A program made the position numbers and the translations under genes. From contig JAKSPB010000022.1 of assembly GCA_024405215.1 (NCBI GenBank), positions 1 to 54,542 of the forward strand: 54,542 nt of DNA, given 5' to 3'. The DNA comes from Lentisphaeria bacterium (GTDB lineage: Bacteria; Verrucomicrobiota; Lentisphaeria; Oligosphaerales; Oligosphaeraceae). Below are positions 1 to 54,542 of this stretch, one piece after another. The notes under the pieces were generated by a model, which saw nothing but the letters and a program-made list of their open reading frames with translations, had not been told where the DNA came from and did no database searches. Within the stretch, counting starts at the first letter, position 1. Every line of letters starts with the position of its first letter.

Positions 1-370
1 CTACCATGCTCCATACTGAACATGCCTGTCCCCGGCGGGAGGCGCTTTCCCGCCGAGGAGACCCAGCCACCCGAAACAACCCATGACACGATATTTTGCA
101 AAAAACGGCTGGCAACAAGAGTTTCAAAAAAGAAAATGCGTGGAATTGCTGGCGTCTCTGCGATGATTCCGGAGATTATTCGTAAATTCATGTAGAATTC
201 ATTGGCGCAGGCGAATATGTTGAATATCCGCCTCTGTCTGACTTGCTTTCTGCTCCGTTTGCAGTCTCTCGGCCGTTCCTCCTCTCTGCGCTCCGTGAAG
301 GAGACGCAGAGGGAGGGCTGGCCATTATGCTGTTGTCGTGCGGCCGTGGTAGGCTGTGTGATTGTATTGC
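1..370. other. Left-edge region without a convincing gene
   Basis: No reading frame here looks protein-like. The only structure seen is a short hairpin at 33-55 (CGGCGGGA pairing with TCCCGCCG) with no T-run on either strand, and a TTTTGCAAAA motif at 94-103. The stretch belongs to the integrated element whose integrase lies at 2342-3691, so it may hold regulatory or remnant DNA. Confidence 0.4.
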
Positions 371-658
371 CTATTGCTTTCTCACTTCGCTGGCGTGGAA
401 TCTTTCATCCTTCTGCTCCTGTCGCACGAAGTCCCCGAGCATACCTCCAGTCTTCTGGAAGTAGGGTGAGACGATCATGTTGCGTCCACGGCAGCGGATG
501 ACCTGCGCGTCCTTGAAGGCAAAGAGTGCATCTTCGTGGATGTCGTAGAGGGTCTCGTCCATGGCTGGTCTGTCCGAGAAGGGCCAGAGGTCGTTGAGGA
601 CCTTCTCCTTGTCCTCTTCGGGAATCTCGTAGATCTGCTCGTCCTTTCCGTATGCCAT
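371..658 (-). CDS. Small hypothetical protein of the integrated element
   Basis: A 95-aa acidic protein with no family I recognise. It starts MAYGKDEQIYEIPEED and is rich in Asp, Glu and Lys, with a mid-section RGRNMIVSPYFQKTGG. No signal peptide or membrane segment is visible. It follows the 719-955 gene in the same frame and strand with a 60-bp gap, so the two may be co-transcribed. The composition looks like a soluble protein rather than a shadow frame, and the competing frames here give low-complexity Arg/Ser peptides. The ribosome binding site upstream of 658 is weak. Function unknown; it is likely an accessory gene of the tRNA-Leu island. Confidence 0.5.
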   Translation of the reverse strand: MAYGKDEQIYEIPEEDKEKVLNDLWPFSDRPAMDETLYDIHEDALFAFKDAQVIRCRGRNMIVSPYFQKTGGMLGDFVRQEQKDERFHASEVRKQ

Positions 659-718
659 TTTTACTGTCTTGAGAGGATAGGCAAGATGAGGCTGATGCTG
701 GAGACAGGGGCGATGCTT

Positions 719-955
719 TCAAGGGATCGAGCGAGGTGGCTCTATGCACCACTTCATCCAGCCTTCGAGAAGAAGGCTGTCGTCATGCCGCTGGAGCGAG
801 AGGTCGAAGAATGGTCTGGCTGTGCTGCCAAGGTAGAGGCCCTGTCCTCGTTCATTGGCCTTCTTGAGCTTGTGTCGAAGTGCTTTCTGGAGTTTTCGCA
901 GGTGTCGTTCTGTTGGACACTTGACGATGATTGAGGTGGAACATTGGTTTGCCAT
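719..955 (-). CDS. Small hypothetical protein, possibly truncated
   Basis: A 78-aa basic protein starting MANQCSTSIIVKCP. A GTG start 22 codons upstream at 1021 is possible, but it would place a perfect terminator hairpin (992-1027) inside the coding sequence, so 955 is preferred. The N-terminal pattern (Met-Ala-Asn-x-Cys plus an Ile/Val strand) and the late EGWMKWCIEPP faintly recall small phage/plasmid proteins with a ferredoxin-like fold (Api92/DUF1281 type). In those the Trp-x-x-Pro region is followed by more sequence, so this copy could be a truncated relative. That comparison is from memory. The hairpin upstream could attenuate it. Confidence 0.4.
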   Translation of the reverse strand: MANQCSTSIIVKCPTERHLRKLQKALRHKLKKANERGQGLYLGSTARPFFDLSLQRHDDSLLLEGWMKWCIEPPRSIP

Positions 956-991
956 GCTGGTTCTGTGGAGGATTGGGTTGGAGTGGAAAAC

Positions 992-1027
992 GAAAAAGCC
1001 CTGTGCAGGACGGACCTGCACAGGGCT
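992..1027 (-). terminator. Perfect 13-bp hairpin with U-run (terminator or attenuator)
   Basis: On the minus strand AGCCCTGTGCAGG pairs perfectly with CCTGCACAGGGCT across a 5-nt loop and is followed by TTTTT. This is a textbook intrinsic terminator. No minus-strand gene ends just upstream, since 1231-2265 is on the plus strand. It therefore either stops antisense readthrough from the integrase side or sits in the leader of the 719-955 gene as an attenuator. Confidence 0.75.
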
Positions 1028-1120
1028 TGGAATGAAGTTGAAACGAGACGATTTAAGGAGATCTGTATCTCATTTCACTGTAGTAATATATATGTGAAAA
1101 TTTTTGAGATGCAGCTGTTC

Positions 1121-1150
1121 TTGCATTTCCCGTAAGGAATCAATTATATT
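1121..1150 (+). promoter_or_regulatory. Candidate sigma70-type promoter for the 1231 gene
   Basis: TTGCAT at 1121-1126 and TATATT at 1145-1150 are separated by 18 bp, about 80 bp before the start codon at 1231. The surrounding DNA is markedly more AT-rich than the rest of the window. Confidence 0.4.
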
Positions 1151-1230
1151 AGGCAGAATGCTTTTTAAGGCTTATCTTCTTATGCAGACAGAACAGGTGT
1201 TGAGAGTCCACTTTAAAATTTTGCAAGGAT

Positions 1231-2265
1231 ATGAGCAAATACAATGATTTGATAGTTGATTCCTACGAATTTCTAAAGAACATAGGCACATGGGAAGAAT
1301 TGGTTGAGCATCTGCGGTCTTGGGGAATGCCGGAACTTAAGCAGGAAATTCCAGAAACGTATTCGCAGTTTGAACGATGCGATATCTTGGGACAGTGGTG
1401 GGCTAGATTTTTGTTCGCCAGCAACGGCATACCGCGTCCAAGGGTGTCGAAAATTGCATTTGAAGGTGAATCAAGATGTTTTGCTGATTTGTTTTATTCT
1501 GTCCTCATAACTGGCGATGTTAAAACGTTGTATTTGATGAAGCAGGATGCAATAGATTTTATCAATCACACGGCTTTGCAAAAAATAGATGAGGATTTTT
1601 TGAAGAGCAGTTTTTGCAAACCAGTGGTATTGTTTGCAGGAACTCCCCAAAAGCTCTTTGATGAAGTGACGAGTGTTCAAGTTGTCGACATGGAAGACGG
1701 GATGCTTAGTCTTCTATACGCTTTTATGGATAACACAGGCCAGTCAAGAATTATAGGCAAGGAGTTTGAATATGTGGAAATTCTTGATATGCTTTCCCGG
1801 GATCGCATGGCTGCTCACGAAGAAGAAAGTGGAACTAGATACATGCTTGAGCACAATATCATTGATGATGCTGGTAAACTTGATGAAAATTCATATAAGG
1901 CTCTATCGCTTGTGTTCAAATTCGTCCTGCTTTCCCAATGCGAGAAACAACCTTTAGAAATTAGCAATCTCTACCGAAAGGCGAGCAATCCTGAAAAGGC
2001 AAGGAAAACGCTGGGAAAGCTTCGTCCCCAGCGTGTGTCATTGACGACAGTCTATCGCTCGGCAATGAACAGATTTTCTCACAGCAACGATACGATTTCT
2101 CTTGACAAGGAAGGGAAGGTTTTGCGAGTCACAGAAGTGAGAGGATTCATTCGTCGCCAGCATTATGGCCCTGGAAATTCGTTGGTAAAGAGTGTATTTA
2201 TAGAAGCACATCAATCTCACGCCTGGATGAAAGAAGGAATTAGAATTATCACCGTCGTGAAATGA
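1231..2265 (+). CDS. Unknown 344-aa protein of the integrated element
   Basis: A 344-aa, apparently cytosolic protein with no signal peptide or membrane span. I do not recognise a domain in the first 290 residues. The C-terminal ~45 residues (EVRGFIRRQHYGPGNSL, then FIEAHQSHAWMKEG) resemble a tail seen in many phage- or plasmid-borne proteins, including, from memory, AcrVA2-type proteins; this is weak evidence and does not establish function. The gene is AT-rich with A/T-ending codons, unlike the housekeeping genes to the right, which fits recent acquisition. The start at 1231 follows a TTTTGCAAGGAT leader containing AAGGA. A hairpin terminator lies 49 bp past the stop. The neighbouring integrase and tRNA place it on a mobile island. 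Confidence 0.75.
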   Translation: MSKYNDLIVDSYEFLKNIGTWEELVEHLRSWGMPELKQEIPETYSQFERCDILGQWWARFLFASNGIPRPRVSKIAFEGESRCFADLFYSVLITGDVKTLYLMKQDAIDFINHTALQKIDEDFLKSSFCKPVVLFAGTPQKLFDEVTSVQVVDMEDGMLSLLYAFMDNTGQSRIIGKEFEYVEILDMLSRDRMAAHEEESGTRYMLEHNIIDDAGKLDENSYKALSLVFKFVLLSQCEKQPLEISNLYRKASNPEKARKTLGKLRPQRVSLTTVYRSAMNRFSHSNDTISLDKEGKVLRVTEVRGFIRRQHYGPGNSLVKSVFIEAHQSHAWMKEGIRIITVVK

Positions 2266-2313
2266 AAGAACAATAGGAAAAGGGCGGTTGTATCCTCAGA
2301 TTGAAGTGGATAA

Positions 2314-2343
2314 CCAACCGCCTTGGTTGGACTACTCTTTTTT
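2314..2343 (+). terminator. Intrinsic terminator after the 1231-2265 gene
   Basis: CCAACC (2314-2319) pairs with GGTTGG (2325-2330) across a 5-nt loop, followed closely by a run of T. A longer alternative stem, AGGGCGGTTG with CAACCGCCTT, can form with sequence from 2281. It lies between two converging genes and ends at the integrase stop codon. Confidence 0.6.
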
Positions 2344-3691
2344 AGGAGATTGTATTTTCCTGCAAAAGTAATTTTCTTACAGTCTCCATGTCTTCTGTGA
2401 TCCTGTCCTCCGGCAAAGTGTTCAGATATTCCAGGACTTTGTCAATTCTTTCCTGCGGCGAGAGAACGCCTATGTCCCCAGCGATGAGGCGCATGGCTTC
2501 TTCCTGGGCTTCGTTGCCTACGTGAGTGTAATGCTTTTCCACGATATCCGATTTGGCTCCCATGAGGGATTCCAGCACTGCGCGAGAAACGCCGAGTTCC
2601 GCCGCATGGCTTGCGAAGGAGTGCCGAAGGGAGTGGAAGCCATAGCGTATGACCGCCCGTGCCCGTCCTTCGACTTTTGTGGAGTTCTCTCCTGTCACCC
2701 AACGAATGACGCGAAGGACATCCTCGTTGAGCAGGCTGCTGCCTATGGCCTTGCCATGGGCGTTGATTGTGTTGTATCGTGCAGCCGTGGCAGGACTGAC
2801 GTAGGGATTGGCAAGGTCCTGACGGTTCTGCCATCTCTGCTGGAGTGCTTCGTATAGCCTGGGGGCGATGGGCAGCTGGACTTTCTTTCCCGTCTTGAAT
2901 TGGGTAAGGCTGATTTTGTGTCCTTGCATGTCGATCTGGTGCCATTGCAACAGACAGCAGTCCTTCAGACGCTGGCCTGTGTATATCCCCAAAAGGAAGA
3001 TAAGACGCAGCTCCTCCTTGTTCCTGACCTTTCGACTGGGATCATCAAGATTCTTCAGAAGCTCCTGCTCTTGTTCAGCGGACAGAGCCTCGCGCGTCTG
3101 CAAATTGGTCTCCTCGCTGTTCTTTCTATATAGTACAGGGGAGTCGAAGGGATTGTCCAGTCCTTTCCGATACTCGGCGAGCGTCTTCAGGATGTGACGC
3201 AGATGCCCTAGTTTGCGTCCATGGCTATAGACGGACAGTTTCTGCTTGCGCAAACCATCCGCGTAGGCCTTGGCATCGGAAAAGTCAATTTCGTCGAAGA
3301 ACTGCTTGTCAGGCAGCAGGGAGAGAAGAGAATGCCATTCCCGTTCGTATTCCATATACACGTTCTTGGTGGAAGGATTCGCCCTGTCAGGATGCTCGTC
3401 GTAGGTCTTCCATACCTTGTCCAGCGGCAGGCGGGTCTTCAGACCCTCCATGGACTTCGCCGCTTTGACATGGGCTGACAGCACATCCAGATTTTCCGAT
3501 TCCACCAAGGGCTTGAATATCTTTTCAGCCTGCTGTTTCGCTGTCTTGTAGTCGGTGGTCTTCAGGGAAATCTGTTTTCGACTGTTTTCAATCTGGTAGC
3601 GATAGTAGAAATTTCCACCTGCCTCCTTCTGGAAAAGGACTCCGATGGACAGGCGTTCTTTGATGGGTTCAGATGCTTTCATGCGGCTCAT
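2342..3691 (-). CDS. Tyrosine recombinase/integrase of the tRNA-Leu island
   Basis: A 449-aa phage-type integrase that catalyses site-specific recombination between the element and its attachment site. An N-terminal arm-binding-like segment (about 1-70) and a SAM-like core-binding region (about 85-185) precede the catalytic domain. Visible catalytic residues are Arg241 (TGQRLKD), Lys266 (QFKTGKK), His353 and Arg356 (HSLRH) and the nucleophile Tyr388 (EKHYTH). The position nine residues before the Tyr, usually His or Trp, is Ala (LMGAKSD), which is unusual. The open frame runs upstream through the tRNA, but the start is placed at ATG 3691 (alternative 3682) because the extension is merely translated tRNA. 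The gene reads away from the tRNA-Leu 3' end, the standard arrangement for a tRNA-inserted element. Confidence 0.93.
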   Translation of the reverse strand: MSRMKASEPIKERLSIGVLFQKEAGGNFYYRYQIENSRKQISLKTTDYKTAKQQAEKIFKPLVESENLDVLSAHVKAAKSMEGLKTRLPLDKVWKTYDEHPDRANPSTKNVYMEYEREWHSLLSLLPDKQFFDEIDFSDAKAYADGLRKQKLSVYSHGRKLGHLRHILKTLAEYRKGLDNPFDSPVLYRKNSEETNLQTREALSAEQEQELLKNLDDPSRKVRNKEELRLIFLLGIYTGQRLKDCCLLQWHQIDMQGHKISLTQFKTGKKVQLPIAPRLYEALQQRWQNRQDLANPYVSPATAARYNTINAHGKAIGSSLLNEDVLRVIRWVTGENSTKVEGRARAVIRYGFHSLRHSFASHAAELGVSRAVLESLMGAKSDIVEKHYTHVGNEAQEEAMRLIAGDIGVLSPQERIDKVLEYLNTLPEDRITEDMETVRKLLLQENTIS

Positions 3692-3802
3692 TAGATGGCT
3701 GACTCCATTTGCAATGTTTTGCACAAATATAGTCGCTGAAGGCAAAAAAAAGACCCCTGACGGCACGAAAACGGCACATAGAGGTTCTTTTACGTAGGAA
3801 AA

Positions 3803-3830
3803 TGGTACCGGAGGTGGGAATCGAACCCAC
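3803..3830. other. Probable attachment-site half (3' end of tRNA-Leu)
   Basis: The 3' end of the tRNA gene, including the T-arm and encoded CCA, directly faces the integrase start (3691). Integrases of this type normally use this segment as the att core and leave a duplicate at the far end of the element. No second copy was seen between 1 and 3700, so the other end is presumably beyond the left edge. The exact core limits cannot be set from one copy. Confidence 0.45.
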
Positions 3831-3889
3831 AAGAGCTTACGCCCGGCAGATTTTGAGTCTACTGCGTCTGCCAATTCCGCCACTCCGGC
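3803..3889 (-). tRNA. tRNA-Leu (anticodon CAA)
   Basis: An 87-nt gene with encoded CCA. The acceptor stem is GCCGGAG with CTCCGGT. The anticodon stem GTAGA/TCTGC closes the loop CTCAAAA, giving anticodon CAA, which reads UUG. It has the long variable arm of class II leucine tRNAs, and the T-arm carries GTTCGATTC. A good promoter lies 24 bp upstream. The integrase just downstream indicates that its 3' end is a genomic-island attachment site. Confidence 0.95.
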
Positions 3890-3912
3890 ATTGAAATATG
3901 TCAGCGAGGGGT

Positions 3913-3940
3913 ACTATATCGTCGGGAAGAGAAATTTCAA
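3913..3940 (-). promoter_or_regulatory. Sigma70-type promoter of tRNA-Leu
   Basis: On the minus strand TTGAAA (3940-3935) and TATAGT (3918-3913) are separated by 16 bp and lie 24 bp before the tRNA 5' end at 3889. A short leader of this kind is normal for a tRNA. Confidence 0.65.
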
Positions 3941-4071
3941 TCGCGCCAGAGGAAAAGTAGAGGAAAGTTGAGAGAGAAAAGTTTGCAATTTGTAGGAAGA
4001 TACGGTTTTGCAAGGGTACAGGGTAACTTACAAGTGACAAGTCGCCCAATGGACTTTTGCAATTCCCTGAT

Positions 4072-7000
4072 CTACTCGAAGATTTTCTTGAAGATGTTCT
4101 TCATGTGCCATTCGTGCTGTTCGGGGGTTCCGGTCAATTCGGCCTCGAAGGCCCAGGTCAGCGGGCTCAGGAGCCAGGAGACGAAGCCGACGGACTGGAA
4201 GAGTTTGCTGGAGACCTGGAAATTCATTTGCTTGTCGTTCAAGCGGTACGTGCCTGCGCCTTTCAATCCGATGAAAGAGCCGTCGGTGCGGAGGTTCTGG
4301 ATGGCGATCGTCTGTCCGTAGCAGTCGAAATCCGCATCAAGCTGCGAGATTCTTCCCAGTGAGGCGATTTTGTCCTTGGAGAAGAAATTCAACGTTCCGC
4401 CGGCGATGATCTTCCCCAGGGTAGTCAGGGTGGGGACGCGCCAGAGGTCGGCCTCGTGGATGTTGATGCTTCCCGTTCCTTCCACGTAGAGCGGTTGCGC
4501 CGCCCAGTTTCTCAAGATCCGGAAGTGGCCGTTTGCGTTGATTTTCCCAGGGAGCTCGCCGTCCGCGTATTTCCTGGATGTTGCGTCGGCCTGGTTTTTT
4601 TCCACGAGTTTCTTGCTGCTGAGTTGAACGAGCTTCGCCACGGGAATATCCTTGACGGAGGCAAGGACTTCGCTGCTGTTGAGGTCGAAATCATAGACGC
4701 CTGTGGTGGCGAGGCTACCTCCGTAGAACTCGGCTGCCGGGAAATTCCAGAGGAAGCTGTGGTTGGAGACGCTCCAGGTGCCTTTCAGGTTCTGGAGCTG
4801 GAGGGTGCGGTACTGCATATATGTCGTCTCCAGGGTTCCGTTCAGCGTCAATGTGAGGCCGTTGTCGATACGGAAGCGCCCATCACAGGAGAAATTGGCT
4901 TCCGGGGGGAGTTCGAAGAGGGAGAGGTGGTTGACAAGGGTGGGGAAAACGCGTGACAGCAGTTCGATGATTCGGAGGTTTCCGCCTTCTTTCAAGGAAT
5001 GGAAGGTTCCGGCGATGCCATTCCGGAAATGGAGCGAGGCGTTTCCCGTAAGGGGAGTGTCGGAATCCAGCAAATCAAGCAGCCGGATATTGTCCAGCCG
5101 GAGGCCTTCGTCGGGGAGGGCGATGTGGACATCGGTGGTCAATTCCTTGACGGGGAGGTCCTGGAAGTGGAAGTTCTGCGCCAGGACATTGCCGTCCAAC
5201 AGGAAAATGTCATTGGAGTTTGGCTGTGCGCGGTATTCCATGTGGCTGATGAACAGTTTTGCGGGAGTGTCATCGGACCAGGAGAAGTCCTTCCAGACAT
5301 CCTTGTAGATTTCAATGGCGTCATCTCCGAAGAGGAGGCTGGCGATGCCGATGGGGCTTCCCTGGAAATGCAGGTCGTCATAGAAGAGCGCGAAGGGGGA
5401 GAAGTGGATATTCAGATGTCCTGTGGCGGCGGTGATGCCATCCGTCAGTTCGCCGTCAAGGTTCGGGAAGTCGATGTCCTTTTCAGTGAGAACGATGTTG
5501 GAATGCAGCTTGGAGAAGTCGGTGTCCAGGAGGGTCATGTCCTCCATGGTGGTTTCGCCGCAGATTTTCCATGGTGTCTTTTCCCAATCCCAGGTCTCCT
5601 TCGCGTTCCGCCAGGAAAAGGGCGGCATATGGAAGGTCAGATGGGCGGGCTTCTGGGGATTCCGGCAGATGAAGTAGCTCAGGACGGACTCATCGTCCAG
5701 CTGGAGTGGCTTCTGCAAGAGTGTTTGCAGCAATTCCGGGCGGACGTCTGCGATGCCGTCGTCAATTTGGAAGGTATGTTCCTGGAGGTCGAGGAGGGCC
5801 TTTCCCGTGATGTCCAGCGCAGTTTCGTTACGGACCAGGATATTCGGCGCCAGGGTGATTGTCATGGGCTTGTTTGCGAAGTCGTCATCCACGAAAGTCC
5901 TGGCCTTGAGGGAGATTTGGTTTGGGATGCCATCGTCGGAGACGGTTGCCGAGAATTCCGTGCGAAGCATTTGCTCTTCGAAGGCGGCCTCCAACCGCAT
6001 GTTTTGCAGGGGGATTTTTGCGATGGCGCCGGTATTTTGCGAGAGTGCGGCCTTGGCCTTCCAAAGTTTCCAGTCATCGACGGGAGATTGGGTCAGGGAC
6101 GCTTCCAGTCTTGCGCGGGTAAAGGCTTCCAGGGGGGTGTTTCGGCTTTCCACCAGTTTGAGGGCATGGAGCATTTCGCAGAGATTGATGGTTCCCTGGA
6201 AATTCCCGCTCAGGAGTCTTGTGTTGAAATCCAGCGTGCAGTTTCCGTTGAGGATTTCCTCTGCGGTTGTTCCGACATAGAGTTGGAGACTTTTCAAGTC
6301 AAGGATGTTTTTGTCAAAGCAGACGAGTCCCGAGAGTTTGTTGAGCCTCAGGTCGGAGACGAGGATATTGTCGCAGGAGAAGAAGAGATCCGGGGAGAGT
6401 TTTGCCAGATCGCAGGGGGAGTCAGGCAGATCGCAGGAGAAATGGATTGGCGTGTTGAACCGGACATTTCTGGGGAGGATGTCCGCGGGCAGGGAGAGCA
6501 TCTGGATAAAAGTGGCGGGCATCAAGTCTGCCCAGAAACTCCCCCGGAAGGTCTTTCGCGTCAGGTCGAGGACGCCTTTTCCTGCCAGCGTTTCCGTGGC
6601 GCCGTAGAGAATCTGGAAGTCCTGGACGCTCAGGAGGTTTTCCTGATACGTGAAGGCGCTCCGGACGGTTGGGAGGAGCAGCCCGCAGATGGTGGCGTCT
6701 GAGATTCCCGCCGTTCCCTGCAGGGTGCATTGGCTCCATTCTTCCGGATTGGCGGTAAGGGAGACGGTCAAGAAGGAGTCGTATGCCCGTTCGGTGATGT
6801 TGTTGAATTCCTGATGGTAGTTTTTCAGGGATTCCACGAGGTTTTGGGGGAGAGGCAAGCCCTTTTCATCCGGAGATAGAAATTGCCTGAGGTCGTGGAT
6901 GCCCAGGAGAGTGGCGTCGGCGGTCAGTTGCGTCCCCTGGAATATCCCTCTTGCCTGTGCCTGCAGGACGTGATAGGACGTAATATGGATGTTGCCCGTG

Positions 7001-7410
7001 ACTTGCCGCAGGCAGAGGGAATCCTTGGGATGCGTGTCATCTCCGGGAAGGAGGAGCTGGAGCTCGGCATTTCGGACGTAGGCTTCCTTGGGCTGGATGT
7101 GTCCAAGCAGCAGAGAGCCAAGCCGCAGATCAAAGCCGACTGCGGGGACAGTGAGCTGGACGACCCCGGTTTCCGTAGGGGCTTCCAAGCTGAAGTTCTC
7201 GATTTCAAAGCCGGTGAAAATTCCGCCGTGGATGGCGCCCATGGAACAGGATCCGTCCTTTGGGGTGATTGCCTCTGCAATGGTCTTGCTGATCCAAGCG
7301 GGATATCCGAAGAGATTGGGGAGGGTCTGCAGGCAGAGGATTCCCAGCAGCAGCGCCAGGAGGACGGCCAAGCAGGAATAGCGCAGAGATTTTCGCCAGT
7401 TGAATTTCAT
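4072..7410 (-). CDS. Large AsmA/TamB-like envelope protein
   Basis: A 1112-aa protein with one N-terminal membrane anchor (about residues 9-30, LAVLLALLLGILCLQTL) followed by a very long, beta-rich periplasmic region. The last ~150 residues (from DLWRVPTLTTLGKIIAGG to the end) match the AsmA-like C-terminal region common in Verrucomicrobiota and Lentisphaerota. AsmA-family proteins bridge inner and outer membranes and move phospholipids or influence outer-membrane protein assembly. The start is ATG 7410, where the anchor begins; the open frame extends further but gives Arg/Ser-rich shadow sequence. It is the last gene of the minus-strand envelope block, 7 bp after fabI-like. Its specific substrate cannot be told from sequence. 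Confidence 0.8.
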   Translation of the reverse strand: MKFNWRKSLRYSCLAVLLALLLGILCLQTLPNLFGYPAWISKTIAEAITPKDGSCSMGAIHGGIFTGFEIENFSLEAPTETGVVQLTVPAVGFDLRLGSLLLGHIQPKEAYVRNAELQLLLPGDDTHPKDSLCLRQVTGNIHITSYHVLQAQARGIFQGTQLTADATLLGIHDLRQFLSPDEKGLPLPQNLVESLKNYHQEFNNITERAYDSFLTVSLTANPEEWSQCTLQGTAGISDATICGLLLPTVRSAFTYQENLLSVQDFQILYGATETLAGKGVLDLTRKTFRGSFWADLMPATFIQMLSLPADILPRNVRFNTPIHFSCDLPDSPCDLAKLSPDLFFSCDNILVSDLRLNKLSGLVCFDKNILDLKSLQLYVGTTAEEILNGNCTLDFNTRLLSGNFQGTINLCEMLHALKLVESRNTPLEAFTRARLEASLTQSPVDDWKLWKAKAALSQNTGAIAKIPLQNMRLEAAFEEQMLRTEFSATVSDDGIPNQISLKARTFVDDDFANKPMTITLAPNILVRNETALDITGKALLDLQEHTFQIDDGIADVRPELLQTLLQKPLQLDDESVLSYFICRNPQKPAHLTFHMPPFSWRNAKETWDWEKTPWKICGETTMEDMTLLDTDFSKLHSNIVLTEKDIDFPNLDGELTDGITAATGHLNIHFSPFALFYDDLHFQGSPIGIASLLFGDDAIEIYKDVWKDFSWSDDTPAKLFISHMEYRAQPNSNDIFLLDGNVLAQNFHFQDLPVKELTTDVHIALPDEGLRLDNIRLLDLLDSDTPLTGNASLHFRNGIAGTFHSLKEGGNLRIIELLSRVFPTLVNHLSLFELPPEANFSCDGRFRIDNGLTLTLNGTLETTYMQYRTLQLQNLKGTWSVSNHSFLWNFPAAEFYGGSLATTGVYDFDLNSSEVLASVKDIPVAKLVQLSSKKLVEKNQADATSRKYADGELPGKINANGHFRILRNWAAQPLYVEGTGSINIHEADLWRVPTLTTLGKIIAGGTLNFFSKDKIASLGRISQLDADFDCYGQTIAIQNLRTDGSFIGLKGAGTYRLNDKQMNFQVSSKLFQSVGFVSWLLSPLTWAFEAELTGTPEQHEWHMKNIFKKIFE

Positions 7411-7417
7411 TCTATGG

Positions 7418-8224
7418 CTATGGGGCTGGGTGGATAAGATCCGCGTCGAAGAAGTTGCACGCCATTCCCGCGTCCACGACGATGGTCTGGGCGTTGATTC
7501 CGCTGGAGCGTCGGCTAAGCAGGAATGCGACCACATTTGCCGCCTCGTCGGTTTCCAGCGCCTGGTGCCGGAGGGTGGCCTTCTCCGCATAGAAATACGC
7601 ATCTACATAACCGGGGATTCCGGCGGATGCGCTGGTTTTCAAGGGGCTGGCGCCGACGGCATTGACGCGGATGCGGGGGGAGACCGTGGCGGTGAGGGAC
7701 TTCGCCAGGAAGACCACGCTGGAATCCAGGGCTGCCTTGACGGGGGCCATGTAGCCGTAGCTCTCTGCCGCCATTTTGGTGGAGGAGATGGACATGGTGA
7801 CGATGGCCGCGTCTGGCGCAAGGCGCGTCTTGAGTGCGTTGCAGACGTTCATCAGGGAGAAGCAGGAGATGTCCATGGCCTGGAGAAAGTCGTTTTTCCG
7901 GACTTCATGGAAGGGTTTGATTCCTTCTGAGTAGTTTGCGAAGGCGATGGAGTGGAGGATTCCGTCCAGCCGGTCGAATTTCCGCGTGACCAAGTTGTCC
8001 AGATTCTGGATGTCCAGGTCCTTTTCCACATCGCATACGAAAGCCGTTGCGTCTTCTCCGATGAGCGTGCGATTCTTTTCCAGGAGCTGGGTGTTCTTGA
8101 AGAGGTAAAGGAGGTTTGCGCCTGCCTCTTTCAGGATGGCGGCCACATGCCAGGCGATGCTTCTGCGGTTGGCGACGCCGAGGATTAGGATGTTCTTGCC
8201 TTGCAGTCCGAGGAAATCCATCAT
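7418..8224 (-). CDS. fabI: FabI-like enoyl-ACP reductase (SDR family)
   Basis: A 268-aa short-chain dehydrogenase of the FabI type, which reduces enoyl-ACP in the last step of each fatty-acid elongation round using NAD(P)H. The cofactor loop GVANRRSIAWHVA corresponds to FabI GVASKxSIA. Aligning TMSISSTKMAAESYGYMAPVK with the classical FabI active-site segment keeps the catalytic Tyr and the Lys seven residues later. The second active-site Tyr (Tyr146 in E. coli) is replaced by Ile. The product is therefore a divergent FabI or a related SDR enoyl reductase. It lies between the kinase-like gene (2-bp gap) and the AsmA-like gene (7-bp gap), so it is co-transcribed. No other enoyl reductase is in the window. 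Confidence 0.82.
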   Translation of the reverse strand: MMDFLGLQGKNILILGVANRRSIAWHVAAILKEAGANLLYLFKNTQLLEKNRTLIGEDATAFVCDVEKDLDIQNLDNLVTRKFDRLDGILHSIAFANYSEGIKPFHEVRKNDFLQAMDISCFSLMNVCNALKTRLAPDAAIVTMSISSTKMAAESYGYMAPVKAALDSSVVFLAKSLTATVSPRIRVNAVGASPLKTSASAGIPGYVDAYFYAEKATLRHQALETDEAANVVAFLLSRRSSGINAQTIVVDAGMACNFFDADLIHPAP

Positions 8225-8226
8225 GG

Positions 8227-9060
8227 TTACATCTGCTTTCCGTTGCGGGCGAGTTCGATGGCGATGCGGATCTGGTTGTCCACTTTCGTAATCCCGGGGA
8301 TTGCCTCGGCTGTGGCTGTGGCGGTTGCGACCGCGACGGGGGTGGTGGTGGTTCCCTGGAGGGTAGCCACGCCGTTGTCATCCACATCTACTTCGAGGAA
8401 CGCGAGGGAGAGCTTCTGGTCAACCAGCAGGCTTGTGGCGATCTGCTGTGCCAGGAGGCGCCGGGCGATGAGCTTCCGGGAGTCGTTTTCCTGCTGTGCC
8501 GTGATCCGTGAGGATAGCTGTTCGGAGACGAGGTTGGCCAGGGTGTACGGGGAGAGTTTGGAGGTATTGATGGTCAGGTCGTAGCAGGTGGCGTCGTCCC
8601 ATGCCTCGTTGAAATGGAAATGGCAGAATCCTGCGCGGTCGGCATCGCACTTGTGGAGCATCCGGTTCGCGGTGTCTTCGTCGTAGTCGAATTCCTGGCG
8701 GAGCCGCTTCAGTCGTTCCTCGATGGGGGCGACCAGCCGGATCCGGAGGCAGTTCGGCAGATCGCCCAGCATCAGGTGCGCGCCGCGTCCCAGAACGATC
8801 ACGTTTCCTTCCTGTGCAGCCTGCAGGAGGACGGTCTTCAGGTATAGCAGGTAGATATCCTGGTCCGTGGAGAAGGCGGAGAAGAATCCGGGCTTGCGTT
8901 CGTCGTAGCGTTGGAAGAGCCTGCTGGTGAGGCCGATGTCCTGGAGTCTCTTTTCCAGTTCTTGTTTGCCGAGAAGCACGGCATCCAGTTTTTGCGCGAG
9001 CAGTTCGCTGTCGGCGCTCGTCCAGGCGCCGCATTCACGTGCGATGGTGAGAATGGCCAT
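8227..9060 (-). CDS. Cytidylate-kinase-like protein with C-terminal BON domain
   Basis: A 277-aa protein. Residues about 1-200 match the cytidylate-kinase-like (Cmk2/AAA_26) family: it begins MAILTIARECGA, contains the VIVLGRGAHLML strand and the DLTINTSKL segment typical of that family, and has no classical GxxGxGK P-loop. Residues about 205-275 look like a BON domain (DVDDNGVATLQGT, then GITKVDNQIRIA), a fold usually tied to membrane or periplasm-facing proteins, although no signal peptide is present. The start ATG 9060 has GGAG about 10 nt upstream; the long N-terminal extension of the open frame lies over the end of the preceding gene and is not real. A nucleotide-kinase activity is plausible but unproven. 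Confidence 0.75.
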   Translation of the reverse strand: MAILTIARECGAWTSADSELLAQKLDAVLLGKQELEKRLQDIGLTSRLFQRYDERKPGFFSAFSTDQDIYLLYLKTVLLQAAQEGNVIVLGRGAHLMLGDLPNCLRIRLVAPIEERLKRLRQEFDYDEDTANRMLHKCDADRAGFCHFHFNEAWDDATCYDLTINTSKLSPYTLANLVSEQLSSRITAQQENDSRKLIARRLLAQQIATSLLVDQKLSLAFLEVDVDDNGVATLQGTTTTPVAVATATATAEAIPGITKVDNQIRIAIELARNGKQM

Positions 9061-9085
9061 GGTATGAAATCTCCGGAGAAGTGGG

Positions 9086-12000
9086 TTATTTGGAAAGGAG
9101 GAGGGTATTTGCTGCGGGATGGAGGAGCCTGCGGAAAGCCTCCTGATAGGCGGGATAGAGCCGCAGTGGCGTGATTCCGGGCTTAAGGTCCACCGTGTAT
9201 GTGAACTGGAATTCCAGCGGCTCTCCGGGGAGGGTCTGCGTGACAGTATGTTTCCAGGAGATGGTGCCGGCGCCATCGGGTGCGCGCCAGCTGAAGTCCG
9301 CCGGCGCCAGGACCACATTGGGGTAGTCCGCCGGCAGTTTGACGGTCAGGCGTTCTACTTCCTTTTGGAAACCGCTTCGGTAGAGGGGATGGAACTGTCG
9401 TTTTGCGCTGGCGTATGCCAGGGCCTCGGAGAGCGAGGTGGGAAGCCGCAGGTAGCAGAAGTCGCCGTCGAAGCTGGCGCAGTTGGGAATCTGGACCTTG
9501 AAGGAGACGGTGCCCGGATAGTGGGAGAAGTCGGTGTGGAGGTCCTTGGTGACGGGAATGGCGTCCTGCGCGATGGCGCTGACCATTTCCACGTAGTGCC
9601 TCCGGCGTTCCTCCGGCGTCAGCTGGTCATAGTACCGTCTCATTTTTCCGAATTCGACGCCGGAGACGGTATATTGCAACGTAAGGAGTCCGGTGCCATC
9701 GGGCTGGATTTCCAGTCGTTCGTCGTCCCGGACCAGGTCCTGTAGTTCATCCTTCAGTTTCATGACTTCCAGCTTGCCCTTCTTCAGGGAGAGCAGCACG
9801 CCGTGGTCGTATGCGCAGGTCCCGAACTGGCCGTATTGGGTCTGGTCGTTGAGCCAGACTTCCCGTCCATCCAGGTCGACCTTGACCAGCCAGTTTGGCA
9901 GTGCCGCGGCATTGGGTGTCTTTTGGAGGAATCGTTGGAGGTCTGTCATCTGGGGCTGTGCGCTGGCGAGGTAGATTTCGGAGGGGATTCCGAGGGCCTT
10001 CAGGAGGGCCTGGTAGAGGATGGCGCGGTCGGCGGAGTTCCCGTAGCCGTCGCGTGCGGTGATTTCCGGCGCGGAGAGGCGCGAGAGGGGCAGTGCGGTG
10101 AAGGCAGGCTCGGAACGGCGGATGTTCATTTCCACGAAATTGCGGATCTTCACCAGCTGTTCCTCTTGCGGCAGATTCTGGAAGCCGGCCACCAGCTTTT
10201 GAATCGCCTGGCCGCCATCGCCAAGATTCTGCACGTACCGTGAGACGATGCTTGCGTATGCGGTCCAGTCGCCGTGGGAGACGATGACCGTCGGCAGAAA
10301 AGCGTATGCGGGCGGCTGGGCGCCTTCCCGATGCAGGGCGGGAATATCCCGTGCCCCATAGTGGTAGCAGAGCTGGTCGCCGGGGAGCTTCTCGGTCTTC
10401 TGTTCCACGGCGATGGGCTTTTCCAGGTCACTGGGGATGTTCAGCCATCCGTCCGGGTAGTATCCCGGGGCGAGGGACATGGATTGGGGCGCCACGATGT
10501 CCAGGGACCAGTTGCGGATGGGGTGTGGTCCCCGCAGCGTCTTCGCGCAGGAGAAGAAGGAGCGATTCTTGCAGGTGCGCTGGATCTGGAGTTCCACCTG
10601 GCTGCCGATGTCAATGCCGGGCAGGTTCACGACCAGGATCTTTCCTGCCGGATAACGCGGCGCGGAAGCCGCCCAGGGGGCATCCATGACGTTGATGTTC
10701 TCGGGCGGCGTGTCCATGGTCTGCGTTCCGTTGGTCACCCGTGCAGCCAGGACCTGGACGTTTTCCCAGACGGGGTTGAAGGGGATGGAGATGTCCGCCG
10801 CTTGGATGCCGGCGTAGGTCATGACCTGGAACTTGAGCGTGTGTTCTTCGATCCAGCTGCTGGGGGCGAGGATGGTGATGACCGTGCGGTCCTCCTGGTA
10901 TTCCAGGTCGGGCTGTTCGGCGGGGGCTTCGTCTGCCGCCAAGGCTTCCTCCTCTTCTGGCTGGAAGTTGAAGATGACCATCTTCCGGTCTTCGGCGTCC
11001 TTCTGGGCCAGCGCCTTTTTCAGTGCGAGGTATTCTTCCGGGGAATAGCGCATGGCCTTTGAGGCGTAGAGGGTCTTGAGGCGCAGCCGGTCTGCGCGTG
11101 CGTCCAGGGTGCGGGAGAAGACGAAGTGCGGCGTATCGGTCACGGAGTATTCCGGTGCGGAGACGAGCTGGAGGTCCTGCGGCAGGTCGATGGCGATCTC
11201 TTCGGATACGCCTGCGGTGAAGCCGGCCTGCAGGGGGAAACGTCGTTTTTCCAGCGTGGCCTTGCTGAATACGAGGAAGTTCATGCCGATGGCGTTGCCG
11301 AGGAGGGGGAAGCGCAGCATGGCGTTCTTGCCGGCTGTCCGGACGGGTTCGCCCTGGGCGTCAAGTTCCGTGATGAGGGCATTTTGGGCGGTAAAGGCGA
11401 GCTTGGCCTGCAGCGGGGTGGTCAGGTCCTGGAGGTCTGCGGGAAGGATCTCCAGCCGGTTCAGTTGAGCGCCGGGGATTTTAGAGGAGAGCTGCTTTTC
11501 GAAGAATTTCCTGCGTTGTTCCGGCGTGGCGTCCAGGAAGGAGTTCCGGTATGCGTTGTCGGCGATGCCCTGGAAGAGGATTTTCGTCTGGAGAAGGAGA
11601 TCGCCTTCTTCCGTCAATTTTCCGCTGGTGGAAATCTGGACCATGTTCTCCTCGTAGGGGGTGACGGCGGAGACCCGTAGGGGGTCGCCGTTCGGCGTGG
11701 CGACCAGGTAGCTCTTGTCGGAGAGGTAGGCGGGGAAGGGATCGCGGGTGTTGGTGTTGGTGGGGTCCAGGAGCATCCAGTCGCCTGTCTGGGGATTCTT
11801 GACGGCGGTGAGTGCGTGGTTGAAGTAAGGGAGGGGCACTTCGATGTCCTTTGGGGGGCCTGCGTGAATAGGGGTGGGGGGGGCCTCGAAGCCGGCTGCG
11901 CGGAGCATGGCGGCCAATAGCGCGGCCATGTCTCGGCAGACGCCGGCGCGCTGGGCGAAGGTGAGGGTTACATCGTGCGGCTCGTAGCCGGGGGCGTTGT

Positions 12001-12967
12001 CTTCCAGGGTGAGGCCCATGTAGCGTACGCGCTGGGAGACGAAGTTGTAGAGGGCGATGATGCGCTCCTGGTCGGTGGAGGCTTCTTTGGTAAGGAGCTC
12101 CACGCCATTGCGGAGGTCGTCGTCCAGGGCCAGGCGCGGTTCGCAGAGGTTGTCATACCAGCGGGAGACCTCCTCCCAGGAACGGAAGGTGCTGACAATC
12201 ACGCGCTGCGCATTGTAGTAGAGCTGCGGCATGGCGGGCTCGGGGAAGACCTGGGGGACATCATGGACTTCCCATTGATAGATGCGACGTCCGTTTTCCT
12301 CGCGTTCCAGGAAAGCCGGCCCTTTGCCCTGCGGGTTCTTGATGGCGATGCTTTGCAAGGGGAGTTCCGAGGGAGCGGAGACGATGATGCGCTCATGCAG
12401 GATGGGCTGGGTGTCTTCCAGGGAGAAGAGTTCGCTGAAGGAGTTGGGGACCCGGGGCTTCCGGATTTCATCCACATAGACGGCGCGGAGGACGTCTCCG
12501 GGGGCCAGATTCGCCACGGCGACCTTGATGATGCGATGGTTGGGATCATAGATGTTGGAGTCCATCTGGGAGGCGTCCGCCATTTCCTGGGTGCAGGAGG
12601 GCAGATCCAGGTCGATGGTCTCTCCCGTGGGCTTCAGGATTTGCACCAGGGAAATCTTTGCGCGGGAATAGCTTGCGCTGTAAAAGCTTTGGAGGACACG
12701 CTGGGAGTCCGCGCCGGCGAGGGTCATGATCTTTGTGGCGTTGTCGGCGATCTGGAGGTATGTGCCGTCCGCCTGGTATTCAATCCGCGTTTCCGTGTCT
12801 AGACGGACGGTGTCCGCGTCCGGATAGATTTTGCTGGTCGTTTGGAGTGCGGTCTGCCGTAGCGTTTCCGGATCCAGGAATCCAGTGTCGTTTTCCCAGG
12901 AGAGGTTCTGTGCGGCCAGCAGGGTTGCCAAAAGGAAAAGAGGCGGCAGGAAGGATATTCTGTTCAT
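9086..12967 (-). CDS. Tandem DUF3857/transglutaminase-like periplasmic protein
   Basis: A 1293-aa protein with a signal peptide (MNRISFLPPLFLLATLLAAQ). The first half has a DUF3857 domain (about 50-260) and a transglutaminase-like domain (about 280-420) with an intact Cys-His-Asp set: GVCRDMAALLAAM, YFNHALTAV and LLDPTN. The second half (about 650-1290) repeats the arrangement, but its core reads GYGNSADRAILYQALL, so the catalytic Cys is lost, and the later LNDQTQYG is also altered. The first domain is probably enzymatic or peptide-binding and the second a pseudo-enzyme. Such proteins are common in Bacteroidota and PVC bacteria, and their roles are mostly unknown. It follows lptF across a palindromic element and lies 25 bp before the kinase-like gene. 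Confidence 0.85.
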   Translation of the reverse strand: MNRISFLPPLFLLATLLAAQNLSWENDTGFLDPETLRQTALQTTSKIYPDADTVRLDTETRIEYQADGTYLQIADNATKIMTLAGADSQRVLQSFYSASYSRAKISLVQILKPTGETIDLDLPSCTQEMADASQMDSNIYDPNHRIIKVAVANLAPGDVLRAVYVDEIRKPRVPNSFSELFSLEDTQPILHERIIVSAPSELPLQSIAIKNPQGKGPAFLEREENGRRIYQWEVHDVPQVFPEPAMPQLYYNAQRVIVSTFRSWEEVSRWYDNLCEPRLALDDDLRNGVELLTKEASTDQERIIALYNFVSQRVRYMGLTLEDNAPGYEPHDVTLTFAQRAGVCRDMAALLAAMLRAAGFEAPPTPIHAGPPKDIEVPLPYFNHALTAVKNPQTGDWMLLDPTNTNTRDPFPAYLSDKSYLVATPNGDPLRVSAVTPYEENMVQISTSGKLTEEGDLLLQTKILFQGIADNAYRNSFLDATPEQRRKFFEKQLSSKIPGAQLNRLEILPADLQDLTTPLQAKLAFTAQNALITELDAQGEPVRTAGKNAMLRFPLLGNAIGMNFLVFSKATLEKRRFPLQAGFTAGVSEEIAIDLPQDLQLVSAPEYSVTDTPHFVFSRTLDARADRLRLKTLYASKAMRYSPEEYLALKKALAQKDAEDRKMVIFNFQPEEEEALAADEAPAEQPDLEYQEDRTVITILAPSSWIEEHTLKFQVMTYAGIQAADISIPFNPVWENVQVLAARVTNGTQTMDTPPENINVMDAPWAASAPRYPAGKILVVNLPGIDIGSQVELQIQRTCKNRSFFSCAKTLRGPHPIRNWSLDIVAPQSMSLAPGYYPDGWLNIPSDLEKPIAVEQKTEKLPGDQLCYHYGARDIPALHREGAQPPAYAFLPTVIVSHGDWTAYASIVSRYVQNLGDGGQAIQKLVAGFQNLPQEEQLVKIRNFVEMNIRRSEPAFTALPLSRLSAPEITARDGYGNSADRAILYQALLKALGIPSEIYLASAQPQMTDLQRFLQKTPNAAALPNWLVKVDLDGREVWLNDQTQYGQFGTCAYDHGVLLSLKKGKLEVMKLKDELQDLVRDDERLEIQPDGTGLLTLQYTVSGVEFGKMRRYYDQLTPEERRRHYVEMVSAIAQDAIPVTKDLHTDFSHYPGTVSFKVQIPNCASFDGDFCYLRLPTSLSEALAYASAKRQFHPLYRSGFQKEVERLTVKLPADYPNVVLAPADFSWRAPDGAGTISWKHTVTQTLPGEPLEFQFTYTVDLKPGITPLRLYPAYQEAFRRLLHPAANTLLLSK

Positions 12968-13009
12968 GGAATCGTTTTTTTTGAAGGGGGAAGAGATCCG
13001 GGAGGCAGG

Positions 13010-13171
13010 CTAGTAGTCTGTAACATCTAAAACTTTGTCATACTCCGCTCTTTTTGAGCCTTTTCCCCGGTCTGCTTCCTTACATAGTGACTATGCGCGG
13101 TCGCAGACCGGAAAGAATCCTTCAAAAATAGCTTTTGCCTGAATGACTTTTTAGATGTTACAGACGACTAG
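13010..13171. repeat. 162-bp concentric palindrome (MITE-like element)
   Basis: The ends are 23-bp inverted repeats with one mismatch (13010-13032 and 13149-13171), each starting CTAGT and ending CATCTAAAA. Inside, CCGGTCTGC (13067-13075) pairs with GCAGACCGG (13103-13111), and the exact centre is the palindrome CATAGTGACTATG (13083-13095). All three arm pairs share one centre near 13089-13090. The element encodes nothing. Its CTAG end supplies the TAG stop codon of lptF. It is best read as a miniature inverted-repeat transposable element or a large REP-like palindrome. CTAG may be a target duplication. Confidence 0.75.
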
Positions 13172-14301
13172 TGTTTGGCGATTTTTGCCAATGCGAGGAG
13201 CCCGCCGAGTTCGTAGGCGAGGTTGGGCAGCCAGATGATGAACTCCGGATGGAGTTCCGGATGGGAGGCGACCAGGCTGTCGCAGAGGAGCATCACCGCG
13301 TAGTAGCCAAGTGCCAGAAGCAGGCAGATCACCAATCCGCTGGTGGTTTCGCTGCGGCGGTTGCGGATGCCGAAAGGGATTCCCAGAAGCAGGAAAGCCA
13401 GTGGGGAGAAGGCCAGGGCCAGGCGTTGATGGAACTCGTACCAATGTTTGGCGACGGGTTTCCCCTGGGCTTCCGTCCAGGCAAGATTGCCCATCAGCAT
13501 TTTGAAGGGCATCATCTTGAGTTTTCGGGAGAGCGCCTTTTTGTCCTGGTATGTGCTGTAGGGCAGGGGGATGGTCAGGGTGTCCCCTGCCAGAAAGTGG
13601 GGGTTTTGTCCGTCTGCATCACGATAACTTTCCATGGCTTCTCCCGTGACGGGGCGTTCGGATATGGTGAAGTGGTAGAGGACCAGCTGGATTTCGCCGT
13701 TGTCCGGCTGCAGGTCGATCATGCAGGAGTCCGCCGTAATGTCCCGGAGGGTCTTCCCGTCTTTGTCCAGCTGATGCAGATAAATGTCTTTGAGCAGGCC
13801 GTTTTTTTCATCTCTTCCTCCTACGCGGATGGAAGCCTGGCTGGAGAGGCGCGTGACGGTTCCTGGTTCCAGGAGTGCCAGGGGGTTGTCCGTCATGGCC
13901 TGGAGCCGCAGCTGTTCGCTGGCATACCGGAGCTGCGGCGAGAGGGAGGCGCCAAGCCAGACGCTGATGGCACAGATGGCGAGGGCGATCACCAGCGCGG
14001 GGGCGGTGATCTGCCAGATGCCGATGCCGGATGCTTTCAGGGCGACAATCTCGTTGTCGGCGCTCATTCGGCTGAAGACCAGCACGGTGGCGATGAGAAT
14101 GGAGAAGGGCAGCGCATAGCGGAGGATGTCTGGCAACAGGAAGAGCAGGACCTTCGCCAGCAGAGCCGGCGAGGCTCCGTTGGCGAGCATGGCGAAGACA
14201 CGGAAGAGGTGCACGGACATCATGACGAAGGTCAGGATGCCCATGGCCAGCAGGAGTGTCCCTAGCAGGTTCTTGGCGATGTGCCAGTTGAAAATCCGCA
14301 T
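13168..14301 (-). CDS. lptF: LptF/LptG-family LPS transport permease
   Basis: A 377-aa inner-membrane protein of the YjgP/YjgQ family, part of the LptB2FGC machine that extracts LPS from the inner membrane. Three membrane segments at the N-terminus (about 12-35, 48-78 and 95-120) and three at the C-terminus (about 290-310, 320-345 and 350-372) surround a periplasmic beta-jellyroll, the family layout. The segment FSRMSADNEIVALKASGIG is the conserved cytoplasmic coupling loop. It sits 9 bp after bamA. The other family member in the window is at 21072-22265; F versus G is assigned only tentatively. The palindrome at 13010-13171 overlaps its stop codon. Confidence 0.87.
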   Translation of the reverse strand: MRIFNWHIAKNLLGTLLLAMGILTFVMMSVHLFRVFAMLANGASPALLAKVLLFLLPDILRYALPFSILIATVLVFSRMSADNEIVALKASGIGIWQITAPALVIALAICAISVWLGASLSPQLRYASEQLRLQAMTDNPLALLEPGTVTRLSSQASIRVGGRDEKNGLLKDIYLHQLDKDGKTLRDITADSCMIDLQPDNGEIQLVLYHFTISERPVTGEAMESYRDADGQNPHFLAGDTLTIPLPYSTYQDKKALSRKLKMMPFKMLMGNLAWTEAQGKPVAKHWYEFHQRLALAFSPLAFLLLGIPFGIRNRRSETTSGLVICLLLALGYYAVMLLCDSLVASHPELHPEFIIWLPNLAYELGGLLALAKIAKH

Positions 14302-14310
14302 TGGCGAAGG

Positions 14311-16698
14311 CTAGAAGGAGTAGTCGATGCTGAAGTGGAAGCGGCCGCTCTTTCCGTCCAGGTGTTCACCTTTGGTGACAATGGGATAGCCGTAGTCCAG
14401 TCGGAGAGGCACCTGTTTGAACTGGATGCCTGCGCCGATGGACATGTTCAGGTCGCCGAAGTCGGCGTCGAAGGAGTCCCACCAGACGTTGCCCACGTCG
14501 CAGAAGAGCTTGAAGAACATGAAATTCTTGATGGGCTTGATGAATTCCGCGGTTCCGACCAGCATGGTCTTGCCGCCGATGGAGTTTTCGTTGCGGTTGA
14601 CGGGGCTGACGTCATGTCGTCTGAAACCGCGGATGGTTCCGTAGCCGCCGGCGAAGAAGCGGTCGAAGATCTTGACGTCGTCGCCGCTGAAGTGTTCCAC
14701 GGTGTATCCGTCTGCGGAGAGCCGCAGGAAGACGTCCTCGTAGACAGGCAGGTAGGTCTCGGCACCCAGGTGGAACTTCATGTAGTCGGCATAGCTTCCC
14801 AAAGCCCGGGTGATGTATTCCAGATTCATCTGTACCCGGCTTCCGCGGGTGGGGAAGATGAAGTGGTTGCGGCTGTCACGTGTCATGTTGAAGACGAGGC
14901 GGTTGGTGAACTCGCTGCCTTTGTCGCGCTTGATGGAGTAGTTCTTTCCTTCGGGGAAGCGGACGTTGTCCGGATAGTCGCCGTCGTCCTCGTCGAACTT
15001 CTCTTCTTTTGCCAGGTGGCTGATGGAGATTCCTTCCATGCGGAGGCCGACGCCCATGCGCCAGTATTCGGTGTGGTCCTTGAGGAAGGGCAGCTGGAAG
15101 GCGACGGGCCAGCCGAGGGTGATTCCATAGCCCACATGGCGTTCGTCGTATTCGTCCTCGTAGCGGTTGTTGAGGAATAGTTCGTTGTTGAGGTCGAAGG
15201 GGCTGTCGAAGAGGGATGGCTCCAGCAGGGAGATGTCCACGTTGCTGCTGTCGGAACCCGCGGAGATGTAGGCGCGCATGCGCTGGCCGTCACCCTTCGG
15301 CTTTTCCAGTTTCAGCAGGCGCTGCAGGCTGAAGTTGGTTTCGGAGAGTTCCAGGAAGCCCATGAGGGAGTCCTCGCTGGAGAAGGCCGCGCCCACGGAG
15401 ATGGAACCGGTGGGCTTTTCCGCGACCTCGATGGAGAGGTCGCGGCGGGCGGGGTTCTCCGTGGTCTTTGGGACGATGTTCACGCTTGAGAAGTACCCCA
15501 GGTTGTCCAGGCGGTTCTTGGTGAGGCGGATCTTGCGTGCGTCGGCCAGTTCCTCTTCGTAGATGGCCAGTTCGCGGCGGATGACGTGGTCGCGGGTGTA
15601 GGTGTTTCCGGTGACGGTGATTTCCCCGATGCGGCTGGGTTCTCCCTCGTTGATGACATAGCGGACATTCACCACATGGCTGTCTTCGTCCTTTTCCAGT
15701 TCCGGGCGGAAGCGGAGGTCGAGATATCCCTGCGCCTCGTAGAGGGCCTTCATGGCGTCCAAGTCGTCATCGGCCTGGGCTGTGCTGTAAGTGTCGCCGC
15801 TCCGGAGGGTCGTCTGGGCAAGCAGTTCGTCGGTGGAGAACTTGGTGTTTCCCTCGAAAGAGCGCTTTCCGAGAGTGTAGGGGGCGCCTTCCTCGATGGT
15901 GTAGGTGGGCAGGACCCACTTCTTCTCTTCGTCGATGTAGATTTCCTCCACATTGACGACCTGGGCATCCAGATATCCTTTCGTGCCATAGAGGTCCACG
16001 ATGCGGCTGATGTCCATGCCGCGAAGGGCGGGATTGTAGTAGTTTCCGAAACGGAAGATGTATCTCCACCACTGGCGGCGGGTCATGATGGCGCTGGAGA
16101 GTTCGTCGCCGTCGAAGACGGTGTTGCCCTGGAAGGCGGTGCCCTTCAGCTTGGCGCGGGTGGCCTCGTTGATGATGTAGGTCAGGACAACGCGGGAACT
16201 TCCGTCTTCTGCGGGGGTGAATTCCTGGGTGACGGTGGTGCCGTGATAGCCGGCCTTCTCGTAGCGGTCCGCAATGGCCTTGCGGTCGGCAGCCTGGCGC
16301 TTCTCGTCCACCATTTCCCCTGCACGGGTCTTGGCATTGCCCCGGAGGGACTTCTCGGTGTATTTCGTGTTGCCCTGGAAGCGGACTTCGGAGATGCGCT
16401 GGCGCAGGGAGACCATGAAGCTGACCAGGACGGTGCCGTCATCCTGCTGGCTGACCTTGGTCTGGACATCGTCAATGCCGCGAGTTTTCGCCAGGTTCTC
16501 CACGTCCTGGGAAAGTTGTGTCAGGGAGAGTTCCTGGCCGACCTTGGTGCCGATTGCCTTGGAAACCACCTGTTCAAGGGAATCCTGGTTGGCGGTGCCG
16601 CCCAGGTCGACGATGTTGATTCTGCCGACGACTTCTGCATGAAGCAAAGACGCCAGGCTGGCGCAGAGCAACGTGAGGAGGAAAAAGCGTTTCTTCAT
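14311..16698 (-). CDS. bamA: Outer membrane protein assembly factor BamA
   Basis: A 795-aa Omp85-family protein that inserts beta-barrels into the outer membrane. It has a signal peptide (MKKRFFLLTLLCASLASLLHA), a series of POTRA repeats from about 25 to 420 (for example VRFQGNTKYTEKSLRG and ITVTGNTYTRDHVIRREL) and a C-terminal barrel of about 370 residues. The barrel carries the diagnostic lid-loop motif (GTIRGFRR) and ends in an aromatic residue (FHFSIDYSF), as expected for the barrel-closing strand. Length agrees with E. coli BamA (about 810). It is the first gene of the envelope block, followed after 9 bp by lptF. No skp/ompH or lpxD gene follows, unlike in many proteobacteria. Confidence 0.95.
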   Translation of the reverse strand: MKKRFFLLTLLCASLASLLHAEVVGRINIVDLGGTANQDSLEQVVSKAIGTKVGQELSLTQLSQDVENLAKTRGIDDVQTKVSQQDDGTVLVSFMVSLRQRISEVRFQGNTKYTEKSLRGNAKTRAGEMVDEKRQAADRKAIADRYEKAGYHGTTVTQEFTPAEDGSSRVVLTYIINEATRAKLKGTAFQGNTVFDGDELSSAIMTRRQWWRYIFRFGNYYNPALRGMDISRIVDLYGTKGYLDAQVVNVEEIYIDEEKKWVLPTYTIEEGAPYTLGKRSFEGNTKFSTDELLAQTTLRSGDTYSTAQADDDLDAMKALYEAQGYLDLRFRPELEKDEDSHVVNVRYVINEGEPSRIGEITVTGNTYTRDHVIRRELAIYEEELADARKIRLTKNRLDNLGYFSSVNIVPKTTENPARRDLSIEVAEKPTGSISVGAAFSSEDSLMGFLELSETNFSLQRLLKLEKPKGDGQRMRAYISAGSDSSNVDISLLEPSLFDSPFDLNNELFLNNRYEDEYDERHVGYGITLGWPVAFQLPFLKDHTEYWRMGVGLRMEGISISHLAKEEKFDEDDGDYPDNVRFPEGKNYSIKRDKGSEFTNRLVFNMTRDSRNHFIFPTRGSRVQMNLEYITRALGSYADYMKFHLGAETYLPVYEDVFLRLSADGYTVEHFSGDDVKIFDRFFAGGYGTIRGFRRHDVSPVNRNENSIGGKTMLVGTAEFIKPIKNFMFFKLFCDVGNVWWDSFDADFGDLNMSIGAGIQFKQVPLRLDYGYPIVTKGEHLDGKSGRFHFSIDYSF

Positions 16699-16806
16699 GG
16701 GATTTGCTTGTTTTGGGGGAAGATGAAGATAAAAATGATTTCCCGTAATTTATTCCATTTTCCGCGCTTTGTACGCGCGTACGCGGGAGAGACGCCAGAA
16801 GAATGC

Positions 16807-16842
16807 AAAAAAAACGCCGCGTCCGATGGGGCGCGGCGTTTT
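16807..16842 (-). terminator. Intrinsic terminator of the rpsF-ssb-rpsR-rplI operon
   Basis: The minus strand forms an AAAACGCCGCG/CGCGGCGTTTT hairpin across about 10 nt, followed by a run of eight T. It lies 26 bp past the rplI stop, in the gap before bamA. Confidence 0.9.
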
Positions 16843-16867
16843 GCGTAAAGATCGCGGAAGGAAGGGA

Positions 16868-17323
16868 CTAGTCTTCCTTCTTGGTGACCTTGATTTTCAG
16901 GTTGGCCTTCACTTCGCTGGAGAGCTTGATGGCGATGGTGTATTCGCCCAGCTCGCGGATGGTGTCTTCCAGTTCCACATCGGCCTTGGCGATCTCAATG
17001 CCCTGGGCATTGACGGCGTCGGCGATGATCTGGGAGGAGACGGAGCCGAAGAGCTTGTCGTTCTCGCCGACAGCCATGGGCAGGGTGATGTCCAGGGCCT
17101 CGATCTTGGCGGCCAGGGCCTGGGCGACGGCCAGGCGCTCGGCGCGCTCCTGCTGGAGCTTCAACTTGCGGGCCTCGACCTGACGGAGGGTGCCTTTGTT
17201 GACGGCGACGGCGAATTTACGGGGAATCAAGTAGTTGCGGGCATAGCCGTCAGCGACTTTCACGATATCGCCGACCTGACCCAGGTCCTTGACATCTTCC
17301 AGGAGAATCAGTTCTTTTGCCAT
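16868..17323 (-). CDS. rplI: 50S ribosomal protein L9
   Basis: A 151-aa ribosomal protein that binds 23S rRNA at the base of the L1 stalk. The N-terminal domain carries the family signature (ILLEDVKDLGQVGD and VADGYARNYLIPR); a long Ala/Glu/Arg-rich helix (about 42-75) joins it to the C-terminal domain. Length is normal (about 150). It is the last gene of the operon pth-rpsF-ssb-rpsR-rplI, 30 bp after rpsR, with a strong terminator behind it. Confidence 0.97.
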   Translation of the reverse strand: MAKELILLEDVKDLGQVGDIVKVADGYARNYLIPRKFAVAVNKGTLRQVEARKLKLQQERAERLAVAQALAAKIEALDITLPMAVGENDKLFGSVSSQIIADAVNAQGIEIAKADVELEDTIRELGEYTIAIKLSSEVKANLKIKVTKKED

Positions 17324-17353
17324 TTTTCGTATTCCTTCTTCTGGGTTGTGCCA

Positions 17354-17584
17354 CTAGAGAACGAGACCCATGACGCGGGCGCGCTTGATGGCGGCGGCCA
17401 GCAGTTTCTGGTGCTTGGAGCAGTTGCCGGTGATGGTGCGGGGCAGGATGCGGCCGCCCTCGGTCTGGAAACGCTTCAGGAGCTCGACATCCTTGAAGTC
17501 AAGCTGGAAGATGTTGTTCTTGCAGAGGCGGCAGGTCTTCTGGCGCAGCAGCTTCTGGCGGCGTTTCGGGGTGATGGTCTTCAT
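17354..17584 (-). CDS. rpsR: 30S ribosomal protein S18
   Basis: A 76-aa small-subunit protein that pairs with S6 on the platform. The signature runs through DFKDVELLKRFQTEGGRILP and RTITGNCSKHQKLLAAAIKRAR. It retains a CRLC motif plus a CSKH motif, a set of metal-type ligands (C-x2-C and C-x2-H) that suggests the zinc-binding form of S18. It sits between ssb and rplI in the classic S6-SSB-S18-L9 order. Confidence 0.97.
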   Translation of the reverse strand: MKTITPKRRQKLLRQKTCRLCKNNIFQLDFKDVELLKRFQTEGGRILPRTITGNCSKHQKLLAAAIKRARVMGLVL

Positions 17585-17641
17585 CTTGGAAGTTCCTCAG
17601 GGTTCTTGTTAAGTTGGGTTGTGATTTCCAAATCTCAATTG

Positions 17642-18247
17642 TCAGAACGGGATGTCGTCCACCGCGCCATCCTGGGGGGCTGCCGCGGACTCGTCGGTTG
17701 CCTGGAAAGAAGGCATGGGGGCTGCGGAGCGATATTGGGAGGGCGGCGCAGGCTGCGGATCATAGGCAGGCTGCTGCGGAACCGCATATTGCGGGGCGGG
17801 CGCACCATACTGGGGCGCTGCGGGCGCAGGCGTGCCATACTGCGGACGGATGGACGGGCGGAAACCGACGGCGGGAGCGCTGGCGGGAACAACCGGGACG
17901 GCGCCGTCCGTGGGACGGCGGGTCAGAAGCTGGAGGCTCTCGCACACCACGCTGAGCTTGCTGCGCTTGGCGCCTGTGGTCCGGTCATCCCAGGTGTCGT
18001 AGCGGAGACGGCCCTCGATGTAGAGGGGGTCGCCCTTGTGCACGAACTGCTGGATGATCTCCGCGTTGCGCTGGAAGGCGGACACATCCACAAAACACGC
18101 CTCGTCCACCAGTTCCTGGCGGGCGTTGGTGTATTTGCGGCTCATCGCCAAAGTGAATGACGCCACCATGCTTCCGCCGTTTGTCTGACGAATCTCAGGA
18201 TCGCGGGTCAAATTTCCAATCAGAAGGACTTTGTTGACACTGGGCAT
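17642..18247 (-). CDS. ssb: Single-stranded DNA-binding protein
   Basis: A 201-aa SSB. The OB fold spans about residues 1-110 (VNKVLLIGNLTRDPEIRQ and DPLYIEGRLRYDTWDD). A low-complexity linker rich in Pro, Ala, Gln and Tyr follows (about 115-190), and the protein ends in the acidic tip DDIPF, which docks partner proteins such as RecO, PriA and exonuclease I. Placement between rpsF and rpsR is the common bacterial arrangement. Confidence 0.96.
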   Translation of the reverse strand: MPSVNKVLLIGNLTRDPEIRQTNGGSMVASFTLAMSRKYTNARQELVDEACFVDVSAFQRNAEIIQQFVHKGDPLYIEGRLRYDTWDDRTTGAKRSKLSVVCESLQLLTRRPTDGAVPVVPASAPAVGFRPSIRPQYGTPAPAAPQYGAPAPQYAVPQQPAYDPQPAPPSQYRSAAPMPSFQATDESAAAPQDGAVDDIPF

Positions 18248-18318
18248 GGTTTTGTTTCTCCAATTTGGGCTAATGGTGGTTTTCGGTTCTGGACAATTTC
18301 AAGGGAAGAACAAATGGA

Positions 18319-18720
18319 CTAGCGCTCCTTGCGGGGGCCGCGGAAACGATAGTTCTCGTTCTCGAACTCGTCCTGGAAGGACTCTTCGCCGAGGATGTTG
18401 GCGTCCCGGGGAGTGAAGACCTCGTCGTCCTGTCCGTCTTCGAAGTGGAAGATGCCGATGCGGAGGACGGTTTCGTTCAGGCGATACTTGTCCTGGACGG
18501 CGGCGGGAGCGGTGGCGGGCAGTTCGGCGACATAGTCCCAATAGAGACCCGCCTTGTGTCTGCCGATGGGGCGAGCGAAAGTGCGTTTTTCGAAGAACTT
18601 GACGCGGGTGACTTCAGCGCCGAGTTCCTTCAGGTAGGCCTGGATGGTGGCATCGAAGGCCTCGCCATTCCCCTCGACCTTGGCGGGGTCGAGGATGAAC
18701 ATCAATTCATACTTGGACAC
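18319..18720 (-). CDS. rpsF: 30S ribosomal protein S6
   Basis: A 133-aa ribosomal protein. It begins MSKYELMFILDP as in other S6 proteins, and the RRM-like fold extends to about residue 95. A charged C-terminal extension of about 35 residues (DDEVFTPRDANILGEE to the end) is longer than in E. coli without its polyglutamate tail. Its partner S18 is encoded two genes downstream. In many bacteria the S6:S18 complex feeds back on its own operon leader; no such leader could be recognised here. Confidence 0.95.
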   Translation of the reverse strand: MSKYELMFILDPAKVEGNGEAFDATIQAYLKELGAEVTRVKFFEKRTFARPIGRHKAGLYWDYVAELPATAPAAVQDKYRLNETVLRIGIFHFEDGQDDEVFTPRDANILGEESFQDEFENENYRFRGPRKER

Positions 18721-18737
18721 GGTTTTGACTCCTGTAG

Positions 18738-19367
18738 TTAGGAACGGTTGGATTCAGTCCGCCGATTCCCCGCCATCCTGGCTTCTTGCGCGGCCTTCTC
18801 AAGGAAGCCCCGGGCAATGGTGTCAGCGATTTGGACTGCGCTGCCGATGGCATCGCAGGGGAGGGTCGTATCGGAGGAGACCCAAGGGGCAAGGACCCAT
18901 TCGACGATGGTCGTGCCCGATTCGGGTCGCGGTCTCCCAATGCCTACCCGCAGTCTGGGGAAATCCGCAGTCTGCAGGTTCTGGATGATGGAGGCCAGTC
19001 CCCGGTGTCCGCCGGAGGAGCCGTTGCGCTTGAAACGCAAGGCGCCTTCGGGGATGTCCAGATCATCGCAAATGACGAGCATTTCCGCGGGAGTAATCCG
19101 GAAATGCGCGAGGACATCTGCGACAGCCTCGCCGCTCAGGTTCATGTAGGTCAAGGGTTTCAGAAGCAGGACGCTTCGTCCTCCCAGCGCAGTCCACGTC
19201 AGCGCTCCGTTGCCTGGTTGCCAGGCTGCGGGACGCGCGGCGAAGGGCGCTGCCTCCAGGATCTTGTCTCCCGTCATCCATCCCGCGTTGTGGCGGGTGT
19301 TCTGGTATTCCCTTCCGGGATTTCCCAGGCAGACAACGAGTTTGAGACAGTTGGCGGAGTTCATCAT
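18738..19367 (-). CDS. pth: Peptidyl-tRNA hydrolase
   Basis: A 209-aa enzyme that cleaves peptidyl-tRNA released by drop-off so that the tRNA can be reused. Catalytic and binding residues are visible: the Asn and His in VCLGNPGREYQNTRHNAGW, MNLSGEAV, the Asp in VICDDLDIP and the GSSGGHRGL loop. Length is normal (about 195-210). The last ~30 residues are a charged extension. It heads the operon with rpsF (17-bp gap), and a terminator at 19411-19453 separates it from rplY, so it may use readthrough or its own promoter. Confidence 0.95.
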   Translation of the reverse strand: MMNSANCLKLVVCLGNPGREYQNTRHNAGWMTGDKILEAAPFAARPAAWQPGNGALTWTALGGRSVLLLKPLTYMNLSGEAVADVLAHFRITPAEMLVICDDLDIPEGALRFKRNGSSGGHRGLASIIQNLQTADFPRLRVGIGRPRPESGTTIVEWVLAPWVSSDTTLPCDAIGSAVQIADTIARGFLEKAAQEARMAGNRRTESNRS

Positions 19368-19410
19368 CTTTTTCCCGTCTTGGCGGACTCTCGTGAATTC
19401 GCCTTGCCGG

Positions 19411-19453
19411 AAAAAATCGTCAGGCGACCTCCTGCTTAGAAGGCGGGAGGTCG
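19411..19453 (-). terminator. Intrinsic terminator after rplY
   Basis: The minus strand has CGACCTCCC paired with GGAGGTCG across about 12 nt, then T-rich sequence ending in TTTTTT. It lies 17 bp past the rplY stop and before pth. Confidence 0.75.
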
Positions 19454-19469
19454 GGAAAATAGGGAAAGA

Positions 19470-20078
19470 TTATTTCTTCTCGGGAGCAGCGGCTTCGGAA
19501 GCGGCGGGAGCGGCGGCTTCGCCACCCTTGGAGTGGGGGACGCGGACCTGGAAGACGATTTGGCCGGGTTCGCCCTTGGCGACGGCGGAGCCGGGCAGCT
19601 TCACGTCGGCGATGGTCAGGATTTCGTCCACCTTCAGGGCGGAGACATCCACGATGATGACTTCGGGGATGTCAGCAGGAGCGACTTCGATTTCCAGTTC
19701 GTGGATGACCTGTTCCAGCTGACCGCCGGCACGGAAGCCTTCGGGTTCGCCCTTGGCTTCGACGGGGACGGAGACCAGGACTTTCTGGTCGGCCTTGACT
19801 TCCAGGAAATCCACAGCCAGAGGCATGCTGTTGATGGCCTTGTACTGGACTTCCTTCACAATGGCGTTCTTGACGCCGACGCCCTCGATGGCAATGGAGA
19901 CCAGACCGGCGTGATGCTCAATCTTCTCCACCTGCTGGAGGGAGAGCTGGAAATTCACGTTTTCGGCGCCGCGGGCATAGATGACGGCGGGGATCATGCC
20001 TTCGCGGCGGAGGCGGCGGCTTGCGCCGGTGCCAAGGAAGTCACGCTTGGAGGCAGTCAGAGAGATGATGTTGCTCAT
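19470..20078 (-). CDS. rplY: 50S ribosomal protein L25/CTC
   Basis: A 202-aa long-form L25 (CTC type), binding 5S rRNA. The N-terminal L25 domain covers about 1-95 (ASKRDFLGTGASRRLRREG and IPAVIYARG) and the C-terminal beta domain (TL5/CTC) about 96-185. A disordered Ala/Pro/Glu/Lys tail closes the protein. The rplY-pth order is conserved widely. The hairpin and promoter at 20163-20190 suggest its own transcription start. Confidence 0.95.
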   Translation of the reverse strand: MSNIISLTASKRDFLGTGASRRLRREGMIPAVIYARGAENVNFQLSLQQVEKIEHHAGLVSIAIEGVGVKNAIVKEVQYKAINSMPLAVDFLEVKADQKVLVSVPVEAKGEPEGFRAGGQLEQVIHELEIEVAPADIPEVIIVDVSALKVDEILTIADVKLPGSAVAKGEPGQIVFQVRVPHSKGGEAAAPAASEAAAPEKK

Positions 20079-20162
20079 GTTCGAATCTCGGGGGTTGAAT
20101 TGGGTATGGTTATATGGAAAAGAAATTGTTCAATCCAGAATGTTCATTCTGGAAATTTGGGT

Positions 20163-20190
20163 AATATAGCATTGATTGCCTGATTTTCAC
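20163..20190 (-). promoter_or_regulatory. Candidate promoter of rplY
   Basis: On the minus strand GTGAAA (20190-20185) and TATATT (20168-20163) are 16 bp apart, about 85 bp before the rplY start. A short hairpin, CCAGAAT with ATTCTGG near 20135-20152, lies in the resulting leader. The -35 match is only moderate. Confidence 0.4.
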
Positions 20191-20224
20191 CATATATGTC
20201 ATGGGAAAAAGCGAAACTTGCCAG

Positions 20225-20242
20225 GAAAACCTCATGGTTTTC
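20225..20242 (-). terminator. Short terminator hairpin at the uppP stop codon
   Basis: GAAAACC pairs with GGTTTTC across ATGA on the minus strand, overlapping the uppP stop codon, with T-rich DNA following. It marks the end of the lepA-to-uppP operon. Confidence 0.5.
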
Positions 20243-21023
20243 AGGCGACGAGAAGTGCCATGACGCCTATGGCCAGGCAGTAGATGCCGAAAAACCAGAA
20301 TTTTCCCAGAAAGCGGAGTTTTGAGAGCCCCCAGAGCGCGGCGTATCCGACAAGGGCGGAGAGGATGGTCGCCACCACGAGTCCGGGAGTGTTTCCGTTG
20401 GCGGTCAGTTCAGAGAAGTGCCTGAATTTCAGGATGATGGCGCCTCCGATGAGGGGTATGGAGGCCAGAAAGGAGAAGTCGAAGGCCTCTTTGCTGGAGA
20501 CATTCAGCCAGCGCGCGGCGGCATAGGTGCTTCCGGAACGGCTGATCCCGGGGAGGATGGCGAGTGCCTGGGCAAGGCCGACCCCCAGGGCCTTCTTCCA
20601 GGTGGGCGCGTCGCCATCCAGGCCCTTCTTGAAGCGCAGGCTCAGCAGGGCAAGGCCGGTGACGACGAGGCATGCGCCGATGGCCTTGGGGCTGTCGAAG
20701 GCGTTCTCGATGGCGTCATGCGCAAGGAAATAGACGATTCCGGCGGGAATGCAGGCGATGACGATGAGCAGCGAGTACTTCCAGGCGTCGGGATTCTTTC
20801 GGCAGAGGCCTTGGAGCAACTGGAGGATCCGTTTCCGGTAAAAGCAGAGGACGGCGACCAGGGTCCCTCCGTGAAGGAGGATTTCCAGGAGCGGCCCATC
20901 GGCCATGTCGCCGATGGCGAGGTGATTCTGGAGAAGCGCCAGATGGCCGCTGGAGGAGACTGGCAGGAACTCCGTCAGGCCCTGGATGATGGCGAGGAGT
21001 TGCAGTTGGAGGAATTCGCTCAT
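20241..21023 (-). CDS. uppP: Undecaprenyl-diphosphatase (BacA/UppP)
   Basis: A 260-aa integral membrane enzyme that dephosphorylates undecaprenyl diphosphate and so recycles the lipid carrier of peptidoglycan and O-antigen synthesis; it also gives bacitracin resistance. Both active-site signatures are present: GLTEFLPVSSSGHL near the N-terminus and LPGISRSGSTYAAA near residue 160. About eight hydrophobic segments are visible. It is the last gene of the lepA-lepB-RDD-lptG-uppP operon, which fits its envelope role. Confidence 0.95.
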   Translation of the reverse strand: MSEFLQLQLLAIIQGLTEFLPVSSSGHLALLQNHLAIGDMADGPLLEILLHGGTLVAVLCFYRKRILQLLQGLCRKNPDAWKYSLLIVIACIPAGIVYFLAHDAIENAFDSPKAIGACLVVTGLALLSLRFKKGLDGDAPTWKKALGVGLAQALAILPGISRSGSTYAAARWLNVSSKEAFDFSFLASIPLIGGAIILKFRHFSELTANGNTPGLVVATILSALVGYAALWGLSKLRFLGKFWFFGIYCLAIGVMALLVA

Positions 21024-21071
21024 GGGATGGGAAGGAAAAGGGTATGGAGGCTTTCGCCAAAGGCTCTATGT

Positions 21072-22265
21072 CTATTGGCGTCTGTAGGTGAGCCAGAAGG
21101 CGCAGGCCAGTGCGGCCAGCGTGGGGAGGCATCCGGCGATGGGCCAGAAGAGGAAGCCGTTTTTGCCTAGGACCAGGAACAGCTGCGCCAGGAGATGATA
21201 GGCGACGAAGAAGGCGATGGCGATGACGAAACCACGGACCGGACTGGTGCGCCCGCGGGTCAGGGTAAGGGCGAAGCCCAGCAGGGTGGCAATGAGAGTG
21301 GCCAGCGGTGCGCAGAGCCGGTAGGCGATCATGGTGCGGACGAGGGTGCGGTTCCGGGGGTCCAGGAGGATGTCCTTGCGCCGCAGGCGCAGGAGGTCCT
21401 TGACCGGCAGGGTGTCCAGGGCGCGGGACTGGATGACGATGTCCCGGGGATTTTCCCGATAGGCATTGGGCGCGTCGTCCGCGGGCGGGGGGAACTCGTC
21501 CAGGAAGCGGCTGGGACGTACGGAAGGCAGCCCGTCACCGTCTCCATAGTCATATTCCGTGATGGCGACCTGCTGGAAATGCCATCCTTTTTCCCTGTCG
21601 TAGGTGGCTTCTGCCGCCGTGAGCACCTTGGCGATACGGCCCTTGTCGTCCTGGGTGCAGACGCTGACGCCTATGCAAGGGGCGTCTGTCTTGAAGTCGG
21701 CGAAGAACCACTCTTGGCGGTTTTTGGGGTTGTAGTATGCGACCTGGTTCCGGGATGCCTCTTTTTGGGGGGCGTAAGCCTTTTCCTTCTTTTTCGCCGG
21801 TGCGTCCAGGTATTCGGTCTGGACCCATTCCACATATCTTGCGCAAGCCGGTTGGAGGAACTCCTGGATGGCGAAGAGCCCAAGGCAGAGCAAAAGGGCG
21901 AGGCTCCAGATGGGGACGGAGGTGGTGAGCAGGGAGAGGCCGGCGGAACGGATGGCGGTCAGTTCGTTGTTCTTTCCCATGACCATGGACATGAAGCTGA
22001 CGGCTAGCAGGGAGGAGACGGGGAAGACCATGGCCAGGTTCTCCGGGATTCTCGCCAGAAAATAGAGCACGGTCGACTTCGCGGGAATCTTGATGCCATT
22101 GAAGTCCGGCAGGTCGTCAAAGACCGCCAGCAGCAGGCTGAGCATGATGAATGCCGCCAATGCGCCGCAGAGGGGCATTGCGTATTCCTGGCAGAGATGC
22201 CTGGCCAGCCGGAAGGGGTATTTTCTGGCGGACGTGCTGGCTTGATTGGAGGAAGTCGCCGGCAT
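21072..22265 (-). CDS. lptG: LptF/LptG-family LPS transport permease (second copy)
   Basis: A 397-aa inner-membrane protein of the YjgP/YjgQ family. It has three N-terminal membrane segments (about 30-50, 65-95 and 108-130), a periplasmic domain (about 135-300) and three C-terminal segments (about 305-390). The loop MSMVMGKNNELTAIRSAGLS corresponds to the conserved LptG coupling helix, complementing lptF at 13168-14301. ATG 22265 is used as the start; a TTG at 22271 would abut the upstream stop codon exactly. The periplasmic part contains a Lys/Glu-rich insert. The two permease genes being in separate operons is unlike the adjacent lptFG of proteobacteria. Confidence 0.85.
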   Translation of the reverse strand: MPATSSNQASTSARKYPFRLARHLCQEYAMPLCGALAAFIMLSLLLAVFDDLPDFNGIKIPAKSTVLYFLARIPENLAMVFPVSSLLAVSFMSMVMGKNNELTAIRSAGLSLLTTSVPIWSLALLLCLGLFAIQEFLQPACARYVEWVQTEYLDAPAKKKEKAYAPQKEASRNQVAYYNPKNRQEWFFADFKTDAPCIGVSVCTQDDKGRIAKVLTAAEATYDREKGWHFQQVAITEYDYGDGDGLPSVRPSRFLDEFPPPADDAPNAYRENPRDIVIQSRALDTLPVKDLLRLRRKDILLDPRNRTLVRTMIAYRLCAPLATLIATLLGFALTLTRGRTSPVRGFVIAIAFFVAYHLLAQLFLVLGKNGFLFWPIAGCLPTLAALACAFWLTYRRQ

Positions 22266-22271
22266 GGGCAA

Positions 22272-22997
22272 CTAATATCTGCGGGTTACCGTGACGTGAC
22301 GGACCTGGACTCTTGGGACGTACTCCTGCAGGGTGCCCTGCCCGCCGAAGATGAGCCAGGTGATGGGGGAGAGGATGCCGAAGAAGAGAGTCAGCAGGAA
22401 GAAGAGGAAGCCCTTGATGGGATAGACGGAACCGTGGTCTGGCGTAATGACGACTAGTCCCCAGAAGCGCTGTCCGGGGGTCTGTCCCTTCACGTCCAGG
22501 TAGTACATATAATACGCGGCTGCCAGGCACCAGACGACGCCGATGTAGAGGTGCAGCGCGGCGACGGGGCTCAAGACTCCGGTCTTGCCGCCCAGGATCC
22601 AGAAGACAAGCAGGAGGACGATGGCGCCGAAGGCCAGGATGCCCAGGTCGAAGATTCCGGCCAGGAAGCGGCTGATGAAGCCGGCTTTTTGATAGGTGAT
22701 GCCCTCCTGGTTGAGGGCGTTGGCCAGCGGGTCGTAGTCGCCGCGCATTTCCAGCCGGGCGCGTAGTTGCGCTTTGGGGTCGTTGGCGAATTCCTCGGCA
22801 CGGGCGAGCATTCGTGCGCGGAAGATCTTCTTCAGGCAGTCCGTGTCCTTTGCCTTGGTCCAGATGTTCAGCATGGTGCTGCGGATCATGGCGTTTTCCG
22901 GAATGGAGCCCTCCTGGGCCAGGCGCTGCAGCGCCTCTTCGTCGAAGGGACCGATCTGTTCGCCGTTTTCCGATTTGACTAGATATGCTTTTTCCAT
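22272..22997 (-). CDS. RDD-family membrane protein with GYF_2-type domain
   Basis: A 241-aa protein. The first ~55 residues resemble a GYF_2 domain (YLVKSENGEQIGPFDEEAL ... NAMIRST); a short charged linker follows. The RDD domain begins near residue 105 with RFLAGIFDLGILAFGA, has the GQTPGQRFWGL motif, and contributes about three or four membrane helices. RDD proteins are poorly understood and some act as Na+/H+ exchangers; the GYF_2 module probably binds peptides. It lies between lepB (43 bp) and lptG (abutting) in one operon. Confidence 0.8.
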   Translation of the reverse strand: MEKAYLVKSENGEQIGPFDEEALQRLAQEGSIPENAMIRSTMLNIWTKAKDTDCLKKIFRARMLARAEEFANDPKAQLRARLEMRGDYDPLANALNQEGITYQKAGFISRFLAGIFDLGILAFGAIVLLLVFWILGGKTGVLSPVAALHLYIGVVWCLAAAYYMYYLDVKGQTPGQRFWGLVVITPDHGSVYPIKGFLFFLLTLFFGILSPITWLIFGGQGTLQEYVPRVQVRHVTVTRRY

Positions 22998-23040
22998 GGC
23001 AGGGGAGGAAGAGGAGTTGACAAGACTTTTGCAATAGTCT

Positions 23041-24312
23041 CTAACGTTTGTCGAAAGAGACCCCGAAGCGTTCGGAGAAGGGCCACCATACCAGGCAGGG
23101 CGAACCCAGCAGCCGCTGGCGGGAGATGGGGCCGAAGAAACGACAGTCCAGGCTGTTGTCCGTGTTGTCGCCCATCAGGAAGAACATCTCCTCCGGGACG
23201 GTGTATTCTTCGCCGTCCTGTTTCAGGTAGGTGCCGGAGGGCTGGACGGAATGCCCGGCGTAGCCGTTCTGCATGGAGTGGATGCGCCCGAAGGCCTTGG
23301 AGACCGTGCCGTCCAAGGGGAAGAACTCCGCTTCTCCCTGTGGCCGTACATAGAGCGTGCGGTCCACGATCTTCAAGGTGTCGCCGGGCAGTCCCACCAG
23401 CCGCTTGACGTAGAAGTCGCCGGCCAGTGGCTTGTCGTTGTAGGTCAAGTCCCTGGTGGAGAAGACCATGATGTCTCCGCGGACGGGGTCGCCGAAGCAG
23501 AGGCTGAGGCGGTTGACGAAGAGGCTGTCGCCGGATTCCATGGCGCCCTGGGCGATGGTCTCGCCTTTTTGGAAATGCAGCGCGGTGGATTCGCTGTTCT
23601 TTTCCTTGGCGCGGCGCTGATAGACGTCGTAGAGGAGTTTTGCGGCATTGTCTGCCGTGGCGGGGACCAGAAGCTTTGCCGTGAGCTGTCCGGCCAGGTC
23701 GTAATAGGGCAGGGTGGACCAGGGGTTGAGTGGCTTGGATGGCTCGGAGGCGATGCCTTTGAAGAGAGCCATGCCGTTTGCGGGGGCGACCAGCCGGAAG
23801 TAGCGCCGGGAATGGTTCAGGCGGTCAAAGACGGCGGCCAGCCGGGATCGCGGAATCTCTTCGTCGGCCAAGGCGACGTAGTGGATTCCGAAGAGGGTTG
23901 GCTGCATGGAACCCGTGGGGATTCGGAAGGGGCCGATGAAGAGGGAGCGGATGGCGAAGGCGACGCCGATGGAGACCACCAGGACTTCCAGATTCGTGCC
24001 GATGCGGCCGTGATGCGGGAAGAAGGGCATGGACAGGCTGGTGGAATAGTGCTTCAGAAGCTTTTCCTGCGCTTCCGGCGTGCCGCTGGCGCGGGCTTCC
24101 AGGAGCTTTTCCCGATAGTCGGAGAGCTCTTGGAATTGCGCCTGTGTCAGGAGATCGCCGTCTCGGCGCAGCCGGTGCCTGAGGTTCTTGGCTGCCATGC
24201 GGAGCTGGCGGCGGAGCTGGAGTTTCCGGGGGAGCAGGTAGTCCAGCAGCCAGTTTCCGCAGAAGAACCAGAGCAGGACCAGGTCGATGAGGATGCACCA
24301 GAAGAATGTCAT
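23041..24312 (-). CDS. lepB: Signal peptidase I
   Basis: A 423-aa inner-membrane serine protease that removes signal peptides from exported proteins. N-terminal membrane helices (about 3-25 and 110-130) anchor it. The Ser-Lys dyad is visible: Ser in RIPTGSMQPTL and Lys in FYVKRLVGLPGD; the box-E motif MGDNTDNSLDCRFFGPI follows. It is longer than E. coli LepB (324 aa) because of a cytoplasmic segment before the second helix and a ~100-residue insertion between the Ser and the Lys, a form common in PVC and Bacteroidota. ATG 24312 overlaps the lepA stop codon by one base (TAATG), so the two are translationally coupled. Confidence 0.94.
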   Translation of the reverse strand: MTFFWCILIDLVLLWFFCGNWLLDYLLPRKLQLRRQLRMAAKNLRHRLRRDGDLLTQAQFQELSDYREKLLEARASGTPEAQEKLLKHYSTSLSMPFFPHHGRIGTNLEVLVVSIGVAFAIRSLFIGPFRIPTGSMQPTLFGIHYVALADEEIPRSRLAAVFDRLNHSRRYFRLVAPANGMALFKGIASEPSKPLNPWSTLPYYDLAGQLTAKLLVPATADNAAKLLYDVYQRRAKEKNSESTALHFQKGETIAQGAMESGDSLFVNRLSLCFGDPVRGDIMVFSTRDLTYNDKPLAGDFYVKRLVGLPGDTLKIVDRTLYVRPQGEAEFFPLDGTVSKAFGRIHSMQNGYAGHSVQPSGTYLKQDGEEYTVPEEMFFLMGDNTDNSLDCRFFGPISRQRLLGSPCLVWWPFSERFGVSFDKR

Positions 24313-26129
24313 TACTTCTGATTCTCCTCGTCGTTGCGGAGCACCGCGATGAAGGCCTCCTGGGGGATGTTCACGTTGCCGTAGAGCTTCATGCGCTTCT
24401 TGCCTTCCTTCTGTTTCTCCAGAAGCTTGCGTTTGCGGGTGATGTCGCCGCCATAGCATTTGGCGAGGACGTCCTTGCGGTACTGGCGGACATCCTCGCG
24501 GGCGATGATCTTCCCGCCGATGGCGCCTTGGAGGGCTACTTTGAACTGCTGGGGCGGGATGGCCTCGCGTAGCCTCTGGCAGATCTGCCGGGCGCGAGCC
24601 ACGGCGCGGTCCGCGTGTGAGATGGAGGCGAAGGCGTCCACCGGCTCGCCGTTGACCAGGATGTCCAGTCGCACCATGGGGCCTGGCTCGTAGCCGTCGG
24701 GCTCGTAGTCCATTGAGCCGTATCCGCGGGTGATGGTCTTCAGTTTGTCATAGAAATCCAGGACGATTTCATGGAGCGGCATCCTGGCGGTGAGCATGAC
24801 GTGGTTGGCGTCGACAGTTTCCGTGTGCTGGCAGAGGCCGCGCTTGTCCAGGATCAGGTTCATGATGGCTCCCATGAACTTGGTCGGGGAGAGGATCTGG
24901 CTCTTGATCATGGGCTCCTCTGAGTGCTCGATGAGGTTCGCCTCCGGCATGTGCAGCGGATTGTCCACCTTCACCATGGTGCCGTTCTTCAGGAAGACGT
25001 GGTATTCCACGCTGGGGTAGGTCAGGATCAAGTCCATGTTGTAGTCCCGGCGCAGGCGTTCCTGGACGATGTCCATGTGGAGAAGTCCCAGGAAGCCGCA
25101 GCGGAATCCCGCGCCCAGGGCGACGGAGTTCTCCGGTGTGGCGATGAAGGCAGGGTCGTTGAGCTGCAGCTTGGCGATGTTGAATTTCAGCTGCTCGTAC
25201 TGGTCGGCCTCGATGGGGTAGATGCCGGAGAAGACCATGGGGACGGACTTCTGGAAGCCGGGGAGCGCCTCCGCAGCGGGCTGCGCGGCGAGGGTCACGG
25301 TGTCGCCGACCTGGATGTCCTTGGGGCTCTTCAGCGTGGTGATGATATATCCCGTGTCGCCCGGGCCCAGGCAGTCCAAGGCCTTCATGTGGGGCGTGAA
25401 GCATCCGACTTCCTTCACGTCGGTGTCGGTCTCCGTGGCCATGAGGCGGATGGAATCCCGTGCCTTGACGGTGCCGTTGAGGACGCGTACGTAGGTGACC
25501 ACGCCCCGGTAGTCGTCGAAGAGGGAGTCGAAGACCAGCGCCTGCAGGCGGTCGTTCCGGCCTTTCGGCGGCGGAATGCGCTGCACCACGGCCTCCATCA
25601 ATTCGTCAATGCCGATGTCCGCGCGCGCGGAGACTTGCAGGGCCTCTTCGCGTGGGATCTGCAGGATTTCCTCCAGTTGCTCCAGGCATAGGGGGACGTC
25701 CGCCGAGGGGAGGTCGATCTTGTTGATGACAGGGATGATGGCCAGGTTCTGGCGCAGGGCCAGGTTCAGATTGGCGATGGTCTGCGCCTGGACGCCTTGT
25801 GAGGCGTCGATCAGAAGGATTGCGCCTTCGCAGGCGGCCAGGCTCCGGGAGACTTCGTAGTTGAAGTCCACGTGTCCGGGAGTATCAATCAAGTTGAAAT
25901 CATAGATTTCGCCATTCTGCGCCTTGTAGCGCATCTTCACTGGATGGGAGCGGATGGTGATGCCGCGTTCCATCTCCAGGTCCATGTCGTCCAGGAGCTG
26001 GTCATGGAAGGTTCGCATCTCCACGGTCTGCGTGTGCACGAGGAAACGGTCGGCCAGGGTGGATTTGCCGTGGTCGATGTGGGCGATGATGGAAAAATTC
26101 CGAATATGGGATAGATCAAGTTCAGGCAT
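24312..26129 (-). CDS. lepA: Elongation factor 4 (LepA GTPase)
   Basis: A 605-aa translational GTPase that acts on stalled or mis-translocated ribosomes. The G1 motif AHIDHGKSTLADR, the ERGITIRS switch, DTPGHVDF, and NKIDLPSAD are all intact, followed by domains II, III, V and the LepA-specific C-terminal domain (IGGKIIAREDVRQYRKDV). Length is normal (about 600). It heads the operon lepA-lepB-RDD-lptG-uppP and is divergently arranged with the MBL-fold gene at 26261; lepA-lepB coupling is widely conserved. Confidence 0.97.
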   Translation of the reverse strand: MPELDLSHIRNFSIIAHIDHGKSTLADRFLVHTQTVEMRTFHDQLLDDMDLEMERGITIRSHPVKMRYKAQNGEIYDFNLIDTPGHVDFNYEVSRSLAACEGAILLIDASQGVQAQTIANLNLALRQNLAIIPVINKIDLPSADVPLCLEQLEEILQIPREEALQVSARADIGIDELMEAVVQRIPPPKGRNDRLQALVFDSLFDDYRGVVTYVRVLNGTVKARDSIRLMATETDTDVKEVGCFTPHMKALDCLGPGDTGYIITTLKSPKDIQVGDTVTLAAQPAAEALPGFQKSVPMVFSGIYPIEADQYEQLKFNIAKLQLNDPAFIATPENSVALGAGFRCGFLGLLHMDIVQERLRRDYNMDLILTYPSVEYHVFLKNGTMVKVDNPLHMPEANLIEHSEEPMIKSQILSPTKFMGAIMNLILDKRGLCQHTETVDANHVMLTARMPLHEIVLDFYDKLKTITRGYGSMDYEPDGYEPGPMVRLDILVNGEPVDAFASISHADRAVARARQICQRLREAIPPQQFKVALQGAIGGKIIAREDVRQYRKDVLAKCYGGDITRKRKLLEKQKEGKKRMKLYGNVNIPQEAFIAVLRNDEENQK

Positions 26130-26260
26130 ATCCGTAATATATAGCGATTTGCCCGGCGCATTGGAGTTGTCGGGGGCTCTGTGTGTGCAGGCCGTATGCG
26201 ATCTTCGTGGTATATTGGGAGAAATTCCTTGTTCAAGCGTGTTTTCAGGAGAATGCGATC

Positions 26261-27085
26261 ATGAGAATTCAGTTTTTGGGGACTGCGGCAGCCGAGGGGA
26301 TTCCCGCCCTGTTCTGCAATTGCGAGACTTGTCGCACTGCCCGTCAGCGTGGCGGCAAGGATCTTCGCCGCCGGACCGCCTATCTGGTGGATGACGATAC
26401 GATGGTGGATTTCGGCCCGGACATCTTCTGGCAGTCCATGGCGTACGGCATAGAGTTGGAAAAAATCCAGCGTCTGCTGATTTCCCATTCCCATTCGGAT
26501 CATCTCGCAGTCAAGGATCTGCAATGGCGGGCCATGGGATACAGCAACGTGGATACGGATATGACGCTCTACGGCGACCAGGCGGTCATGGACACGCTTC
26601 GCGCCGAGATGGAGTATTTTACTTCGCAGCGGTATCGTTTCCGCTTGCAGCTGGCTTTCCCCGGCGACACCTTCACGGACGGCGACATGACCATCACGGC
26701 CATTCGCGCCAGCCATGCCCGTCCGCCGGAAATCCCCCTGAACTATGTGATCCAGCGTGGCGGCGTCACGGCGCTGATCGGCCACGATTCCGGCTGGTGG
26801 CGGGAGGAATCCTGGGAGATTCTGCGCCGATTCAAGCTGGATATCGTGGTGATGGAGGGAACCTGCGGTTTCGGGCAGCCCGACCAGCAAAGTCATCACA
26901 TGGGTGCGAACGCAGTCGTGCGTCTGCATGGCGAATTGCGAAAACAAGGCATCCTGAAGGAGGACGCCACGGCGGTGGTGTCGCATTTTTCCCATAATGG
27001 CCATGCCCTCCATGATCGTCTGGAGGAGTTCTTCGCGCCGCACGGCATCCAGGTGGCCTACGATGGCATGGTGGTGGAACGATAA
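26261..27085 (+). CDS. PhnP-like MBL-fold metallo-hydrolase
   Basis: A 274-aa metallo-beta-lactamase-fold protein. The metal motif HSHSDHLAV, a central Asp in LIGHDSGWW and later His residues (HHMGANAV and SHFSHNGH) are present. Near the N-terminus CNCETCRTAR matches the structural zinc-binding Cys cluster of PhnP-type cyclic phosphodiesterases. Substrate is unknown; a cyclic nucleotide or sugar phosphate is plausible. The start ATG 26261 follows AGGAG at proper spacing. It lies 14 bp before the GH95-like gene and is probably in the same transcript, facing away from lepA. Confidence 0.8.
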   Translation: MRIQFLGTAAAEGIPALFCNCETCRTARQRGGKDLRRRTAYLVDDDTMVDFGPDIFWQSMAYGIELEKIQRLLISHSHSDHLAVKDLQWRAMGYSNVDTDMTLYGDQAVMDTLRAEMEYFTSQRYRFRLQLAFPGDTFTDGDMTITAIRASHARPPEIPLNYVIQRGGVTALIGHDSGWWREESWEILRRFKLDIVVMEGTCGFGQPDQQSHHMGANAVVRLHGELRKQGILKEDATAVVSHFSHNGHALHDRLEEFFAPHGIQVAYDGMVVER

Positions 27086-27099
27086 AGGAGCGAGAGGGT

Positions 27100-29793
27100 T
27101 TGAGGGACTGGCAAAAGGCTCTCAAGCCGTTTTTTCTTTCCATGCACTTCACTTCAGACAACTGGCCCAATCGCGTATCGCGGCACAATCTGGTCTATTT
27201 TACGCCCGCGCAGGATCCGATGCAGGGCTGGGCGCTGGGCAACGGCGAAATGGGCGTCCTCTTCTGGACGGAGTCCAGTCGCCTCGTCGCCGTTGTCAAT
27301 CGCTGCGATTTGATTGACGCCGCAAAGACGCCGGGGCCGATCCACAATTGGTCGAAGGACGAGGAGGAATCCTGCGCAATCCTGCGCGGAGGCGGTCGTG
27401 TCGTCTGGGAGTTCCCCGAACCCGTCTTCGAACTGGCGTTTCTGAAGGATTTCCGCGCCGAACTGGACATTGCGCACGGTGAACTGGAGCTTCGTTGCAA
27501 TTCCGTCTTCGGCATTGTTTCCCTGGCTGCATTGGTGACGGAGGGCGGCAAGGCGGTGCGTGTGCGGCTGTCGCGCCGTTTGGCTGCGGAGGAGCCGATT
27601 GCCCTGCGTGCGGAGCATTACGGCAGCCGTGTATTCGGCCATTGGTATATGCAGTTTTCCAACGACGCCGAACGCGGTTTCGCCGGAACGGAAACGCAGG
27701 TCTCGCAAGACGGAATGGTGATTACGCATCCTGTCTCAAGCGGTCAAGGCTTTTGCAGAAGTCCCGGGCATTTTGCCCTGGCGGTCTGTGATACGACGCA
27801 GCGGAATCCCCGGCGTGTTAGCGGAAATGCCGTCATGGCAGAGCTGCCTCCTCGGGCTGGCGGGGGCGAAGAGGTTGTTTCGGAGACAATCGCTCTCCTG
27901 ACGGAAGCCGTTGCGTCGGATGCCCCGGCCGCTGCGGCGTATGGCTTGACGGAACTTTCCCGGGAACTTCGGCATAGCCGGGAAGCCAGGACAGGGAGAA
28001 ATCATTCCGCATGGAAGGCTTTCTGGGATGCCTCCTGGCTGGATTGCGGGGACGAATATCTGAACCAGCTCTGGCATTTGCAGAACTATTATGCCTTTGC
28101 CGCCCAGCGCGGCAGCCATCCTGGACGCTTTGTCGGCGGGCTTTGGTTCTGGATGCGCGATTTCGGCGCCTGGAATCACGTCTTTCACTGGAACCAGCAG
28201 ATGATCTACTGGCCGATGCTGGCTGCCGGCCATCCGGAAACGGTTCGGCCGTATCTGGAATGGCGCTGGAAGGCTTTGGACAAGGCGCGGACGGCGGCGC
28301 GGGAGTTCTTTGGCGCGGAGGGCGGCTGGGTGTCGGATGTGACTTCCTGGGAAGGGGAGCCGTCTGTTGGCGAAAGGCGCAATCATACGCCGATGGGGCA
28401 GATTGCCCTGGAATTCTACCATTATTGGCAATATGTCGGCGATGAGGAGTTCCTGAGGGAGCGCGCCATCCCGTATATGGTCGAGGCTGCGCGTTTTCTG
28501 CTGTCGCGTTTTGAAAAGCAGGCTGACGGAAAATGCCACGGCCTGCCCGGAACGTCTTATGAAGGGTGGAACGAATTGACGGATCTGACAACGGAACTTG
28601 CTACGGGCAAAGCCCTTTTTGCTGTGCTTCTGGAACTCTCCAAGAACTTCCGGGTGGCGGAGAAAAGTTTCCTGAAGCAATTGAAGGACCTGGCGGGGCA
28701 TTTGGCGGATTTTACTTCCGTGGAAGACCTGGAGCGCTTTTCCGATGCACAGGGGCGTCGGGCCTGCGGGGCTTTCCGCGGCTGCCGCTGGCTGGGCGGA
28801 AGACGCCTGGGCGTCGGACGCCTTGCGGAAGACGGCAAGGTGACCGCCGGTGTGCTTGCGCGCAGGAAGAGCAGCGAGGAAATGGCCTCGGATGAAGGGC
28901 AGGCGGTTCTGGATACGCTGTGCGCCCAGGCGGATTTGCCCAGGGGGAACTTTGTTGGAGAATCCGATGCCGTTGACATCGGCGGAATTTTTCCCTATTC
29001 CGAACTCTCGGTGATATATCCGTCGGGACTGGTGGGATTGTCCAGGCGTCGTTCCGAACTCTTCAGAATGGCGTATAACAGCCTGATGGTATGGACGGGA
29101 AAGGGGGATGACGTGGCGTGGAATCCAACGCCAGTGATGCTTGCCAGAATGGGCGAGGGCGACCGCCTCTACGATTTCCTGAAAAACTTCACCATGATCT
29201 GGCAGAACCACGAGAATGGATGGTTTGCCGACAGCGCCTTCACCCGCGAAACCTTGCTGCCCAAGTTCCGCAATCGCGTGGTGGAGGTGGAGAATTGCGA
29301 CGGCGAAAATGCCTGGCAGGCGAAAGATTCCCAAAGACGTGCGCTGGGCGCGTGGCCCTTCCGGCACATGGGCCTTGAAGGCCTGGGCGTGACTGCCACG
29401 GCAATCGGCGAGAGCCTTTTGCAGTCGTATGACGGAATCCTCAGGATTGCGCCTGCATTCCCCGCGAACCGCTCCGGCGCCTTTACCTTGAAGGCCGTGG
29501 GCGGGCATACGGTTTCGGCACGGATTTTCAACGGGAGGGTCCTGTGGGTGGCGCTGACGCTGGGCTATGCTGGCAGGGCGGTGCTGGAAAATCCTTGGAA
29601 AAACGCGTTGCTGGACAGCAACGCGCGGCTGTCAGAAAGAAAACTACGCTTCCAGGGAACCGCCGGAACCGTTTTCGCGCTGACAGATGCTGATGCTCCG
29701 GAGCATCCGGACACGAAGTTGGAGGAGGTTTCCGCCGTTCCCAAAGAGCACGGAACGCGACTTTGCCATCTCGGCTTGGAACGCCTGTGGTAG
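27100..29793 (+). CDS. GH95-like glycoside hydrolase
   Basis: An 897-aa, apparently cytosolic protein. The N-terminal beta domain carries WALGNGEMGVLFW, the GNG-type entry seen in family 95 alpha-fucosidases/galactosidases. The (alpha/alpha)6 part includes DFGAWNHVFHWNQQMIYWPM and TPMGQIALEFYHYWQYVGD, both echoing GH95 catalytic-barrel motifs, and a C-terminal beta domain closes it. The match is distant, so the substrate is uncertain; fucose release would fit the fucI gene 7 kb downstream. A TTG start at 27100 is chosen because AAGGAG lies 9 nt before it; ATG 27142 has no ribosome binding site. No signal peptide is seen. Confidence 0.65.
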   Translation: MRDWQKALKPFFLSMHFTSDNWPNRVSRHNLVYFTPAQDPMQGWALGNGEMGVLFWTESSRLVAVVNRCDLIDAAKTPGPIHNWSKDEEESCAILRGGGRVVWEFPEPVFELAFLKDFRAELDIAHGELELRCNSVFGIVSLAALVTEGGKAVRVRLSRRLAAEEPIALRAEHYGSRVFGHWYMQFSNDAERGFAGTETQVSQDGMVITHPVSSGQGFCRSPGHFALAVCDTTQRNPRRVSGNAVMAELPPRAGGGEEVVSETIALLTEAVASDAPAAAAYGLTELSRELRHSREARTGRNHSAWKAFWDASWLDCGDEYLNQLWHLQNYYAFAAQRGSHPGRFVGGLWFWMRDFGAWNHVFHWNQQMIYWPMLAAGHPETVRPYLEWRWKALDKARTAAREFFGAEGGWVSDVTSWEGEPSVGERRNHTPMGQIALEFYHYWQYVGDEEFLRERAIPYMVEAARFLLSRFEKQADGKCHGLPGTSYEGWNELTDLTTELATGKALFAVLLELSKNFRVAEKSFLKQLKDLAGHLADFTSVEDLERFSDAQGRRACGAFRGCRWLGGRRLGVGRLAEDGKVTAGVLARRKSSEEMASDEGQAVLDTLCAQADLPRGNFVGESDAVDIGGIFPYSELSVIYPSGLVGLSRRRSELFRMAYNSLMVWTGKGDDVAWNPTPVMLARMGEGDRLYDFLKNFTMIWQNHENGWFADSAFTRETLLPKFRNRVVEVENCDGENAWQAKDSQRRALGAWPFRHMGLEGLGVTATAIGESLLQSYDGILRIAPAFPANRSGAFTLKAVGGHTVSARIFNGRVLWVALTLGYAGRAVLENPWKNALLDSNARLSERKLRFQGTAGTVFALTDADAPEHPDTKLEEVSAVPKEHGTRLCHLGLERLW

Positions 29794-29801
29794 AATATCG
29801 T

Positions 29802-29831
29802 TGCCCCCGGGGAGGACGTTCCCTGGGGGCA
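29802..29831. terminator. GC-rich hairpin between converging genes
   Basis: TGCCCCCG..GGGA pairs with TCCC.TGGGGGCA over a short loop. It lies between the ends of the GH95-like gene (+) and the EamA gene (-). There is no U-run on either strand, so it may stop transcripts weakly or stabilise 3' ends. Confidence 0.45.
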
Positions 29832-29841
29832 TGGCGGGAAA

Positions 29842-30726
29842 TCAGGAGTCTGATCGGCTGAGGGCCAATATGGCCGCCAGAATGCAGGCCACGCCAAGGA
29901 TTTTCAGCGGCGTGTGTGCTTCGCCGTAGACGCACATCCCCAATATTGCGCAGACCATGGGTTCCACGGCGACCAGGATGGAGGCACGTCCGGCGCTGGT
30001 CCGCATCAGTCCCCAGGTATAGAGGATATACGGCAGGGTGGCGCAGAAGAATGCCAAGCCGATGCTCCAGGGGATGATGCGCGGCTCTGCGCGGCAGAAT
30101 TGCAGTATCGTGGCGGGATTGCAGGTGAATAGGCTGGCTATGCTTGCAAAGAGGAAGGTGTAGAAGGTGATGGTCAGGGAATCATATCGCTTGAAGGCGA
30201 ATTTGCTGAAAATGCTGTACAGCGCGTAGAAGAATCCCGAACCGATCCCGTAGACGAAGATTTTCAGGGGAATGCGTTGTGTCTGCGTGCAGAGGCCGGA
30301 CACCAGTATGCACCCCGCAAGGGTCAACAGCAGCGCTATGAATTTCCGCTGCGTGAACTTTTCCTTGAAGAGCAGCGCGGACAGCAGCAGAATGAAGGCC
30401 GGCGAGGTGTAGAGCAACACGCCGCCGACCGCCGCGTAGCCGTGTGAAATCACGTAGAAGTAGCAGAGGTTGAAGAAAAATAGGCTGACGATGCCTGTCC
30501 CGATGAACATCCAGATGTCCTGCAGGCGGATGCGGAGGAGCTTCGGGGCGCGGATGCCGAGAAAGCCCCCGAGCAGAAGAGCTGAAATGCAGCAGCGCAG
30601 CAAGACGATCTGCGCATTGGGCAGGTTGTAGGCGCTCAACTGGCGGACAAAGAGGCTGATGATGCCCCAGAGGATGCCCGCCAGAAGGAGTGCGAGAAGC
30701 GTGACGTGTTTGCGAAGGAACAGCAT
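29842..30726 (-). CDS. EamA/DMT-family membrane transporter
   Basis: A 294-aa protein with ten hydrophobic segments in two repeats of five, the drug/metabolite transporter layout. The first repeat opens with LLLAGILWGIISLFVRQLS and includes LLYTSPAFILLLSALLFKE, typical of EamA; the second has the equivalent ILVAVEPMVCAILGMCVYGE. Substrate cannot be predicted; members export amino acids, purines or sugars. It is followed after 12 bp by nothing on the same strand, and the GH20 gene 12 bp upstream (30739-32574) suggests a two-gene unit in which the transporter may handle released sugars. Confidence 0.85.
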   Translation of the reverse strand: MLFLRKHVTLLALLLAGILWGIISLFVRQLSAYNLPNAQIVLLRCCISALLLGGFLGIRAPKLLRIRLQDIWMFIGTGIVSLFFFNLCYFYVISHGYAAVGGVLLYTSPAFILLLSALLFKEKFTQRKFIALLLTLAGCILVSGLCTQTQRIPLKIFVYGIGSGFFYALYSIFSKFAFKRYDSLTITFYTFLFASIASLFTCNPATILQFCRAEPRIIPWSIGLAFFCATLPYILYTWGLMRTSAGRASILVAVEPMVCAILGMCVYGEAHTPLKILGVACILAAILALSRSDS

Positions 30727-30738
30727 GGGGAGGCTTCG

Positions 30739-32574
30739 CTATAGCGTCAGGGTGACGGAGTGGATGGTGTCGGCGAGGGGCTTGCTGAAATACGCTTCTG
30801 CCGTGGACTGGGAACCGAACCAGGCGAAATTCACGTCGTTTCGGAGGAGGTGCTCGGGGGATTGGACCAGGCCGCTCATGGCGGTGATGGCCTTGGGCGT
30901 CATGCCGTCGGCTTCCACGAAGCAGATTCCTACGCCGCCCATGCCGTATGCCTCTAGACGGATGGCGACGGGGTTCTGGTGGGCCTGGTAGGGCAGGAAG
31001 TGTTCGCTGAGTGCGGTGTTGAGTTCGTGCGGCTTGAGAATCTGGTCGGCGACCACCTGCCAGGCGCCGTCTTCGGCGAATTTCAGGCTGATGCGCACAT
31101 GTTCCACGCCATAGCCGTCCGGTACGCAGACACGGACCTTGACGAAGCGGGAGGAGAGCAGCGTTTCATGGGCTTTCTCCAGCTGTTCCAGCAGTTCGCC
31201 TTTCTTTGCGGCGAAGAGATTGCCTGCAATGCCGGTGCGCCAGAGATTCCAGCGGGCGTCCATGGTGTCCAGGACTTCGGCGAATTTCGCCTTCAATGCC
31301 TGGAAGCGCTTGGCGTCGCCGGCATGGCCGTCCAGGACGAAGTTGAAGTATCGCGCCAAGCCGTGCGAGGCGCATTTTTCGTCCAAAGCGGTAATCAGGT
31401 CCTGCAGGATGCGCCTTCCCAGTTCGGTCTTGACCAGGGGGGACTGGTTTTGCAGGAGTCGTCTGGATGCCTCGTCGACTTCGAAATTTGCGTATGGCAG
31501 TCCACGGAAATCGCGGGCGAAGAGGGTGCTGTCGGCGATGGAGCGGAAGTGACGCCAGGGGCCTTCTGTGAGAGCCAGCGTGATGGCGGAAGTCAGGACG
31601 GGATCGTTGGTGCCGAAGAGCTGTTGCATCATGGCGTCGGTGGCGTCGGCCTCGGACTTGCCGGACATCAGGTGGCCGGCATAGACGAAGGTGGGCAAGG
31701 TGCGGTACATAAAGGCGTCGGTCTTTTCCCAGCAGGTGAGCAGGCAGCCGATGTAGGGCTTGTTCTCTGCGTATTCCAAATAGGACTGGGCATTGCGGTA
31801 GAGCATGTCCACGGGGCCGAGGAAGGTGTCCAGACCATTCTTGCGGTTGACTTCCAGGCGGTTTTCCACATGGCAGTCGAAGAGGTGATGCAGATAGCCG
31901 CGCACGTCCTCCTGGTACTGCCAGTCAACCATGATGATGTCCTTGGGGATGCGGGAGATCGCTTCGGGATAGTATTCGAACATGTCCGACCACATCATCA
32001 TTCGCTTTCCGCAGGCGGCGAGGCAGTCGTGGATCTTCTCGATGTGCTTGACGAAGAGCGCCTGCTGCGCCTTGAAGTCCGGCGCTGCCTTGCGGCAGCG
32101 CTCGCAGAGGCAGTAGTCCCAGAACTCGTCCAGCCCCGCATGGAAGAATTTGCTGGGGAACAGGGCGGCCACTTCCTTCAGGTAGCCGGTGAGGAAGGGA
32201 TAGAACTCCGGATGGGTTGGGCAGAAAGTCTGTTTTTTCGTCCAGCCGAAGCGGCCCTTCATGTCGCCCTGCAATTCGGAGAGCTTCTCCAGCTCGGGAT
32301 GGGCCAGGAAACGTTCTGCGTGGCCCAGGGTGGCGACGCAGGGGACGATCTCCACGTCGCGTTTCGCGGCGAAGGCGACCAGCTCCTCCATCTGCGCTTC
32401 CGTGTAGCAGTCGCTGTCGGCGGGATAGGGGTAGGAATTGGTGCGGACTCGGTCTTCCAGGTAGAGGAGGATGCCGTTGTAGCCGGCGTCCGCCATGATG
32501 GTGATGAATTCCTTGATGAAATCCATGGATTCCATCTGACGCGCCAGGTCCAGTTGTGCCCACTTGTATTGCAT
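30739..32574 (-). CDS. GH20-family glycoside hydrolase
   Basis: A 611-aa protein with a family-20 catalytic barrel over about residues 1-330. The signature FHAGLDEFWD carries the Asp-Glu pair that polarises the N-acetyl group and acts as acid; VPCVATLGHAERFL and the strand-4 region CPTHPEFYPFL fit the same family. Substrates are N-acetyl-beta-hexosaminides, as found in mucin and chitin fragments. It has no signal peptide, and the usual N-terminal GH20b domain is missing, so it is an intracellular barrel-first variant. The C-terminal ~250 residues are helical then beta-rich and unassigned. ATG 32574 with AAGGAG 8 nt upstream sets the start. It pairs with the EamA gene. Confidence 0.78.
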   Translation of the reverse strand: MQYKWAQLDLARQMESMDFIKEFITIMADAGYNGILLYLEDRVRTNSYPYPADSDCYTEAQMEELVAFAAKRDVEIVPCVATLGHAERFLAHPELEKLSELQGDMKGRFGWTKKQTFCPTHPEFYPFLTGYLKEVAALFPSKFFHAGLDEFWDYCLCERCRKAAPDFKAQQALFVKHIEKIHDCLAACGKRMMMWSDMFEYYPEAISRIPKDIIMVDWQYQEDVRGYLHHLFDCHVENRLEVNRKNGLDTFLGPVDMLYRNAQSYLEYAENKPYIGCLLTCWEKTDAFMYRTLPTFVYAGHLMSGKSEADATDAMMQQLFGTNDPVLTSAITLALTEGPWRHFRSIADSTLFARDFRGLPYANFEVDEASRRLLQNQSPLVKTELGRRILQDLITALDEKCASHGLARYFNFVLDGHAGDAKRFQALKAKFAEVLDTMDARWNLWRTGIAGNLFAAKKGELLEQLEKAHETLLSSRFVKVRVCVPDGYGVEHVRISLKFAEDGAWQVVADQILKPHELNTALSEHFLPYQAHQNPVAIRLEAYGMGGVGICFVEADGMTPKAITAMSGLVQSPEHLLRNDVNFAWFGSQSTAEAYFSKPLADTIHSVTLTL

Positions 32575-32715
32575 GGAGAACTCCTTGGAAAAGTGTGAGG
32601 TGATTGTCTGCGAGGTTACTATAATGTGAGGAGAGGAAAGCAATCGTGAGCGGGAGTGGGAAAACGCATTATCTTCTGGATGTCTTCGAATCACCAGCGT
32701 AAGGGAGAATGGGCA

Positions 32716-34080
32716 ATGACAAACGGTTGGAACAGGGATGACGAGGGACATTTGCGACGGGAAATGCGGCATCGGATGGGCCGTCGGTTGACGGGATGGG
32801 ATTACCGTCGGACGGGGCATTATGTGATTACCATCGTGCTTGCCGAACGCAGTTCGCAGGCTTTGGGGAAATTGATGGTGAGGAAAATCCCGGACGGGGT
32901 GTGGCTTCCCGTGATGCAGGCGAAGGAGATGGGGCTGCAGCCGGAAGACATTGAGGCGCGGGTGGAGTTCAGCGAATTGGGGCGGGCGGTCTTCGAACAC
33001 TTCCAGCGGATGGGCGAGTTTACGCCTGGGGTGAAGCCGGTCTATTGCGCAGTCATGCCTGACCATCTGCATCTTCTGCTCAAAGTGGAAAAGACGTTGG
33101 CGAGGCCTTTGGGGAATGCCATCGGAGGGTTCAAGACGGGTTGCGAAAAGATTCATGCACGAACGGGCGGCGCTGGGCGGCTTTTTGCCGAAGGGTTTGT
33201 CGATCATGTGATTCTGCGGGAAGGGCAACTTGCCGCAGAGTTCAACTATCTGCTGGATAATCCGCGACGCCTGGCCATCAAGAGACTTTTTCCGGAACTC
33301 TTCAAGGTGGTGCGACGGGTGGGGATTCCCTTGCGGCTTGCGCCGCAAGCGCAGGACGGACGGGGGAAGGCGGCATTGGCCACATCTTCCGAGATTGGGC
33401 AAAATCCATCTTCCGAGATTGGGCAAAATCCATCTTCCGTGATTGGGCAAAATCCATCTTCCGTGATTGGGCAAAATCCGGTTGCGGATGGGGCAATTGT
33501 CCGTTCTGCGCCGGCGGCGCAAGCCGTCGGTTGGTTCTCGGCCCTCGGCAATCACTTTCTTTTGCAGCGCAGCCTTGTGCAGGTGCAGGTGTCGCGGCGG
33601 GATTTCGGCTACCGGCGGTCCGATGGCCGCATTGTTCGCGATGCGAATGGTATTCCGGAAATTGCCTTCGCTACGCCCGAATACGCGGCGCGGCATGATA
33701 TGCTGCTGGCAGCTGCCAGCCAGGGTGCGGTATTGCTTTCCCCTTGCGTTTCAGATGGCGAGCGGCAGATTGCCCGGGAGGCGCTAGATGCGGGATTGCC
33801 GTTGATTACCTTGCAGAACAAGGGCCTTGCCCCGGTGCAAAAGCCATCCGGGCGGTATTTCGAGGCCTGTTCCGCCGGTCGCCTTCTGATGTTGGCGCCG
33901 ATTGCCTGGCCTTTTCAGCCAGGGGAGAAGCCGATGACAAGAGGGGATGCCACGGCGTTGAACCGCATCTCCCAGTGGCTTGCGGGCGATGGCGCAGCTG
34001 AAGTCAACTACCATGGCCTGGAACCGTCGAATGTCGATCAATTGGCCCTGGATGCAATTTGCATCCGTCTTTGCGGATAA
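32716..34080 (+). CDS. RAYT-type (Y1) transposase with extra C-terminal domain
   Basis: A 454-aa protein. Residues about 10-215 resemble REP-associated tyrosine transposases: the metal motif MPDHLHLLLKVE gives His-x-His, and FNYLLDNPRRLAI carries the likely nucleophile Tyr followed by the Asn-Pro-x-Arg seen in Y1 enzymes. A linker (about 220-265) contains four copies of an 8-aa unit SS[E/V]IGQNP. A C-terminal domain of ~190 residues (GAVLLSPCVSDGERQIAREA, PLITLQNKG, FEACSAGRLLMLAP) looks like a Rossmann-type, SLOG/DprA-like nucleotide-binding fold; this is inference. ATG 32716 with AAGGGAG 8 nt upstream is preferred over GTG 32656. No insertion-sequence ends flank it, so it looks like a domesticated single-copy gene. 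Confidence 0.75.
   Translation: MTNGWNRDDEGHLRREMRHRMGRRLTGWDYRRTGHYVITIVLAERSSQALGKLMVRKIPDGVWLPVMQAKEMGLQPEDIEARVEFSELGRAVFEHFQRMGEFTPGVKPVYCAVMPDHLHLLLKVEKTLARPLGNAIGGFKTGCEKIHARTGGAGRLFAEGFVDHVILREGQLAAEFNYLLDNPRRLAIKRLFPELFKVVRRVGIPLRLAPQAQDGRGKAALATSSEIGQNPSSEIGQNPSSVIGQNPSSVIGQNPVADGAIVRSAPAAQAVGWFSALGNHFLLQRSLVQVQVSRRDFGYRRSDGRIVRDANGIPEIAFATPEYAARHDMLLAAASQGAVLLSPCVSDGERQIAREALDAGLPLITLQNKGLAPVQKPSGRYFEACSAGRLLMLAPIAWPFQPGEKPMTRGDATALNRISQWLAGDGAAEVNYHGLEPSNVDQLALDAICIRLCG
33331..33530. repeat. Inverted pair of REP-like hairpins flanking a tandem repeat
   Basis: Hairpin 1 (33331-33348) is TTGCGGC-TTGC-GCCGCAA. Hairpin 2 (33511-33530) is CCGGCGGC-GCAA-GCCGTCGG. They share a 13-bp inverted repeat (CGGCTTGCGCCGC) and point in opposite directions, as in REP doublets (REPINs). 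Between them are four 24-bp repeats. The whole 200 bp lies inside the RAYT-like gene in frame, in the linker between its two domains. Confidence 0.6.
33385..33480 (+). repeat. Four tandem 24-bp units
   Basis: Four nearly identical 24-bp units in frame, each encoding Ser-Ser-[Glu/Val]-Ile-Gly-Gln-Asn-Pro. Units 1 and 2 have GAG and units 3 and 4 GTG at codon 3, so the array probably grew by pairwise duplication. Slippage would change length by 8 residues without a frameshift. Confidence 0.95.
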
Positions 34081-34203
34081 TCTGTGGATAATCGCGGCGA
34101 AAACAGAGTTTTTTCCTGAAAAGCGTGGCACGTTGAAAAAAATGTGTTATTTTGAGATTGGTTTTGTTTCCCTAGCAAAAAAACAGTCTTTCAGGAGAAA
34201 AAA

Positions 34204-35277
34204 ATGGCATTGAAGAAGTGTTCCGTGGGCATCCACAAGCAGTGTGTGGAAATCAAGGCCGGAGATCTGCGCCTGGCCGTGACGACGAAGGTGGGACCCC
34301 GGATTATCGGGTGTTTCATCGGCGATAGTGATTTCAACCATTTCGCCGTCCTGCCGGCGACGGCCTATCCCGGCGTGGACAACGGTTTCGTCCTGTATGG
34401 CGGGCACCGCCTGTGGCATTCTCCTGAAGAACTGCCCCGCACCTACGAGCCGGACAACGATCCCGTCAAGGTGGTCCAGCAGAAGACCGGCGTGGAGTTC
34501 ATCTGCAAGCCCTGCGAGGCCACGGGGATGCTCAAGAAGATCTTCGTCGAGCCGCTGGAGAACGGCTTGATCTGCGTGACGCACACCATCGAGAACACGG
34601 GGATGTGGCCTGTGGAGCTGGCCCCCTGGACCCTCTCCCAGATGGCGCCCGGCGGCGTCTGCATCATGCCCTTGGGCACCGATCCCGAGGGCTATCCCTT
34701 CGCGCCCGACCGCAAGCTGAACTTCTGGCCCTACACGGATCTCAAGGACAAGCGCCTGGCGCTTGGCTCCGACTACATCATGGTCAAGTCCGATCCCAAG
34801 TGCGAGAAGTCCCTGAAGATCGGCTACAACAACTTCGCCGGCTGGGTCGCCTACGTCAACAACGGCCAGGCCCTGGTCAAGTATTTCGACTACGACTTCG
34901 AGGGCGCATATTCTGACGACGGCTGTTCCAACGAATGCTACACCTGCAAGGACTTCACGGAAATGGAGTTGCTGGGCGCCAAGGAGACCCTGGAACCCGG
35001 CGAGGCCGTCCAGTTCGTGGAATACTGGCAGGGCATTGACGGTCTTCCCAAGATCGCCACGGAGAAAGACATCGCGAAGCACCTCATGGAGCACCTCCTG
35101 GTCCAGGAAGGCGACTGCTGCTGCGACGACGACTGCTGTTGCGAAGAGGAAGGCGACGACTGCTGCGACGACGACTGTTGCTGCGGACATCACCACCAGC
35201 ACGGCGACTGCTGCTGCGAGGACGAGGAGGCGGAAGCCCCCAAGGCCGAAAAGAAGAAGTGCGGCAAGAAGAAGTAG
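34204..35277 (+). CDS. DUF4380-like protein with Cys/Asp/His-rich tail
   Basis: A 357-aa protein. Residues about 1-295 fit a galactose-mutarotase-like beta-sandwich of the DUF4380 type (VGPRIIGCFIGDSDFNHF, NGFVLYGGHRLWHSPEE and TIENTGMWPVELAPWTLSQM). The tail from about 304 is extraordinary: five Cys clusters (CCC, CCC, CC, CCC, CCC) spaced by Asp/Glu runs, then HHHQH, giving 14 Cys and 4 His in about 35 residues, and a Lys-rich end with one more Cys. It looks like a metal-binding or metal-sensing appendage, or a low-complexity expansion. No signal peptide. AGGAGA precedes the ATG. Codons are overwhelmingly C-ending, as in fucI, which suggests high expression. The substrate of the sandwich domain is unknown. 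Confidence 0.8.
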   Translation: MALKKCSVGIHKQCVEIKAGDLRLAVTTKVGPRIIGCFIGDSDFNHFAVLPATAYPGVDNGFVLYGGHRLWHSPEELPRTYEPDNDPVKVVQQKTGVEFICKPCEATGMLKKIFVEPLENGLICVTHTIENTGMWPVELAPWTLSQMAPGGVCIMPLGTDPEGYPFAPDRKLNFWPYTDLKDKRLALGSDYIMVKSDPKCEKSLKIGYNNFAGWVAYVNNGQALVKYFDYDFEGAYSDDGCSNECYTCKDFTEMELLGAKETLEPGEAVQFVEYWQGIDGLPKIATEKDIAKHLMEHLLVQEGDCCCDDDCCCEEEGDDCCDDDCCCGHHHQHGDCCCEDEEAEAPKAEKKKCGKKK

Positions 35278-35298
35278 CCGTTTCTGCCGGATCTTTCC

Positions 35299-36030
35299 GT
35301 GAACCAGCTTTCTAGCCAGGATAGTGCGCCGATTCTTCTGGTGGCGGATGCCCATGTGAAGGCGGGAACGCTTTCCGAGGAGCGCTTCCGGCAGATGCTC
35401 TCCTGGCTGGAGACGACGCGCTACGACATCGCCTTCCTGGGCGATGTCATGGAACTCTGGATTGGGCTTCCGGCCTACGAGGATGTGCTCCAGCGGGAGT
35501 TCCTGGATTGGTGCCGTCGGGAGACGGCCCGGCGCAAGATCTTCTTCCTGGAAGGCAACCACGAGTTCTTCGTGCTGAGGCATCATCGCGATTGCTTTTC
35601 CGGGAGTGCGCCGGACGAGCTCCAGGTAGGCTCGGCACTGCTTTCCCACGGCGATTCCCAGGCCGCCAGCGGCTTCCATCGGTGCTTCCGCTGGTGGAGC
35701 AAGAGTCCGCTAGCCCATTTCCTGCTTCGCTTCCTGCCTGGCGCGCCTGCCATCGTGCGTGCCATCAAGCGTGGCTTCGAGAAGAAAAGCCGCACGCGCG
35801 CATGGCGCTTCCCCGCTGGTCGACTGTCCTCCTGGGGGCGGGGCGTCTTCGCGAAGACGCCGTCATGCCAGGCGATTCTGCTGGGGCATTTCCATTGCTC
35901 CTACCAGTTTCGCTGCAAGGGGAACCGCCTCCTTGCCGTCCTTCCCGCCTGGAAGGAGCATGGCGAAGTCGCCATTTTCGATCCTTTGAAGAATTCTGTT
36001 TGTTTCCATCATTGGCGTTCTCTTTCCTGA
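35299..36030 (+). CDS. lpxH: UDP-2,3-diacylglucosamine diphosphatase (LpxH-like)
   Basis: A 243-aa calcineurin-type metallophosphoesterase. It hydrolyses UDP-2,3-diacylglucosamine to lipid X in lipid A synthesis, at the inner membrane. All metal motifs align with LpxH: VADAHV (Asp-x-His), FLGDVMELWIG (the LpxH-specific GDxxExWIG), EGNHEFF, SHGDSQA and LGHFHCS. Length matches the family (about 240). The likely start is GTG 35299, 21 bp after the DUF4380-like gene, so it is probably co-transcribed. The C-terminal half has an Arg/Lys-rich amphipathic region (HFLLRFLPGAPAIVRAIKRG) as expected for the lid that binds lipid. Confidence 0.88.
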   Translation: MNQLSSQDSAPILLVADAHVKAGTLSEERFRQMLSWLETTRYDIAFLGDVMELWIGLPAYEDVLQREFLDWCRRETARRKIFFLEGNHEFFVLRHHRDCFSGSAPDELQVGSALLSHGDSQAASGFHRCFRWWSKSPLAHFLLRFLPGAPAIVRAIKRGFEKKSRTRAWRFPAGRLSSWGRGVFAKTPSCQAILLGHFHCSYQFRCKGNRLLAVLPAWKEHGEVAIFDPLKNSVCFHHWRSLS

Positions 36031-36082
36031 AGGTTGGAGACGCTGTTTTTTTCTCCCTCACCTAATAAAAACTCTGAAAATC

Positions 36083-37957
36083 ATGGCCATCAACACGCGT
36101 CCCGATTTCAACAAGCTCGCCAGCACCCCCCGTTCCTTCCAGCAGGCTGACAAGACTGTCCTGGGCCCCACCACTACCATTGCCATCACTCCCGTTTCCG
36201 ACGGCCGCAACGGCGCCTACGAAGACAACGTGGAGCGCACCTGGCGCATGGCCGAGAAGGTCTATGACCTGATCACCAACAATGTGAGCCTGCCCGACGG
36301 CACCCCCGTTCGCGTGGTCGTCGCACCTGAAATCGTCTACGGCGCCCGCAGCGCCGCCCGTGCCCAGGAATACTATGCCACCCAGGGCGTTTCCGCCAAC
36401 ATCTGGGTCGGCCGCTCCTGGAGCTATATCGACGAGCTGGTCGGCGCCGGCCAGGGCATCGGCTCCTCCGAATGGCAGCAGTGCGCCTACGGCCTGAACC
36501 AGACCGACCGTCCCGGCGCCGTCTGGCTGAAGGCCTTCACCGCCTGCATGGACGAGAAGAAGCGTCCCATCTTCTGCGTCTATTCTCCCGACCTGGAAGA
36601 CGAGGAAGGCCCTCTGAACGAGTACGTCTCCACCCGTCTGCTCCGCTTCGCCCGCGCGGCCGCAGCCGTGGGCTACATGCGCGGCAAGAACTACCTCTCC
36701 GTGGGCGGTGTCGCCATGGGCATCATCGGCAGTGATGTCCGCCGCAATCTTTTCCAGCAGTATCTTGGCATGGGCGTGGTCTCCGTGGACCAGTGCATCA
36801 TCAACGGTCGCATCGACGCCAATTTCTATGACCACGACGAACTGAAGAAGGCCCTGGCCTGGTTCCAGTCCTTCAACAAGACCTTCTCCAACAAGGCAGA
36901 CACCCGCCGTTTCGGCCTCTCCGACAAGGCTCTGGTCGAGAAATGCCTGAAGATGACCATGATCTGCCGCGATCTGCTGCACGGCAACGCCCGCCTGGCC
37001 GACGCCAAGGTCGGCAAGAAGCAGGGGTTCGACGCCAACGTGGAATACGCCCAGGGCGTCAACGCCATCGTCGGCGGTTCCCAGGGCCAGCGCCAGTGGA
37101 CGGACTTCAATCCCAACTTCGACGTGACCGAAAGCCTGATCAATTCCTCCTGGGACTGGAACGGCTTCCATGCCCCTACGCCCTGGGCCACTGAAAATGA
37201 CTCCAAGAACGGCATGGGCATGCTCTTCGGCAGCCTGATTTCCGGCGGCGCACCCCAGCTCTTCGCGGATATCCGCACCAACTGGACCTGCTCCTCCATC
37301 AAGAAGGCCACCGGCGTGGACGTCTCCAAGATCTGCCCCAACGGCATCATCGACAAGCGCAACTCCGGCGCGGCCGCCTTGGAATACGGCGTGGACCTCT
37401 GGAAGCTGGCCAAGGCGAAGAAAGACGTCTCCATCCAGACCCTCTGGAAGAAGTACAACGCCACCAAGTCCCTGCAGGACGCACTGCTGAAGGAGATCCT
37501 GAAGGCCACCAATTACATGAACGCCGCTTTGACCTACTTCCCCGGCGACGGTCTCTCCAGCCAGTTCACCACTCCCGGCGGCATCCCCATGACCTCCTAT
37601 CGCATGAACTGCGTGGACAACATGCTGACCTTCTCCGTTGTGGAAGGCGAATCCGTCGAACTGCCCAAGAAGGTGGAAGAGCACATCAAGAACGTCACGG
37701 ATCCCACCTGGCCCCAGACCTTCTGGACTCCCCGCGGCATGAGCTCCTTCGAGTACATGAACAACATCGGCCCCAACCACGACGGCAGCTCCTTCGGTCT
37801 TATCGGCGCTGACCTCATCACCCTGGCCGCCATGCTCCGCATCCCCGTCGACATGACCAACGTCCCCAAGGAGGACATCTTCCGTCCCACCATGTGGACT
37901 CGTTTCGGCAACGACGACTTCCGCGCCTGCCAGTTCCTCGGACCGATCTATGTGTAG
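36083..37957 (+). CDS. fucI: L-fucose isomerase
   Basis: A 624-aa enzyme that converts L-fucose to L-fuculose, the first step of intracellular fucose catabolism, using Mn2+. The region GGSQGQRQWTDFNPNFDV and WATENDSKNGMGMLFGSL aligns with the active-site segment of FucI, including the metal ligand Asp in TEND. It is about 30 residues longer than E. coli FucI (591), mostly at the N-terminus. Codons are almost all C-ending, an expression-type bias shared with 34204-35277. It lies 52 bp after lpxH on the same strand, but no fuculokinase, aldolase or permease gene is nearby. A hairpin terminator follows the stop. Confidence 0.94.
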   Translation: MAINTRPDFNKLASTPRSFQQADKTVLGPTTTIAITPVSDGRNGAYEDNVERTWRMAEKVYDLITNNVSLPDGTPVRVVVAPEIVYGARSAARAQEYYATQGVSANIWVGRSWSYIDELVGAGQGIGSSEWQQCAYGLNQTDRPGAVWLKAFTACMDEKKRPIFCVYSPDLEDEEGPLNEYVSTRLLRFARAAAAVGYMRGKNYLSVGGVAMGIIGSDVRRNLFQQYLGMGVVSVDQCIINGRIDANFYDHDELKKALAWFQSFNKTFSNKADTRRFGLSDKALVEKCLKMTMICRDLLHGNARLADAKVGKKQGFDANVEYAQGVNAIVGGSQGQRQWTDFNPNFDVTESLINSSWDWNGFHAPTPWATENDSKNGMGMLFGSLISGGAPQLFADIRTNWTCSSIKKATGVDVSKICPNGIIDKRNSGAAALEYGVDLWKLAKAKKDVSIQTLWKKYNATKSLQDALLKEILKATNYMNAALTYFPGDGLSSQFTTPGGIPMTSYRMNCVDNMLTFSVVEGESVELPKKVEEHIKNVTDPTWPQTFWTPRGMSSFEYMNNIGPNHDGSSFGLIGADLITLAAMLRIPVDMTNVPKEDIFRPTMWTRFGNDDFRACQFLGPIYV

Positions 37958-37988
37958 TTCCGAGGCCGCATAGCCGCTGAATCCCATT

Positions 37989-38015
37989 CCGCAGGGGGAA
38001 ATTCTCCCTCTGCGG
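37989..38015 (+). terminator. Hairpin after fucI
   Basis: CCGCAGGGGGA pairs with TCCCTCTGCGG across a short AT loop, about 30 bp past the fucI stop. Only a weak T stretch (TGTTTG) follows, so termination efficiency is uncertain. Confidence 0.55.
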
Positions 38016-38091
38016 GATGTTTGTATGCAGAAAGTCGATAATTGATTTTCTGCTGTATGTTGCTTGGAAAATCCTTTCCCTTGGAAAACGA

Positions 38092-39633
38092 ATGAAGCAT
38101 TACTTTTTTCTGTTTCTCATGGCATTGTGCGGCGTTTGCAATATCCTGATTGGCGAGCCGATAAGAACGGAAGTTCACTACGAGGACTTTGGCGCAAAGG
38201 GCGATGGTCGCACGGACGACCAGGCGGCCATCATCGCGGCACACGAATACGCCAACAAGAACGGCATGCCCGTGCGGGCCAATGACAAGGCGGTTTATTA
38301 TATCGGCGGGGGAAAGGGGCTGGCGGTCGTCCAGACCGACGTGGATTTCGGCAAGGCGCGATTCATCATCGACGACCGCCATGTGGAGAATCGCCGGGGG
38401 GCGGTATTTGAAGTCCGTGCGTCCAAGGAGACGTATGATCCGCAATTGAAAGGTCCTGTCCGGGAAGGCCAGAAGAAGCTGGACCACGCATTTCCCTGCA
38501 AATCCATGGTCATCATCTATGACGACAAGGTCAAGCATTTCATTCGCTGGGGCGTGAACCATAACGATGGCACGGCAGCCACGGACTGCTTCCTGGTGGA
38601 CGAGGAAGGAAATGTGGATCCCGCCACGCCCATCGTCTGGGATTTCCCCGAGGTCACCAGGGCCGTCGCCATTCCGCTGGAGGAGAAGCCGCTGGTCATC
38701 AAAGGCGGCATCTTCACTACCATCGCCAATCGGGAGGAGTCGAAGTACAACTACTTCTATCGCGGCATTTCCATCCAGCGCTGTAATGTGACGGTCTCCG
38801 GGATGCGCCATTTGGTGGAAGGAGAGGGCGACCACGGCGCTCCCTACAACGCATTCCTGTATGTGACCCAGTGCGCGAACGTGGTGATTCGCGACTGCCA
38901 GGTGACGGGACGTTTGACCTACAAGACTGCCGTTGCCGAAGGCGGCGAAGTGACCATGGGCAGCTACGACTTGAACGCCAACCGCGTCGTCAATCTCTCC
39001 TTCCTGAAGGTCCGGCAGCTCAACGACATCCTGGACACGCGCTACTGGGGCGTCCTGGGAACGAATTTCTGCAAGAACCTCCTCTATGACAGCTGCTATC
39101 TTTCCCGTTTCGATGCGCACTGCGGCGTCTGCAATGCCACGATCCGGAATTCGGAACTGGGGCATCAGGGACTGAGCATCATCGGATACGGAACCTTCCT
39201 GCTGGAGAACAGCACGATCCATGGCGGTTCGGACATGATCGGCCTGCGGTTGGACTACGGTTCCTTCTGGCGTGGCGATATCATCATCCGCAACAGTGTC
39301 TTCAAGTGCCGCAGCCAGGGCAAGGCGTGTGTGATCGGCGGAATGAACAGAGGAAACCACAACTTCGGCTATCGCTGCGTGATGCCCTGGAAGATCACCA
39401 TCGACGGGCTGCTCATTGATGACAGCGTGGCCAATGCCCATAACTCTCAATACCAGGGGCCGTTCCTCCTGGATAACTTCAATCCGGACTTCAAGGAGGG
39501 GTATCGCGAGGAGTTCCCGTATGTCCGCACGAAGAAGGTGGTCGCCCGACGAGTCCGGACTGTCTCCGGAAAGCCCGTCCGCCTGGCGGTGGATCCGCTC
39601 TTCTTTGCGGAAACCGTCCTGGAGATGAAATAG
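38092..39633 (+). CDS. Secreted pectate-lyase-like beta-helix protein
   Basis: A 513-aa protein with a signal peptide (MKHYFFLFLMALCGVCNILIG) and a right-handed parallel beta-helix of the pectate-lyase superfamily. The opening motif VHYEDFGAKGDGRTDDQAAI is the common start of these proteins, followed by repeated coils such as NVVIRDCQVTGR and NATIRNSELGHQG. No catalytic set could be pinned to a known GH28 or PL family. It probably binds or cleaves polysaccharide outside the cytoplasm. ATG 38092 is chosen because it gives the signal peptide; the earlier open-frame start at 38017 does not. It stands alone between fucI and convergent dnaG. Confidence 0.75.
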   Translation: MKHYFFLFLMALCGVCNILIGEPIRTEVHYEDFGAKGDGRTDDQAAIIAAHEYANKNGMPVRANDKAVYYIGGGKGLAVVQTDVDFGKARFIIDDRHVENRRGAVFEVRASKETYDPQLKGPVREGQKKLDHAFPCKSMVIIYDDKVKHFIRWGVNHNDGTAATDCFLVDEEGNVDPATPIVWDFPEVTRAVAIPLEEKPLVIKGGIFTTIANREESKYNYFYRGISIQRCNVTVSGMRHLVEGEGDHGAPYNAFLYVTQCANVVIRDCQVTGRLTYKTAVAEGGEVTMGSYDLNANRVVNLSFLKVRQLNDILDTRYWGVLGTNFCKNLLYDSCYLSRFDAHCGVCNATIRNSELGHQGLSIIGYGTFLLENSTIHGGSDMIGLRLDYGSFWRGDIIIRNSVFKCRSQGKACVIGGMNRGNHNFGYRCVMPWKITIDGLLIDDSVANAHNSQYQGPFLLDNFNPDFKEGYREEFPYVRTKKVVARRVRTVSGKPVRLAVDPLFFAETVLEMK

Positions 39634-39642
39634 AGAATAGAA

Positions 39643-39670
39643 GGGGGGCGGTTGCCCTGGAGCCTCCCCC
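39643..39670. terminator. Possible hairpin between the beta-helix gene and dnaG
   Basis: A G-run (39643-39648) can pair with CCTCCCCC near 39663-39670 across about 15 nt, between two converging genes. A short AAAATATTTT palindrome follows. No clean U-run; weak candidate. Confidence 0.35.
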
Positions 39671-39705
39671 GGAAAATATTTTCAGCCGTTTTTGGGGCAA
39701 AAGCC

Positions 39706-41604
39706 TCAGATAGGTTTGGTTTTCAGAGCGGAGCGCCGTCGGGAGAGTTCGGCGGCCTGGCGCAGGAGTTCGGCGTCGGCGTCAACGTCATTGCCATTCT
39801 GCAATTGCGCAGTCAGCTGTTGCTGCTGCTGTTCCATCTTCAAGGTTTCCAGGCGATTCTGGCAGTCCAGTACGGCTTGTTCCAGCAGCGGCGGGAGGGA
39901 GCCGTCTTCCGCCAGGGAACAACCGGCGAAGGGGGAGACGGTAAGGATCTTGCTGACGGAACTGTCCTCGCTCAGATTGCTCTGGGCGAGGTTTTCCACG
40001 GTGCCCAGCCAGTCGCCGGCTGCGGGTCCGGCGAGGAGGGTGTTCAGTGCGCGGACCAGCGGTGTTTCCGCCGCCATGATTGCTCCCAGATTCAGGTCTT
40101 GCCAGTCCATGGCGATGGGTTCGAAGTGCACGCAGAGATCCAGCATGGTCTCGGCAAGTGCCTCGACGCCATGGAGGTCGTGGAAGAGGGCGGTCTGGAT
40201 GGTATTTTCTTGCGGTGGCGGAGGCAGTTGCTGCGGCTTCCCGTATTGGTTGGCGCGTCTCGTGGCCTCCAGTTCATCGCGCTTGCGTTTGGCCAGCAGG
40301 TCCGCTACTACGTTTTCGGGGAGGGAGAGCTGGCGCGCCAGTTCTTGGCAATGGCCGTAGGAGACCACCTCGTCCGGTATGGCGGAGAGGATTTCCAGCA
40401 TCTCGTTGACAATGGCGCTTCTGGCCTCGGGAGTGCCTTCGGGATGCTGGCTGCAGAGGATCTGGAAGGCGTAGGGAATGGCAGGCGTGGAGACGCCCAT
40501 GACTTGCTGGAGGGCGTGTGCGCCGCCCCGCCGGAAGAGGCTGTCAGGATCTTCGCCGTCGGGGATGACCGTGATTTCCACATTCAGGTTTACGCCCAGC
40601 AGCAGCCGGAGGGTCCGCATGGTGGCCTTGAAGCCGGCTGCATCGCCATCGAATGCCAGATGGACTGCGGGGACGCCGGTGCGGGCCAGCATCCGGGCGT
40701 GGTCTTCGGTGAAGGCGGTTCCCTGCGAGGCGAAAGCCTGGCCCAGACCGGCGCGGTGGCAGGCGATGACGTCCAGCTGTCCTTCGCAGACCAGCGCCCA
40801 CCCGGCCTGCTTGAAGGTCTGGCGCGCCAGGTGGAAGCCGTAGAGGATTTTCCCCTTGTGGAAGAACTCCGATTCCGGGCTGTTGACATATTTCCCGCCT
40901 TTTTCCTGGGAGTTGGGGTCGAAGAGGCGTCCGGAGAAGGCGACGACGCGGGAGAGCTCATCGCAAATGGGGAACATGATGCGATGGCGGAATCGGTCGT
41001 AGATGTGGTCAGGCCGTTCTTCCTTGGCGATGACGAGTCCGGTGGCGTTGAGGAGTTCGGGGGAATAGCCGCGGGTTTTCGCCCAGTTGGTCAGGGTATC
41101 CCAGCCTTCCGGCGCCAGGCCCAGGCGGTATTTTTGGATGGTTTCGTCGTCAATGCCGCGATTGGCGAGGTATTCTCTGGCGAGTTCTCCTTCCGGACTG
41201 GAGAGGACGCTTTGGAAGAATCCCGCCGCCTCGTCCAGCAGGCGCATCCCGTCGTCGCGGAATTTGCGTTTCTGCGCGTATTCCGGACCATTGGCGAAGT
41301 CGTCCGCTTCAGGAATGGCGATGTTGTAGCGGTTTGCCAGCCAGGTGACTGCGCCCACGAAATCTGTATTGACCAATCCTTGGACCAGCTTGATGATTCC
41401 GCCGCCGACACCGCATCCGAAACAGTGGTAGACTTGCTTGGAGACGTTGATATGGAAGGATGGCGTCTTCTCGTTATGGAACGGACAGCAGGCTTTGAAG
41501 GTGTTGTCGCCGGCCTTCTTGAGTTCCAGATGGAAGGCGCGGGCCACATCCACGATGTCGGCGCGCTGGAAAATCTCGTCGATGGTCTGCTGCGGGATTT
41601 TCAT
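39706..41604 (-). CDS. dnaG: DNA primase
   Basis: A 632-aa primase that makes RNA primers for replication. The N-terminal CHC2 zinc finger is intact (CCPFHNEKTPSFH and YHCFGCGVGG). The catalytic core includes the primase motif YDRFRHRIMFPI, and the Toprim region has CEGQLDVIACHRAG, HLAFDGDAAG and DGEDPDSLFRRGG. A C-terminal helical region of about 200 residues follows, presumably for helicase binding; it is Gln/Leu-rich near the end. Length is normal. The neighbours are a TPR lipoprotein and recN rather than rpsU/rpoD, unlike the classical macromolecular-synthesis operon. Confidence 0.95.
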   Translation of the reverse strand: MKIPQQTIDEIFQRADIVDVARAFHLELKKAGDNTFKACCPFHNEKTPSFHINVSKQVYHCFGCGVGGGIIKLVQGLVNTDFVGAVTWLANRYNIAIPEADDFANGPEYAQKRKFRDDGMRLLDEAAGFFQSVLSSPEGELAREYLANRGIDDETIQKYRLGLAPEGWDTLTNWAKTRGYSPELLNATGLVIAKEERPDHIYDRFRHRIMFPICDELSRVVAFSGRLFDPNSQEKGGKYVNSPESEFFHKGKILYGFHLARQTFKQAGWALVCEGQLDVIACHRAGLGQAFASQGTAFTEDHARMLARTGVPAVHLAFDGDAAGFKATMRTLRLLLGVNLNVEITVIPDGEDPDSLFRRGGAHALQQVMGVSTPAIPYAFQILCSQHPEGTPEARSAIVNEMLEILSAIPDEVVSYGHCQELARQLSLPENVVADLLAKRKRDELEATRRANQYGKPQQLPPPPQENTIQTALFHDLHGVEALAETMLDLCVHFEPIAMDWQDLNLGAIMAAETPLVRALNTLLAGPAAGDWLGTVENLAQSNLSEDSSVSKILTVSPFAGCSLAEDGSLPPLLEQAVLDCQNRLETLKMEQQQQQLTAQLQNGNDVDADAELLRQAAELSRRRSALKTKPI

Positions 41605-41608
41605 GACG

Positions 41609-42397
41609 CTATCGTTTGTTCAGTTTTCGAAGCCTTGCCGTGATTCTGCGGCAGCTTTCCGTGTCATTGGCTGCCTGCTTTTGGACGAGGCACGCGATAT
41701 AGTATTTCCGTGCGTTGGCGGTATCGTTCAGATAGAGGTCGTGCGTGACAGCCAGATTCTGCAGCAGCACTTCGTTTCGGGAATCCAGGGAGAGTCCATG
41801 CTGGAAGAAGGTGACGGCCAGTTTCGCGTTCTGGCGTTGCAGGGCCAGAATGCCCAGGCAGTTGTAGAGTTCCGGCCATTGGGAGTAGGGGGCTTTGATC
41901 TGCAAGGGCTGGAGGATGCCGAGCGCCTGCTTCTGGAGATTGTTGTTCACATAGCAGCGCCCCAGGAGCATCTGGATGCGCGGGCGGTTGGGATCTTTGG
42001 CGGGCACCAGTTTATAGGCCCGTTCCAAAGGATCGATGGCGTCGCGAAGCTGGTTGTTTTCTACGAGCGCCCAGCCGTAGAAGAGCCAGGTGTCGTAGCG
42101 GTCAGGCGCACTCTTCGTGAGTTTCGACAGGTTGTATAACGCCTGCTTGCGGGCGCTCTCCCGGTTTTCCATGAGAAAATGGCAATAGTTGCCGAGGAGG
42201 ATGGCTTCCGGCATGTCCGGTGCGTATTCCAGGCATGTCTCCGCATATTTGGCGGCTTCTGCGTATTGCTGCTGTGCAGCCGCTTCGACAGCCAGATGCA
42301 TCTGCTGGGATAAATCAGGCTGGGCGCAGGAGGCCAGCCCAAGGAGCAGGGCGGCGCCAAGGGCGAAGAAAAGAAGATGGAGGGAACGGAAAAACAC
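41609..42397 (-). CDS. TPR-repeat lipoprotein
   Basis: A 262-aa protein with a lipoprotein signal: a hydrophobic stretch (LLFFALGAALLLGLASC) ending in the lipobox LASC, so Cys24 is the expected lipidated residue. The rest is made of about six TPR-like helical hairpins (for example QQYAEAAKYAETCLEYAPD and LLGRCYVNNNLQKQALGILQ). Such proteins usually act as scaffolds on the periplasmic side of a membrane. It lies 4 bp before dnaG, so they may be co-transcribed. Partner unknown. Confidence 0.85.
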   Translation of the reverse strand: MFFRSLHLLFFALGAALLLGLASCAQPDLSQQMHLAVEAAAQQQYAEAAKYAETCLEYAPDMPEAILLGNYCHFLMENRESARKQALYNLSKLTKSAPDRYDTWLFYGWALVENNQLRDAIDPLERAYKLVPAKDPNRPRIQMLLGRCYVNNNLQKQALGILQPLQIKAPYSQWPELYNCLGILALQRQNAKLAVTFFQHGLSLDSRNEVLLQNLAVTHDLYLNDTANARKYYIACLVQKQAANDTESCRRITARLRKLNKR

Positions 42398-42430
42398 GGG
42401 AAATTTTTGAGTGATGGAAATGCAGATGGG

Positions 42431-42476
42431 CGAATCTCGGGGTGCGTGTCCGTCGAATCTCGGGGTGCGTGTCCGT
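42431..42476. repeat. Tandem duplication of 23 bp
   Basis: Two identical 23-bp copies (42431-42453 and 42454-42476), each starting CGAATCTCGGGG, sit in the 102-bp gap between recN and the TPR lipoprotein gene. They could be an operator pair or a recent slippage product. Confidence 0.9.
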
Positions 42477-42499
42477 CGCGCCCCGCAACAATGGGGGAA

Positions 42500-44173
42500 C
42501 TAGTTGTTTTGCAGGAGTTCCTTGGCGTGTGCGACGGCGGCGGCATCGGTTGCGTCTGCGCCCAGCATCCGTGTGATTTCCAGAATGCGTTCCTTGGCAT
42601 TTAAGGGGCGCATGGCGGTGATGGTGCGGTCTTCCTCCACGCGCTTTTCCACCAGGAACTGCCGGTCGCCGGCAGCGGCGATAAGCGGCAGGTGCGTAAT
42701 GGAGAAGACCTGGTGTTTCTTGCCGACCGCATGGAGTTCTTCGGCGACGGCTGCGGCAGTTCTTCCTCCGATGTTGGCGTCAATTTCGTCAAAGACCAGC
42801 ACGGGAACGTCATCCACGTCGGATAGGACAGTCTTGATGGCCAGCATGACGCGTGCGACTTCTCCGGAGGAGGCTGCCAGCCGCAGTGGGGCGATGGGTT
42901 CGCCAAGATTGGGGGCAAAGAAGAACTCCACGGCATCGGCGCCAGTGGCGCCTGGCGCGGCTTCCGCGACGCGCACTTCGAAGAGCGCCTTCTGGAAGCC
43001 AAGATTCTGGAGTTTCGCGGTAATGGCAGGGGCCAGCGCGTCGGCAGAGGCTTTTCGTTGGGCGGTCAGGCGTTTGCAGGCATCGAGATGCTTTTTGACG
43101 GCTGTCGCTTCCTTTTCCTGCAGGGCCTCCAGGTCCGCAGCGCGGCTGGCTGCCTTGGCCAGGCGTGTACGCAGACGCTCAGCTGTCGCGAGGACATCTT
43201 CCAGAGTGGCGCCGTAGCGTCGTTTCAACTTTTGGATCAACTCGATGCGGTCATTCATTTCCTGAAGGGCCTCGCCGTCGAAATCCAGGGTCCCCGCATA
43301 GTTCTCCAATTCGTATCCCAGGTCGCTCAAATCATTGGAAATGCCGTCCAGGCGATTCTGGAACTCCTCGCCTTTGGCGGGATCCAGCTGGGCGAGCTCC
43401 TCGGCTTGGCGGATCCAGGGGACCAGGATGTCCACCAGGGAATTGTCTCCCTGGGAGAGTCCCTGCGCAAGGGAGCCCGCCAGGGATTGGAGCCGCGCGG
43501 CATTGGCCACCAGGCGGTGCCGTTCCAGAAGTTCCTCCTCCTCGTTGGCCGTGAGTCCTGCGTCGTCAATCTCTTTGAGCTGATGTGCGAAGAGCGCCTG
43601 CTCTTCGGGGTTCAGTCCATCCTGCTGGAGGTCGGCCAGCGCTTTCCGCGTGGCAATGACCTCGCGCCAGGCGGCGGAGACTTCCTGAAGGAGCGTGTCG
43701 TCGCCGCAGTAGAGATCCAGGAGCCGGAGTTGCTTGGCGGGCGCCAGAAGGGAGTGGCTTTCGTTGGGACCATGGATGTCAATGAGGAGTTCCCCGAACT
43801 CTTTCAGGATGGCTGCCGTGACAGGAGAGCCGTTGATGAAGGCGCGGGAGCCGCTTTCGGTGACCGTCCGCCGCAGGAGAAGGCGTCCGTCCTCCACAGG
43901 CGGAAGGCCATACTGATCCAGTTTCGCTTCCAGGCTTTCTTTCACTGCGGGATGCCACATGGGGACGACGAAGGAGCCGGCGACTTCGCAGGAGGCGGCG
44001 CCGCGTCGGATGAGAGACGCAGGGGCGCGTGCGCCCGCCAGGAGCTTCAAGGCACCCAGGATCAGCGATTTTCCTGCGCCGGTCTCTCCGGTGACCGTGA
44101 GGAATCCGGGAGCGAAGTCCAGCTGCAATTCGGTGACAAGCACCAGGTTTCGGATGAAAAGGGACTCCAGCAT
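42500..44173 (-). CDS. recN: DNA repair protein RecN
   Basis: A 557-aa SMC-like ATPase for double-strand break repair. The Walker A motif VTGETGAGKSLILGAL is near the N-terminus and the Walker B/D-loop region VPVLVFDEIDANIGG near the C-terminus, separated by coiled coils (about 160-370). Start ATG 44173 (MLESLFIRNLVLV) matches the family; the upstream extension of the frame does not. Codon use is ordinary. It lies upstream of the TPR lipoprotein and dnaG on the same strand. Confidence 0.95.
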   Translation of the reverse strand: MLESLFIRNLVLVTELQLDFAPGFLTVTGETGAGKSLILGALKLLAGARAPASLIRRGAASCEVAGSFVVPMWHPAVKESLEAKLDQYGLPPVEDGRLLLRRTVTESGSRAFINGSPVTAAILKEFGELLIDIHGPNESHSLLAPAKQLRLLDLYCGDDTLLQEVSAAWREVIATRKALADLQQDGLNPEEQALFAHQLKEIDDAGLTANEEEELLERHRLVANAARLQSLAGSLAQGLSQGDNSLVDILVPWIRQAEELAQLDPAKGEEFQNRLDGISNDLSDLGYELENYAGTLDFDGEALQEMNDRIELIQKLKRRYGATLEDVLATAERLRTRLAKAASRAADLEALQEKEATAVKKHLDACKRLTAQRKASADALAPAITAKLQNLGFQKALFEVRVAEAAPGATGADAVEFFFAPNLGEPIAPLRLAASSGEVARVMLAIKTVLSDVDDVPVLVFDEIDANIGGRTAAAVAEELHAVGKKHQVFSITHLPLIAAAGDRQFLVEKRVEEDRTITAMRPLNAKERILEITRMLGADATDAAAVAHAKELLQNN

Positions 44174-44267
44174 GGGAGGATTGCGATGTGTTTCGCCAAT
44201 ACACAAAATCCCAATGGCCATTTTGCGGGCGGCCATTGGGAAATTGTTTCGAAAACGCGAGGAAGGG

Positions 44268-45077
44268 CTACTTGTTGCCTTCGGCCAGGCCGTTCTCGGT
44301 CATGTACTTGTAGCTCTGCTCAATGGCGGTCCACATGTCGATGTTGCAGTAGTCCAGCTCGACGATGACGGCTTCCACCTGGGCGGGGGCGGCCTTGATC
44401 AGCTCGGGGATGGGCAGGGTGCCGGTGCCAAGAGGCAGCAGATCGATCTTCTGGTCCAGCAGGCCGTTCTTGTATCCGGCTTCGCCTTCTGCCTGCTTCT
44501 GCTCGCAGATGCCGTCCTTCATGTGGAGGAGGATGGTCTTGTCGGCGAACTTCTTCAGCATTTCGACGGGATCTTCCTTGCCGTAGTTGGTGGACCAGAA
44601 GCAGTCCATCTGGATCTTCACGTCGGCGGGGATCATTTCGCGGTAGATTTCGTAGGCGAGGCGTCCGTCGAAGCGCTGGAACTCGAACCAGTGGTTGTGC
44701 TGGAAGAGCTCATAGCCGTTGCGATGCAGGATCTCGTAGATCTTGCAGGTGTTCTCGGCGGTCTCCTTGATGGCGTCCAGGTCCTTGAAACTTCCCGTGC
44801 CATAGCCGCAGACGACGCGCTTCAGGCCCAGTTCATCGGCGATGTCCATGCACTCGGCCACGTTGTTGATGCTTCCGGCCCAGGGAGTATGGCTGGAGAC
44901 CATGTCCATGCCCAGGTCGTTGATGATCTTGCGGAACTCGCGGGGGCGGATGTCGAAGCATCCGGCGGGCTAGACCAGTTTCTAGCCGATCTGGGCCACG
45001 CGCTTCAGAACGCCCAAAAAGTCTTTTTGCGAGTATTCACGGAGGGAATAGAGCTGAACGCCAAGAGGAAGAGTCAT
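44268..45077 (-). pseudogene. Sugar phosphate isomerase/epimerase with two in-frame UAG codons
   Basis: Translating from ATG 45077 gives a full-length (269-aa) TIM-barrel isomerase/epimerase of the xylose-isomerase-like type, except for TAG at codons 32 (44972-44970 is codon 36; 44984-44982 is codon 32). By family pattern these replace Tyr and Glu in an IGYKxVExAG-like strand; each needs one base change. The rest is intact, including likely metal ligands (Glu in NHWFEFQ, Asp in QMDCFW, His in LLHMKDG and Glu in VIVELDY) and a normal C-terminus, and no frameshift is seen. Codons are strongly C-ending as in highly expressed genes. TAG is an ordinary stop in many genes here, so code change is unlikely. 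Either recent inactivation, readthrough, or an assembly error. Confidence 0.8.
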
Positions 45078-45156
45078 GTTTCTTTAGTAAAGAATCGGGG
45101 ACTGGATGAAGGATGAGACGGAGATAGGGAAAAATTCTCCATTAGATAAAAGACTA

Positions 45157-45184
45157 AATATAACTATTTTTGAACAAGTATCAA
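45157..45184 (-). promoter_or_regulatory. Sigma70-type promoter of the interrupted isomerase gene
   Basis: On the minus strand TTGATA (45184-45179) and TATATT (45162-45157) are 16 bp apart, about 80 bp before ATG 45077. A preserved promoter argues that inactivation of the gene is recent, or that it is still expressed. Confidence 0.55.
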
Positions 45185-45327
45185 GTATTGTCGTATGGAA
45201 AAAGGAAATATTGAAGTTGAAATGTGGGAAGACATCGCCAGTATGAAAACTTTGCTTTATATTGGACGGGTTTCGTTTTTTTGAGGGACTTGATCATTTC
45301 CTTTTCGCCTTTTATTCTTCGGTTGCC

Positions 45328-46524
45328 ATGAAAGTCGCGCCCCGTCTTACATCCTTTTTGGGACGACTCAAGTTGTCCATCTTCTCCGCGCTGGCTCGGA
45401 TGATATACCATCGTCGTCGGAGCGAGAAGGTGATCATCTTTGAAAGCAACAGTGATTTTTCGGATAATCCGCGGGCGTTGTTTGACTATATGGTCCAACA
45501 AGGACTGGACAAGAAATACCAGCTGGTATGGATTGTGAAGGACATGGAGGTTGTCAAACCGTTCCGGCAAGAGTATCCGAACGTTCTCTTCATTCCTTTC
45601 CATCGGAGTGGGTTGAATGCAGGCTATCTCCTGATGATGTATTATTTCTCCATTGCCAGTTTCGCCTTCTATTCCCACAAGCTGATTGGTATTCCGTATA
45701 AAAAGAGTCAGGTGCGTGTATTCATGACACACGCTGCCGTGCCGGTCAAGGATTCCCGCGACCAGTTCTGGCCCGCAGACCAGAATACGTATATCCTTTC
45801 CACATCCGAATTTGCCGCGTATTATCGCTGCCTTTCCTTCCGGGGCGGGATTGAACGCTGCCGTTTCCTCGGCTTTCCGAGAAACGACAAGCTCTTTCTG
45901 GACGGCACTGAGCTGAAAAAGCGTCTTAAGCTGGATAGATTCCGTAAGCTTATTCTCTGGATGCCGACCTTCAAGCATTCTACGGGACATCGAGATGATT
46001 TTCATTCTAAGGAGAAGAAGGACATCTCTTTGCTGACCGCGGAGAATTTGGCTGTCGTCAATGAGTGTCTTGCACAAGCGAACATTGGTTTGGTCATAAA
46101 GTTCCATCCCGCACAGAATCTGAAATTTGTGGAAGATGTGAACATGAGCCATATTGTTACGATTGACAACAAGAAGCTGATATCCTTGAATCTGCCTCTC
46201 TATACGTTGCTCGGTTGCGCCGATGCCTTGATGACGGACTTTTCTTCTGTCTATTTCGATTATCTCCTCCTGGACAAGCCATTGGCCTTTGAATTGACGG
46301 ACAAGGAGTCCTATGCTTCCGGAATTGGTTTCCTCATGGAGGAGCCTCTGGATTTCATGCCAGGGAGCAAGATCTTTTCGCTTCAGGACCTGCTGAAGTT
46401 TATTCATGACCTGGATGAGTCTCGCGATCCATTCCGCAAGGAGCGTGAGATTCTTCGTTGGAAGACACACAACCATCTGGACGGCGATGCGTCTCGGCGC
46501 ATTGTCGAATATTTGAAGCTTTAG
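45328..46524 (+). CDS. TagF-like CDP-glycerol glycerophosphotransferase
   Basis: A ~398-aa protein of the CDP-glycerol:poly(glycerophosphate) glycerophosphotransferase family, which adds glycerol-phosphate to surface polymers. Diagnostic parts are VRVFMTHAAVPVKD (the usual HG-x-P-x-K region, here HAAVPVK), FLGFPRNDKLF, IKFHPAQN and ALMTDFSSVYFDYLLLDKPLAF (the TD-S-S-x-x-FDY motif). It is followed after 13 bp by the TagD-like cytidylyltransferase, so the two form a donor-plus-transferase pair. ATG 45328 is a cautious start; a TTG at 45262 is in frame and no clear ribosome binding site decides. Codon use is more AT-ending than neighbours, suggesting transfer. Confidence 0.85.
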   Translation: MKVAPRLTSFLGRLKLSIFSALARMIYHRRRSEKVIIFESNSDFSDNPRALFDYMVQQGLDKKYQLVWIVKDMEVVKPFRQEYPNVLFIPFHRSGLNAGYLLMMYYFSIASFAFYSHKLIGIPYKKSQVRVFMTHAAVPVKDSRDQFWPADQNTYILSTSEFAAYYRCLSFRGGIERCRFLGFPRNDKLFLDGTELKKRLKLDRFRKLILWMPTFKHSTGHRDDFHSKEKKDISLLTAENLAVVNECLAQANIGLVIKFHPAQNLKFVEDVNMSHIVTIDNKKLISLNLPLYTLLGCADALMTDFSSVYFDYLLLDKPLAFELTDKESYASGIGFLMEEPLDFMPGSKIFSLQDLLKFIHDLDESRDPFRKEREILRWKTHNHLDGDASRRIVEYLKL

Positions 46525-46537
46525 GAAACCCCATCGC

Positions 46538-46954
46538 ATGAAGCCATACAAGATTGGCTATACTACAGGCGTCTTTGACATGTTTCATGTCGGGCACTTG
46601 AATATCCTTCGCCAAGCAAAGGAGATGTGTGATTATCTCATTGTTGGCGTCTCTACGGATGAATTATCGGAGCAGTCAAAGCACAAGCGTCCTGTCATTC
46701 CGTATGAAGAACGCGTGGCGATTGTGTCGGCGATTCGCTATGTGGACCAAGTCGTCCCGCAGGAAACCAAGGACAAGTTTGCCGCTTTTGAGAAATATCA
46801 TTTTGATGCGATGTTCGTTGGCGACGACTGGAAGGGCTCAGAGTTGTTCAACAAATACGAGGCGATGCTGAAGCCCCTTGGGTGCACTGTAGTCTATTTT
46901 TCCTATACTCAGGGAACGTCATCCACGATTCTCCGGGAGAAACTCCTGAGCTGA
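46538..46954 (+). CDS. tagD: Glycerol-3-phosphate cytidylyltransferase (TagD-like)
   Basis: A 138-aa nucleotidyltransferase that makes CDP-glycerol from CTP and glycerol-3-phosphate. HVGHLNILRQAK carries the HxGH motif, GDDWKGS the substrate loop and QGTSSTILRE the RTxGISTT-like C-terminal motif. Length equals that of B. subtilis TagD (129-132). It supplies the donor for the TagF-like enzyme just upstream. Lower GC than the facing genes. Teichoic-acid genes are unexpected in a Gram-negative; here they more likely serve a glycerol-phosphate-modified capsule or LPS. Confidence 0.92.
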   Translation: MKPYKIGYTTGVFDMFHVGHLNILRQAKEMCDYLIVGVSTDELSEQSKHKRPVIPYEERVAIVSAIRYVDQVVPQETKDKFAAFEKYHFDAMFVGDDWKGSELFNKYEAMLKPLGCTVVYFSYTQGTSSTILREKLLS

Positions 46955-46969
46955 TTTTGGCGGGGGGCG

Positions 46970-47791
46970 CTATTTTCCCCGGCGAAGACGTTTGGAGAGC
47001 GCCTTTTCAATGCCGTGATAGAAGGCAAGGTGCTGCGCCGGAGTGAAGTCCGCCTGGGTGACGTATGCCTCCAGAATGTCCTGCCACTCTTCGCGCTGGA
47101 TTCGGTTGTGCTTGGAATTCAGCAGGAAGAATCCGGCGGAGACCATGTTGCGGATGGCGCCCGAGAGGTTTCGTCGAGGATATTTCTGGGTGCGGTCGTT
47201 GTCGATATAGCAGAATCCATCTTGTCCCGGCTGCCAGAAGTAGTTTCCTGGATGGCAGTCGCCGTGGACAAAGCCCGCCTGGTGGAGCTTCGCCAGTTCC
47301 TGGCCGATGCGTGCGAGCATCTCGTGGCGCTCCGCTTCATTCAGCCTGGGCAGTCCGTCGTCTCCCGTCAGCCAGTTGCTGACCAGACGCCCCGGGGCGG
47401 CGACGGTGATGACCAGGTCGGTGGGATTGCCCAGGAAGCCTCCTTCGCGTTTGCGGGCGGCCAAGAGGACTTTCGGGCAGAGGAAACCTGCTTCGCCCAG
47501 TTCTCTGGAGATATTCAGGATGTGGAAGGCCCGGGAGGAACGAAGACGCCACTTCAAGGAAGCGAGGAAGGTCTGATGCTGGTCGCCGATGCCGCGGAGG
47601 GTCTTGATGTACCAGGACGGCTTGTTGTCCGGGCGCTGGTAGAGGGCGATTGTTCTCAAGGGGAAGTCCTTGATGATTTTCGTGGTGTGCTCCTGGAGCC
47701 ACTGATCCAGGGAGGTGTCGGCGAGTTCGTGGCAGTCGTCCAAAACGAATCCCTGCCATTTGTCTGCCTGAAAGGGGAGATAGGTGCTCAT
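46970..47791 (-). CDS. LPS-kinase-like (Kdo/WaaP family) protein 1
   Basis: A 273-aa protein with the minimal protein-kinase-like fold of LPS core kinases. FVHGDCHPGNYFW gives the catalytic Asp and metal-binding Asn; GFCYIDNDRTQKY gives the second metal Asp. The N-terminal lobe has a Lys in SWYIKTLRGI. These enzymes phosphorylate sugars of the LPS core (WaaP/KdkA) at the inner membrane surface. The ATG overlaps the stop codon of the upstream glycosyltransferase (ATGA), which indicates coupling. It is about 40% similar in plan to the 49738 gene; the pair probably arose by duplication. Confidence 0.82.
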   Translation of the reverse strand: MSTYLPFQADKWQGFVLDDCHELADTSLDQWLQEHTTKIIKDFPLRTIALYQRPDNKPSWYIKTLRGIGDQHQTFLASLKWRLRSSRAFHILNISRELGEAGFLCPKVLLAARKREGGFLGNPTDLVITVAAPGRLVSNWLTGDDGLPRLNEAERHEMLARIGQELAKLHQAGFVHGDCHPGNYFWQPGQDGFCYIDNDRTQKYPRRNLSGAIRNMVSAGFFLLNSKHNRIQREEWQDILEAYVTQADFTPAQHLAFYHGIEKALSKRLRRGK

Positions 47792-48918
47792 GGGGCTTTG
47801 TCCTCCAGAAGTTTTACGACGAAGGGCGCCCGACCGCAGAAGTCGTTCTGGTCGCCGAATGCTCGTGTGGCGGCCTTCCGCGCCGGCAGAGTGTCCAGAG
47901 ACCGGAGCAGGGCCAGGTCCAGGTCTGGCTGGTTGAAGGGCTCCGGCAAAACAGGATTTCCCGCCGGGGCGATGATCGGCGCGAATCCGCAGACTGCGGT
48001 GCAGATGACGGGCAGTCCGTTGGCGATTGCCTCGACGAGCACGGAGCCGGCGCCTTCGGATCGGGCAGGATGAAGCATCAGGTCGGCGGCGAGATAGAGG
48101 CCGCCCACGCTGTCCCGCGGTGGCAGGGCGGTGACTTCCTCCGGAGACAGGCCGCATTTCTGCGCCAGGGCGTGGAATTTTGCGGGGTCGTTCCGCCCGA
48201 TCAGCACGAAATGGCATTGACGCCGGCGTTCCGCAGGAAGATGGGCCATGGCCAGCAATGCGCGATCCACGCCTTTCAGCTGGAAACTGGAACTGACGGC
48301 CAGGAGAAGAATGGTGTCGTCGGAAAGGCCAAGGGCCTGGCGTTCCTGACGGCGGAGTTCCTGCCGACGGGATTCTTCTGTAGGCGGGAGGCTGCCGCCG
48401 TCCATGTCTGGCGGCAGGAGGACGAAATGTTCGGCGGGAAGTCCATAGACTTCCTGAAAATCCTGAATCTGCCGCTGGCTGATGACAAGCACTTTCCGTG
48501 TTTCCGGGGAAAGAAGGGTCGCCTTTTCCTGGGCGAGCAAAGCGCGGTAGCGTGGGAAGAGCGTCCGTGCCAGCCAACAGTGCTTGCGGCTTACGGCCTT
48601 TGCCATGCACTCGTCGCCCGCAAAATAGAATTTCGCGCCGGGGATGCGGTTCATGGCGAGTTCGCTGTCGTAGCCATGGGAACGCTCCTGGGCGACAAGG
48701 CGGGAAAATTCCGCCATCTTCGCCATGTTGCTCCAGGCGTGCAGGGGAGGAGTCAGGCGGATTTCCAGTCGCGGGCAGGCGGGCGTCTCGCCTTCCCAGC
48801 GTGTCGTCAGAAAGACGACTTCATGGCCGGCACGGCAGGCGGCCATGGCGATGCGCAAGGCGTCTTTCTGCAGTCCTCCCGTAGGGAAATAGCGGAAGAT
48901 GGAGAGCAGAATGCGCAT
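47788..48918 (-). CDS. WaaG-like GT4-family glycosyltransferase
   Basis: A 376-aa GT-B glycosyltransferase of family 4. The N-terminal domain opens with FRYFPTGGLQKDALRIA, close to LPS core glucosyltransferase WaaG/RfaG, and the C-terminal nucleotide-sugar site has HPARSEGAGSVLVEAIANGLPVI with the E-x7-E motif. It probably adds a hexose to the LPS inner core. It sits between pyrK (3 bp) and LPS-kinase-like 1 (ATGA overlap). The order kinase-transferase-kinase mirrors waa core clusters. Confidence 0.86.
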   Translation of the reverse strand: MRILLSIFRYFPTGGLQKDALRIAMAACRAGHEVVFLTTRWEGETPACPRLEIRLTPPLHAWSNMAKMAEFSRLVAQERSHGYDSELAMNRIPGAKFYFAGDECMAKAVSRKHCWLARTLFPRYRALLAQEKATLLSPETRKVLVISQRQIQDFQEVYGLPAEHFVLLPPDMDGGSLPPTEESRRQELRRQERQALGLSDDTILLLAVSSSFQLKGVDRALLAMAHLPAERRRQCHFVLIGRNDPAKFHALAQKCGLSPEEVTALPPRDSVGGLYLAADLMLHPARSEGAGSVLVEAIANGLPVICTAVCGFAPIIAPAGNPVLPEPFNQPDLDLALLRSLDTLPARKAATRAFGDQNDFCGRAPFVVKLLEDKAP

Positions 48919-48921
48919 GGG

Positions 48922-49728
48922 CTACCAGAGGATGGTCTCGGCGGGGAAGACGGGGCCTTCCTTGCAGGAGCGAAGATACTTCCAGCCCTCCGGGGTGGTT
49001 TCGTCCTTGACCTTGAGGACACAGCCGAAGCAGGCGCCGACGCCGCAGCACATCCGTTCGTCCAGGCTGACTTCGCAGAGGCTTCCAGGGGCGTTTGCTG
49101 CCGCCATGAGGGCGACGGCCTTCAGCATCGGACGCGGGCCGCAGGCGGCCAGGAAGGCGTCGGGCGAGCTCTTCAGGAGTTCTTCCAGAAGGACGGTGAT
49201 GCGGCCTTGAACGCCCAGGGAGCCGTCGTCGGTGGAGATACGGACTTCGCAACCTAGTTCGGCGAACTCTTTGGCCAGGAGGATGTCGCCTTGGGAGCGC
49301 GCCCCCAGCAGCGCCACAGGCGGCTTGCGGCCGGATTCCACGGCACGCCGTGCGGCGAAGAGCATTGCCGCGCAGCCATAGCCGCCGCCCAGCAGGCAGC
49401 AGTCGCGGTCCTGGGGGAGGGGAGAGAAGCCGTGTCCCAGCGGGCCCATGAGGTCCAGTTCGGCGCCGGGAAGGATGTGCGGCATGGCGTTGGTGCCGGT
49501 GCCGACTACCTTGTAGACCAGGGTCAGCGTGTCGCCTTGGACATCGCAGATGCTGAAGGGGCGTCGCAGGATGTGCCCTTCCAGCTGGGGGACCTGGAGG
49601 TGGATGAACTGGCCGGGCTGTGCGTCCTGGCAGATGGCCGGGGCGTTCAGCCGCATCCGCCAGTAGCTTCCTTGGAGACGTTCATTGGAAAGGACCTGGC
49701 AGGGAATTTGGTGGGGAGCTGTGGACAT
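48922..49728 (-). CDS. pyrK: Dihydroorotate dehydrogenase electron transfer subunit
   Basis: A 268-aa flavin/iron-sulphur protein that passes electrons between NAD(H) and class 1B dihydroorotate dehydrogenase in pyrimidine synthesis. ILRRPFSICDV is the FAD-binding motif, GGGYGCAAMLFAARRA the NAD-binding loop, and MCCGVGACFGCVLKV plus LRSCKEG supply the four [2Fe-2S] Cys. The pyrD partner is not in this window. Its place inside an LPS-decoration operon (9 bp after kinase-like 2) is unexpected and may be coincidental. Confidence 0.92.
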   Translation of the reverse strand: MSTAPHQIPCQVLSNERLQGSYWRMRLNAPAICQDAQPGQFIHLQVPQLEGHILRRPFSICDVQGDTLTLVYKVVGTGTNAMPHILPGAELDLMGPLGHGFSPLPQDRDCCLLGGGYGCAAMLFAARRAVESGRKPPVALLGARSQGDILLAKEFAELGCEVRISTDDGSLGVQGRITVLLEELLKSSPDAFLAACGPRPMLKAVALMAAANAPGSLCEVSLDERMCCGVGACFGCVLKVKDETTPEGWKYLRSCKEGPVFPAETILW

Positions 49729-49737
49729 GGGGACCGA

Positions 49738-50571
49738 TTATTCTTGGGGGAAGGGAGAAAGGGGTGTCTTTTGCCGTTTTTTCCGCAGACGTTCCTGGGC
49801 GGCGGCGAGGATGCTCTGGAGTGCGCTGCCGGATGGCCAGCGGGCGGCCTTGGCATAGTGCTCCAGAAAATGCCTGCTGGCTTCCTCGCCGAAGCGCTTC
49901 AGGATGCTGTACGCCATCTGTGCCAGATTGCGGCGTTGAAGGTGCTTCCGGAGGATGGCGGGAGGCAGCCAGGTGCGATCGTTGTCCAGATAGACCAGTT
50001 GCTTCCGGCTGTCGTCAAAGCATAGGTTGCGGAGAATGCAGTCGCCGTGGACGAAGCCCGCCTGGTGGAGGTTGCGCAGTTCGTCGGCGAGGAATTCCGC
50101 CAATGTGCTGTCCGTGAAGACGTCGGGAAGGACGTCCCAGAGGTTGGGCAGGGGGACTTCGGCGGATACGAAGATGTCCTGGGGGATGCCGCCTACGCGC
50201 CGCCGGACGGCGAGCACGGGCGGCGGGCAGAGGAAGCCCTTCTCCAAGAGCGCCTGGGATGCTTCCCAGGTCTCCAGGGCCCGGGAGGGGCGGCAGACCC
50301 ATTTCAGCCAGGAGAAGAGCTCTTTGCGGTGCATTCCTGCATCCGTGAGGGCGCGGATGTCCTTCAGGTAGATTACGCCCAAGGGAGTGTCTATGCGGCG
50401 GACATCCCGGCTGTCGTAGTGGACAACCATCGTGCCGGGATTGGCGGCCAGCCAGGCGTCAAGCTCATGAAATAGCCTTGCCCAGTCGTCACTGGCGACC
50501 CGCCCGTGCCAGCCGGAGGATTGGAAAGGAAGAGAAGGCATGAAGAAGAGGTGAAGGGGTTGTCTTTTCAT
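49738..50571 (-). CDS. LPS-kinase-like (Kdo/WaaP family) protein 2
   Basis: A ~277-aa member of the same family as 46970-47791. FVHGDCILRNLCFDD carries the catalytic Asp and Asn, and LVYLDNDRTWLPP the metal-binding Asp; a Lys lies in VIYLKDIRAL. The C-terminal end is Lys/Arg-rich. The likely role is phosphorylation of an LPS core sugar. ATG 50571 is used; ATG 50541 is an alternative. It is the first gene of the operon kinase 2 - pyrK - glycosyltransferase - kinase 1, divergent from the pseudopilin gene. Confidence 0.8.
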   Translation of the reverse strand: MKRQPLHLFFMPSLPFQSSGWHGRVASDDWARLFHELDAWLAANPGTMVVHYDSRDVRRIDTPLGVIYLKDIRALTDAGMHRKELFSWLKWVCRPSRALETWEASQALLEKGFLCPPPVLAVRRRVGGIPQDIFVSAEVPLPNLWDVLPDVFTDSTLAEFLADELRNLHQAGFVHGDCILRNLCFDDSRKQLVYLDNDRTWLPPAILRKHLQRRNLAQMAYSILKRFGEEASRHFLEHYAKAARWPSGSALQSILAAAQERLRKKRQKTPLSPFPQE

Positions 50572-50767
50572 AGAATATAATCGGAAAACAGTGGATTGAG
50601 GCGAGTCGAGGAGGGAAATGAAGGGAACATTGCGCCGCCGTGGACTTTTCCTCGAAAAGGCGGTTTTCATAGGGGACGAATGGGGAAAGAGCGCCGCATT
50701 TCAAGACGGTTCTCCGTTGTCTTCCTGATTTGACATAGATTTTGCGCAATAATTCCATGTGTGACGG

Positions 50768-50795
50768 TTGCAAAAAGAAAGCATACGTTTATAAT
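50768..50795 (+). promoter_or_regulatory. Sigma70-type promoter of the pseudopilin gene
   Basis: TTGCAA (50768-50773) and consensus TATAAT (50790-50795) are 16 bp apart, about 80 bp before ATG 50878. The 300-bp gap between the divergent genes holds nothing else recognised. Confidence 0.7.
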
Positions 50796-50877
50796 AAAAG
50801 AAAAGTGCAAGAACCACCTCATGGCGGTATTGAACGGTTGAAATCGCTTCTGGAACCTCAAAAAAGGAAAAAACAAA

Positions 50878-51597
50878 ATGAAGAAATCCTTCACATTGAT
50901 TGAATTGCTGGTCGTGATCGCGATCATCGCGATCTTGGCCGGTATGCTTCTTCCCGCCTTGAGCGCCGCGCGCGCAAAGGCCTGGACCGTTTCCTGTGTC
51001 AGCAACTACAAGCAGATTGGCCTGGCCGTCTTCCTGTATGCGGATGACAACAAGCAATACTATCCCTGGAGCCCGATCGGCACAAAAAAGTTTACGGACT
51101 CTGGTTATTGGGATGGTGTGGACTTTGGACGACTCCCTGCCGTGCTGCTGACCAAATATGTCGATGCCAAACTTTTTGTCTGCTCGGCGGAATCCAATCC
51201 GAGAAACTACCTGCCCTATTCCCTCACGCTTGATTTGGCTTCCTCGGATCTTTCCAATGACAAAGAAGGATGCAGCGTGGTCTTTAATGAAAAATCTGCC
51301 GGCACGATTCCCACGAAGATTTCGGCCATCAAGGCTCCGACAAAATTCTTCATGGCAACGGAAGGCAAATACCCAGGCCAGAGCAATTTGGTGCATTTGT
51401 CACTCATTACTCCTCATGCAACCTACGACGGGGCTCCGCATGACAAGATGCGCCGTGATTGGGACCATGGCAATGGAAAGGCCAACTTTCTGCTGGGTGA
51501 CGGCCACGTTGAAACAACCGATACCCACAAGAACCTTTCTGACGTCTACGTCCAGTATTTCAAGGACAGCGAACCTACTCACCAGGATGCAAATTAG
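50878..51597 (+). CDS. Prepilin-type (type II secretion-like) pseudopilin
   Basis: A 239-aa protein with a class III prepilin leader: [19 protein letters not shown], cleaved after Lys-Lys-Ser (before Phe), followed by the hydrophobic helix. The soluble domain has the PVC-typical layout with [19 protein letters not shown] and the late H-x-x-G-x-x-N-F-L-x-x-D-G-H-V motif ([16 protein letters not shown]). Dozens of such genes per genome are typical of Lentisphaerota and Planctomycetota. Function is unknown; they may assemble into secretion or surface fibres. AAGGA precedes the ATG at a usable distance. The promoter and terminator make it a monocistronic unit. Confidence 0.92.
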
Positions 51598-51671
51598 TTT
51601 TTGCGCTTAGGTTCGTATTCCATCGACGCTTCATGTCGTTGCGACGGACATGGGGAGTGATACTAAACAAG

Positions 51672-51711
51672 GGCATTTGCAGTGTCGAAGACAGGGCAAA
51701 TGCCTTTTTTT
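51672..51711 (+). terminator. Intrinsic terminator after the pseudopilin
   Basis: GGCATTTGC (51672-51680) pairs perfectly with GCAAATGCC (51695-51703) and is followed by a run of eight T. Confidence 0.92.
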
Positions 51712-51767
51712 AGCGAGCTATATACCTAAGTTGCCGTTATTGATTGGCGATACGGACTTGTCCCGGG

Positions 51768-51787
51768 CCCGAGGCGCAAGCCTCGGG
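51768..51787 (+). repeat. REP-like GCAA-loop hairpin upstream of the GH2 gene
   Basis: CCCGAGGC-GCAA-GCCTCGGG is a perfect 8-bp stem closed by a GNRA loop. It has the same stem length and core GGCGCAAGCC as hairpin 2 at 33511-33530 in the RAYT gene. It lies 80 bp before the GH2 start and could be a REP singlet or a leader element. No other structure is seen between 51712 and 51867. Confidence 0.55.
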
Positions 51788-51867
51788 AAAACGCAGCGTC
51801 AGAACACGCAAGCGACATAAGTATGTAATTCCTTTTTTTAGCCTAACCAATGCAGGAAAGAGCAACC

Positions 51868-53682
51868 ATGAACATTCCACGTGGCGAATATCCTCGTCCG
51901 CAGTTTGTGCGTGATGCGTGGCAGAATCTCAATGGTGAATGGAGCTTCGAGTTCGACTTCGGGCTCAGTGCACTGGAGCGCGGGCGCCAGAACGCGACGG
52001 GGTTCGACAGGAAGATCCTCGTCCCCTTCTGTCCAGAAAGCGATCTTTCCGGCGTAGGGTACAAAGATTTCTTTGAAGGCATCTGCTACCATCGCATGCT
52101 GGATATTCCTGCGCAATGGGGCGGGAAACGCATCATCCTCCATTTCGGCGGCGTGGATTACGAGTGCCACTGCTTCATTGATGGCAGGGAGGCAGGCGTC
52201 CACTATGGCGGAAGCGTCTCTTTCAGTTTTGACGTGACCGCCTTCGTCCAGGCTGGCAAGAGACACAACCTGGTGCTGGTCGTACGGGACTTCCTTCGCA
52301 AGGGCGTGCAGCCCTCGGGCAAGCAGTCCTACGAGTTCAAGTCCAATGGCTGTAGCTACACCCGCACCACGGGCATCTGGTCCACCGTCTGGATGGAGGC
52401 ATTGGATATGCTTGGCCTCCGGGGTTGCCGTATCACGCCCGATCTGGATGACGGCGCGTTCCACTTTGAACCCGCATTCTACGCCGAGTGCCGGGGGCGC
52501 CGCATGCGCATCCGCGTCCTGGCGGACGGCACAGAAGTCGGCAGCGCCGAAGTCGCAGGCAACACCGGCGTTCGCGCCACTGTCAAGCTCAGCCGGATAC
52601 GCCCATGGTTCCCCAAGACGCCCTTTCTCTACGACATTGAGTACACCGTCATCGAAGCCTCCGGGAAGGTGGTCGACACGGTCGCCGCCTATGCAGGATT
52701 GCGGAAGATACACATCGAGGGCGATCGCGTCTTCCTCAATAACAAACCCATCTTCCTGCGCTTTGTGCTGGACCAGGGCTTTTATCGCAAGGGTGTGTGG
52801 ACTGCTCCCACCGACGAAGATCTCAAGCAGGACATCCTGCTCTCCCAGGCCGCGGGTTTCAACGGGGCGCGGCTTCACCAGAAGGTCTTCGAGGAGCGTT
52901 TCCACTATTGGGCCGACAAGCTGGGCTATCTGACCTGGGGCGAAACGCCCTCCTGGGGCATCATGGCCCTTGACCATGGATGCAACGACTATCCCGCCTC
53001 CATTGTCTACGAGAGCATGCTCAATCTCCTGCATGAGTGGCGCGAGATTGTCGAGCGGGACTACAACCATCCTTCCATCATCGCCTGGACGCCAACCAAC
53101 GAGACGCACGTAGGCCGCAACAATCTGGAGCTCTTCAAACGCTGCATCACCGAAATCTACGATGCGACCAAACAGTTGGATCCCACCCGTCCCTGCAACG
53201 AGTGCAGCGGATATGTCCATGTGAAGACGGACTTCTGGACCGTGCATATCTACCGCAAGAATGTGCAGGAACTCAAAGCCGCCTTGGAACCCGCCGACGG
53301 TTCGCCTGTCTGCACCACATTCCCCGTCGACAATTCCAATGACTTCGAGATGGCCGCCTACAAGGGGCAGCCGTATATCAATGACGAGTTCGGCGGATTC
53401 CTCTTCCTGCCGCCCAAACTGACCGGCAAGTTTGCCGACAACACCTGGGGATACTATGGCGTGGAGATCAAGACCGAGGAGCAGTTCCACGACATCATCG
53501 CCGAACAGGTCAAATACATGGTTGATCTGAAGAAATGCTCCGGATTCTGCTACACGCAGCTTACCGATGTGGAGCAGGAGCAGAACGGTGTCCTTACTTT
53601 CGACCGGCTGCCAAAAATTCCGCTTGATAGGCTCAAAGACGCCTTCGGCTATCTTGGCGACCGTCAGGATGAAGACCTCTGA
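51868..53682 (+). CDS. GH2-family glycoside hydrolase
   Basis: A 604-aa enzyme of the beta-galactosidase/beta-glucuronidase family. Sugar-binding domain (about 1-170, with LNGEWSFEFDFG and VDYECHCFIDG), an immunoglobulin-like domain (about 175-280) and a TIM barrel (about 285-600). The acid/base Glu is in WTPTNETHV and the nucleophile Glu probably in YINDEFGG. GVQPSGKQSYE and similar loops fit exo-acting GH2 enzymes. It lacks a signal peptide, so it is cytoplasmic. ATG 51868 is chosen because AGGAAAG lies 7 nt upstream; ATG 51850 lacks one. Substrate cannot be told; beta-galactoside or beta-mannoside are both possible. Confidence 0.85.
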   Translation: MNIPRGEYPRPQFVRDAWQNLNGEWSFEFDFGLSALERGRQNATGFDRKILVPFCPESDLSGVGYKDFFEGICYHRMLDIPAQWGGKRIILHFGGVDYECHCFIDGREAGVHYGGSVSFSFDVTAFVQAGKRHNLVLVVRDFLRKGVQPSGKQSYEFKSNGCSYTRTTGIWSTVWMEALDMLGLRGCRITPDLDDGAFHFEPAFYAECRGRRMRIRVLADGTEVGSAEVAGNTGVRATVKLSRIRPWFPKTPFLYDIEYTVIEASGKVVDTVAAYAGLRKIHIEGDRVFLNNKPIFLRFVLDQGFYRKGVWTAPTDEDLKQDILLSQAAGFNGARLHQKVFEERFHYWADKLGYLTWGETPSWGIMALDHGCNDYPASIVYESMLNLLHEWREIVERDYNHPSIIAWTPTNETHVGRNNLELFKRCITEIYDATKQLDPTRPCNECSGYVHVKTDFWTVHIYRKNVQELKAALEPADGSPVCTTFPVDNSNDFEMAAYKGQPYINDEFGGFLFLPPKLTGKFADNTWGYYGVEIKTEEQFHDIIAEQVKYMVDLKKCSGFCYTQLTDVEQEQNGVLTFDRLPKIPLDRLKDAFGYLGDRQDEDL

Positions 53683-54112
53683 CGGCACGGGACTGCAAGG
53701 CAGGGGCTGTTGCAAAACTTCATTCAGAGGATGCGGCAGCCCCCTTTTGCATTTATGCCCAAGACTTATGAGTCTTTTGCAAAAGTCCATTTGAAGGCAC
53801 TTTTCAGGAAGTCCTGAGGCGGTTTGCTTCAAGTGCGCCAATGCTTGCCCGCTACGACGCGAAGTACTTGGAGAAAATGTCCAGAAAGAGCGAATAGGGA
53901 CCAAGGCGACTTTTGCAAAAGGCTCTTATATTTATGGTCATGTTCAGGAGCCTGGCATGTTCGGTTTCACAACCTGGCAAAGATATTCTCTTCTTTGCTC
54001 AGGCATTCCGTCTGATGAGGAGCGGAAACGACAAGACTTTCTTCATGTTCTGAAGTTTCCCTGACAGAAATACTGCTATTTCACCAAAACGTTCTATCCT
54101 TCGCCGCCATTT

Positions 54113-54331
54113 CTATCCTCCTGAATCTTTGCGAAGGGTGACGGCTGTGAAGGTTTCAACTTTATTTGCGGCAGTCATGCTTGCGTTTTTGCGGCGGATT
54201 GTGTTACTGCGCATTTTTCGCGGCCTGTCACGCCCTTGCGGCGTAAATTCCATATCAGGATATTCATCACCGTGGCGTTTGCAAATCGGCCAGGTTTCCC
54301 GGTGGTAGGTTTGGCCAGATATGACACACAC
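54113..54331 (-). CDS. Doubtful small open reading frame
   Basis: A 72-aa frame (starts MCVISGQTYHRETWPICK, ends in LRKDSGG). It is rich in Arg, Lys and Cys/His near the start, as in small zinc-ribbon proteins, but no family is recognised and codon use is not clearly coding. AGGAGG lies just past its end, before a nine-codon frame. Listed only because the region has no better candidate. Confidence 0.2.
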   Translation of the reverse strand: MCVISGQTYHRETWPICKRHGDEYPDMEFTPQGRDRPRKMRSNTIRRKNASMTAANKVETFTAVTLRKDSGG

Positions 54332-54450
54332 TTTGCATAGCTTTGACTCGTATCAAGATTGAAATAAAAGACATGCAACTTAAATTAGGAGCAAAGACAA
54401 TCAGATTTCTTGGGAAAGACCTGTCTTGGCGCGGGCAACTCCCTATATGC

Positions 54451-54497
54451 TTTTTTTTTTTTTTTTTCTACCATTTTAATCTTTTTTTTTTTTTTTT
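54451..54497. repeat. Two T homopolymers of 17 and 16 nt
   Basis: T17 at 54451-54467 and T16 at 54482-54497, split by a 14-nt spacer. Such tracts are rare in this GC-rich genome. They may be phase-variable, or a sequencing or assembly artefact near a contig end. Confidence 0.9.
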
Positions 54498-54542
54498 CTC
54501 CAATAAACTGCAGCTCGCACGACATTTACTTCAACCGTAGCA

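What the first reader, a model, noticed from the sequence alone, without database searches (positions are those of the whole stretch)
33331..33530. A RAYT-like transposase gene carries an inverted pair of REP-like hairpins in its own domain linker
Two hairpins in opposite orientation (loop TTGC versus GCAA, shared 13-bp core CGGCTTGCGCCGC) flank four 24-bp in-frame repeats inside the gene for a Y1/REP-associated transposase. REP doublets (REPINs) are the known substrates of RAYTs but normally lie in intergenic DNA. Here the doublet sits exactly between the Y1 domain and a C-terminal Rossmann-like domain and remains in frame. A similar singlet hairpin occurs at 51768-51787. This suggests either a self-targeted insertion that became a peptide linker or an autoregulatory binding site for the transposase on its own gene or mRNA.
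Basis: partly seen in the sequence, partly recalled or inferred. Interest (0 to 1): 0.66.

Follow-up and report, generated by a model that had tools for sequence, protein, structure and literature searches.

The report
Transposase gene carrying its own REPs
A gut bacterium's REP transposase gene carries, in frame, an inverted pair of the small DNA hairpins (REPs) that such enzymes are thought to recognise; most of its relatives in gut Lentisphaeria and Kiritimatiellae do the same, a larger and fused-domain version of a habit already reported for one other transposase group.

Summary
The 454-aa gene at 32716-34080 encodes a Y1/HUH REP transposase joined to a DprA-like domain. Its disordered linker is encoded by an inverted pair of REP units, each a head GTYCTGCG, an 8-bp stem and a GCAA loop (33330-33357 minus, 33503-33530 plus), flanking four 24-bp in-frame repeats. 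Synonymous shuffles almost never give this (mean 0.008 units against 2).
The exact 13-bp core occurs nowhere else in the genome, but head and loop recur in dispersed repeats, including the 51768 hairpin and an intergenic inverted pair. Among 81 genes of this family (window plus 80 relatives), 66 carry in-frame REP units: 61 hairpins have a perfect head against 0.4 expected. Units cluster at five loops, mostly as inverted pairs. The nearest relative (61% identity) keeps both hairpins, the right one with compensatory stem changes, but not the 24-bp array.
In-frame REPs inside transposase genes are already published for TnpAREP subclass 2.4 (Quentin 2018), so the kind is known. New here are the DprA-like fusion family, the non-GTAG head, the linker site and the scale.
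Best reading: transposase-spread REPs repeatedly enter and turn over in tolerant loops of their own gene. Autoregulation is possible but untested.

The parts
32716..34080 (+). RAYT-like gene, 454 aa: Y1/HUH transposase domain + disordered linker + DprA-like Rossmann domain
33055..33072 (+). HUH motif MPDHLH (residues 114-119; M114, H117 and H119 invariant in the 19-row alignment)
33247..33249 (+). Tyr178 in YLLDNP, the class-2 (Y---NP) catalytic tyrosine; Y178, N182, P183 invariant
   Evidence: motif definition from PMC6006769
33330..33357 (-). REP unit 1, read on the minus strand: head GTCCTGCG + CTTGCGGC(GCAA)GCCGCAAG
33383..33479 (+). four in-frame 24-bp repeats (CATCTTCCGNGATTGGGCAAAATC, peptide SSEIGQNP / SSVIGQNP); found only here in the genome, absent in nearest relative L296
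33503..33530 (+). REP unit 2: head GTTCTGCG + CCGGCGGC(GCAA)GCCGTCGG (one G.T pair); ends 4 nt before codons FSALGN of the C-terminal domain
33334..33526 (.). the inverted pair as a whole (REPIN-like): 28-nt arms, 25 of 28 complementary
33508..34065 (+). C-terminal DprA-like Rossmann domain (residues about 265-450)
   Evidence: bridging ORFs
51704..51835 (+). one copy of the dispersed ~130-bp imperfect palindrome whose core CCCGAGGC(GCAA)GCCTCGGG is REP-like (here with a degenerate head)

Best explanation
The element is an inverted pair of REPs (REPIN-like) lying in frame in the gene of a REP-associated HUH transposase (RAYT/TnpAREP). The transposase family is fused to a DprA-like domain and found in gut Lentisphaeria and Kiritimatiellae. 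Shown here: the gene, the REP architecture (head GTYCTGYG, 7-9 bp stem, short loop), its recurrence at five loops of the protein in most relatives, its enrichment in these genes over flanking DNA, and its rapid turnover between close relatives. Inferred: the family's HUH enzyme recognises head plus hairpin on single-stranded DNA and drives REP insertion or copying. Its own gene is hit most, through cis preference or local amplification. Insertions survive only where they stay in frame and encode a flexible linker or surface loop. The 24-bp array is a later lineage-specific tandem expansion between the two REPs. The linker peptide itself is probably a tolerated spacer between the nuclease and the DprA-like domain.
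For: REP architecture and inverted pairs in the window and relatives. In 81 genes: 61 hairpins with a perfect head against 0.4 in synonymous shuffles; 165 units (head with up to 2 mismatches) against 19.9; 66 of 81 genes; adjacent pairs 33 (-+) against 8 (+-); hot spots at two Y1 loops, the linker, a CTD loop and the C-terminus. Unit density 1.05/kb in the CDS, 0.45/kb within 400 bp, 0.068/kb farther out. 37 of 47 relative pairs at 75% identity or more differ in unit count at some site. The REP found in g10 RAYT genes is dispersed in three g10 genomes (25, 25 and 14 sites), and other genes there hold in-frame copies (MetH, ABC-F, SNF2, DUF6259). In g7, 7 of 14 REP sites of one genome lie in or near its two RAYT genes. 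Own genome: 43 head+stem pattern hits against 10 control and an intergenic inverted pair (L218). The linker is disordered in the model. dN/dS is roughly 0.1-0.15 between L043 and L044, which both carry in-frame REPs. HUH and Tyr are invariant.
Against: No binding or cleavage data. The head is not the canonical GT[AG]G. The window's two stems match no other genomic copy exactly. The window gene has no REP unit within 1.5 kb, unlike a classical REPtron. Its nearest relative L296 keeps both hairpins while both heads have decayed, which fits selection on the hairpin, or palindrome-correcting mutation, better than ongoing recognition. No empty orthologous site at species level was found, so insertion itself was not seen.
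Confidence: 0.62

Rival explanations
1. The in-gene hairpins are kept for a job: the transposase binds them in its own mRNA or gene and limits its own expression, or cis-binding marks its gene as the source copy (autoregulation).
For: 81% of genes in the family sample carry units. The right-hand hairpin sits at the same codon position (4 nt before FSAxGN) in window, L296, L312, L245 and L255. Six of 8 stem pairs change on both sides across 8 genes with pairing kept, including window versus L296.
Against: 15 of 81 genes have no unit, and the site and number change quickly. REPs also lie in frame in unrelated genes. Heads decay in L296. The 8 genes were picked for having hairpins, so 100% pairing is partly by construction.
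Confidence: 0.22
2. The hairpins are products of local mutation: tandem duplication of short GC-rich units plus quasi-palindrome (template-switch) correction in a loop under weak protein constraint, with no role for the transposase.
For: In-frame tandem arrays are common. L045 and L042 differ by a short in-frame tandem gain. Template switching can perfect palindromes and mimic covariation (general knowledge).
Against: The specific head abuts hairpins 61 times against 0.4 expected. Near-identical REPs are dispersed elsewhere in the genomes. Enrichment in RAYT genes over distant flanks is about 15-fold. Inverted-pair order is biased.
Confidence: 0.12
3. Ordinary low-complexity protein linker; the DNA hairpins are coincidental.
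For: The linker is disordered.
Against: Synonymous-shuffle tests; the linker is absent or different in relatives.
Confidence: 0.02

Closest known systems
TnpAREP subclass 2.4 with REPs inserted in frame in tnpAREP genes (Quentin et al. 2018, PMC6006769)
   Same: REP sequences inside the transposase gene without breaking the frame, in a peripheral variable region; class-2 Y---NP motif.
   Different: [quoted passage not shown] Here the head is GTYCTGYG, the window pair lies after the Tyr in a linker to a DprA-like domain, and the HuH is DHLH rather than NH[IFV]H.
REPIN / RAYT systems (Bertels and Rainey 2011, PMC3116915)
   Same: Two inverted REPs with a spacer that together form a long hairpin; a Y1 transposase gene in the same genome.
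   Different: Typical REPINs are extragenic and numerous; this pair is intragenic and its stems are unique in the genome.
Intragenic GTAG/CGTC REPs (Di Nocera et al. 2013, PMC3733652) and Rickettsia palindromic elements
   Same: Palindromes encoded in frame in diverse genes; seen here too in MetH, ABC-F, SNF2 and other genes of relatives.
   Different: Those hosts are unrelated genes, many of them DNA repair genes; here the transposase gene itself is the main host.
DprA / ShosA (DprA-like Rossmann fold)
   Same: The C-terminal domain's best PDB fold matches are ShosA (8zva, E 2.6e-4) and DprA structures (probability up to 1.00).
   Different: No Pfam DprA match in the window protein; profile comparison with true DprA is weak; the domain is fused to a HUH transposase.

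Membership tests
RAYT / TnpAREP (class 2 TnpAY1) | HUH motif and Y---NP catalytic tyrosine | tested here: met
   PDHLH and YLLDNP; H117, H119, Y178, N182, P183 invariant in 19 sequences
RAYT / TnpAREP (class 2 TnpAY1) | Fold of TnpAREP / IS200 Y1 transposase | tested here: met
   Foldseek ranks 1-2: 2xm3 (ISDra2) and 4er8 (TnpAREP with REP hairpin), E about 1e-4, probability 1.00
RAYT / TnpAREP (class 2 TnpAY1) | Passes the NCBIfam NF047646 cut-off | tested here: not met
   E 1.4e-8, 34.7 bits against cut-off 80; relatives also fall below it
RAYT / TnpAREP (class 2 TnpAY1) | Gene flanked by REPs (REPtron) | tested here: inconclusive
   None within 1.5 kb of the window gene; several relatives have flanking units; 28 units within 400 bp at 13 of 81 loci
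RAYT / TnpAREP (class 2 TnpAY1) | Cleaves or binds REP ssDNA | not testable with these tools
   needs biochemistry
REPIN | Two REPs in inverted orientation forming a long hairpin | tested here: met
   28-nt arms, 25 paired; DNA fold z -5.0
REPIN | Canonical GT[AG]G head | tested here: not met
   Head is GTYCTGYG across the family
REPIN | Replicating population of copies in the genome | tested here: inconclusive
   Exact stems are unique; same head and loop dispersed and one intergenic inverted pair
TnpAREP subclass 2.4 | REPs in frame within the gene | tested here: met
   this locus and 66 of 81 genes in all
TnpAREP subclass 2.4 | Insertion between HuH and Y; no C-terminal extension; NH[IFV]H | tested here: not met
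   Window pair lies after the Tyr; DprA-like extension present; DHLH
DprA | Pfam DNA_processg_A match | tested here: not met
   No match in the window protein; only bridging ORFs L243/L244 match, just below cut-off
DprA | DprA-like Rossmann fold | tested here: met
   Model of pLDDT 92; best-ranked matches are ShosA and DprA chains, though TM-scores are moderate, about 0.45-0.49

The most novel reading that the evidence does not exclude
A HUH transposase family fused to a DprA-like ssDNA-binding domain keeps its recognition hairpins inside its own coding sequence as a working cis element. The enzyme binds its own gene or mRNA, which couples REP spread to self-limitation, and the DprA-like domain hands the nicked ssDNA to recombination.
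Probability: 0.2. Interest if true: 0.78.

Novelty: new variant of a known kind. Interest (0 to 1): 0.55.

Why it matters
How RAYTs spread REPs, and why these domesticated transposases persist, is open. Here is a large RAYT family (303 loci in one genome scan, best 80 examined) in gut bacteria, for which no study was found in the held library. Its genes carry their own candidate substrates in frame, with a diagnosable head, matched dispersed copies and fast turnover. That makes RAYT specificity and cis preference directly testable, and it offers a second molecular context: fusion to a DprA-like domain.

Tried and rejected
(1) Core-only search: two exact copies, both in this gene; with 2 mismatches no more than chance. 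The core is the wrong signature. (2) A 13-bp core or 24-bp array dispersed in the genome: none. (3) Rfam on dispersed copies: no family. (4) Pfam, PHROGs and PADLOC on the window protein: no useful hit. (5) Sequence profile of the C-terminal domain against PDB sequences: none; profile-profile comparison with DprA weak, so the DprA link rests on fold and bridging ORFs. (6) A first genome scan with the single protein found nothing; an alignment of close members found 303. (7) In-frame REPs as a RAYT-only trait: rejected, other genes carry them too. (8) Long ORFs spanning REPs in the own genome (L212 10370, L197 9725): judged intergenic or antisense after reading the neighbouring ORFs. (9) One ancestral origin of linker pairs: the tree needs at least 2 changes, with weak support and a long window branch.

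Full report
CHECK. I add that each hairpin carries the same 8-nt head facing inward: minus strand GTCCTGCG-CTTGCGGC(GCAA)GCCGCAAG at 33330-33357, plus strand GTTCTGCG-CCGGCGGC(GCAA)GCCGTCGG at 33503-33530. Shuffling synonymous codons gives 0.008 such units on average (2 observed) and never as good a 28-mer inverted repeat. Folding z-scores are -5.0 (DNA) and -5.9 (RNA). The protein sequence alone does not explain the DNA structure.

HOST PROTEIN. The product has HUH (PDHLH) and Tyr178 in YLLDNP, all invariant in 19 homologues. NCBIfam's REP transposase model matches below its cut-off. A 19-row AlphaFold model (pLDDT 82) shows two folded domains; residues 215-264, encoded by this region, are disordered. 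Foldseek matches the N-terminal part to ISDra2 TnpA and to TnpAREP bound to a REP hairpin (4er8). The C-terminal domain (pLDDT 92) matches ShosA and DprA best. No Pfam DprA hit exists in the window protein and the profile comparison is weak, but two ORFs of a relative genome give intermediate matches. I call it DprA-like, not DprA.

OWN GENOME. The core and the 24-bp unit occur only here. The pattern head + GC..GC stem end occurs 43 times against 10 in the control. Most belong to a ~130-bp imperfect palindrome with core GTCCTGTG-CCCGAGGC(GCAA)GCCTCGGG, about 46 copies in 0.745 Mb sampled (the contigs sampled were ones known to hold hits, so this is only a rough density). An intergenic inverted pair with heads inward and tandem repeats between (L218:5971-6212, G000:C78) has the same layout as the in-gene pair.

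RELATIVES. The same two-domain protein is present in many genomes of the order. Linkers differ: same-genus G002 (L047) lacks the insert; others carry different in-frame repeats. A scan of GTDB genomes found 303 relatives; the 80 fetched come from records named Victivallales, Kiritimatiellae, Lentisphaeria/Lentisphaerae, Verrucomicrobia or unnamed bacteria, many from ruminant or horse gut. In these 80 plus the window, 152 perfect GC-rich hairpins of 8 bp or more lie in the coding sequences against 14.3 in synonymous shuffles. In a wider hairpin scan (7 bp or more, one G.T allowed) the head GTYCTGYG abuts 61 hairpins perfectly, against 0.4 expected, and 66 of 81 genes carry a unit with up to 2 head mismatches; adjacent pairs are mostly (-+), heads inward. 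Units cluster at five sites: a loop after the second strand, the loop before the W motif, the Y1-CTD linker, a CTD loop and the C-terminus. Density is 1.05/kb in the CDS, 0.45/kb within 400 bp and 0.068/kb beyond. Of 47 pairs at 75% identity or more, 37 differ in unit count.

NEAREST RELATIVES. L296 (61% identity) and L312 (57%) are closest. L296 keeps the left hairpin (29 of 31 nt) and, at the same place, a right hairpin CCGACTGT(GCAA)ACAGTCGG whose stem differs from the window's at three pairs while pairing is kept; its heads are degenerate and the 24-bp array is absent, replaced by other repeats. Across 8 genes chosen for a hairpin near this junction, 6 of 8 pairs vary on both sides (pairing itself is partly by selection of the rows). 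L312 carries exactly the core of the dispersed repeat of the window's genome, with head GTCCTGCG.

DISPERSED COPIES. In genus g10 the in-gene REP (CCCGCGCATTCTTGYGCGGG) is scattered at 14-25 sites in three genomes, some in frame inside other genes: cobalamin-dependent methionine synthase (MetH), an ABC-F ATPase, an SNF2 helicase, a glycoside hydrolase, DUF6259 proteins. So in-frame tolerance is not a RAYT-only property; the RAYT gene is simply a rich host. Purifying selection on L043/L044, both REP-bearing, is clear (dN/dS about 0.1-0.15).

KNOWN BACKGROUND. Quentin et al. 2018 (PMC6006769) reported in-frame REPs inside subclass 2.4 tnpAREP genes, generally between HuH and Y. Di Nocera et al. 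2013 (PMC3733652) reported in-frame REPs in other genes. Searches for RAYT with DprA and for Kiritimatiellae with REPs returned no relevant paper in the held library, which does not prove none exists. Hence 'new variant of a known kind': DprA-like fusion, non-GTAG head, linker site, family-wide scale.

MECHANISM. Best supported: RAYT-driven spread of REPs that lodge and turn over in tolerant loops of the family's own gene. Steps shown: anatomy, recurrence, enrichment, turnover, disorder. Steps inferred: recognition of head+hairpin, cis preference, role of the DprA-like domain. Selection on the hairpins (autoregulation) and palindrome-correcting mutation are live rivals, because heads decay in L296 while stems stay paired.

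Noticed in passing
window 51704-51835; L195, L196, L207, L221 and others: Dispersed ~130-bp imperfect palindrome (about 46 copies in 0.745 Mb of this genome, some in tandem) with a REP-like GCAA-loop core; no Rfam match. Could be a REP-derived compound element or a structured RNA.
   Followed up: partly
L088, L099, L095, L114, L113, L111: In genus g10 genomes REPs are encoded in frame in conserved genes (MetH linker, ABC-F, SNF2 helicase, glycoside hydrolase, DUF6259).
   Followed up: partly
L243, L244 (one genome of the order): ORFs without a recognised Y1 domain that match Pfam DprA just below cut-off (one also matches the RAYT C-terminal profile); possible relatives of the fused domain.
   Followed up: partly
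L037, L039, L053, L056 flanks: Other members seem to have other heads (GTTCGGTG, GTKACCGYGG, GGTCCGGTT), suggesting head divergence between subclades.
   Followed up: partly
L212:574-730: Three REP-like units GTTCTGTG-CCCGGGGC(GCAA) spaced about 53 bp in tandem in the own genome.
   Followed up: no
window 34204-35277: Gene with no Pfam match whose C-terminal tail is a Cys/Asp/His-rich repeat (42-bp unit at 35105-35185), metal-binding-like.
   Followed up: no
window 42431-42478: Perfect 23-bp tandem repeat, 2.1 copies.
   Followed up: no
L043:3960-4177 (minus): Cobalamin riboswitch (RF00174) near a relative's RAYT gene.
   Followed up: no
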